Shown piece after piece: positions 1-32,574 of a stretch of DNA of 32,574 nucleotides (position 1 is its first letter; each line of letters begins with the position of its first letter). The notes under the pieces are model-generated. The model did no database searches. It was not told where the DNA came from and was given only the letters and a program-made list of their open reading frames with translations. This DNA comes from Myxococcota bacterium (lineage in GTDB: Bacteria; Myxococcota_C; UBA6777): positions 1 to 32,574 of the forward strand of contig JAKLKB010000075.1 of NCBI GenBank assembly GCA_023150835.1. Reading direction: 5' to 3'. The position numbers were made by a program, and so were the translations under genes.

Positions 1-1484
1 ATGCCTTGGAAGGGGTAGGGCTGTAGGGTGGGACGGCGACCTGCTGGACAGTTGGGGCGGGGGGAGGGTGGGCATTGGACGCGCTCGCAGCGGGTTCGGA
101 AACAAGTGAGACCTTGGTGGGTGTAGCGTTCTTTTCGGGGGACGGAGCCGTTGGGGCATCGGGGTTCGATGGATGGAGGGCAGAGGGCTTGTTCGCAGGC
201 TTCGCGCTCGCAAACGTTGCCTTGGAAGCGGTAGGTTTCGAGGACGATCCGCGCTCCGTGTGGGCATTGGAGGGGAGGGGGTTGTGGGCAGAGAGAGGGT
301 CGGCAGCGTTTGGCGAGGTAGGCCATGCCGCGCCAATCTCGGGGTTTGGTGATGACCCGTTCGCCGGGAGCGCATACAAGAGGGACACACATCAAGCGTT
401 CGCAGAGTTGGCCGTTGTGCCACTGTTGCTGCTTTTTAAGTGTTTCATCTTCGCCGTCACACGGGGGAATCGGCCATTCAGGGCATTGAGCGGCCATGCA
501 AGTCGTGCGTTGGCAAAGGCGGCCAAAGTGATCGTAGGTTTGGGTTTGGGGGGTGTAGCCATAAGCGCATCGGGTGATCGGATCGGGAGGGCAAGGCAGT
601 TCGGTGCAGGCGGTGGTCGTGCAAAGACGCCCACCCATGCGGTAGGTACGGGTGTTGGGTTGTGTCCCGGGAGGGCAAGAGACAGGGCCGGGATCGGGTG
701 GGCAGTTTCGTTCGGTGCAGATCTGCTTTTGGCAAAGGCGGCCTAGGTGGGCATAAGAGATCGTCTTGAGGTCTTCGTCTTCGTCGCAGTGTGGTGCTGG
801 AGAGGGCGGACATTCGGGCATTTTGCAGATGTAGCGGCTACAGTTTTTCCCGTTGTAGGGGTAGGTTTGAAGGGCGGGGGTGGCTCCGGGGGGGCAGCGC
901 GGGGCGAGCAGGGTGGGGCAAGTTTGGCGAACGCAGCGTAGGCGCATACAGCGCAAGCCTTCGAGGTAGTAGGGTTCGGTTTGTGTTTGAAAACCGGGCT
1001 GGCATCGGACGGGCTGTGGTGGCGGGCATTGTAGAGGTTTGCAGCGCACACGTTCACAGGTCTGGCCGTGATAGCGATACAGTTCGAGATCGGCAAATTG
1101 CCCGGGCGGGCAGGGCATCTCGCGAACGGCGGGGCATCGGGCAAAGACGCACCGAAAGCGTTTGCATCGCAAGTTGCCTTGGCGGTAGGTCGAGGCGCGC
1201 AAGGCAAATCCGCTGCGGCATCTGGGGCGTTTGGGTGCGGGGCAACGCGGTTGGATGCAGATCGTGCGATAGCAGACGTGGTTGAGGTGGAGAAAAGATT
1301 GGATGGTGGGGTATTCGTTTCGGCGGCAAGAGGGGGGGTTGTCGATGGGGCATGGATCGACAGCGGGTCCTTGAGAGGGAAGGGGGGAGGGTTGCCCGAC
1401 GGGTGGGGGTTGGTTTGGATCGTAGGGCGGTGGGGGTTGGTTCGGATCGTCGCAAAGAACACGGCGCAGGAAAAAAGTATCCAT
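1..1484 (-). CDS. Cys-rich tandem-repeat protein (partial, runs off left edge)
   Basis: The minus-strand frame is open from an ATG at 1484 to base 1 and encodes about 494 residues without a stop. I do not recognise the family. After a Pro-rich stretch (DPNQPPPPYDPNQPPPVGQ) come about eleven degenerate units of ~36 residues. The pattern is roughly C-P-x-G, about 8 residues, Y-x3-G-x2-C, x5, C, x4, C-P-P, x4-6, giving four Cys per unit, as in RCPPGATPALQTYPYNGKNC. Regular Cys spacing indicates a disulfide-stabilised extracellular repeat protein (inference). From this ATG there is no signal peptide. An overlapping ATG at 1489 in another frame begins MKWILFSCAVFFA, which does look like an export signal, so a one-base frameshift between signal and body is suspected. 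The other two minus frames are Pro/Arg/Ser-rich with no Cys periodicity and look like shadows. The gene ends close to the PP2C phosphatase on the same strand. Confidence 0.72.
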   Translation of the reverse strand, partial: MDTFFLRRVLCDDPNQPPPPYDPNQPPPVGQPSPLPSQGPAVDPCPIDNPPSCRRNEYPTIQSFLHLNHVCYRTICIQPRCPAPKRPRCRSGFALRASTYRQGNLRCKRFRCVFARCPAVREMPCPPGQFADLELYRYHGQTCERVRCKPLQCPPPQPVRCQPGFQTQTEPYYLEGLRCMRLRCVRQTCPTLLAPRCPPGATPALQTYPYNGKNCSRYICKMPECPPSPAPHCDEDEDLKTISYAHLGRLCQKQICTERNCPPDPGPVSCPPGTQPNTRTYRMGGRLCTTTACTELPCPPDPITRCAYGYTPQTQTYDHFGRLCQRTTCMAAQCPEWPIPPCDGEDETLKKQQQWHNGQLCERLMCVPLVCAPGERVITKPRDWRGMAYLAKRCRPSLCPQPPPLQCPHGARIVLETYRFQGNVCEREACEQALCPPSIEPRCPNGSVPRKERYTHQGLTCFRTRCERVQCPPSPRPNCPAGRRPTLQPYPFQG

Positions 1485-1611
1485 TTCATGGACGTTTCGG
1501 GACTCCGAGGTTATGTGTCGATCGAGTGGGTCGGCGTGAAGCGACGGGCAAAGTGATGTAGTGAGACGAAGCAAAGCAAGATATCTTCAACGAGCAGCGA
1601 TGACGGTGTCG

Positions 1612-2772
1612 TTATCGCCTACGATGGTGTATTTTCCGTCGGTAGTATCGAGTTTTTCGCCGTGTTTTTGGTCGCATTGAGCGTTTGCGATGGAGCTTGC
1701 GGCGTCTGTTGCGTATTTTTCGGCGAGGGTAGCGAGGCTTGCGTTGTGTGGTGTTCGTTTGGCGAGGGGGAGAGATCAAGACGCTTGGGACAGCGTAGCG
1801 TGGCGGAGGAAGCGGTAGAGAGCGGGTTTGGATAGAGGGAGCGGGCGGTGGTTGGTGGAGTGTGGTGGAGGCGGTCGGCCAAAAGAGCAGGACAGCTAAG
1901 AACAAAGTCCAGATCGCAAATCCCCATGCGAAGGGAGTTTGAGGCTTTGTGTAATCAGCGATCAGCAGCGTGGTGTTGTCTTTTCCGCCGTTGTGGTTGG
2001 CTGATTCGACCATGCGTTCGGCTGCAAGGACGGGATCAGACAGGTGGGTTAGAGTGTGGAGGATATCTTGGTTGGAGAGCATGGCGGTGAGGCCGTCGGA
2101 GCAGAGCAACAAGCGGTCGCCGTGTTGGAGCGCGATCGGTGAGGTGGGGGATTCAACGTCGACTTCGGGGAGACGGCCAAGAACGCGGGTGATCAGGTTG
2201 GTTTTGGCATTTTCTGTGGATTGGCCTTGTTGTTTCATTCGCTCGATGGCGGAGTGATCGCGTGTCACTTGGAGCAGCGATTGCTCGCGCAAGAGATAGA
2301 GTCGGCTATCTCCGACGTGTGCGACGTAGGCTTGATCTTCGATCACCAAAACAGCGACGACGGTGGACCCCATCTGCTTGAGTTTTTCTTGGGTTTTGGA
2401 GGCGCTATGGATGGCGAGATTGGCAGCTTGGATGGCTTCGCACAACACGGAGCGAGGTTGCCATCGGAGCTTGTGGTGGGCGGTTTCTACGGTGCGTGTG
2501 ATCGCTTCGATGGCGAGCTTGCTGGCGATATCTCCGCCTTGATAACCGCCCATACCATCGCAGACAACGCCTAAAAATCCGAGCGGGACGGAGAGGATGG
2601 TAAAAGCATCTTGGTTGCTTTTGCGTCGGATGCCGACATCGGTACGTGCAGCGATGCGGTAGGTGGGCGCGATCGTAAGCTGCTGGTGTTGATAAAAGCG
2701 TTTGGGTTCAAACGAGGTTGCAGGAGGCGATGAATCGTGTGTTTGGGATGTGTGGGGAAGAGGGGTCGCCAT
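1612..2772 (-). CDS. PP2C-family Ser/Thr protein phosphatase with C-terminal membrane anchor
   Basis: Metal-dependent phosphatase of the bacterial PP2C/Stp1 type, which removes phosphate from Ser/Thr in counterpart to Hanks-type kinases. Visible motifs are RTDVG (~43), a QD pair (~54), CDGMGG (~71-76), GSTVV (~136), VGDSRLY (~154-160), TRDHS (~169), LCSDGL (~226) and GKDNTT (~264); the metal-binding Asp residues are all present. A single TM segment follows the catalytic domain (FAWGFAIWTLFLAVLLFW, ~280-298), so catalysis should be cytoplasmic with a tail outside. That tail becomes an implausible Arg/Lys-rich run after ~residue 330. Another frame here reads a balanced sequence ending VGDNDTVIAAR at a stop at 1587-1589, suggesting one extra base in the G5 tract at 1766-1770. 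No kinase gene is visible nearby. Confidence 0.93.
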   Translation of the reverse strand: MATPLPHTSQTHDSSPPATSFEPKRFYQHQQLTIAPTYRIAARTDVGIRRKSNQDAFTILSVPLGFLGVVCDGMGGYQGGDIASKLAIEAITRTVETAHHKLRWQPRSVLCEAIQAANLAIHSASKTQEKLKQMGSTVVAVLVIEDQAYVAHVGDSRLYLLREQSLLQVTRDHSAIERMKQQGQSTENAKTNLITRVLGRLPEVDVESPTSPIALQHGDRLLLCSDGLTAMLSNQDILHTLTHLSDPVLAAERMVESANHNGGKDNTTLLIADYTKPQTPFAWGFAIWTLFLAVLLFWPTASTTLHQPPPAPSIQTRSLPLPPPRYAVPSVLISPPRQTNTTQRKPRYPRRKIRNRRRKLHRKRSMRPKTRRKTRYYRRKIHHRRR

Positions 2773-2877
2773 CGTTACGCTGGCTCCGTCATGATCGTGC
2801 GGCTTCTGATGGGCATTGAGCGGATTTGGATCTTGGGGGTCGCCATCGTTGCGTTGGCTCCGTCATGATCGTGCGGC
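2762..2877. repeat. Pair of 42-bp direct repeats over the phosphatase start codon
   Basis: The 42 bases at 2762-2803 recur at 2836-2877 with two mismatches. The first copy contains the phosphatase ATG (complement of 2770-2772) and its first codons, so the second is a duplicate of the gene's 5' end lying upstream of it. Confidence 0.85.
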
Positions 2878-3055
2878 ACGAAACCTTGTGGGGAACGGTT
2901 GCAAAAGTCGAGTGTAGACGCTTTTTGGGGGATTGGCTAGAAGTATGTGCGGGGGCGACGTTGACAGCGTGGGGCGTCCTGAATACAACAAGGGGGCTTT
3001 GTTCCGCTCTTTTTCGCTATTCTTTTCTTTTCAACAAGCAAGGAGGACGTCGCTC

Positions 3056-4132
3056 ATGCAAAAGCGAATCCGACAGTCTCTGGTATGTTTTGGCTTTTTG
3101 GTGCTGTCGCTTGGATCGATGGGCTGCAACACCGAACTCAAACGTGCGCGTGAATCGGTACAAAAGAAAGACTTTGCCCAAGCTGCTGATCTGTATGAAA
3201 ACGTGCTGAAAAAAGATCCTGAAAACGAAGAGGCGATGCGCGAGCTGACGCAGCTTTACTGCGAAACGATCAAGAACAACTTCAAGTGTTCAACCAAAGT
3301 CGAAGATCTGTACAAAAAATTCCCTACAGATAACAAGATTAAAGGGTGGTACAAGGAGGCCGTGTTTGGCCGCGCCAAGAGCCTTTATATGCAGCAACAA
3401 TTGAAGGCCGCGATCGGTAGCCTTGAAGATTACACCAAGCTCGTGAAAGACGATGGTACGGCGTACTTTATGTTCGGCAACATCAAGTTCCGCCTCAACA
3501 AAAACCCGCCCTATACGAGCAGTCAGATCGACGAGCTCAAGAAAGCGGTGGATTATTTTGCGTTGGCGGTCAAACACTCGAAAACAACGGACAAGTTAGC
3601 CATGTTCGATGAAAATGTCGAAAGCTTGGTGCAATGGGAAGCCCACGTCCAAACAGGCGTGATCTACAAATCTTTTTTGATGGAAGACTTCAAAAAATTC
3701 CAAGCCGAGCAAGAGGGCAAAACGCCTGCGGCTCCGAGAAAACGCGGCAAAAAAGGTAAAAAAGGTAAGGTGGCCGAAGAAGAAGGTCCGAAGTTTGCCC
3801 CGAACAAAGAATACTTTGACAAAGCGGTGGCCGCGATGGAGGCCGCTGCAAAAGTTCCCCAACCCAACAAGCACAAAGCCTTTTTCCCTTATTTTGAGAT
3901 CGGTGTGATGTACACGATGCTCAAGAGTGATCCTGAAAAGGGCCTTGAGTGGTTGAAAAAAGCCTATGCCCTCAATGAGATCGATATGTCTGTAATCGGA
4001 AACCTCAAGATGGTGTACGATATGTTGGCTGAAAAGGCCGAAAAGGCGGACGAAAAAGACAAAAAGGCTGAATACGAAAAACTTTCCCAAGAGTACGCAG
4101 CCAAGATGGAGTCTTTGCAAGGAAAACGTTGA
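3056..4132 (+). CDS. TPR-like outer-membrane or periplasmic lipoprotein
   Basis: Predicted lipoprotein of 358 residues. The ATG at 3056 is chosen because AAGGAGG lies 8-9 bases upstream and the translation begins with a lipoprotein signal (MQKRIRQSLVCFGFLVLSLG, then SMGC with Cys ~23). The mature part is Lys/Glu-rich and helical. It has TPR-like units at the N-terminus (ARESVQKKDFAQAADLYENV) and near residues 120-180 and 265-320, a Lys-rich basic insert (KRGKKGKKGK, ~230), and a long charged helix at the end. Proteins of this kind act as periplasmic scaffolds, but no specific partner can be assigned. The 3' end is repeated downstream as a decayed fragment (4154-4282). The body uses AAA/GAA codons heavily and is less GC-rich than its neighbours. 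Confidence 0.9.
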   Translation: MQKRIRQSLVCFGFLVLSLGSMGCNTELKRARESVQKKDFAQAADLYENVLKKDPENEEAMRELTQLYCETIKNNFKCSTKVEDLYKKFPTDNKIKGWYKEAVFGRAKSLYMQQQLKAAIGSLEDYTKLVKDDGTAYFMFGNIKFRLNKNPPYTSSQIDELKKAVDYFALAVKHSKTTDKLAMFDENVESLVQWEAHVQTGVIYKSFLMEDFKKFQAEQEGKTPAAPRKRGKKGKKGKVAEEEGPKFAPNKEYFDKAVAAMEAAAKVPQPNKHKAFFPYFEIGVMYTMLKSDPEKGLEWLKKAYALNEIDMSVIGNLKMVYDMLAEKAEKADEKDKKAEYEKLSQEYAAKMESLQGKR

Positions 4133-4153
4133 GGGGAGCGTGGGCGACTTGAG

Positions 4154-4282
4154 ATGCTGTGTGATCTTTTGGCGTACAAGGCCGAAAAAGCAGGGGACAA
4201 AGACAAGCAGGCTCGATACGAAAAGCTCTCCCAAGACTACGCAGCCAAGATGGAGTCCTTGTTTGGGCACCACCGCCGCTAG
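4154..4282 (+). pseudogene. Decayed duplicate of the upstream lipoprotein gene's 3' end
   Basis: This 42-codon stretch matches the last ~40 codons of the preceding gene. It reads YEKLSQDYAAKMESL where the intact gene reads YEKLSQEYAAKMESL, and both have a KAEKA..KDK segment. It lacks a ribosome-binding site, signal peptide and the rest of the gene. Many differences are synonymous or conservative, so the copy is old or came from a second diverged gene. Most likely a remnant of a tandem paralogue or of a terminal duplication. Confidence 0.75.
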
Positions 4283-4384
4283 TGTGGGGATTTGGGATAG
4301 AGGGGCTTGCGAGCGGGGTGTCGTACAAAAGCGGAGGTGCCGCGTGTTTTCTGGATCGGCACAAAGCGATGCCGTCCGTGAGGA

Positions 4385-4754
4385 TTGTACGAAATCCGCC
4401 CGTTGCGTGATCGTAAAGGTGTAGGGGCAGCCCCCATACGCGCCTTGTTAAGGTGGAAACCTCGTAGAGTCGGTCTTGATCGCCTTTTTTTTCTCCCCCC
4501 CCTCAATCCCCCCGTGAACGGGGGGAAGTTGGAACGGGCAGCGTCTGCATCTCGTGCATACAGCGTGCGTCACGAAAAAACAAAATCCCCGATGCTTCCG
4601 ACTTTCGCTCCCTCCCCTGTTCACGGGGGAGGGCTGGGGTGGGGGGCTTTCCTCCGCTTCACCTAACGCCTATGGGGGCTGCCCCCCGTGGCTGCCCAAG
4701 AATCGTGTACTTACGCACTCTCCTACGATCACAGAGCATTCGGGTATCGCATTA
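4385..4754 (+). mobile_element. TIR element copy 1, interrupted by a nested ~230-bp repeat
   Basis: The left half (4385-4441; TACGAAATCCGCCCGTTGCG then GTAGGGGCAGCCCCC) and right half (~4672-4754; GGCTGCCC, CACTCTCC, ending GGGTATCGCATTA) together make one copy of the dispersed element seen elsewhere here. Between them lies ~230 bp bounded by its own inverted ends (GGCAGCCCCCATA and TATGGGGGCTGCC). Inside that are two inverted C-rich arms around CCCCGTGAAC and GTTCACGGGG. The final TTA, read on the minus strand, is the TAA stop codon of mtnA. Confidence 0.7.
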
Positions 4755-5801
4755 TTTGTTGTTGTGTTGAACGAGTGGAGCGAGGGTGAAGGGATAAGGG
4801 GGGGAGGCGATACCGTTTTCGGTAATGATGGCGGTGACGTAGCGTGCGGGAGTGACATCAAAGGCGACATGACGGGCTCGTGCGCCATGCGGAGCGATCG
4901 GGGTGTTGCCGATGCGCGTCACTTCTTCGGCAGAGCGTTCTTCGATCGGGATGGAATCGCCGTTGGCAAGGCTGAGATCGATGCTGGAGGTGGGAGCCGC
5001 CACATAAAAAGGGATATCGTTGGCGTGAGCGGCGAGCGCCACCATATAGGTTCCGATCTTGTTGGCGACATCGCCGTTGGCAGCGGTGCGATCGGTTCCG
5101 ACGATGCAGAGATCGACTTCGCCTGATTTGAGAAAGTGCCCCGCCATATTGTCCGTGATGAGTTCCACATCGATCCCGTCCTGCATCAGTTCCCACGCGG
5201 TGAGACGCGCTCCTTGGAGGTAAGGCCGCGTTTCATCCGCAAGCACACGAATGGTTTTGCCTTGTTCTGCGGCGATGCGCATGACAGCGGTTGCGGTGCC
5301 ATAACCGCCCGTTGCAAGGGCTCCTGCGTTGCAGTGAGTCAGGATGGTGTCGCCGTTGCGAACGAAGCGTGCGCCATGTTCGCCGATGCGTCGGTTGAGT
5401 TCGATATCTTCGCGCAAGATGGTTTGGGCTTCTTGGACGAGGCGGTCTTTGAGATCGGAGATCGAAAGGGTGTCGATCTGGCGCTCGACAAGGCGCTTCA
5501 TGCGATCGATGGCCCAAAACAGGTTGACAGCGGTGGGACGCGTTTGAGCCATAATCTGGTTGATGTGTTCGAGCCCTTGGAGAAATGCGGTGCGTTCGTT
5601 GGGAAGAGTGATCGCGCCTTGCGCGATGCCCATCGCTGCGGCGATTCCGATAGCGGGTGCGCCACGTATCACCATCTTGCGGATGGCTTCGGCGACTTGG
5701 TGAAATTCATCGTAGACTTCATAGCGGATCTCGGCGGGTAGCAGGAGTTGATTGAGCATCTTGACCTTGCCATCTTGCCAAGCAATCGTTTCAAATGACA
5801 T
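4752..5801 (-). CDS. mtnA: S-methyl-5-thioribose-1-phosphate isomerase
   Basis: Cytoplasmic methionine-salvage enzyme that converts the cyclic aldose methylthioribose-1-phosphate to methylthioribulose-1-phosphate. The 349-residue product is full length for the MtnA/eIF2B-like family. Diagnostic segments are VIRGAPAIGIAAAMG (~44-58), the catalytic-Cys segment THCNAGALAT (~155), ADETRPYLQGARLTAWEL (~188-205) and the catalytic-Asp segment VGTDRTAANGDVANKIGTY (~235-253). The start MSFETIAWQDG is typical. No other methionine-salvage gene is nearby, so it stands alone. Its TAA stop codon lies inside the terminal inverted repeat of the adjacent dispersed element. A homologous ribose-1,5-bisphosphate isomerase role is possible, but the motifs fit MtnA better. 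Confidence 0.96.
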   Translation of the reverse strand: MSFETIAWQDGKVKMLNQLLLPAEIRYEVYDEFHQVAEAIRKMVIRGAPAIGIAAAMGIAQGAITLPNERTAFLQGLEHINQIMAQTRPTAVNLFWAIDRMKRLVERQIDTLSISDLKDRLVQEAQTILREDIELNRRIGEHGARFVRNGDTILTHCNAGALATGGYGTATAVMRIAAEQGKTIRVLADETRPYLQGARLTAWELMQDGIDVELITDNMAGHFLKSGEVDLCIVGTDRTAANGDVANKIGTYMVALAAHANDIPFYVAAPTSSIDLSLANGDSIPIEERSAEEVTRIGNTPIAPHGARARHVAFDVTPARYVTAIITENGIASPPYPFTLAPLVQHNNK

Positions 5802-6047
5802 CGTGCGTTTCCTTTGATTGGGTAGGTATTCTCTCGTTGGGTCGGGGAAGATCGGCTATTTTAGGCGAACCGTCGGGGGAGGATATACCGCAAACAGCCG
5901 CAACTGTCCATCGTTTGGGCCATCGAAAAAAGATGGTGGGCCGCAGCAGCGTCGAAGTGGGAGGAATTTGCATTTGTGGTGGTGGGAACTTAGGATCACG
6001 GAGTCTTGAGGGTTTTGTGTGGCCTGTCAAGGAAACGGAGTCAATGG

Positions 6048-7064
6048 ATGGCAGAAAAGGTGTTGCAGATCGGGATGGAACGATCGTGGATGTTGGATGG
6101 GGTCTTGGGAGGGAGTGTTGCAGCGATCTCCTTCTTGTATGGTTTTGTGCATCTCCCGTGGGGACAACGAGCGTTGGCGGCGTTGAGTTTGGGGATGGGG
6201 TTGATGTTGTTTGCGCATTATTTTTTGCGGCGGTTTTTTTGGGGAAGTCGTGCGCCAAGCCGAGCGTCGATAGAGCGAGATCTTGCGCAATGGGAGGCCG
6301 ATACAGCGAAGCGTTCGTTTGAGACGGTTGAAGAAGAGATGGGGGCGCTGGAGCAGATGGGGGCGTTGGCGTTGGCGCTAGAGCATTGGTCAAAAGCGGC
6401 GATGTATTATCAACGCTTGGTGCGTTTGATGGAGAATTGGTCGGCGCGGCAGCCCGCATCGGTTCAGAAGGAATACTGGATAAGACGGCTGCACTTCCAA
6501 TTGGCGATCTCGTTTGCGCTGCTTGAAGAGGGCGATGCGAAGGAAGGTTTGGAAGTGTTGTCGCTGCTGCGAGAAGAGAGCCAAGCTTCGGAAGATATGG
6601 ATCTTCGGTTGTTGGTGGAGGTGTTTTATGCGCGAGCTCAGATCACGAAAGATCCCGAAAGTGCGGAATCATGGCTAGAAGCAGTGTTGGCGTATGCGCG
6701 GGGGGTGGATCGGTACGCAGAGGGGTTGCGGCGTGTCGCGGCGGAGTGGATCGAATTAAAGCAGCCCGAGCGGGCAGTGAAGTTGCTGGAGGAGGCGGAA
6801 GCGTGCTTGAAAGAAGCGGATTATGCGGATCGGGTCGAGCTGTTTTGTGAGGCGGTGTTGGCGTACAGCGCGGCAGGACGGTTGAAAGAAGCGGCGCAGA
6901 TGTACACGCGCTTGACGCGATCGTATCTACACACTAACCTTCCGCACCCCGATGTGTTGGAGCATCTTCGCCAAGACCTTTCGCAGCGTTTTGAGCGCAA
7001 GGCCTTGGCGACCGCATTACAAGAAGCCCAACGCGCCTCCCAAAAAGATGTGCGAACCTTTTAG
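6048..7064 (+). CDS. Two-TM protein with TPR-like helical repeats
   Basis: A 338-residue product. The ATG at 6048 is chosen for the GGAG seven bases upstream (6037-6040); an earlier in-frame ATG at 6006 lacks a site. Two closely spaced hydrophobic segments (~17-35, VLGGSVAAISFLYGFV; ~41-58, ALAALSLGMGLMLFAHYF) form an N-terminal hairpin. It is followed by a basic RRFFWG stretch, which suggests a cytoplasmic C-terminal part. The rest is Ala/Leu/Glu-rich helical pairs of TPR or SEL1-like spacing (e.g. ALEHWSKAAMYYQRLVRLME, ~110-130; ELKQPERAVKLLEEAEACL, ~235-255). Probably a protein-interaction scaffold at the inner membrane; no catalytic motif is seen. It precedes the ABC ATPase gene on the same strand, separated by a dispersed repeat. 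Confidence 0.85.
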   Translation: MAEKVLQIGMERSWMLDGVLGGSVAAISFLYGFVHLPWGQRALAALSLGMGLMLFAHYFLRRFFWGSRAPSRASIERDLAQWEADTAKRSFETVEEEMGALEQMGALALALEHWSKAAMYYQRLVRLMENWSARQPASVQKEYWIRRLHFQLAISFALLEEGDAKEGLEVLSLLREESQASEDMDLRLLVEVFYARAQITKDPESAESWLEAVLAYARGVDRYAEGLRRVAAEWIELKQPERAVKLLEEAEACLKEADYADRVELFCEAVLAYSAAGRLKEAAQMYTRLTRSYLHTNLPHPDVLEHLRQDLSQRFERKALATALQEAQRASQKDVRTF

Positions 7065-7080
7065 GCACGATTTGTTGACA

Positions 7081-7210
7081 AGAAAACGCCGTGTTCGCGC
7101 CGCTTCGAGTGGTCGTGCTGTGGGTTTAAAAAACGTCTGTTCGCTCCGCCGGTACGGGGTCGAGGGGCCATTGGTCCCTTGTGGGGTGTGGGGCAACGCC
7201 CCAAAAAACC
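7081..7210 (+). repeat. Dispersed repeat family 2, copy a
   Basis: This ~125-bp unit reads CCGTGTTCG, then GTTTAAAAAACGTCTGT, CGGGGTCGAGGGGCC and a G-rich hairpin GGGGCAACGCCCC. The same order of blocks is found at 15495-15617 (inverted) and 18718-18842. It fills the gap between two plus-strand genes and its hairpin could attenuate transcription. Confidence 0.7.
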
Positions 7211-7247
7211 GCCCAACAACGCCAATTTGATGAGAGAAAGCGTATCG

Positions 7248-7967
7248 ATGCCAGTTCTTTCGATGCACAAGATCGTAAAGGAGTTTCCGCAACGTCGGAT
7301 ACTGCGCGGGGTGGAGGGGGTGCTTCCTGCGGGGGTTCATGTGATGTTGGGTCCGAATGGGGCGGGAAAATCGACATTGCTGGGTGTGTTGTCGACGCAG
7401 AGTGTGCCGAGCGATGGGCATTTTGAGTTGGATGGGCTGGATTCGCGACGTGATCTGGAAGCCTTGCGCGCAAAGATCGGGACTGTGGGGCATCGCAGCT
7501 TTTTGTATCCTTCGATGACGCTGCGGGAGAATCTGTCTTTTTATGCAGAGTTGCATCGTGTCGAACGGGCTTCGGAAGTGATCGTGGCCTTGGCGCAACG
7601 GTTTGCGATGGAGCCTGCGATGGATGGGGTCGTGCGCTCATTTTCGCGGGGAATGCAGCAAAGAGCGGCCTTTATGAGAGCGTTGTTGCACGATCCACCT
7701 TGCTTGTTATTGGATGAACCTTTTACAGGATTGGACCCGAGAGGCGTAGAGATCGTGATGCGTCTTTTGGCGCAATGGCGGGAGGAAGGGCGCTTGGTCT
7801 TGTTGACAACGCATGATCTTCATCTGGCTGCGCGTTGTGCAACTCATCTGCTTTTGTTGGTCCGAGGCCGCTTACAAGCAGCAATCTCGGGTCCATTTTC
7901 TCTTGCGATGCTCGAAGACCTGTACCATCAACACTTCCCGTTGATAGGTGACGAAGCACCCGCGTAA
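7248..7967 (+). CDS. ABC transporter ATP-binding protein, CcmA-like
   Basis: Cytoplasmic ATPase subunit of an ABC exporter, 239 residues. The ATG at 7248 (MPVLSMHKIVKEF) is preferred because AGAAAG lies about seven bases upstream; an in-frame ATG at 7230 has no site. Motifs are Walker A GPNGAGKST (~36-44), a Q-loop region VGHRSFLYPSMTLRENL (~81-97) with the His-Arg found in CcmA proteins, signature FSRGMQQR (~134), Walker B CLLLDEPFTGLD (~155-166) and H-switch TTHD (~190). CcmA works with CcmB/CcmC in c-type cytochrome maturation, but no permease gene follows here, so the assignment rests on sequence style only. The TAA stop is also the first three bases of an adjoining dispersed element. Confidence 0.88.
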   Translation: MPVLSMHKIVKEFPQRRILRGVEGVLPAGVHVMLGPNGAGKSTLLGVLSTQSVPSDGHFELDGLDSRRDLEALRAKIGTVGHRSFLYPSMTLRENLSFYAELHRVERASEVIVALAQRFAMEPAMDGVVRSFSRGMQQRAAFMRALLHDPPCLLLDEPFTGLDPRGVEIVMRLLAQWREEGRLVLLTTHDLHLAARCATHLLLLVRGRLQAAISGPFSLAMLEDLYHQHFPLIGDEAPA

Positions 7968-8091
7968 TCCGATGCTTCGAGAGAAGTGTGATCGAAGGGT
8001 GGGTACGATCCGCTGTAGATGCCCTGTTGTTGGGCAGCCACAGGAGACTGCCCCTACATTTGGGCGCACATCTTGGGTGGATTTCGTATCA
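7965..8091 (-). mobile_element. TIR element copy 2 (inverted), starting in the ccmA-like stop codon
   Basis: Read on the plus strand this is the reverse complement of the consensus: TAATCCGAT, GTGTGATCGAA, TGGGCAGCCACAGG, TGCCCCTACA, ending GGATTTCGTATCA. The first TAA doubles as the stop of the upstream ABC gene. It is more diverged than the copies at 25 kb. Confidence 0.7.
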
Positions 8092-8186
8092 TCCGCCATT
8101 TGTGTTGATGGGTGACGAAGAGCTTGTATCATCCGCCATTTGTGTTGATGGGTGTCGAAGCACTTGTATCATCCGCCGTTTCTGTT
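8086..8186 (+). repeat. 40-bp tandem repeat, about 2.5 units
   Basis: Units start at 8086, 8126 and 8166 with GTATCATCCGCC. The first two are near-identical over 40 bp; the third is truncated. The TTGATGGGTGACGAAG part of each unit resembles the 3' end of the upstream ABC gene (TTGATAGGTGACGAAG, 7941-7956). Confidence 0.85.
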
Positions 8187-8219
8187 ATACCACATAGAAC
8201 AAACAAAAGAGGCCGAACG

Positions 8220-8846
8220 ATGGGCATTTTGACTGGGAATATCTCTTATCGCCGCTATTTTGTGGAAGGCGAACTACCCCCGAAGATGCGCGAAACTTTT
8301 CTTGAGCGCGTGCAGATGTACACGATCCCTGTTCTTGATATCGAAAGTGAAGAGGAACAAGCCCACGGATGGGCCACAACGCAAAGCGTCCTTGATACCG
8401 AGTTCACCTTGGAAAAGCTGTTTTTCAACGAGTATATGTTGTTCACTTTCCGCGTGGATGCGTGGAAACTGCCTACGAGCTTGATCAAAGCCTACGCGAC
8501 CGAAGAAGAGCGCAACTTGATCGCCGAAGAGGGGCGCGATCAACTGACCCGCAAAGAGCGCAAAGCTTTGCGTGAAGAAGTGCGTTTGCGGCTCAAACGC
8601 CAATTACTCCCAACCATCGCGACTTACGATGTCTGTTGGCACCCCGATCAAGGAGTCTTGCGCTTTTGGAATCACTCCAACCGCACCAACGAATTGTTTG
8701 TCGAGCTTTTTGAAAAGACCTTTGGCTTGCATCTGGTGATGCAATCGCCCTACACACTCGCCCAACACGCCGGACTCGAAGACGACGATCTGCAAAAGAT
8801 GATCGCCCTTGAGCCACTGCTGTTTGCACACCACTCCCACGAATAG
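8220..8846 (+). CDS. rdgC: RdgC-like recombination-associated protein, N-terminal part
   Basis: A 208-residue protein whose start MGILTGNISYRRYFVEGELP, GW motif (AHGWATT, ~48), helix-forming KERKALREEVRLRLKRQLLP (~127-146) and following CWHPDQGVLRFWNHSNRTNELFVELFEKTFGL follow the order of the N-terminal two thirds of RdgC. RdgC is a ring-shaped DNA-binding protein that modulates RecA in gammaproteobacteria. The ATG at 8220 is supported by AGAGG about eight bases upstream. Classic RdgC is about 300 residues; this product lacks the C-terminal third, which seems to be the next gene, 11 bases downstream. The two are almost certainly co-transcribed. Family assignment is good; function in this lineage is inferred. 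Confidence 0.82.
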   Translation: MGILTGNISYRRYFVEGELPPKMRETFLERVQMYTIPVLDIESEEEQAHGWATTQSVLDTEFTLEKLFFNEYMLFTFRVDAWKLPTSLIKAYATEEERNLIAEEGRDQLTRKERKALREEVRLRLKRQLLPTIATYDVCWHPDQGVLRFWNHSNRTNELFVELFEKTFGLHLVMQSPYTLAQHAGLEDDDLQKMIALEPLLFAHHSHE

Positions 8847-8857
8847 GAAACGCTCTC

Positions 8858-9388
8858 ATGGATCGCTTGTTGGCTATCGAACAAACCCGCTTTTTGGGCC
8901 GTGAATTCTTGCTTTGGTTGTGGTTTTCTTCCGAAGAACAAAAAAGTATGCTGCGGCTAGAAGATGGCGCAGAGATCGAGCTTTTTTTAGATGATCGCAT
9001 CGTGATGGAACCCGTTCATGGCGAAGGCAACCGCCACCAGTTAAGCGGCCAAGATCCCGCAACTTCGCCCGAAGCGGCTGTTGCGTTGCGGATGAACAAG
9101 ATCCCCTCCGAGGTCAAGATCAAGATCGTCCGTCAAGCCCAAGCATGGGCTTTTTCGTTGCGTGGAGACGATCTACAGATCCGCTCGCTCAAGATCCCCG
9201 ATGTGCTGTCGGATGGTGGCGATGAAAAAGTCGCGGAACGCCTGTTCTTGATGGAAGAAGTCGAGGCGATGCTTGCCGGCCTGTGGACGGCCTTTTTGCG
9301 CGAACGCATCGGCCAAGACTGGTCGATGCGTCTGCTGCGCATCCAAGGCTGGATCGATGAAAAGTTTCACGCCACGCCCTTGTCCTGA
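8858..9388 (+). CDS. RdgC C-terminal-like partner protein
   Basis: A 176-residue soluble protein encoded 11 bases after the RdgC-like gene. It begins MDRLLAIEQTRFLGREFLLWLWF. Its middle (SGQDPATSPEAAVALRMNKIPSEVKIKI, ~62-89, then QAWAFSLRGDDLQIRSLKIP) follows the layout of the C-terminal part of E. coli RdgC, as I recall it, where a QDLTSEEI segment leads into a GKVVTKLAL strand and then a strand ending in RLKF. No stop-codon slip would simply join the two ORFs, and each has its own start, so this looks like a stable split or two-gene arrangement rather than an assembly break. The final helix (VEAMLAGLWTAFLRERIGQDW) could be an interface. The homology is from memory of motifs, not an alignment. 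Confidence 0.7.
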   Translation: MDRLLAIEQTRFLGREFLLWLWFSSEEQKSMLRLEDGAEIELFLDDRIVMEPVHGEGNRHQLSGQDPATSPEAAVALRMNKIPSEVKIKIVRQAQAWAFSLRGDDLQIRSLKIPDVLSDGGDEKVAERLFLMEEVEAMLAGLWTAFLRERIGQDWSMRLLRIQGWIDEKFHATPLS

Positions 9389-9495
9389 GACCCACAGCGG
9401 GGGACTTTCCTTTTCGCTTTGCTGGTAAGGTATGCCGCCTTGATGCCCCTTGCTCTGAGGCCCTTGCTCGGGGGACTTTTCTTTTGCTGTGCGGT
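9377..9495 (+). repeat. Imperfect direct repeat of the gene's last codons (period 70)
   Basis: CCTTGTCCTGAGACCC, then GGGGGACTTTCCTTTTCGCT at 9377-9425 recurs as CCTTGCTCTGAGGCCC, then GGGGGACTTTTCTTTTGCTG at 9447-9495. The first copy contains the last codons and TGA stop of the preceding gene. Confidence 0.75.
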
Positions 9496-9590
9496 GGTCT
9501 ATAAACGCGGCGACTCTCGCGGAGCCTTCGCTATCGAAACGAAAAGTGCGGGGCCTGCCTCCGATATCTCCACGCCGAAAGGAAAGTGCG

Positions 9591-10451
9591 ATGAGTGCGA
9601 TCTTGGATGGAAAAGCGCTTGCACAAAAGCTGCGCCAAGAACTCAAGTCCGAAGTGGATGCTTTGATCGCAAAAGGCTGCGTACCCGGCCTCGACGTGAT
9701 CCTTGTGGGCGATGATCCCGCCTCCGAAGTGTATGTGCGCAACAAGCATCTCGCCTGCGAAAAAGTCGGTATCCGCTCCACCGTCCACAAGCTTCCCGCC
9801 GATACCCCCCAAGCCGATCTGGAAGCCTTGATCCAAACGCTGAATTCGGCTCCAGATGTCCACGGGATCTTGTTGCAACTGCCCTTGCCTCTAGGTTTAG
9901 ACGCCGATCCTGCGCTGCGCATGATCTCCCCCTCCAAAGACGTAGATGGCCTTCACCCCGATAATCTCGGCTTGTTGATGGCAGGACGACCCGGCTTGCG
10001 GCCCTGCACTCCGCTCGGTTGTCTCGCTCTTCTCGATAGCATCCCTTTCGATCTGAAAGGCAAACACGCCGTTGTCTTGGGCCGCAGTATCCTCGTGGGT
10101 AAGCCTGTTGCGCTGCTCTTGCTAGAGCGCCATGCCACCGTCACCCTCTGCCATTCTCGAACTCAAGATCTGCCACAGATCATCCACCAAGCCGATGTCT
10201 TGATCGCTGCGGTTGGAAAACCTCACCTTGTCCAATCAAACTGGCTCAAGTCGGGGGCCATCGTGCTGGATGTCGGAACCAATCGCCTCGAAGATGGCCG
10301 CCTTGTGGGCGATGTCGACTTTCAATCCGCCCAAGAGATCGCTTCGTACATCACTCCTGTTCCCGGTGGTGTCGGACCGATGACGATCACGATGTTGCTT
10401 TTCAATACCGTCCAAGCCGCCAAGACGATCTTCTCTTTGGTGGCTCGTTGA
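9591..10451 (+). CDS. folD: Bifunctional methylenetetrahydrofolate dehydrogenase/cyclohydrolase
   Basis: Cytoplasmic one-carbon enzyme interconverting 5,10-methylene-, methenyl- and 10-formyl-tetrahydrofolate with NADP. The 286-residue length is normal. The ATG at 9591 is preceded by GAAAGGAAAG. Motifs are VGDDPASEVYVRNK (~38-51, with the catalytic Y-x3-K), HGILLQLPLPL (~91-101), the SPSKDVDGLHPDN segment (~114-126), PCTPLG (~140), GRSILVGKPVALLL (~164-177; the usual Asn-Ile after GRS is Ile-Leu) and PVPGGVGPMT (~262-271). Upstream in-frame sequence is the duplicated 3' end of the previous gene and is not part of the protein. It is the last conserved gene of this plus-strand run. Confidence 0.97.
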   Translation: MSAILDGKALAQKLRQELKSEVDALIAKGCVPGLDVILVGDDPASEVYVRNKHLACEKVGIRSTVHKLPADTPQADLEALIQTLNSAPDVHGILLQLPLPLGLDADPALRMISPSKDVDGLHPDNLGLLMAGRPGLRPCTPLGCLALLDSIPFDLKGKHAVVLGRSILVGKPVALLLLERHATVTLCHSRTQDLPQIIHQADVLIAAVGKPHLVQSNWLKSGAIVLDVGTNRLEDGRLVGDVDFQSAQEIASYITPVPGGVGPMTITMLLFNTVQAAKTIFSLVAR

Positions 10452-10528
10452 GCCTCCTCTATCCGCCTTTTCACGCTTTTTGATGACGGGCGGTGATCTC
10501 ACCCCACCCCAAACCAGTAGGTTCGCGT

Positions 10529-12970
10529 ATGCTTTGGCTTCTCATCGCCGCCATCTGCACCGTACTCCTTGTGATGGTGCTTTCTCCTTTCCGACAACCT
10601 TATTCCTTCGATGAATCCGTCTTTGGTGACGCTACACACAAAGAGATCCACGCTCGTCCCGAAGACCCCGACCCTTCCGCCGTTTCCGATGCCGCAGAAT
10701 ATCCCGCAGACCCCACAGTCCCCGCAGCATCGAAAGGCAAATCACAAACCACAACAGAAAAGAAGTCCACCGAAAAAAAGCCCACAGAAAAGAAGTCCGC
10801 TTCGTTGGGCGTGGTCTTTGGGTTGCTTTGGGTGGGGTCTGCGTGGGGTGCTCCTCCGTCTTCTCTTCCTACATCGCACCCCCGCTCGATAAAGCCTCCG
10901 CAGGCAAGACACCTTGCACCCGCTTCTCGTGAGGCTTTGCATGGAAGACGCCTTGCACCCGCTTCTCGCGAGACTTCGCGCACCAACAACACACCCGCAG
11001 CCGAACGGACAGAGAGCATTAAGATCGACGAGCAAGGTCTTTTGCGCCACAACACCCAACGCATCGATCTTGCGAACATGGTGCGCCTTGGCTTTGCATG
11101 GAAACAACAACAGCCCGCCCCGACGCTACGCCTGTTGATCCATCCTCGCGCACCCTACGGCGTGATCCGCACCGTACAAAGTGTGTTGCGTGGAACGGGC
11201 CTCTCCTTTACCGAAGAAACAGACCTTTCTGTCCCTTCCATCAGACAACTTCCCCCCACTCCGATCTCGCCCACAGCATCGGCTGATCCGACGCCTACAG
11301 CAAAGCCACAGCCTTCTCCTGCGCAAGAGGATCCAAGTCAGATCGCATGGCACACCGTTGCTCTTGCGACAGAGGCTGAACTCAAAACCCCCGCCAATCT
11401 GGAGATCCGTGCGCAACTGGTCTCGCCCCAAGGCCAACCCATCCCGTCCCTTGCAACGGGCATTACGCGCTACGTCGGAAAGCGACGCCAACCACTCGCT
11501 CGCCAACGCAGCAACGCCCTCGGATTGGTCCGCTACGCCATCCTCCGCACCCCACAAGATCACCTCCGCATCGCTGTTCTTTCCCCCCAAGGCTATCTCG
11601 AATTCCCCGTCCCGCTCCAAGACGCCGCCCAAGGGATCCTCTACCTTCAAATCCCCATCTCTCTCGCTCCCGCACAAGCCTCTGTTTCCGCAACAAACGC
11701 TGCGCGAATTCCTACGCCCTCGGTATCAAAAACCAAGCAGCCGCCCGCAGCATTATCGACCTCGAAGTCCACAAACGCCCCACCCTCGGCATCGCAGCCC
11801 ACGCAAACTCCCGTATCCTCGACGCAACGCCCGACACAGGCTACCTTGGGGGCGCAACAGCCCACGCAGACACCAACTCCTGCGCGGCCTGTGCCATCCA
11901 ACAATGCAGAACAGGCGCGTTTGGCGCGTATCCGCCCTGCGGAGATGCTTCCGCCTTCTGCCTCCAACGATCCGCTGTGGCAAAGCGTCCCCTTGGGTCG
12001 AGCCGAAGACCTCCCTGCATTCGGCGGGATCGAGTTGCGCGGTCGGATCTTTCTTGCGGATGGAGCGCCCGCTGCCGATATGCCCACAGGCTTGTTGCTG
12101 CGACAAACAGAGCGCCATAAGCCCATCGGGCGTTCGCGCACAGACAAACAAGGCCGCTTTCGTTACCTTGTTTCTCCCGATCGGACGAGGCTTTATGACG
12201 TGGTGGTACTCTACGCGAACCGCCTGCACCTACAGTCTTTGCCGCTACCTGCCGAACCCAAGCCTCTCCCCGATTACGTCTTACGCCTCGATCTTCGGGC
12301 TTTGCACAAGCTGTTTGCAGAAGGTGTGAGCATCGTCGTAGAGCGCCTTTCTTCGGAGGCTTTGCGGGTGACCCAATTTGTTTCGCTGTTGTTTCATCAG
12401 AATGACGCGAACACCAAGGCCGAGATCGTCTTGCCCCTGCCCTCAAACCACGCCAAAGTTGAACTCGACAAACAGATCGCCGCGTTCAAACCCAACGTCT
12501 TGCCTCGTTCGATTCAGTTTACCGCGTCCATGACTCCCGGGCGAAATCGCTTTGCTTACAGTTATTTGCTTCCATTGCAAGATGGGCGCAGCCAGATCGA
12601 TCTGCTTGTCGCTTTCCCAAGCGAACAAGTGGCTCTGTTTTTGGACCCTGCGCTGCGTCTCGATCCGCAACGTGCTTCAAGAACCGTCAAGCTCGGAGAT
12701 CCCGGACAAGAGCGAAACTTCGCGATGTTCCAATTGCCCTCTCTCAACCGACCGGGCCTTGCGCTTGCGCTTTCCATCGCCGATCCCACCTATGTCCCGC
12801 AAAGTCGACTCATGGCTTGGTTGCGCGAATGGAAGCAACAACCCAATAAACGCAACAAACTTCTCGGTCTATCCGTCCTTTTGGTGCTTTCTTTTCTCGG
12901 AGCCTTTTTGCTCCTTGCAAGCCCTTCTCCCCGCCCTACCGAATCCGAACGCAAAACCAAAACCGCGTGA
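10529..12970 (+). CDS. Large membrane/exported protein of unknown function with three hydrophobic segments
   Basis: An 813-residue product from the ATG at 10529; an in-frame GTG at 10493 would add 12 residues, but the TM segment begins right after the ATG. Hydrophobic segments are at ~2-21 (MLWLLIAAICTVLLVMVLSP), ~93-107 (LGVVFGLLWVGSAWG, followed by APP like a signal-peptidase site and preceded by a TEKK repeat) and near the C-terminus (~770-792). Between them are a long Pro/Thr/Ser/Gln-rich region with two beta-rich islands that look like carboxypeptidase-regulatory or Ig-like folds (ELRGRIFLADGAPAADMPTG, ~500-560; also ~285-370). Then comes a beta-rich domain (~600-755). The likely topology is a periplasmic body with a C-terminal anchor. 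A 36-bp direct repeat encodes RHLAPASRE and RRLAPASRE. I do not recognise the family. Confidence 0.82.
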   Translation: MLWLLIAAICTVLLVMVLSPFRQPYSFDESVFGDATHKEIHARPEDPDPSAVSDAAEYPADPTVPAASKGKSQTTTEKKSTEKKPTEKKSASLGVVFGLLWVGSAWGAPPSSLPTSHPRSIKPPQARHLAPASREALHGRRLAPASRETSRTNNTPAAERTESIKIDEQGLLRHNTQRIDLANMVRLGFAWKQQQPAPTLRLLIHPRAPYGVIRTVQSVLRGTGLSFTEETDLSVPSIRQLPPTPISPTASADPTPTAKPQPSPAQEDPSQIAWHTVALATEAELKTPANLEIRAQLVSPQGQPIPSLATGITRYVGKRRQPLARQRSNALGLVRYAILRTPQDHLRIAVLSPQGYLEFPVPLQDAAQGILYLQIPISLAPAQASVSATNAARIPTPSVSKTKQPPAALSTSKSTNAPPSASQPTQTPVSSTQRPTQATLGAQQPTQTPTPARPVPSNNAEQARLARIRPAEMLPPSASNDPLWQSVPLGRAEDLPAFGGIELRGRIFLADGAPAADMPTGLLLRQTERHKPIGRSRTDKQGRFRYLVSPDRTRLYDVVVLYANRLHLQSLPLPAEPKPLPDYVLRLDLRALHKLFAEGVSIVVERLSSEALRVTQFVSLLFHQNDANTKAEIVLPLPSNHAKVELDKQIAAFKPNVLPRSIQFTASMTPGRNRFAYSYLLPLQDGRSQIDLLVAFPSEQVALFLDPALRLDPQRASRTVKLGDPGQERNFAMFQLPSLNRPGLALALSIADPTYVPQSRLMAWLREWKQQPNKRNKLLGLSVLLVLSFLGAFLLLASPSPRPTESERKTKTA

Positions 12971-12978
12971 GCTCTATA

Positions 12979-14079
12979 TCAATCAGCCCCAAGGTCTCGG
13001 GCTGTTGTGTGGTGTCGCATCCAAAGATCCATGATCACCAAAGCGGCCATCGCATCGACGATAGGGACTGCACGAGGCACAACACACGGGTCATGTCGCC
13101 CAGCAGCTTCAAGATCGATCCTTTCTCCTGCTTTGTTGGCGGTCTCTTGGCGCTTTCGGATGGTCGAGACGGGCTTAAAGGCCACGCGAAAATAGAGCAA
13201 CTCGCCTGTGGAGATCCCCCCCAGTGTTCCGCCCGCATGGTTCGTGATGGGGCGGACGGCACCTGTGGCGTCCACCCCAAAAGCGTCGTTGTGTTGGCTG
13301 CCACGCCACGCAACCCCCGCAAAGCCTGAGCCGATCTCGAAGCCTTTGACCGCGTTGATGCTCAACATCGCTTTGCCCAGCTCTGCGGGGAGTTTGTCAA
13401 AGACAGGCTCTCCTAGCCCCGCAGGGACGCCTCGGATCTCCCCTCGTATCACACCCCCGACAGAATCGCCTTCGGACTGGACTTCTTCGATCAACGCGAT
13501 CATCTCTGCGGCCTTCGCTGCGTCAGGGCAACGCACCATATTCGCTTCGATATCTTCGATGAAAAGCTTTCCAAGCGGAAGCTCCGCCACGATCGGGCCG
13601 ACTTGTTGCACGTAACTCACAAAAGACACGCCGCAGCGCTCTCGTAGGTATTTTTGCGCGATCGCTCCCGCAGCCACCCGCGCCAAGGTTTCACGCGCTG
13701 AGGCTCGGCCGCTGCCTCGCCAGTCTCGCAGGCCATACTTTTTCTCGTACGTAAAATCCGCATGGCCCGGGCGATACACCGAAAGCAGCGCGTGATAGTC
13801 CGAAGAACGGGCATCTTTGTTGTGTGCCAGCAACAGGATCGGTGTTCCTGTGGTTTTGCCTTCAAATACACCAGACAATATCTGGATCTGATCTTCTTCT
13901 TTGCGAGGCGTTGTAATCGAGCTTTGACCCGGTCTTCGGCGATCCAAGGCGGGTTGGATATCGGCTTCCGACAAATCCAGTCCCGCAGGGCAACCATCCA
14001 CCACCGCGCCCACGGCTCCACCATGCGACTCGCCAAAGGTGCTCACTCGAAACATTTGACCCCACGTATTTCCCGCCAT
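12979..14079 (-). CDS. aroC: Chorismate synthase
   Basis: Last step of the shikimate pathway: the FMN-dependent anti-1,4-elimination of phosphate from EPSP to give chorismate, in the cytoplasm. The 366-residue length fits the family. Motifs are the N-terminal GNTWGQMFRVSTFGESHG (~3-20), RRRPGQSSITTPRKEED (~47-63), YRPGHADFTYEKKYGLRD (~101-118), GSGRASARET (~121-130), FAGVAWRGSQHNDAF (~253-267) and NHAGGTLGGISTGE (~280-293). The catalytic His residues in ESHG and RPGHAD are present. It is convergent with the preceding unknown gene (8 bases between stops) and has no aro neighbours. Confidence 0.97.
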   Translation of the reverse strand: MAGNTWGQMFRVSTFGESHGGAVGAVVDGCPAGLDLSEADIQPALDRRRPGQSSITTPRKEEDQIQILSGVFEGKTTGTPILLLAHNKDARSSDYHALLSVYRPGHADFTYEKKYGLRDWRGSGRASARETLARVAAGAIAQKYLRERCGVSFVSYVQQVGPIVAELPLGKLFIEDIEANMVRCPDAAKAAEMIALIEEVQSEGDSVGGVIRGEIRGVPAGLGEPVFDKLPAELGKAMLSINAVKGFEIGSGFAGVAWRGSQHNDAFGVDATGAVRPITNHAGGTLGGISTGELLYFRVAFKPVSTIRKRQETANKAGERIDLEAAGRHDPCVVPRAVPIVDAMAALVIMDLWMRHHTTARDLGAD

Positions 14080-14661
14080 CTTGTGCCTCCGTCGGGCTTT
14101 TCTGCTTGCCTACATTTCAACGCTATCGTTTTGTCGCTCACCGTCGACGACAGCCGCTCCTGTGCGCCCTCTGCTTTAACGTTTGTTGCGTTTCTTGCAC
14201 AGTCCCCCTGTTCGGTATCTATCGAAAACTCCGGCACATCGGCGTGTTTTGTCTCCATCAACAGACTGCTTGTGCTGAAGCATACGAAAAATTCTTTGAG
14301 CGTGGAAAAAGGCGGGTGCAGATATCTTGTGAGGGCGAGGTTTGATAGACGAGACAATGGAAGCAAAAGCAACGCAGTCTATTTTGATTTACCTTGCGAA
14401 GAGCAACGTTTTCTCAGTCGAGGTTTCAGACTTCGCCTGACGATTGTCAGTTGCCGAAAGAGCAGCCTAGAGGCGGAGATTTGACGAAAAAAATTTTTCT
14501 TTTGGGGGATTGACTGCGAAGAATGGCTTGACAACAGGCGATACGTGTTATACAAGCCTTTGTGTGGCTGTCAAACTTGTCAGCAAACCTCTCTTCTTCA
14601 ACTAAGAAGAACATTAAACTTGCAAGACCGATCATCTTGCAATGGCTACAAAGGAGTGATT
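14080..14661. other. Non-coding gap upstream of the response regulator
   Basis: These 582 bases lie between two divergent genes and hold no convincing gene; the longest frame on the minus strand has no recognisable features. AT content rises towards 14490-14560, where the promoter-like sequence lies. No tRNA or dispersed-element copy is seen. Confidence 0.5.
14528..14554 (+). promoter_or_regulatory. Possible sigma70-type promoter for the response regulator
   Basis: TTGACA at 14528-14533 is followed after 15 bases by TATACA at 14549-14554, in AT-rich DNA 108 bases upstream of the start codon. The spacer is shorter than the ideal 17, so this is tentative. Confidence 0.35.
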
Positions 14662-15357
14662 ATGTCGGATAAAGCGGCAAAGAAGAAGATTCGCGTGGTA
14701 TTGGTGGACGATCACACGTTGGTGCGGGATGCGTTGATTCGTTTGTTGGAATCGGACAAAGATATCCAAGTGGTTGCAGGCGGTGGAACCGCAGCAGAAG
14801 CACAAAGCTTGGTCGAAAAACACAAGCCCGATGTTTTGATTATGGACATCGAACTCCCTGATCAAAATGGACTTGTGGCTGGCCGCGATCTGTTGCTCGA
14901 AAACCCCAAATTGAATGTGATCTTTTTGACCATGCACCACCACGAAGAATACGCGTTGCGTGGTTTGCGTGCAGGCGCACAAGGTTACTTGCTCAAGACT
15001 TCTTCTCCTCAAGAGTTGATCGAAGCCGTTCGCTCGGTGTCCGTCGGTGGAACCTACATCACCCGCGAGATCATCGATCGCATCGCTCGTCACGTCGCTC
15101 GCAATGGCGGTCAGCACGCGTTCACACAACTTTCCGAGCGTGAATTCCAAGTGCTTCGTGGCTTGGCGATGGGCAAAAGCTGCAAAGAACTTGCAGAAGA
15201 ATTCGCTCTCTCCGTCAAGACCATCTACACCTACCGCACGCGATTGCTCGAAAAATTGGACCTCAAAAACGATATCGATCTGCTCCGCTATGTGTTGCGT
15301 CATAACCTGCTCGCAGGCGAAGACGAGCCCATGCCGCTCAACAACCCCGCCGAGTGA
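14662..15357 (+). CDS. NarL/FixJ-family two-component response regulator
   Basis: A 231-residue cytoplasmic DNA-binding regulator. The ATG at 14662 has a good site (AAGGAGTGATT). The receiver domain covers ~9-130, with the acidic pair in VVLVDDH, phospho-acceptor Asp in VLIMDIELPDQNG (~63), switch Thr in IFLTMHH (~91) and Lys in YLLKTSS (~113). The LuxR-type helix-turn-helix is at ~160-220 (LSEREFQVLRGLAMGKSCKE, then ALSVKTIYTYRTRLLEKL). No histidine kinase is adjacent, so this is an orphan regulator with unknown input. It has its own terminator and appears monocistronic. The C-terminal tail (EDEPMPLNNPAE) is short and acidic. Confidence 0.95.
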   Translation: MSDKAAKKKIRVVLVDDHTLVRDALIRLLESDKDIQVVAGGGTAAEAQSLVEKHKPDVLIMDIELPDQNGLVAGRDLLLENPKLNVIFLTMHHHEEYALRGLRAGAQGYLLKTSSPQELIEAVRSVSVGGTYITREIIDRIARHVARNGGQHAFTQLSEREFQVLRGLAMGKSCKELAEEFALSVKTIYTYRTRLLEKLDLKNDIDLLRYVLRHNLLAGEDEPMPLNNPAE

Positions 15358-15391
15358 TCGTGATCGAAACTTCTCGCTTGTTGTGATAACC

Positions 15392-15429
15392 AAAAAAGGT
15401 GCCCGTCTGAATGGATGTGCGCCTTTTTT
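15392..15429 (+). terminator. Intrinsic terminator of the response regulator gene
   Basis: The stem AAAAAAGGTGC (15392-15402) pairs with GCGCCTTTTTT (15419-15429) around a 16-base loop and is followed by more T residues, 34 bases after the stop codon. Confidence 0.85.
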
Positions 15430-15494
15430 CTTTTTTTGGGGTAGGCGTGACGTGGTTGTGGCTGTTTCTGTCAACGAGTCTTTTCTCTGTTTTT

Positions 15495-15617
15495 GTGGGG
15501 CTTTGCCCCGCGCCCCGCCATAGACTGTCGCCCCTTGACCCCGTTTCGGCGGAGTGAATAGAGATTTTTCAAACCGACGACTGCACCGCTTGAAGCCTTG
15601 CGAACACGGGGGTTTTT
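15495..15617 (-). repeat. Dispersed repeat family 2, copy b (inverted)
   Basis: The reverse complement reads CCGTGTTCG, GCTTCAAGCGG, GTTTGAAAAATC, CGGGGTCAAGGGGCG and GGGGCGCGGGGCAAAGCCCC, the same block order as at 7081 and 18718. The rest of 15618-15917 holds no gene that I can see. Confidence 0.7.
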
Positions 15618-15917
15618 ATCCGTTGTGTATTGGGTGTGTAGTTAAGTTGTCATCAGTGTCATGTTTTCTATCCATGCAACAGGGGTAAAAAGCAAGGGAG
15701 TCTTTTTCGCTCACGTTGCTTCGGGATGGAAAATCAGATCAGACAAAGCGGCACGATCTTTGCCATGTCGCCAATCAACTCACGGAAAGAGCAAAGCACA
15801 AGGAAGTGCTTTGGAAGGCATGGATGCACAACTCGGATCAAGAAGAAAGCGCCGTTAGACGCCCAAGGATAGGGAAGGAAGCGGCAAGGTAGAGCAAAGA
15901 ACCACGGACGGTTCGAC

Positions 15918-15954
15918 AAAAAGGCCCTCTCGGTAGAATCGGGAGGGCCTTTTT
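15918..15954. terminator. Bidirectional intrinsic terminator
   Basis: AAAAAGGCCCTC (15918-15929) is perfectly complementary to GAGGGCCTTTTT (15943-15954), with a 13-base loop and flanking A and T runs on both sides. It can stop the minus-strand surface-protein gene (38 bases away) and any plus-strand transcript arriving from 15.6-15.9 kb. Confidence 0.88.
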
Positions 15955-15991
15955 GCGTTTGTGCGTTAGGTGGTGGAGTGTGGGGGGCGAG

Positions 15992-18310
15992 TTAGAAGCG
16001 CTGGGAGGGAGCACGTTGTCGGACAAAGAGAAGGGCAAAGAGCAAGAAGAGGGCGAATGGAAGGGGGAAAGAGGTGGGTGGAGACGTTTGGCAGCTACAG
16101 CCTGCGCCTGTGGGAGCGAGTTTTGCTTTGCAGGCGGGATCTTGTGTGCAAGAGGGGTCGTTGCAGCGTTGAGAGCAGGGCGGGTTGAGGACGGTGGGTG
16201 CGGGCCAACAAGCGCTTGCTTGGAGGCAAGTGTAGCCTGTGGGGCATGCGCTATCGTTGGTACAAGGTCGCGAACAGCGGGAAGTTCCGCTGACTTCGGC
16301 GCAAAGATCGGTTTGGCAGTCGGCGTGTTGTGAGCAGATATCGCCGACAGGTCGTTTGTTGGTGGGGCAGGGCAGGTCGCCGTCTTTGCAGTCTTCGTCG
16401 ATGCCGTTGCCGCAGATCTCGGTGGCATTGGGGTGGATCTTGGGATCGTTGTCGTTGCAGTCTTGGGGGCCTTGGCAGTCGGGGCCGACACCATAGCCGT
16501 CTTTGTCTTTGTCTACGCAGTTCGTTGTACCGCAAGGACGGTCGCCTGCGGCGCAGTCTTCGTCGATGCCATTGCCGCAGATCTCAGGTGCGCCCGGATA
16601 GATCTTGGGATCGTTGTCGTTGCAATCGAAAGGCTCGGGGCATCCGACTTTTTGAGCGAAGTATCCGTCTTTGTCTTTGTCTTCGCAGGTGGGAGGGCAG
16701 GGCATATCGCCGTCTTTGCAGTCTTCGTCGATGCCGTTGCCGCAGATCTCGCGTGCACCCGGGTGGATCTTGGGATCGTTGTCGTTGCAGTCTTGGGGGC
16801 CTTGGCAGTCAGGGCCGACTCCGTAGCCGTCTTTGTCTTTGTCTACACAGTTGATCTTTGCAGAGACGGTGATCTCGATGGATAGGGCGGGTCCAAAGCG
16901 CTTGCCTTGTGCTTCGAGTTGCCAAGTGTTTTTGAAGGTTCCTGTGGTCGAAGGGGCTGTAAAGTTTGCTTGAAATGCCTTGGTTTGGCCGGTCTTGATC
17001 TGATCGGCAGAAGCGAGGTCGATGCGCGAGAGGCCGAGATCATCGCCTCCTGTGCGGACGAGCGCATAACCATCCGCACGAGACCACACGGTGGTTCCGA
17101 TGTTTTCGAGGGTCCATGTCTTTTGGAAGGCGTCGCCTGCTTGGACAGCGATGGGGTTGGGTGGGCTTTCTTGAGTGAGTTTGGCATCGTCGACGGGGGC
17201 GGCTGCGACATTTGCGATGTCGGAGCCTGTGTAATAATGGCGGATGATCTGTTCGGCTGTTTTTCCGCATTTGCCCATGGCTTCGGCTCCACGCTGACAG
17301 AGGCCGACACGATGCCCATACACGCCCCAACAAGTGCTGTTGCTGGGTTGTCCTTTGCAGATCACGGTGCAGGCTCCTGTCTTGTTTTCGATGCAGTCCA
17401 CAGACTGAAGGTAGGGAAGGGCTGTGGAAGACCACCCTGCGTCTTTGTTGCTGCGTGTGCTTCCGCCGCAGCTTGCGGCAAAATAGCCGCCCACAAGGGA
17501 AGTTCCGTGTACCGCGACTTGGGAGCGGGTTTCATCGACAGCGCGGGTGGTTGAGGCGTATTGGGTGGTTCCCCAGACTTGGCATTGTGTGGTGATGCAG
17601 ATCGCCTTGGTTCCGCCGCGTGTGTAGCTAACGGTGTAGCTTCTTGCGGCGATGGCTTGGGCTTTTTGGGCTTCGAGAGGAAAAGAAGATCCGATCTCTT
17701 TGGGCAGGACGCCTTTGAGGTATTCTTCGAGGGGCAGCTTGAGTTTTCCGCCGGGTGGAAGGGAAGTTCCGCCGACTTGGTAGGTGGTGGAAGTATTGTT
17801 TTCGATCTCGATGGTGGCAGGGACGGGATAGGTGGGGGCGTAAGGGATGGGGTCGAAAGGACGAGGGATATCCATCGGAGCAGGCTGTTCTTGGTGTCGG
17901 TGCTGGAGGGTTTCAGGAGCGCGGATCAGACGGTCTGCTTCGGCAAGCCGAGCCAGCGGTGGCAGCGCGATCAGGATATCACGGTGATGAGAAGGTGAGA
18001 GGTAGGCTTGGGTCGTACTCATATAACCCGCAGCTTCGGCGCGGATCGCGTAGCTGGATCGAGAAGGAGCCACAAACCGATGATGGCCGTTTGAGTCGCT
18101 GATTCCGAGGCGTTGGAGGCCGTCGATGTATAGCCTTGCGCCTACAATCGGCTGCTGCGTCAAGATATCGATCACGCGCACTTGCGTAAACATGGAGAGA
18201 TTGTCTGGGACACTGCGCAGCGGATGCGGAGTTCCCGCGCTGAGCAAGAGAGCCAAGCAAGCCCCCCCCAACCAAAGCAGACGTTTCAAGAAAAAACCAG
18301 CGTTCTGCAT
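15992..18310 (-). CDS. Surface protein: SpoIID/LytB domain, FW domain, MopE repeats, MYXO-CTERM-like tail
   Basis: A modular exported protein of 772 residues. The ATG at 18310 has AAAGG eight bases upstream. Order: signal peptide ~1-27; carboxypeptidase-regulatory-like beta domain ~43-115; SpoIID/LytB domain ~190-365 with LEEYLKGVLPKEIGSSFPLE (conserved acidic pair E195/E196) and GHRVGLCQRGAEAM; an NBR1/FW-type Ig domain ~388-482 (AVQAGDAFQKTWTLENIGTTVW); three MopE-type metal-binding Cys repeats ~488-650 (each DKDKDGY, DCNDNDPKI, EICGNGIDEDC); a Cys-rich stretch ~655-730; and a tail with GAGCSC, hydrophobic ~749-763, then RQR. In sporulating Firmicutes SpoIID is a lytic transglycosylase for denuded peptidoglycan, so cell-wall remodelling is a reasonable inference. 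Repeats 1 and 3 are near-identical in DNA. A bidirectional terminator follows the gene. Confidence 0.93.
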   Translation of the reverse strand: MQNAGFFLKRLLWLGGACLALLLSAGTPHPLRSVPDNLSMFTQVRVIDILTQQPIVGARLYIDGLQRLGISDSNGHHRFVAPSRSSYAIRAEAAGYMSTTQAYLSPSHHRDILIALPPLARLAEADRLIRAPETLQHRHQEQPAPMDIPRPFDPIPYAPTYPVPATIEIENNTSTTYQVGGTSLPPGGKLKLPLEEYLKGVLPKEIGSSFPLEAQKAQAIAARSYTVSYTRGGTKAICITTQCQVWGTTQYASTTRAVDETRSQVAVHGTSLVGGYFAASCGGSTRSNKDAGWSSTALPYLQSVDCIENKTGACTVICKGQPSNSTCWGVYGHRVGLCQRGAEAMGKCGKTAEQIIRHYYTGSDIANVAAAPVDDAKLTQESPPNPIAVQAGDAFQKTWTLENIGTTVWSRADGYALVRTGGDDLGLSRIDLASADQIKTGQTKAFQANFTAPSTTGTFKNTWQLEAQGKRFGPALSIEITVSAKINCVDKDKDGYGVGPDCQGPQDCNDNDPKIHPGAREICGNGIDEDCKDGDMPCPPTCEDKDKDGYFAQKVGCPEPFDCNDNDPKIYPGAPEICGNGIDEDCAAGDRPCGTTNCVDKDKDGYGVGPDCQGPQDCNDNDPKIHPNATEICGNGIDEDCKDGDLPCPTNKRPVGDICSQHADCQTDLCAEVSGTSRCSRPCTNDSACPTGYTCLQASACWPAPTVLNPPCSQRCNDPSCTQDPACKAKLAPTGAGCSCQTSPPTSFPLPFALFLLFALLFVRQRAPSQRF

Positions 18311-18484
18311 CAAAGCAACCTTTCTGGGCCGATATCGCGGAATGACCCACCGCCCTTTTTGCTCTTTGCGATGTCACCCACCAACATGCTTTGACTGCAC
18401 GCGGACGGTGGACATACGGCTCAAAACATCTAGCACATCTCGTTGGTTATCGGCAAGATCAACAAAAAAGAGTCCACGGAAAAC

Positions 18485-18715
18485 ACGGAAGGCACGGAAG
18501 AAGCGGAAGAATCGGAAGAAGCGGAAGAATCGGAAGAATCGGAAGAAGCGGAAGAAGCGGAAGAAGCGGAAGAAGCGGAAGAAGCGGAAGAAGCGGAAGA
18601 AGCGGAAGAAGCGGAAGAAGCGGAAGAAGCGGAGGAGGCGGAGGAGGCGGAAGAGGCGGAAGAAGCGGAAGAAGCGGAAGAAGCGGAGGAGGCGGAAGAG
18701 GCGGAAGAGGCGGCC
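18485..18715 (+). repeat. 9-bp microsatellite (GCGGAAGAA), about 25 units
   Basis: Nearly pure GAAGAAGCG repeats with occasional GAAGAATCG and GAGGAGGCG variants. Just upstream is ACGGAAAACACGGAAGGCACGG, a simple motif that also appears near 31857-31930. One frame reads (EEA)n with an ATG at 18443 but no ribosome-binding site; I treat it as a repeat, not a gene. Confidence 0.9.
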
Positions 18716-18717
18716 TT

Positions 18718-18842
18718 AAAAAAATCCGTGTTCGAGGAGGTTCAAGCGGCACCGTTGTTTGTTTGAAAAACGTCTGTGTGTTCCGCCAATACGGGGTCAA
18801 GGGGGCGGCGCTCCCTTGCGGGGCGTGGGGTGGAACCCCACC
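18718..18842 (+). repeat. Dispersed repeat family 2, copy c
   Basis: Blocks are CCGTGTTCG, GTTTGAAAAACGTCTGTGTG, CGGGGTCAAGGGGGCG and CTTGCGGGGCGTGGGG, as in the copies at 7081 and 15495. It lies directly between the microsatellite and the 71-bp tandem repeats. Confidence 0.75.
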
Positions 18843-18990
18843 AACCAAGGGAAAAAAGGTGAGAGCGGAACCCCACCGATCAAGGGGGGAAAAGGTGTGA
18901 GTGGAACCCCACCAACCAAGGGAAAAAAGGTGAGAGCGGAACCCCACCGATCAAGGGGGGAAAAGGTGTGAGTGGAACCCCAGCAACCCA
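18831..18990 (+). repeat. 71-bp tandem repeat made of two related ~35-bp halves
   Basis: TGGAACCCCACCAACCAAGG recurs at 18831, 18902 and (diverged) 18973. A sister half-unit, CGGAACCCCACCGATCAAGG, alternates with it. The array grows out of the last bases of the family 2 repeat. The rest of the gap to 19084 has no gene. Confidence 0.85.
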
Positions 18991-19084
18991 AGAAAAAACA
19001 GAGGGGTTTACCTCGACGGGAGGGAGGTCAAAAAGAGCGGATGATGGGGAGGTATAGAGAGGGGAAGGGAGAGAGGGGGGGAGA

Positions 19085-21358
19085 TTAAGCGGCAGCGTTG
19101 GCTTTGCGCAAGACGTTGAGGGCGGAACCTTCTTTGAACCACTCGATCTGTTCTTCGTTGAGGGAGTGTTTGAGGTCGATTTTTTCGGTGGATCCGTCAG
19201 GATGGGTGATAGTGGCGTGGACGAGGGCACCGGGAGCGAGCTTATCGAGGCCGTGGATGCTGATGCGATCTTTGACGTCGGTGATCTTGTTGTAATCGTC
19301 GGGTTTGGCGAAGGTGAGGGGGAGGACGCCTTGTTTTTTGAGATTGGTTTCAGCGATTCGAGCGAACGAACGAGCGATAGCGGCGGTGATACCGAGAAAA
19401 CGGGGTGAGAGCGCGGCGTGTTCGCGGGAGGAGCCTTCGCCGTAGTTTTCGTCGCCGATCATGACCCAGCCTTGGCCGCGTTTTTTGTAGTCGCGTGCGA
19501 TGGTGGCGAGGGTGGCTTCGTCGCCTGTGAAGACGTTGACGCCGTGTCCGGTTTTGTCGGAGAAGACGTTGGTGGCCCCGAGGCAGAAGTTATCGCTGAT
19601 CTTGTCGAGGTGACCGCGAAATTCGAGCCAAGGGCCGGCAGGGGAGATATGGTCGGTGGTGAGTTTGCCTTTGGCTTTGAGGATGATCACTTGGTCGTTA
19701 AAGTCTTTGCCGTCCCACGCTTCAAAGGGTTCGAGGAGTTGGAGGCGTTTGCTGTCGAGGCTGACGGAGACGGTGACTTTGCTTCCATCGGAGGCGGGGG
19801 CTTCGTAGCCGGGATCTTTGGCGGTAAAGCCCTTGGCAGGGAGTTCTTGGCCGACGGGGGGTTGGAATTTGAAATCGGTTCCGGGGACGTTGTCGGTGAG
19901 GGGGTTGAAGCTGATGGAGCCAGCGAAAGCCATTGCGGTGACGAGTTCGGGGCTGCCGATAAAGGCGTAGGTTTGGGGGTTTCCGTCGTTTCGGGCGCTA
20001 AAGTTTCGGTTAAAGGAGGTGATGATGGAGTTTTTCTCACCTTTTTTCACATCTTTGCGATCCCATTGACCGATACAAGGGCCGCAGGCGTTGGCGAGGA
20101 CTTGGCCGCCGACTTGGGTGAGGGTTTCGAGCTGGCCATCGCGGGTGATGGTGTCTTGGATCTGGTTGGAGCCGGGGGTGATCATAAAGAAGCTTTTGAC
20201 TTTGAGTCCGGCATCAGCGGCTTGTTTGGCGAGGTGTGCGGAGCGGCTGATATCTTCGTAAGAAGAGTTGGTACAGCTACCGATGAGTGCGCCTTTGAGT
20301 TCAGCGGGGTAGCCTTCTTTGGCGACGTCAGCGGCCATTTGAGAGATCGGTCGGGCGAGGTCGGGTGTAAAGGGTCCGACGACGTAGGGTTCGAGTTCAG
20401 AGAGATTGATATCGATGATTTGATCGAAGTATTTTTCGGGGCTGACTTCGACATCGGTGTCTGCGACGAGGAGTTCGGCGTATTGGTCGGCGAGGTCGGC
20501 GAGGTCAGCGCGGCTGGTGTTGCGGAGGTAAGCGCCGCTGCGGGAGTCGTAGGGGAAGATCGAGGTAGTTGCGCCGACTTCTGCGCCCATGTTGGTGATG
20601 GTGGCTTTTCCGGTGCCGCTGATGGAGCGGGTGCCGGGGCCAAAGTATTCGATGATGTGGTTGGTGCCGCCTTTGACGGTGAGGATACCAGCGAGTTTGA
20701 GGATCACGTCTTTTGCGGAGGCCCATCCGTTGAATTCGCCTGTGAGGCGAACGCCGATCAGTTTGGGCATGGTGACGGTCCATGCGAGTCCGGACATGAC
20801 TTCGGAGGCATCGGCTCCACCGACACCGATCGCGATCATGCCGAGTCCACCGGCGTTGGGTGTGTGAGAGTCGGTTCCGATCATCATGCCGCCCGGGAAG
20901 GCGTAGTTTTCGAGGACGACTTGGTGGATGATCCCTGCGCCCGGCTTCCAAAAGCCCATGCCGTATTTGTTGGCGGTGGAGCGGAGGAAGTCGTAGACTT
21001 CTTTGTTGGTGTCTTTGGCTTCGGCGAGGTCGAGATCAACGCCGTCACGAGCGCGGATCAGGTGGTCGCAGTGGACGGTGGTGGGAGCGGCGACTTGGGC
21101 GCGTCCGGCGAGCATGAATTGGAGGATCGCCATCTGAGCGGTGGCGTCTTGGAGGGCGACGCGGTCGGGATTGAGCAGGACGGTGGCCTTGCCGCGTGTG
21201 AGATCTTGGGTTTCTGGATCGGTCATGTGGCTGAAGAGGATCTTTTCGGAGAGCGTCAAGCCGCGACCGAGACGGCGGCGAGCGATCTCTGTGGTGCTCT
21301 TCATTTTTTCATAGAGTTTTTTGACGCTTGCAGCTTGGCTTTCAATCTTCTGGCTCAT
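19085..21358 (-). CDS. acn: Aconitate hydratase (mitochondrial-type)
   Basis: TCA-cycle [4Fe-4S] enzyme isomerising citrate to isocitrate via cis-aconitate. The ATG at 21358 (MSQKIESQAASVKKLYEKMK) has AAGGAGACGGC immediately upstream, giving 757 residues; the open frame runs further upstream but without a site. Motifs are GTDSHTPNAGGLGMIAIGVGGADA (~160-183, here split as GTDSHTPNAGG and GVGGADA), IGSCTNSSYED with the first cluster Cys (~355), ANACGPCIGQWDR with the other two Cys (~417-430), SFNRNFSARNDG (~445), and the swivel-domain GDENYGEGSSREHAA (~645-659). The domain order and length match eukaryotic mitochondrial Aco2 and its bacterial relatives, rather than AcnA (about 890 aa) or AcnB. 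Confidence 0.96.
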   Translation of the reverse strand: MSQKIESQAASVKKLYEKMKSTTEIARRRLGRGLTLSEKILFSHMTDPETQDLTRGKATVLLNPDRVALQDATAQMAILQFMLAGRAQVAAPTTVHCDHLIRARDGVDLDLAEAKDTNKEVYDFLRSTANKYGMGFWKPGAGIIHQVVLENYAFPGGMMIGTDSHTPNAGGLGMIAIGVGGADASEVMSGLAWTVTMPKLIGVRLTGEFNGWASAKDVILKLAGILTVKGGTNHIIEYFGPGTRSISGTGKATITNMGAEVGATTSIFPYDSRSGAYLRNTSRADLADLADQYAELLVADTDVEVSPEKYFDQIIDINLSELEPYVVGPFTPDLARPISQMAADVAKEGYPAELKGALIGSCTNSSYEDISRSAHLAKQAADAGLKVKSFFMITPGSNQIQDTITRDGQLETLTQVGGQVLANACGPCIGQWDRKDVKKGEKNSIITSFNRNFSARNDGNPQTYAFIGSPELVTAMAFAGSISFNPLTDNVPGTDFKFQPPVGQELPAKGFTAKDPGYEAPASDGSKVTVSVSLDSKRLQLLEPFEAWDGKDFNDQVIILKAKGKLTTDHISPAGPWLEFRGHLDKISDNFCLGATNVFSDKTGHGVNVFTGDEATLATIARDYKKRGQGWVMIGDENYGEGSSREHAALSPRFLGITAAIARSFARIAETNLKKQGVLPLTFAKPDDYNKITDVKDRISIHGLDKLAPGALVHATITHPDGSTEKIDLKHSLNEEQIEWFKEGSALNVLRKANAAA

Positions 21359-21679
21359 GCCGTCTCCTTGTTCTCTCGTTTGCGATGCGTCCATGCAGAT
21401 GCTTTTGTTTTGGTGGACGTCTCGCCCCAGATGCTTGGGGCGCAAAAAGTAGCGATAAAGCGCGAAAACAGATAGCGGAGAAGTGTCTTCGCGTCAAGAT
21501 GCGTTTTCAAGTTGTGCTAAGACACAGCACAAAGAGACGTGTTTCTCCCTTGTTTTGCAAGGATGTCTTGTGGTTGTGATGACGTAAGCTTGGGTGGGTT
21601 CTTGGGGTTTGTCAGGCGGAGTGAGTTTTCGGACTAGGGTGAGATCGAGATCGCAGGAGAGGGGAGTATGGATGGAGGG
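21359..21679. other. Upstream region of aconitase
   Basis: About 320 bases between the aconitase start and a dispersed element. No gene, RNA or convincing promoter could be made out on either strand; the aconitase promoter must lie here. Confidence 0.5.
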
Positions 21680-21797
21680 TTATACGAGATCCGCAGGGCG
21701 TGTGATCGCAAAACGTAGAGGCAGACAGGTGTGGCTGCCCAACAATCGGGTGTCTACGTACGACCCTTCGCTCACACATCACACGGATATCGTATTA
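21680..21797 (+). mobile_element. TIR element copy 3
   Basis: Starts TTATACGAGATCCGC, has the central GGCAGACAGGTGTGGCTGCC hairpin region and GTCTACGTACGACCC, and ends CACGGATATCGTATTA. The terminal TTA is, on the minus strand, the TAA stop codon of the adjacent lipoprotein gene. Confidence 0.8.
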
Positions 21798-22778
21798 TTG
21801 GATGCGATCGAGGGGGATGTTGTGTTTTTGGAGGTCGGATTGGACGATGCGTGCGACGATGGGGAAGCGTTTGGCGTAGCGTTGGTAGAGCAGGCGGTAG
21901 ACCATGGCGGCGCGGCTTGGTTCGCCGGATTCAGCGAGGCGGCGTGCGCGTTCGAGTGAGGGGTAGATATCGCGAAACAGTTTCATGTGTTTGCGTGCGC
22001 GATCTTGCATGGGGCTTTCGGGGTTGGCCTTGAGCCAGCCTTGCAAGAGCCACCATTTGCCGCTGAGTTCGTAGCGTTCATAACGCATCACAAGGATCTT
22101 TTGGCGGGCGTCTTGGGCGTAGGGTCCGTTGGGGAATCGCTCCACAAAGAGGCGATAGTTGCGGATACTTGGGTTTTTTTGAACACGTTGCCACCAGAGA
22201 TTGTGATGTTTTTCGACGGCTTGTTGAACGAATCGCCCTTTGGGAAAGTGTCGGAGATAGGCTTCGAGTCCGCGAATGCTTTCAAATTGCAGGGCTTTTT
22301 GAAAGAACTTTTCTTCGATGCGTTCTTTGGCTTCGCGGGAAAACTGGCCGCGAGGGAAGCGTTCGAGAAAAGCGCGGTAGTTTTCGAGTGTATCGCGATC
22401 GCGTGCGCGCTGGTAGGCTTTGATCTCGATCTGTGTGCTGGCTTGGCGGCGGTAGCGGCCTTGGGGAAATTCGCGCAAGTAAGCCGAATAGCTTTCTTCG
22501 CTGTTTTCTTCGGAGGCTTTTTGAAACGCGAGGGTTTCGAGGCGCTCTTCGGCGGGTTTGCGGTCGGGGCTTTGAGGGTATTGGCGGATAAATTCGCGGT
22601 ATCCGTCCATCGTATCTTTTCGACGGACCTCGGTATAAGACGAGACACACCCTACCATCCCGCTTGCCCCGCCTACCGCGCTCATCCCGATCGTGTAGCC
22701 TAGCATCAAGAGGACGCCCCACATCGGTCTTCGTTTTCTGCTGTGTCTAAGCATCCTGTTACCGTTTGTCGAATCCAT
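21795..22778 (-). CDS. Lipoprotein with TPR/YfiO-like repeats
   Basis: A 327-residue product from the ATG at 22778 (GGAAGAAAAAT upstream). The open frame continues upstream only into a dispersed element (22794-22903), so the longer version is spurious. There is a basic N-terminus, then a hydrophobic signal and a lipobox-like GMVGC (Cys ~43). The mature protein is a string of ~33-residue units with a shared core, e.g. YSAYLREFPQGRYRRQA, YRAFLERFPRGQFSREA, LEAYLRHFPKGRFVQQA and YRLFVERFPNGPYAQDA. This Y-x-x-FL-x-x-FP-x-G-x-(F/Y) pattern resembles the TPR-like units of BamD/YfiO and YbgF-type proteins. It is probably a periplasmic scaffold. Its stop codon lies in the end of element copy 3. Confidence 0.9.
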   Translation of the reverse strand: MDSTNGNRMLRHSRKRRPMWGVLLMLGYTIGMSAVGGASGMVGCVSSYTEVRRKDTMDGYREFIRQYPQSPDRKPAEERLETLAFQKASEENSEESYSAYLREFPQGRYRRQASTQIEIKAYQRARDRDTLENYRAFLERFPRGQFSREAKERIEEKFFQKALQFESIRGLEAYLRHFPKGRFVQQAVEKHHNLWWQRVQKNPSIRNYRLFVERFPNGPYAQDARQKILVMRYERYELSGKWWLLQGWLKANPESPMQDRARKHMKLFRDIYPSLERARRLAESGEPSRAAMVYRLLYQRYAKRFPIVARIVQSDLQKHNIPLDRIQ

Positions 22779-22793
22779 CGATTTTTCTTCCAG

Positions 22794-22903
22794 AATCCGA
22801 GTGATGTACACAAAGGAGAGTACGTAGACGCCCTGTAATAGGGCAGCCACAGGAGGCTGCCCCTATCTCTTTACGATCACACGACGGGCGGATCTCGTAT
22901 AAG
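22794..22903 (-). mobile_element. TIR element copy 4 (inverted)
   Basis: On the plus strand it reads AATCCGAGTGATGTACACAA, AGTACGTAGACGCCC, GGGCAGCCACAGGAGGCTGC and CCCCTA, and ends GGGCGGATCTCGTATAA: the reverse complement of the consensus. It lies 15 bases upstream of the lipoprotein start, within its probable leader or promoter. Confidence 0.82.
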
Positions 22904-23149
22904 CCGTTGTTGTAGCGCGATACATGGCGCACAAAGGCTGCCTGCTGCCGCTCCCCCAAGCCTTTATCAGATCGTATCCAAAGACGCAAGTCGTGTGTCG
23001 TTGTGTTGCCTCATCGCGAGCCACACAAGGCCGATATCCGCGCAAAAAGGCGCAAAAAGTCCTTTCCTTTTCAAGTCTTACTTTACAAGAGTGCAGGTTC
23101 AACAGAGAAAAAGCCAGTCAAGTCCTTGTGCTGAGCGGTCAAAATAGTG

Positions 23150-23178
23150 TTGACACCCTAGATGATCCAGACTATACA
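23150..23178 (+). promoter_or_regulatory. Sigma70-type promoter of the HU gene
   Basis: TTGACA (23150-23155), a 17-base spacer, then TATACA (23173-23178), about 100 bases upstream of the HU start. One of the two clearest promoters in the window, fitting a highly expressed nucleoid gene. The stretch 22904-23149 shows nothing else recognisable. Confidence 0.75.
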
Positions 23179-23280
23179 GCGAAAGGCTTTGGTGTCTTTG
23201 CGTACGTTCGTTCTTCGGGGCAAGCCACGGCACGAAGGAGCGAACGCTGGAACGAACAACCATCATGAGGAGAGAGTCGG

Positions 23281-23562
23281 ATGACGAAAGCTGAATTGAT
23301 CGACAAAGTGATTGGTGAAGTGGGTGCTGACAAACTGACCAAGAAGCTGACCGAAGAGCTGATCGAAGCGACCTTCGAGGCGATGAAAGATTCCCTTTTG
23401 AAAGAAGGGCGTTTCTCTTATCCGAGTTTTGGTACCTTTTCGGTGAAAGAGCGCGCTTCTCGCAAGGGACGTAATCCCCAAACAGGTCAAGAGATCGACA
23501 TCCCTGCATCGAAAACTGTGTCTTTCAAGCCCGCGCCCAAGTTCAAAGAAGGTCTCAAGTAA
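23281..23562 (+). CDS. hup: HU-family nucleoid DNA-binding protein
   Basis: A 93-residue HU/IHF-type protein that bends and compacts DNA as a dimer. The whole family pattern is present: helical N-terminus (MTKAELIDKVIGEVGADKLT), the FSYPSFGTFSVKERASRKGRNPQTGQ segment forming the start of the DNA-binding arms (~44-69, here given by positions), IPASKTVSFKPAPKFKEGLK at the end. The arm Pro is present in IPASKTV. A site GAGGAGAGAG lies upstream of the ATG and a strong promoter ~100 bases before. It lies alone on its transcript. The exact subtype (HU versus IHF) cannot be fixed by eye, but a single-subunit HU is most likely. Confidence 0.95.
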   Translation: MTKAELIDKVIGEVGADKLTKKLTEELIEATFEAMKDSLLKEGRFSYPSFGTFSVKERASRKGRNPQTGQEIDIPASKTVSFKPAPKFKEGLK

Positions 23563-23839
23563 TCCAATATCCTTTGCGTTTCGTTTTTTTGCGGTGGGCT
23601 TCGGCCCACTCGCAGAGCTTGCCCTTGCCTTGTCCTGCCTAGTCGATTCTTCACAAAGATTTCTTCATAAAATGTTTTTGGTTTCATCTACAGCGAACAA
23701 CCTCCATCGCGTGATGCGTTGTGTTCGTGCGTTTTGGGCGCTGCGGCGCAGAAAAATAGACGAGGCGATACTTTCTGGTCCAAATAAGGCAGACAAGGCC
23801 GAGAAGCCTTGCTGCATGGATGTTCAGAAGGAGGTCGAG

Positions 23840-24415
23840 ATGTTGGATGCGCGTTTGGGAGGATGGTTGGTCTTGGGGATCTTGTTGATGGCGGCCCAAG
23901 GGCCGTGTTCGCCGATGTGTCCCGATGGATCGGTGGCGACCGAATCGGGGTTGTGTATGGTGGAGTTGCGTCCGGGGCGAGGATGGCGCGCTCTTCAAAA
24001 CGGCGATATCTCGGTGCGCTTGGCGGAGCAGGGGAGAGACAGTTCGGGGTTGTATGGGTTTTGGTTGGTGGAGCTTCCCGAGGAATTGCGCGCAGAATCG
24101 GGGGTTCGGGGGCAGTTGGGAGCGTGGAAATTGGTGATCCGCCGAGACGGCGATCAGAGCTTGCCTGAGCAGATGTTGTTGCGTTGGCGCTTGTCGGGTC
24201 AGATCCCTCGTTTGCCTGCGCAAGACAGCGTGGCCTTGGTGGCGCGTTGGGTGGATGGTCACAAGCGTCATACACGCCAATTGATCGGGCATTTCGAGCA
24301 TCAGTCTGGTATCTTGCAGGTCAAACTGGAAAATTGGACGGCGGGAACACAGCAGGTTGAGTTGATCCCCGTCCGTTGGGCTGGAAAAACCAAACGCCAA
24401 GTGGCTCGTTTGTGA
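23840..24415 (+). CDS. Small exported protein of unknown function
   Basis: A 191-residue product from the ATG at 23840, with AAGGAGG seven bases upstream. An in-frame ATG at 23816 is possible but lacks a site. The N-terminus MLDARLGGWLVLGILLMAAQ is a signal peptide, followed by GPCSPMCPDGSVATESGLC with three Cys close together, perhaps a small disulfide-bonded loop. The rest is beta-rich (GAWKLVIRRDGDQSLPEQML; LIGHFEHQSGILQVKLENWT; VELIPVRWAG), suggesting a compact periplasmic beta fold. No lipobox of the usual form and no catalytic motif are seen. I do not recognise the family. It lies between HU and a small lipoprotein gene that has its own promoter-like sequence. Confidence 0.75.
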   Translation: MLDARLGGWLVLGILLMAAQGPCSPMCPDGSVATESGLCMVELRPGRGWRALQNGDISVRLAEQGRDSSGLYGFWLVELPEELRAESGVRGQLGAWKLVIRRDGDQSLPEQMLLRWRLSGQIPRLPAQDSVALVARWVDGHKRHTRQLIGHFEHQSGILQVKLENWTAGTQQVELIPVRWAGKTKRQVARL

Positions 24416-24425
24416 TGCGTAAAAT

Positions 24426-24454
24426 TTGACTTGTATTTCTTAAAATGGTGAATA
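24426..24454 (+). promoter_or_regulatory. Possible promoter of the small lipoprotein gene
   Basis: TTGACT (24426-24431), 17 bases, then TGAATA (24449-24454), in the AT-rich DNA just after the preceding gene and ~190 bases upstream of the lipoprotein start. Confidence 0.4.
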
Positions 24455-24642
24455 GTATTCTGTCGGTCTAGCGACGTTCGTTCAAAGATTGAGCAACAAA
24501 GGCTTTGTGGCCACAACAGCGGCCCAATGCTTCTTGTTGAATCGAAACGGGAAGCGCAACGTCCAATCGGCGCGAGATACGATAAAGAAAGAAGGTATCT
24601 CTTGTGTAGGTTTTTGTTTATTGCGTGAGAAGGAGAACGATC

Positions 24643-24801
24643 ATGAAGAAATTGGCTGCTATGTTCCTGTTGTTGTTCGCTGTGGGCTTCGCTTCTGTTG
24701 CGGTGACTGGCTGTCCTGCCCCCACCAACACCGAAAAAGCCGCTGAAGCTGCTGCAGAAACAGCAACCGAAGCAACCGGCGACGGTGGCGCAACCGATTG
24801 A
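24643..24801 (+). CDS. Very small lipoprotein (52 residues)
   Basis: The ATG at 24643 follows AAGGAGAACGATC. The product starts MKKLAAMFLLLFAVGFASVA with lipobox VTGC (Cys 24), so it should be lipidated and cut to a mature peptide of only 29 residues. That peptide is PAPTNTEKAAEAAAETATEA followed by TGDGGATD after the Cys: Ala/Thr/Glu-rich, acidic, probably helical or disordered. It has its own promoter-like sequence and a strong terminator, so it is likely an abundant stand-alone transcript, as for Lpp-like small lipoproteins. No homology can be claimed from so little sequence. Confidence 0.82.
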   Translation: MKKLAAMFLLLFAVGFASVAVTGCPAPTNTEKAAEAAAETATEATGDGGATD

Positions 24802-24913
24802 TGCGTTGACGCACAGTGGAACAGAGCGAGTGCTGCGGGTTGTGACACACAACGCACAGCGACGCCCACAAAACAAACAGCACAGACCTTTGGGTCTGGA
24901 TGTGTTCTGTTTT

Positions 24914-24941
24914 CAAAGGTCCGAAAGGGCCTTTTTTTTTT
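24914..24941 (+). terminator. Intrinsic terminator after the small lipoprotein gene
   Basis: AAAGGTCC, loop GAAA, then GGGCCTTT followed by a long T run (24932-24941). A second small palindrome, AGACCTTTGGGTCT, lies just upstream. Confidence 0.85.
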
Positions 24942-25064
24942 GCCTTGGACTCGCTGGTTTGTTTGATCTTTGGGGGCGGATGCTTGATCCGATCAGATAG
25001 GGGTTGTGTTGGAAAAATCGAGAAAAGCCGAGGAAGCGATCAGAGAAGATGACAGAAGCAAATC

Positions 25065-25190
25065 ATACGATATCCGCCCGTTGTGTTATCGTAAAAATGT
25101 AGGGGCAGCAAGGCGTGGCTGCCCAAGAATCGGGCGGTTCGCGAACCGCCCCTACATGATTCGATCACACATCTCGCGGATATCGGATAA
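25065..25190 (+). mobile_element. TIR element copy 5
   Basis: ATACGATATCCGCCCGTTGT at the left end and CGCGGATATCGGATAA at the right are near-perfect inverted repeats. The centre carries GGCAGCAAGGCGTGGCTGCC and an extra palindrome GGGCGGTTCGCGAACCGCCC not present in copies 6 and 7. Confidence 0.88.
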
Positions 25191-25306
25191 TACGAGATCC
25201 GCCCGTTGCATTATCGTAAAAAGGTAGGGGCAGCCCCCTGTGGCTGCCCAGCAATCGGGCGTCTACGTACTCTCCTTTGTGTATACATCACTCGGACATC
25301 GGATAA
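25191..25306 (+). mobile_element. TIR element copy 6 (tandem with copy 7)
   Basis: A 116-bp unit starting TACGAGATCCGCCCGTTGCA and ending GGACATCGGATAA, with the hairpin GGGCAGCCCCCTGTGGCTGC CC in the middle. It directly abuts copies 5 and 7. Confidence 0.92.
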
Positions 25307-25422
25307 TACGAGATCCGCCCGTTGCATTATCGTAAAAAGGTAGGGGCAGCCCCCTGTGGCTGCCCAGCAATCGGGCGTCTACGTACTCTCCTTTGTGTAT
25401 ACATCACTCGGATATCGGATAA
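25307..25422 (+). mobile_element. TIR element copy 7 (tandem duplicate of copy 6)
   Basis: Identical to copy 6 over 116 bp except for one base near the right end (GATATC for GACATC), so the duplication is recent. The remaining 80 bases to the end of lipB show nothing recognisable. Confidence 0.92.
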
Positions 25423-25503
25423 CGGCGCAACACGACCGAAGGGAGTTTCACTACAACGATACGGAAGCTCGGCACACAGCGAGAGATCGATCTCTCAGGG
25501 GAG

Positions 25504-26190
25504 CTAGGCACGTGGCGAAAGATCGAGCGCGAAAGGTTGTGGGTGCAGTTGGAGAGCGTGTGCGATGGCGTGTGCGATGGGTTGAGCGGCTTCTTTGGGG
25601 GAGGGGGCGTTGGGGAAGGTCTGTTGAAGGGAAGCGACGCCTTTGTGAGCGAGACCGCAGGGGACGATCAGATCGAAGAGATGAAGGGGAGTTTGAAGGT
25701 TGAGCGCAAAGCCGTGCATCGTCACACCTTGGTGGAGATGAAAGCCGAAGGCAGCGATCTTGTGGGAGTCGAGCCAGACCCCGGGGTACTCGGGATCATA
25801 GAAGGGATCAAGTGAAAAGCCTTGTAGATAAGAGATGATCGCAGCGGCGATCGTTTCAACAAAGGCGGGCAAAGAGAGGTTGCGTTTGCCGATATCGACG
25901 ATCAAGTAGCCGACGAGTTGGCCGGGGGCGTGCAGCGTCGCATCTCCGCCGCGATCGGAGCGGATCACGGAGACGCCTTGGGCGGCGAGGGCGGTGTTGT
26001 CTTGGCGGAGGCTTTGTTCTCCGCGCAGACGGCCCAACGTAATCGTGGGGGGATGCTCAAGCAGCAGCAAAGTATCGGGGATCTGGCCTTGGATCCGCTG
26101 TTCGCGTAGCTGTTTTTGGTGTTCCCACGCAAGCAAGTAAGGGACTGTGCCTGCATAGGTCCAGCGAAGATCGGCGGGAGGATGGGGCAT
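25504..26190 (-). CDS. lipB: Octanoyl-[acyl-carrier-protein]:protein octanoyltransferase
   Basis: Transfers octanoyl groups from acyl carrier protein to lipoyl domains of 2-oxoacid dehydrogenases and GcvH, the first step of endogenous lipoate synthesis (cytoplasm). The 228-residue length is typical. Motifs are LLLEHPPTITLGR (~42-54), DRGGDATLHAPGQLVGYLI (~79-97), KIAAFGFHLHQGVTMHGFAL with the conserved Lys (~144-163) and LIVPCGL with the catalytic Cys (~176). lipA is not beside it. The ATG at 26190 directly abuts a 28-bp tandem repeat array, and the only Shine-Dalgarno-like sequence (GGAGAG, seven bases upstream on the minus strand) lies in the first repeat unit. Confidence 0.96.
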   Translation of the reverse strand: MPHPPADLRWTYAGTVPYLLAWEHQKQLREQRIQGQIPDTLLLLEHPPTITLGRLRGEQSLRQDNTALAAQGVSVIRSDRGGDATLHAPGQLVGYLIVDIGKRNLSLPAFVETIAAAIISYLQGFSLDPFYDPEYPGVWLDSHKIAAFGFHLHQGVTMHGFALNLQTPLHLFDLIVPCGLAHKGVASLQQTFPNAPSPKEAAQPIAHAIAHALQLHPQPFALDLSPRA

Positions 26191-26386
26191 GGGGTCGCTC
26201 TCCGAGAGTGGGAGGTCTGGGGTCGCTCTCCGAGAGCGGAAGGTTCGGGGTCGCTCTCCGAGAGTGGGAGGTCTGGGGTCGCTCTCCGAGAGTGGGAGGT
26301 CTGGGGTCGCTCTCCGAGAGTGGAATGTCTGGGGTCACTCTCCGAGAGTGGGAGGTCTGGGGTCGCTCTCCGAGAGTGGAATGTCT
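26191..26386 (-). repeat. 28-bp tandem repeat, seven units, at the lipB start
   Basis: Seven contiguous 28-bp units fill the 5' flank of lipB. On the plus strand each contains GGGGTCGCTCTCCGAGAG (or a one-base variant), whose CTCTCCGAGAG is a small palindrome. Variants of the second half are GTGGGAGGTCT, GCGGAAGGTTC and GTGGAATGTCT. On the minus strand each unit carries GGAGAG, resembling a ribosome-binding site. Confidence 0.95.
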
Positions 26387-26423
26387 GGCGCGCTAGGCGT
26401 GGAAAGATCGGTCGGATGGGGCT

Positions 26424-29400
26424 TTAGCGCTTGCCTCGGAGGATGTCGGCGACTTCGCTTTTGACGACTTCGTTGGGATCATTGACGAGGCGTGCAAGCA
26501 GATCGTGGGATTCGGGGGTGTTGATCTTGTGGAGGGCTTTGACAGCGCGCAAGCGGATCAGCCAGTTTTTGTTTTTGACTTCGCGTTCGAGGTGGGGGAT
26601 CGCAGATTCGCCGATACGAGCGAGAGCTTCGGCGGCGACTTCCCATTCGTCTCCGCTGCGCAGCCGCTTGATGATGGCCTCGATGGCGTGTTCGGAGCGC
26701 ATGGAGCCGAGGGCAAGGATTGCAGCCGCCCGTTGATCGGGGCGTGGCAAGTGCAGCCACGAAAGCAAGAGGGGTTCGGCTTCTTTGCCGAATTGTGTAA
26801 AGACTTCGGCAAACGTGCGGGCTTCTTGTTCTTCAAGCTGTGGAAAGATCGACGCGATCTGGTCGATGTGTTCGAGGTTTTCGGGGCGGCACAACGCAGC
26901 GGCGGCATCCATGCGGTTTTGTGGAGCTTGGAGAAGTTGTAGCAGATCCGAAACGGCCATCTCTTGGAAGTCTTCAAAGACCTCGAAGTCATCGACTTCT
27001 TCGGCCTCAAGATCTTGTTGGCTTTGTTCTTGGGCGTGTCGTTCGGCACGCGCTGCGAGTTCTTCGATATCACTGTCGATCTCGATGCTGTATCGGTCGC
27101 AATCATCGATCAGATGCTGCCAGTTTTCCAGATTGTCTGCGGCGCTTAGGTCGTTGGGTTGGCGGATCTGGAGGTTGGCTTCCGCAAAGTTGCTGAGGAG
27201 TTTTCGCAGAAGGTCTTGACGAGAGCTTCCGAATTGGAAAAGCACCGCAAGATCAAGCATATGATCGCGCAAAGCGATCCCAAAGTCGATACAAGCGCGC
27301 AAGACGCGCTTTTGGATCTCGCGGAAGTAAGTGAGCGCAAACGATTTGACGGAGATCAGGTAGTCTAGCTGTTCGCGTTCGGACCAGTAAGAGACGATGC
27401 CGATGGCGAGGCGCGCTGCGGCAGGTGAGGGGATATCGATAAAAGAGTCTTGTTGGAAGTTGTGGTTCATCTTGCCGAGGCGATCGTATTCTTCTTCTTG
27501 GAAGTCGTCGATGGCGGCGTCGAAGTCGCGCTGGTTGGCCGGCAGGGTGGCTTGCCAACGCCGCGCTTCATCAAGGACGTATTCGACGTTTTGTTCGAGC
27601 GGAAGGTACACTTGGAGATCGCGATAGACCAGATGTTGCTCGTTGCAGAGGTTGATCTGAAGGGTGAATTCTTGGCTGAGTAGATCGAAGAACATCACAG
27701 CTTGCGGATCGACCAGATCGACGGGACAAGCAAGGATGTGTTGAAGCACCCCGTCGCCATCTTCAAAGGCCAAAAGACACATGATGAGTGGATAGCTGCG
27801 CAATCGGTGGAGTTGGAGGTAAAAGTGCGCTTGTCCACCGCGATCGAGGATCCGCGACTGGCTCAGCGGGCAAAGAAAGTGGATCGAGGCGATCTGTTGG
27901 GCAGGATCGATGCTGTACCAGTACGATTGGCCGCTTTGTTGCCACGCTTTTTTGTCGGCGGGGGCGGCTTTGGGTGGGTGGATCTCGGCGGATGCGCTGA
28001 TGCCTTCGCCAACTGTCGTTCGGATGGCCGTTGCCGAACGCAGCTTGCTTTGGCGCATCTCGGCAAGGGATGACAGCGGGGGACGCGCAACGGTCGGGAT
28101 ATCGGGTATAAAGTCTTCACGGGTTTCCGCTACAGGATTGACGCCTCGTAAGGCCGGTCGTGTCATCGCTTCCGAAGGATCTTTGACGATCGGCTCTTCT
28201 TCGCCTAAGCCTAAAAGCGCAGACAATCGGTCTTGTTCGCGTTTTGGATCAAAGGCCCCGTCACCTGTGGGCTTGCTTGGAAACCTTGCAGATTCGGACT
28301 TGCTTGGAAAGCCCATGATCTTATCAAGGTTGGTTTCATCGCCTTGTAACTCGGAAAGCATCTTGGCGGCATCTTCGGAGAGTCGAGATATCTGGGTCGC
28401 AGGTTCGGATTCTTCGATCGATGGCAGTGGCGAAGCCTCGGTCGATTGGAAGTCCACGCCTCTCGCAGGGGTCGCCTCTTCGCCTTCGATACCGAGCAGG
28501 GCGCGGGCTTTGCGTTGATCTTCTTCGGATACAGGCACCATCAGCGTAGGTGGGGCATCGTCAAGATCGTCTTCTGCGACGATCTTTCCCACCACCACTT
28601 TGTCGGGCATCAGTTGCGCAAGAGAGGGTTTTTCGAAGGCGCTCTTGTCTAGGGCCACAGATGCAGGGGTCGATCTTTCCGATGGCACCGATGGTTTGAG
28701 CGATGCAAGCGGAGCCCCCGGTAGATTCGACAGCGACGGCGTCGAGGGCATCGCGCCTGTGGGAGGGACGGCGGTGTTGCGCCTTGGGACAGCAGGCAGC
28801 GAACCACGCGAGGGAGACGCCGATGCTTCCGTGACTTTGGAAGCTGTATGAGCTTCTACAAACGGCGCTTTGGAAGCTGTATGGGCTTCTACAAACGGCG
28901 CTTTGGAAGCTGTATGAGCTTCTACAAACGGCGCTTTGGAAGCTGTATGAGCTTCTACAAACGGCGCTTTGGGGAGAGATTTGGCTTCGATCGAGGGCAA
29001 GGAACTCGAAGAAGGAAAGCTCGGAGCCGAGGCGTTGAGTTGCTCTTGGGAGGGGGATGTTCGGCGGGGCGCAGCAAAGGCGCTTAAATCCCCAAGCGAT
29101 GGGGCTTCTGGAAAGGGCAGCCGGTTGGGTAAGCCCGAAGGAGGGGGCGAAGTGAGGGGAGCCGCCGTTGCAGGGGCCGAAGTGAGGGGGGCTGCCGTCA
29201 CAGGGGCCGAAGTGAGGGGGGCCGAATGAAGCGCCGTCGTTGTGGGAGACGTCATGGCAGGAGCCGTCGTTGTCGGGGCCGAAGTGAGGGGGGCTGCTGT
29301 TGCAGAGGCCGAAGTGACGGAGGCGGAGGTTGTCACAGCACTTTGTGGCGGGAGATGGGGGCCTGCAAGGAAGCTTTCGCGTTGGATCGCCGCAGCAGCT

Positions 29401-29852
29401 TGGTGCTGGACAAATTCGATGTGGGGCTGCATCGCATAAGACGGGAGCACCGAGCGCGGAGCGACGCTGAGGTATTCAAACCACCAACGCATCACCAAGG
29501 GGACACGATGCCGAAAAGCCTCGGGCAAGCGAAGGACGATGCGTTTTTTGGACTCGTCGTGGATCAGCAACGGGCGCAACAACGGCATCTCTTGCCCGGA
29601 GGTCGGGCAGATCACCCACTCGACTTTTTGAGGCGACGGATAAGACCGTTCGTCTTGGGCGCGAATCGAGCAGTGGACTTGGTGGGTGGAGACGACGCCT
29701 GTGTCGCTTATCAAGCGCAGTTGGGCTTGTTGGGTTTCAAACAGATCAGGGATGATCGTGGCGTGCGCAAAGAAGGTTGGCCCCGGTAGCGCTTGGGGTC
29801 CGTTGGTGGGGAGTCCGTAGGTTGGGCAAAAAGTCAGCATCGCTTTATCCAT
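26424..29852 (-). CDS. Giant protein: CpXC-like N-terminus, repetitive disordered linker, C-terminal HEAT repeats
   Basis: A 1142-residue, apparently cytoplasmic protein with no signal peptide. Residues ~1-130 resemble a CpXC domain (FCPTYG, VEWVICPTSGQEMPLL, PLLIHDESKKRIVLRLPE), but the second Cys of each pair is missing, so zinc binding is doubtful. Residues ~150-600 are low-complexity Thr/Ala/Pro/Ser, including TAAPLTSAP repeats and an 11-residue unit KAPFVEAHTAS repeated four times (~296-339). Residues ~620-960 form a second globular region (HFLCPLSQSRILDRGGQAHF; SPAAARLAIGIVSYWSEREQ). The last ~170 residues are HEAT-like repeats (RAAAILALGSMRSEHAIEAI; EVAAEALARIGESAIPHLER; LIRLRAVKALHKINTPESHD). 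The ATG at 29852 has no clear ribosome-binding site. It is divergent from the hotdog protein, and lipB follows downstream. Confidence 0.88.
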   Translation of the reverse strand: MDKAMLTFCPTYGLPTNGPQALPGPTFFAHATIIPDLFETQQAQLRLISDTGVVSTHQVHCSIRAQDERSYPSPQKVEWVICPTSGQEMPLLRPLLIHDESKKRIVLRLPEAFRHRVPLVMRWWFEYLSVAPRSVLPSYAMQPHIEFVQHQAAAAIQRESFLAGPHLPPQSAVTTSASVTSASATAAPLTSAPTTTAPAMTSPTTTALHSAPLTSAPVTAAPLTSAPATAAPLTSPPPSGLPNRLPFPEAPSLGDLSAFAAPRRTSPSQEQLNASAPSFPSSSSLPSIEAKSLPKAPFVEAHTASKAPFVEAHTASKAPFVEAHTASKAPFVEAHTASKVTEASASPSRGSLPAVPRRNTAVPPTGAMPSTPSLSNLPGAPLASLKPSVPSERSTPASVALDKSAFEKPSLAQLMPDKVVVGKIVAEDDLDDAPPTLMVPVSEEDQRKARALLGIEGEEATPARGVDFQSTEASPLPSIEESEPATQISRLSEDAAKMLSELQGDETNLDKIMGFPSKSESARFPSKPTGDGAFDPKREQDRLSALLGLGEEEPIVKDPSEAMTRPALRGVNPVAETREDFIPDIPTVARPPLSSLAEMRQSKLRSATAIRTTVGEGISASAEIHPPKAAPADKKAWQQSGQSYWYSIDPAQQIASIHFLCPLSQSRILDRGGQAHFYLQLHRLRSYPLIMCLLAFEDGDGVLQHILACPVDLVDPQAVMFFDLLSQEFTLQINLCNEQHLVYRDLQVYLPLEQNVEYVLDEARRWQATLPANQRDFDAAIDDFQEEEYDRLGKMNHNFQQDSFIDIPSPAAARLAIGIVSYWSEREQLDYLISVKSFALTYFREIQKRVLRACIDFGIALRDHMLDLAVLFQFGSSRQDLLRKLLSNFAEANLQIRQPNDLSAADNLENWQHLIDDCDRYSIEIDSDIEELAARAERHAQEQSQQDLEAEEVDDFEVFEDFQEMAVSDLLQLLQAPQNRMDAAAALCRPENLEHIDQIASIFPQLEEQEARTFAEVFTQFGKEAEPLLLSWLHLPRPDQRAAAILALGSMRSEHAIEAIIKRLRSGDEWEVAAEALARIGESAIPHLEREVKNKNWLIRLRAVKALHKINTPESHDLLARLVNDPNEVVKSEVADILRGKR
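28836..28967 (-). repeat. 33-bp intragenic tandem repeat, four units
   Basis: Units start at 28836, 28869, 28902 and 28935 and are identical except for single bases. In frame they encode KAPFVEAHTAS. The near-identity at DNA level indicates recent expansion. Confidence 0.95.
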
Positions 29853-29967
29853 GATTCGGGTGGGAGAGCCAAACTGTTGGTGTCTTTCAGGGTTTGCGCT
29901 TGTTTGTTTTCGGTTGTATGCTGGGCGTTCTGTGCGCGGTAGATGGGTAGAAATGGGCGGGCGAAAG

Positions 29968-29996
29968 AGTTAACATAGCCCCCCTTGTACTGTCAA
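29968..29996 (-). promoter_or_regulatory. Sigma70-type promoter for the CpXC/HEAT gene
   Basis: On the minus strand TTGACA (29991-29996) and TTAACT (29968-29973) are separated by exactly 17 bases, about 115 bases before the start codon. The divergent gene's promoter was not identified. Confidence 0.6.
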
Positions 29997-30110
29997 GCAG
30001 ACTCTTGGAATATGAGAACGCCCGTCATTCGGGCATTCTTGTTCGATGTCTGTCCTTGTTCTCAAACGCACAGTCACGCAATCGCCCGATAGGCCGAGGT
30101 GGAGGTTGGA

Positions 30111-31841
30111 TTGACACCAGAATCGAGAACCCTTGCAGATTTTCCAGAGGCTTGGATCGCAGAGATCCACCAACGGCCTTTGTGCCAGTTTTTGCAGATC
30201 CAGATGCGCCATTACAAACAGGGCGCTGCTTCCGCACGGATGCGCTTGAGCCCCCAAAGCCTCGAACCCGATGGCCTTGTCTCCGAAGGCGCACTCGCAA
30301 CCCTCGGCAGTTGGACCGCTCAACTTGCGATCTTCACCCTTGTTGGACAGGGTCGTTCGATCGTGCCGTTGGAGCATCGCATCAGCCTGCTGCACACCGC
30401 ACGAGCGGGCGATCTGATCGCCAAAGCCCGCGTTGAACACCTGCGCGCCCGCCTTGCTCACTGCTCCTATCGCATCGTCGACCAAGACGGAGAAGTCGTC
30501 GCTGTCGGCGGCTTTCTGGCCGATGTCTTGCCCCGTGAGCCGATGCTCCGCACCACCGATCGCTCTCTCCCCGAAACTTCCCCTCCGTCGGATGACCCCC
30601 GCTGGGCCGAAGAAGGCGATGCCTCCTCCTTGGATGTCGCGTCGCCCCCCCCTCCGCACGAACACTCTTTTCCACACCAACATCCCTCCCCATTCCCGCC
30701 GGACGGCCCTTTGCAAACTGTTCGATCGCAAGCTTCTCACAAACACTCTTTCCAAGATGAACCCTCTTTCCAACAGGAACACTCCACCCAAGAACTCCAC
30801 ACACCACCGAACGATTCTTTCCAACACAACGAGGCTGTCGTTTCGATCGATGTCACCGATGATTCCGCTTCAACGCCTCTTTTCGGGCTTGCTGATCTTC
30901 CCGCCCCTGCTTCTTCACCAACTCTCCCCAAGGATACGCTCGTTTCTCAGTCCTCCCCCTTTGATGACGATGATTCCCTCGAAGAGACCGTACTTTCCTC
31001 TGTCGGAAGCCTCCTTCAAGGGCGTCCCCTCCCTTCTTCCTCGCTCAACACTTCCACCCCTCCCACCCGGCCCACCTCTGCTACCGCATCGCTACCCCCC
31101 GCCTCTTCGGTCTCTGCTACCGCATCGCTACCCCCCGCCTCTTCGGTCTCTGCTACCGCATCGCTTCCCCCCGCCTCTTCGGCCTCTGCCACAACATCGC
31201 TTCCCCCAGTACCTTCGGCCTCTTCCGCAGCATCGATATCCACTCACTCCCCAAGCACAGTTTCCTCGACCGTTGTACGTCCTTCGCACGCCTCGCCACT
31301 CCCGCCTCCAACGAACGTCGGGCGCATCACTTCGGAGTGGTCGTCTCCTTTTGTTCCCAAAGCATCGGCCTCTCCGACCTCTTCCATCGGAAACCCCACC
31401 CCCATCGTCCGAACTGGCGCGTACTCCGCGATCCCCGACCCCCTCATGCGCAAGGATTCCTCTTCTTCCCAAAACATCCCCACCCCACCCCACCCCACCG
31501 CCGAAGATACCGAAAAATACACACGCCCGTCTTTTTCGACCGAAGACACCGAAAAACACACACGTCCGCTCTTTTTGACCGAAAACACCGAAAAACATAC
31601 GCGCCCACCCCTTCCGACCGAAGACTCCGAAACCTATACCCCGTCTCTTTCCACACATCACGGCGCAAGAACCTTTGATGAACACCTCGACACGGGCGAA
31701 TTCGATAGCCCCACAGACACCCACACGATGCTTTCTTGGCGCGCCGCCCCCACCCCACCCAACAAAGAAGAACCCCCCTCGCCCTCTGTGATCGATGCTG
31801 ACTTTTTCGATGATGAACCCAAAACCCCAAGCCGACGCTAA
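30111..31841 (+). CDS. Hotdog-fold (PaaI-type) domain protein with long disordered repeat tail
   Basis: A 576-residue product from a TTG at 30111, chosen because GGAGG lies five bases upstream; a GTG at 30099 in frame is the alternative. Residues ~20-135 fit a PaaI/4HBT hotdog domain (SLEPDGLVSEGALATLGSWT, LEHRISLLHTARAGDLIAKA, EVVAVGGFLADVLP). The usual HGG is SEG, and the acidic catalytic position that normally follows is Ser, so thioesterase activity is doubtful; acyl binding or a structural role is possible. The remaining ~430 residues are Ser/Pro/Thr-rich with a His/Gln patch, a 12-residue repeat (SATASLPPASSV, four units) and a 13-residue repeat (TEDTEKHTRPLFL, about four units). It ends DADFFDDEPKTPSRR. 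Divergent from the CpXC/HEAT gene, whose linker is similarly repetitive. Confidence 0.8.
   Translation: MTPESRTLADFPEAWIAEIHQRPLCQFLQIQMRHYKQGAASARMRLSPQSLEPDGLVSEGALATLGSWTAQLAIFTLVGQGRSIVPLEHRISLLHTARAGDLIAKARVEHLRARLAHCSYRIVDQDGEVVAVGGFLADVLPREPMLRTTDRSLPETSPPSDDPRWAEEGDASSLDVASPPPPHEHSFPHQHPSPFPPDGPLQTVRSQASHKHSFQDEPSFQQEHSTQELHTPPNDSFQHNEAVVSIDVTDDSASTPLFGLADLPAPASSPTLPKDTLVSQSSPFDDDDSLEETVLSSVGSLLQGRPLPSSSLNTSTPPTRPTSATASLPPASSVSATASLPPASSVSATASLPPASSASATTSLPPVPSASSAASISTHSPSTVSSTVVRPSHASPLPPPTNVGRITSEWSSPFVPKASASPTSSIGNPTPIVRTGAYSAIPDPLMRKDSSSSQNIPTPPHPTAEDTEKYTRPSFSTEDTEKHTRPLFLTENTEKHTRPPLPTEDSETYTPSLSTHHGARTFDEHLDTGEFDSPTDTHTMLSWRAAPTPPNKEEPPSPSVIDADFFDDEPKTPSRR
31077..31220 (+). 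repeat. 36-bp intragenic tandem repeat, four units
   Basis: TCTGCTACCGCATCGCT begins units at 31077, 31113, 31149 and 31185; the first two are identical. In frame each encodes SATASLPPASSV or a close variant. Confidence 0.93.
31500..31640 (+). repeat. 39-bp intragenic tandem repeat, about 3.5 units
   Basis: Units at 31500, 31539, 31578 and a partial one at 31617 encode TEDTEKxTRPxxx. DNA divergence between units is higher than in the 36-bp array, so it is older. Confidence 0.88.
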
Positions 31842-31963
31842 CAACGCATCACAACACACGGAAAGAACAGTCCACGGACAACGACCAACGGGAGTTGCGC
31901 GCTTCGCAAAACACGGAACACACGGAAAAGGGGGCAGAAAGGGTGGGCGGATCGTGTGGATGA

Positions 31964-32411
31964 CCTGTGGACGGGTGCTTTGACAGCGTGGGTGGTCTGT
32001 GGACAGGTTCTTTGACGATGTGGACGGCCTGTGGAGGGATGGGCTGACGACGTGCATGGTCTGTGGATGGATGGGCTGACAACGTGCATGGTCTGTGGAC
32101 AGGTTCTTTGACGATGTAGACGGCCTGTGGAGGGATGGGCAGAGCGTGTGGGTGGTCTGTGGAGGGATGGGCAGAGCGTGTGGGTGGTCTGTGGAGGGAT
32201 GGGCAGAGCGTGTGGTGGGTCTGTGGACAGGTGCTTTGATCGTGTGGATGGTCTGTGGATGGATGGGTAGAGCGTGTGGTGGGTCTGTGGACAGGTGCTT
32301 TGACCGTGTGGATGGTCTGTGGATGGATGGGCAGAGCGTGCGGGTGGTCTGTGTAGGGATGGGCAGAGCGTGTGGTGGGTCTGTAGATGGATGTTTTGAC
32401 GGGAGGGGTCG
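31964..32411. repeat. 32-bp tandem repeat array, 14 units of two kinds
   Basis: Units start every 32 bases from 31964 with (T/C)CTGTGGA. One kind continues CAGG then TGCTTTGACCGTGTGG; the other GGGATGGGCAGAGCGTGTGG. They alternate irregularly. Because 32 is not a multiple of 3, the open minus-strand frames through it are periodic artefacts. The gap 31842-31963 carries CACGGAA-type simple repeats and no gene. Confidence 0.95.
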
Positions 32412-32493
32412 GAGGGTGTTTGCGAAATAGCGAGATCTTTTGGACTGGTAGACAGAAACATCGGAGGAATGGACGTCTTGTGATGTCCCCTCT

Positions 32494-32574
32494 CAGACGA
32501 GATCCGCCCGTTGAGTGATCGTAAAAATGTAGGGGCAGCCCCCTGTGGCTGCCCAACCATCGGGCGGTTCGCGA
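32494..32574 (+). mobile_element. TIR element copy 8, cut by window end
   Basis: ACGAGATCCGCCCGTTGAGT, GTAGGGGCAGCCCCCTGTGG CTGCCC and the start of GGGCGGTTCGCGA match copy 5 in layout; the right half is beyond the window. Confidence 0.88.

What the first reader, a model, noticed from the sequence alone, without database searches (positions are those of the whole stretch)
1..1484. Unrecognised four-Cys tandem-repeat protein hidden by misleading reading frames
Seen: one minus-strand frame is stop-free for at least 1484 bases and encodes ~11 units of ~36 residues with constant Cys spacing (C, ~17, C, 5, C, 4, C) and a conserved Y-x3-G before the second Cys. One unit near 340-420 lacks its first Cys spacing. 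The other frames are Pro/Arg-rich and would mislead automatic callers. The architecture resembles disulfide-knit adhesins or toxin-like repeat proteins, but no known family comes to mind.
Basis: partly seen in the sequence, partly recalled or inferred. Interest (0 to 1): 0.7.

Follow-up and report, generated by a model that had tools for sequence, protein, structure and literature searches.

The report
Lineage-specific four-cysteine hairpin repeat protein
The left end of this contig holds the first half of a real gene for a large exported bacterial protein built from about 21 copies of a 36-residue, four-cysteine beta-hairpin unit; it matches no catalogued family, was found only in a small Myxococcota-like lineage, and probably works as a disulfide-stapled, positively charged surface stalk or adhesin.

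Summary
Minus-strand 3..1454 encodes 11 complete four-Cys units (C-x7-C-x17-C-x4-C-x4), one conserved two-Cys unit (291-374) and a unit cut by the contig end. The gene continues on contig C96 of the same genome. A same-genus MAG has the whole gene unbroken (887 aa, 21 units); two other genera have 23 and 24 units. The Cys frame is under purifying selection (dN/dS 0.16). Every Cys in the arrays belongs to an even set. The degenerate unit loses C2 and C3 together in all orthologues, pointing to C2-C3 and C1-C4 disulfides. AlphaFold2 gives each unit as a beta-hairpin (pLDDT 92-93). No Pfam, NCBIfam or PDB family matches. It was found in four of the five genomes held for its phylum (the fifth breaks just before it) and in none of several hundred others. 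It always follows a membrane PP2C phosphatase gene. Short secreted paralogues exist, one with six Cys per unit. Best reading: an exported, possibly lipid-anchored, cationic stalk/adhesin, comparable in role to the Cys-rich repeats of TraA but unrelated in sequence. Toxin activity has no support. In the window's allele the signal peptide and the repeats lie in different frames.

The parts
1448..1489 (-). Probable true start: ATG at 1489 with signal-peptide-like MKWILFSCAVFFAT, in a different frame from the repeats
   Evidence: The same peptide (MKWILFSCVVLFST) begins the unbroken 887-aa orthologue in G001; the window lacks a net 91 bases just after it
1353..1454 (-). Pro/Gln-rich N-terminal spacer in the Cys frame (CDDPNQPPPPYDPNQPPPVGQPSP...)
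   Evidence: Translation and alignment with G001
1245..1352 (-). Unit 1, four Cys
1137..1244 (-). Unit 2, four Cys
1029..1136 (-). Unit 3, four Cys
921..1028 (-). Unit 4, four Cys
   Evidence: single-unit AlphaFold2 model
813..920 (-). Unit 5, four Cys
705..812 (-). Unit 6, four Cys
594..704 (-). Unit 7, four Cys
486..593 (-). Unit 8, four Cys
375..485 (-). Unit 9, four Cys
291..374 (-). Unit 10, degenerate: 28 residues, keeps C1 and C4, lacks C2 and C3; the same in all orthologues
183..290 (-). Unit 11, four Cys
75..182 (-). Unit 12, four Cys
3..74 (-). Unit 13, cut by the contig end; continues on G000:C96 with a 13-base end overlap
1612..2772 (-). PP2C Ser/Thr phosphatase with one predicted TM segment (~279-297) and a Pro- then Arg/Lys-rich tail; next gene upstream on the same strand
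   Evidence: Pfam PP2C_2 E 3e-17; syntenic in G001, G003, G004 and, truncated by a contig end, G002
2933..4132 (+). TPR protein, probable lipoprotein (LGSMGC); divergent neighbour conserved in all five genomes

Best explanation
Shown: this is the 5' half of a gene for a large tandem-repeat protein (21-24 units of 36 residues) with an N-terminal signal-peptide-like start, conserved in order and position directly behind a membrane PP2C phosphatase gene. Predicted: each unit is an independent beta-hairpin stapled by two disulfides (most likely C1-C4 and C2-C3). Inferred: the chain is exported through Sec, oxidised in the periplasm by the organism's DsbA/VKOR system, and in some species held in a membrane by a lipid on its first Cys. 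The beads-on-a-string array then forms a stiff, protease-resistant, positively charged stalk or adhesin that holds on to anionic polymers of its own or neighbouring cell envelopes. Short secreted paralogues with 3-8 units would be soluble versions of the same module. The PP2C gene is probably co-transcribed and would tie its production or use to Ser/Thr phosphorylation signalling; that link rests on gene order alone.
For: Coding and selection: dN/dS 0.16 in the Cys frame. Uninterrupted orthologues of 887, 1047 and 1012 aa. Export: signal-peptide-like N-termini in all, with a clear lipobox LVGC in G004; the short paralogues also begin with signal-peptide-like sequences. Disulfides: Cys from the first unit to the end number 82, 94, 90, 12, 20 and 48, always even, 4 per unit (6 in one paralogue) minus 2 for the degenerate unit; unit 10 loses C2 and C3 together. 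Unit boundary: linkers of 50-77 residues and a 13-residue spacer fall only between C4 and the next C1. Fold: AlphaFold2 pLDDT 93 and 92, hairpin strands 13-22 and 25-34. Fixed architecture: units 1-10 are usually each most like the same-numbered unit in other genera. Charge: net +77 to +192. DsbA and a VKOR-DsbA fusion present. Synteny with PP2C.
Against: No functional data and no match to any adhesin. Surface exposure and anchoring are inferred: only G004 has a textbook lipobox, and the short paralogues have none. Zinc binding by the Cys is not excluded by the model alone. The window's allele is frame-broken after the signal peptide, so in this assembly the protein would not be exported as written. 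The N-terminal half in the window's genus is only mildly basic (net +24).
Confidence: 0.5

Rival explanations
1. Multi-headed secreted protease inhibitor or cationic antimicrobial array: each small disulfide-rich hairpin acts on its own as an inhibitor or membrane-active peptide.
For: Short 3-8 unit paralogues with signal-peptide-like starts and no obvious lipobox; strong positive charge in some members; a hairpin with two disulfides is a common inhibitor or peptide scaffold (general knowledge).
Against: No match to any inhibitor or peptide family. The 21-24 unit array keeps its unit order across genera and sits behind a PP2C gene, which suits a structural or signalling role better. No hypervariable reactive-site loop was looked for.
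Confidence: 0.15
2. Envelope sensor partnered with the PP2C: the repeat protein meets the phosphatase's extracytoplasmic tail and controls it, the array being the ligand-sensing part of a signalling pair.
For: Adjacent same-strand genes in four genomes, with the same divergent TPR gene next to them. Three of the four fully read PP2Cs have a TM segment followed by a long Pro/Arg-rich tail.
Against: Gene order only. The G004 PP2C ends right after its TM and has no tail. Each genome has 9-13 PP2C matches, so proximity to one could reflect co-regulation alone.
Confidence: 0.2
3. Metal-binding (zinc ribbon or knuckle) repeat rather than disulfide repeat.
For: Four Cys per small beta unit.
Against: Signal peptides place it outside the cytoplasm. 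C-x7-C...C-x4-C is not a usual zinc-knuckle spacing (general knowledge). The degenerate unit keeps exactly two Cys and one paralogue adds exactly two, the pattern expected of disulfides.
Confidence: 0.05
4. Chance open frame in GC-rich DNA or assembly artefact.
For: The window allele has a frame break next to the signal peptide and the contig ends in the array.
Against: Orthologues in three other assemblies, purifying selection, and regularity far above shuffles.
Confidence: 0.01

Closest known systems
TraA Cys-rich tandem repeat, TIGR04201 (Myxococcus xanthus outer-membrane exchange receptor; PMC3325183)
   Same: Secreted, Cys-rich tandem repeats presumed disulfide-bonded; proposed there to serve as a rigid stalk on the cell surface
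   Different: TIGR04201 repeats have three invariant and two marginal Cys and follow a PA14 domain, with a MYXO-CTERM tag at the end (PMC3325183); here four Cys in a different spacing, 21-24 units, and no NCBIfam match. No PA14 domain was detected in the window's part
Von Willebrand factor type C (VWC) domains, e.g. VWF C4, PDB 6fwn
   Same: Top structural hit in both aligners; small disulfide-stapled beta units; a C-x4-C-P motif is shared, by recollection
   Different: Match not significant: Foldseek E 0.54, VIA Z 2.9, rmsd 3.7 over 61 residues, 10% identity; no Pfam match
Large disulfide-rich repeat stalks in general (EGF-, sushi- or FNI-type arrays in eukaryotes)
   Same: Beads-on-a-string arrays of small disulfide-stapled beta modules with fixed unit order
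   Different: No sequence or significant fold similarity

Membership tests
TraA Cys-rich repeat TIGR04201 | Match to the NCBIfam model | tested here: not met
   0 NCBIfam families up to E 1 for the window protein; 33 three-unit segments matched only unrelated families
TraA Cys-rich repeat TIGR04201 | N-terminal PA14 domain | tested here: not met
   No Pfam domain in the window's part of the protein; the N-termini of G001, G003 and G004 go from the signal peptide to a low-complexity or short Cys segment and then the units
VWC domain | Match to the Pfam VWC model | tested here: not met
VWC domain | VWC fold | tested here: inconclusive
   Z 2.9, rmsd 3.7, 61 residues aligned to 6fwn; a single unit gave no hit with Z 2 or more
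Disulfide-rich secreted repeat protein (kind) | Signal peptide and even, unit-linked Cys | tested here: met
   signal peptides judged by eye and hydropathy, in the relatives; in the window's allele the signal peptide is out of frame
Disulfide-rich secreted repeat protein (kind) | Disulfides actually formed | not testable with these tools
   Needs mass spectrometry; the supporting Cys parity is and the DsbA/VKOR genes
Bacterial lipoprotein | Lipobox [LVI][ASTVI][GAS]C | tested here: inconclusive
   LVGC in G004; ATTC in G003 and TSRC in G001 fit poorly
Adhesin | Binding to a surface or polymer | not testable with these tools
   No assay possible

The most novel reading that the evidence does not exclude
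A new disulfide-hairpin repeat family, private to one poorly known bacterial phylum, that forms the extracellular half of a PP2C phosphatase-linked envelope sensing or adhesion system, in organisms whose genomes also carry tandem DsbA arrays to fold such proteins.
Probability: 0.15. Interest if true: 0.6.

Novelty: new variant of a known kind. Interest (0 to 1): 0.42.

Why it matters
It adds an uncatalogued repeat family, with a confidently predicted unit and a clear disulfide hypothesis, to the set of large disulfide-rich surface proteins known in bacteria. Because the units stay in fixed order across genera and always follow a PP2C gene, it gives a direct handle on envelope biology in a little-studied phylum.

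Tried and rejected
Toxin: no domain, immunity gene or delivery signal was seen, so dropped. Phage or plasmid origin: no tblastn match in phages or plasmids and no pattern match in viral contigs. A hit in G009 (E 1e-4) lies among unrelated genes and has a stop inside; chance. A hit in G002:C524 (E 0.037) has stops on both sides; chance. The absence from G002 was first read as a loss, but its contig C481 ends inside the PP2C gene just before the expected place, so it is an assembly gap. The fold search with one unit gave only short hairpins in GTPases and the like, E above 2, and nothing with Z 2 or more in the second look; the viral library gave nothing significant. Two keyword searches for Cys-rich repeats led only to TraA as an analogue. 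Empty genome searches outside the phylum carry no positive control there, so the restriction to this lineage is likely but not proven.

Full report
What is there. The window is an entire contig (C8, 32574 bases) of a 7.56-Mb, 239-contig draft genome. At its left edge one minus-strand frame is open from just above 1574 to the contig end and encodes 13 head-to-tail units, of which 11 are complete with four Cys, one (291-374) is shortened and one is cut. The consensus is C-P-x4-P-[RK]-C-x2-G-x7-Y-x-Y-x-G-x2-C-x-R-x2-C-x4. C1, P2, C9, C27 and C32 are invariant in 64 aligned units. The Cys pattern occurs 11 times against 0.03 per shuffle, and never in the other five frames.

It is a real gene. A whole-genome protein search found the same gene in a same-genus MAG (93% identity; KLAP109, 'Myxococcota bacterium') and in two other genera (42%). 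In those three the frame is uninterrupted: 887, 1047 and 1012 aa from the first Met of the signal peptide. Between the window and the MAG, dN/dS in the Cys frame is 0.16, with changes 21/13/69 at codon positions 1/2/3; the one other frame with a low ratio shares the wobble position on the opposite strand and has 24 stops. The remaining half of the window's gene lies at the end of contig C96 (382-aa frame). The two contig ends share 13 bases and are collinear with the MAG gene.

A frame break in this allele. In the MAG the protein starts MKWILFSCVVLFST and runs in frame through a Pro/Gln-rich spacer into the units. The window has the same start (ATG 1489) but lacks a net 91 bases right after it, so the signal peptide and the repeats are in different frames. 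Whether this is real or an assembly error cannot be told without reads. An automatic caller would probably start at an in-frame ATG (1484) or TTG and miss the signal peptide.

Disulfide logic. Counting Cys from the first unit to the end gives 82 (21 units), 94 (24 units) and 90 (23 units), and 12, 20 and 48 in three short paralogues; each equals four per unit (six in one paralogue), less two for the degenerate unit. That unit lies tenth in the MAG and in both other genera and loses C2 and C3 together. The simplest reading is C2-C3 and C1-C4 disulfides within the unit. Long linkers (50-77 residues) and a 13-residue spacer occur only between C4 and the next C1, so C1-C4 is the closed module. The paralogue in G004:C65 adds one Cys to each predicted strand, as expected for an extra cross-strand disulfide. 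This is inference; bonds were not measured.

Fold. AlphaFold2 on three window units with 33 rows from the four genomes gives pLDDT 93, and a single unit with 64 rows gives 92. Each unit is a beta-hairpin, strands 13-22 and 25-34, after an irregular N-terminal segment. The pTM of 0.54 for three units suggests a loose arrangement between units. Foldseek found nothing with E below 0.001 in the PDB or viral library. The second aligner gave the VWF C4 domain at Z 2.9, rmsd 3.7 over 61 residues, which is too weak to count. Profiles found no Pfam, NCBIfam or PDB sequence relatives.

Distribution. The held phylum has five genomes; four have the gene. The fifth, G002, has the same divergent TPR gene and PP2C start, but its contig ends inside the PP2C, so its state is unknown. 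None of 285 further genomes from many families, none of 195 in the phylum of G032, and none of 394 around G056 matched the profile. Phages, plasmids and viral contigs gave nothing. Short secreted relatives with three units (G000:C41), five units (G003:C116) and eight six-Cys units (G004:C65) exist in unrelated neighbourhoods.

Surroundings. In all four genomes with the gene it follows, on the same strand, a PP2C phosphatase gene with a predicted TM segment, and a TPR lipoprotein-like gene diverges from the PP2C. In three of the four the phosphatase continues past the TM into a Pro- and Arg-rich tail; in G004 it stops there. Units 1-10 are mostly each closest to the same-numbered unit in other genera, so the array is old and not homogenised. 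The genomes hold DsbA-type oxidases and a VKOR-DsbA fusion, so exported disulfides can be made.

Interpretation. What is shown: a lineage-specific, selected, exported-looking giant repeat protein with an uncatalogued unit. What is inferred: disulfide staples, extracytoplasmic location, a stiff cationic stalk or adhesin, and a functional tie to the neighbouring PP2C. The closest published parallel in role is the Cys-rich tandem repeat of TraA in myxobacteria, which its authors proposed as a rigid stalk (PMC3325183), but the repeats do not match that family's model.

Noticed in passing
G000:C128:49308-53228 (L077), G004:C54 (L079), G000:C40 (L081): Giant proteins with an N-terminal membrane or lipoprotein-like anchor and 5-8 tandem DsbA-like domains, each with its own CPFC/CPYC motif (7 in a 1426-aa frame, 8 in a 1701-aa frame, 5 in a 1084-aa frame). 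I know of no such poly-DsbA arrays; one keyword search found no paper on them.
   Followed up: partly
G000:C113:8976-10580 (L078): VKOR-DsbA-DsbA fusion of 605 aa; VKOR found in all four genomes.
   Followed up: partly
window 1612-1780: C-terminal tail of the PP2C is extremely Arg/Lys-rich beyond its TM segment; in G003 it is a run of dozens of Arg, Lys and Tyr.
   Followed up: partly
window 1448-1489: Net loss of 91 bases against the sister MAG right after the signal peptide, next to Pro-rich repetitive sequence; possible slippage site.
   Followed up: partly
G004:C65:73304-74410 (L024 5304-6410): Paralogue with eight units of six Cys (CPPYATPRCTRGYKTKCTYFSYRGKRCIKRCTC), a natural variant with a probable extra disulfide.
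   Followed up: partly
G000:C96 (L021) and G001:C204 (L018): Pro/His-rich linker (HRPHPTFRP repeats) before the last three units differs in length, 76 against 58 residues, between two members of one genus.
   Followed up: no
window 15992-18313: SpoIID-domain protein with MopE-type putative metal-binding motifs and an N_BRCA1_IG domain, an unusual combination.
   Followed up: no
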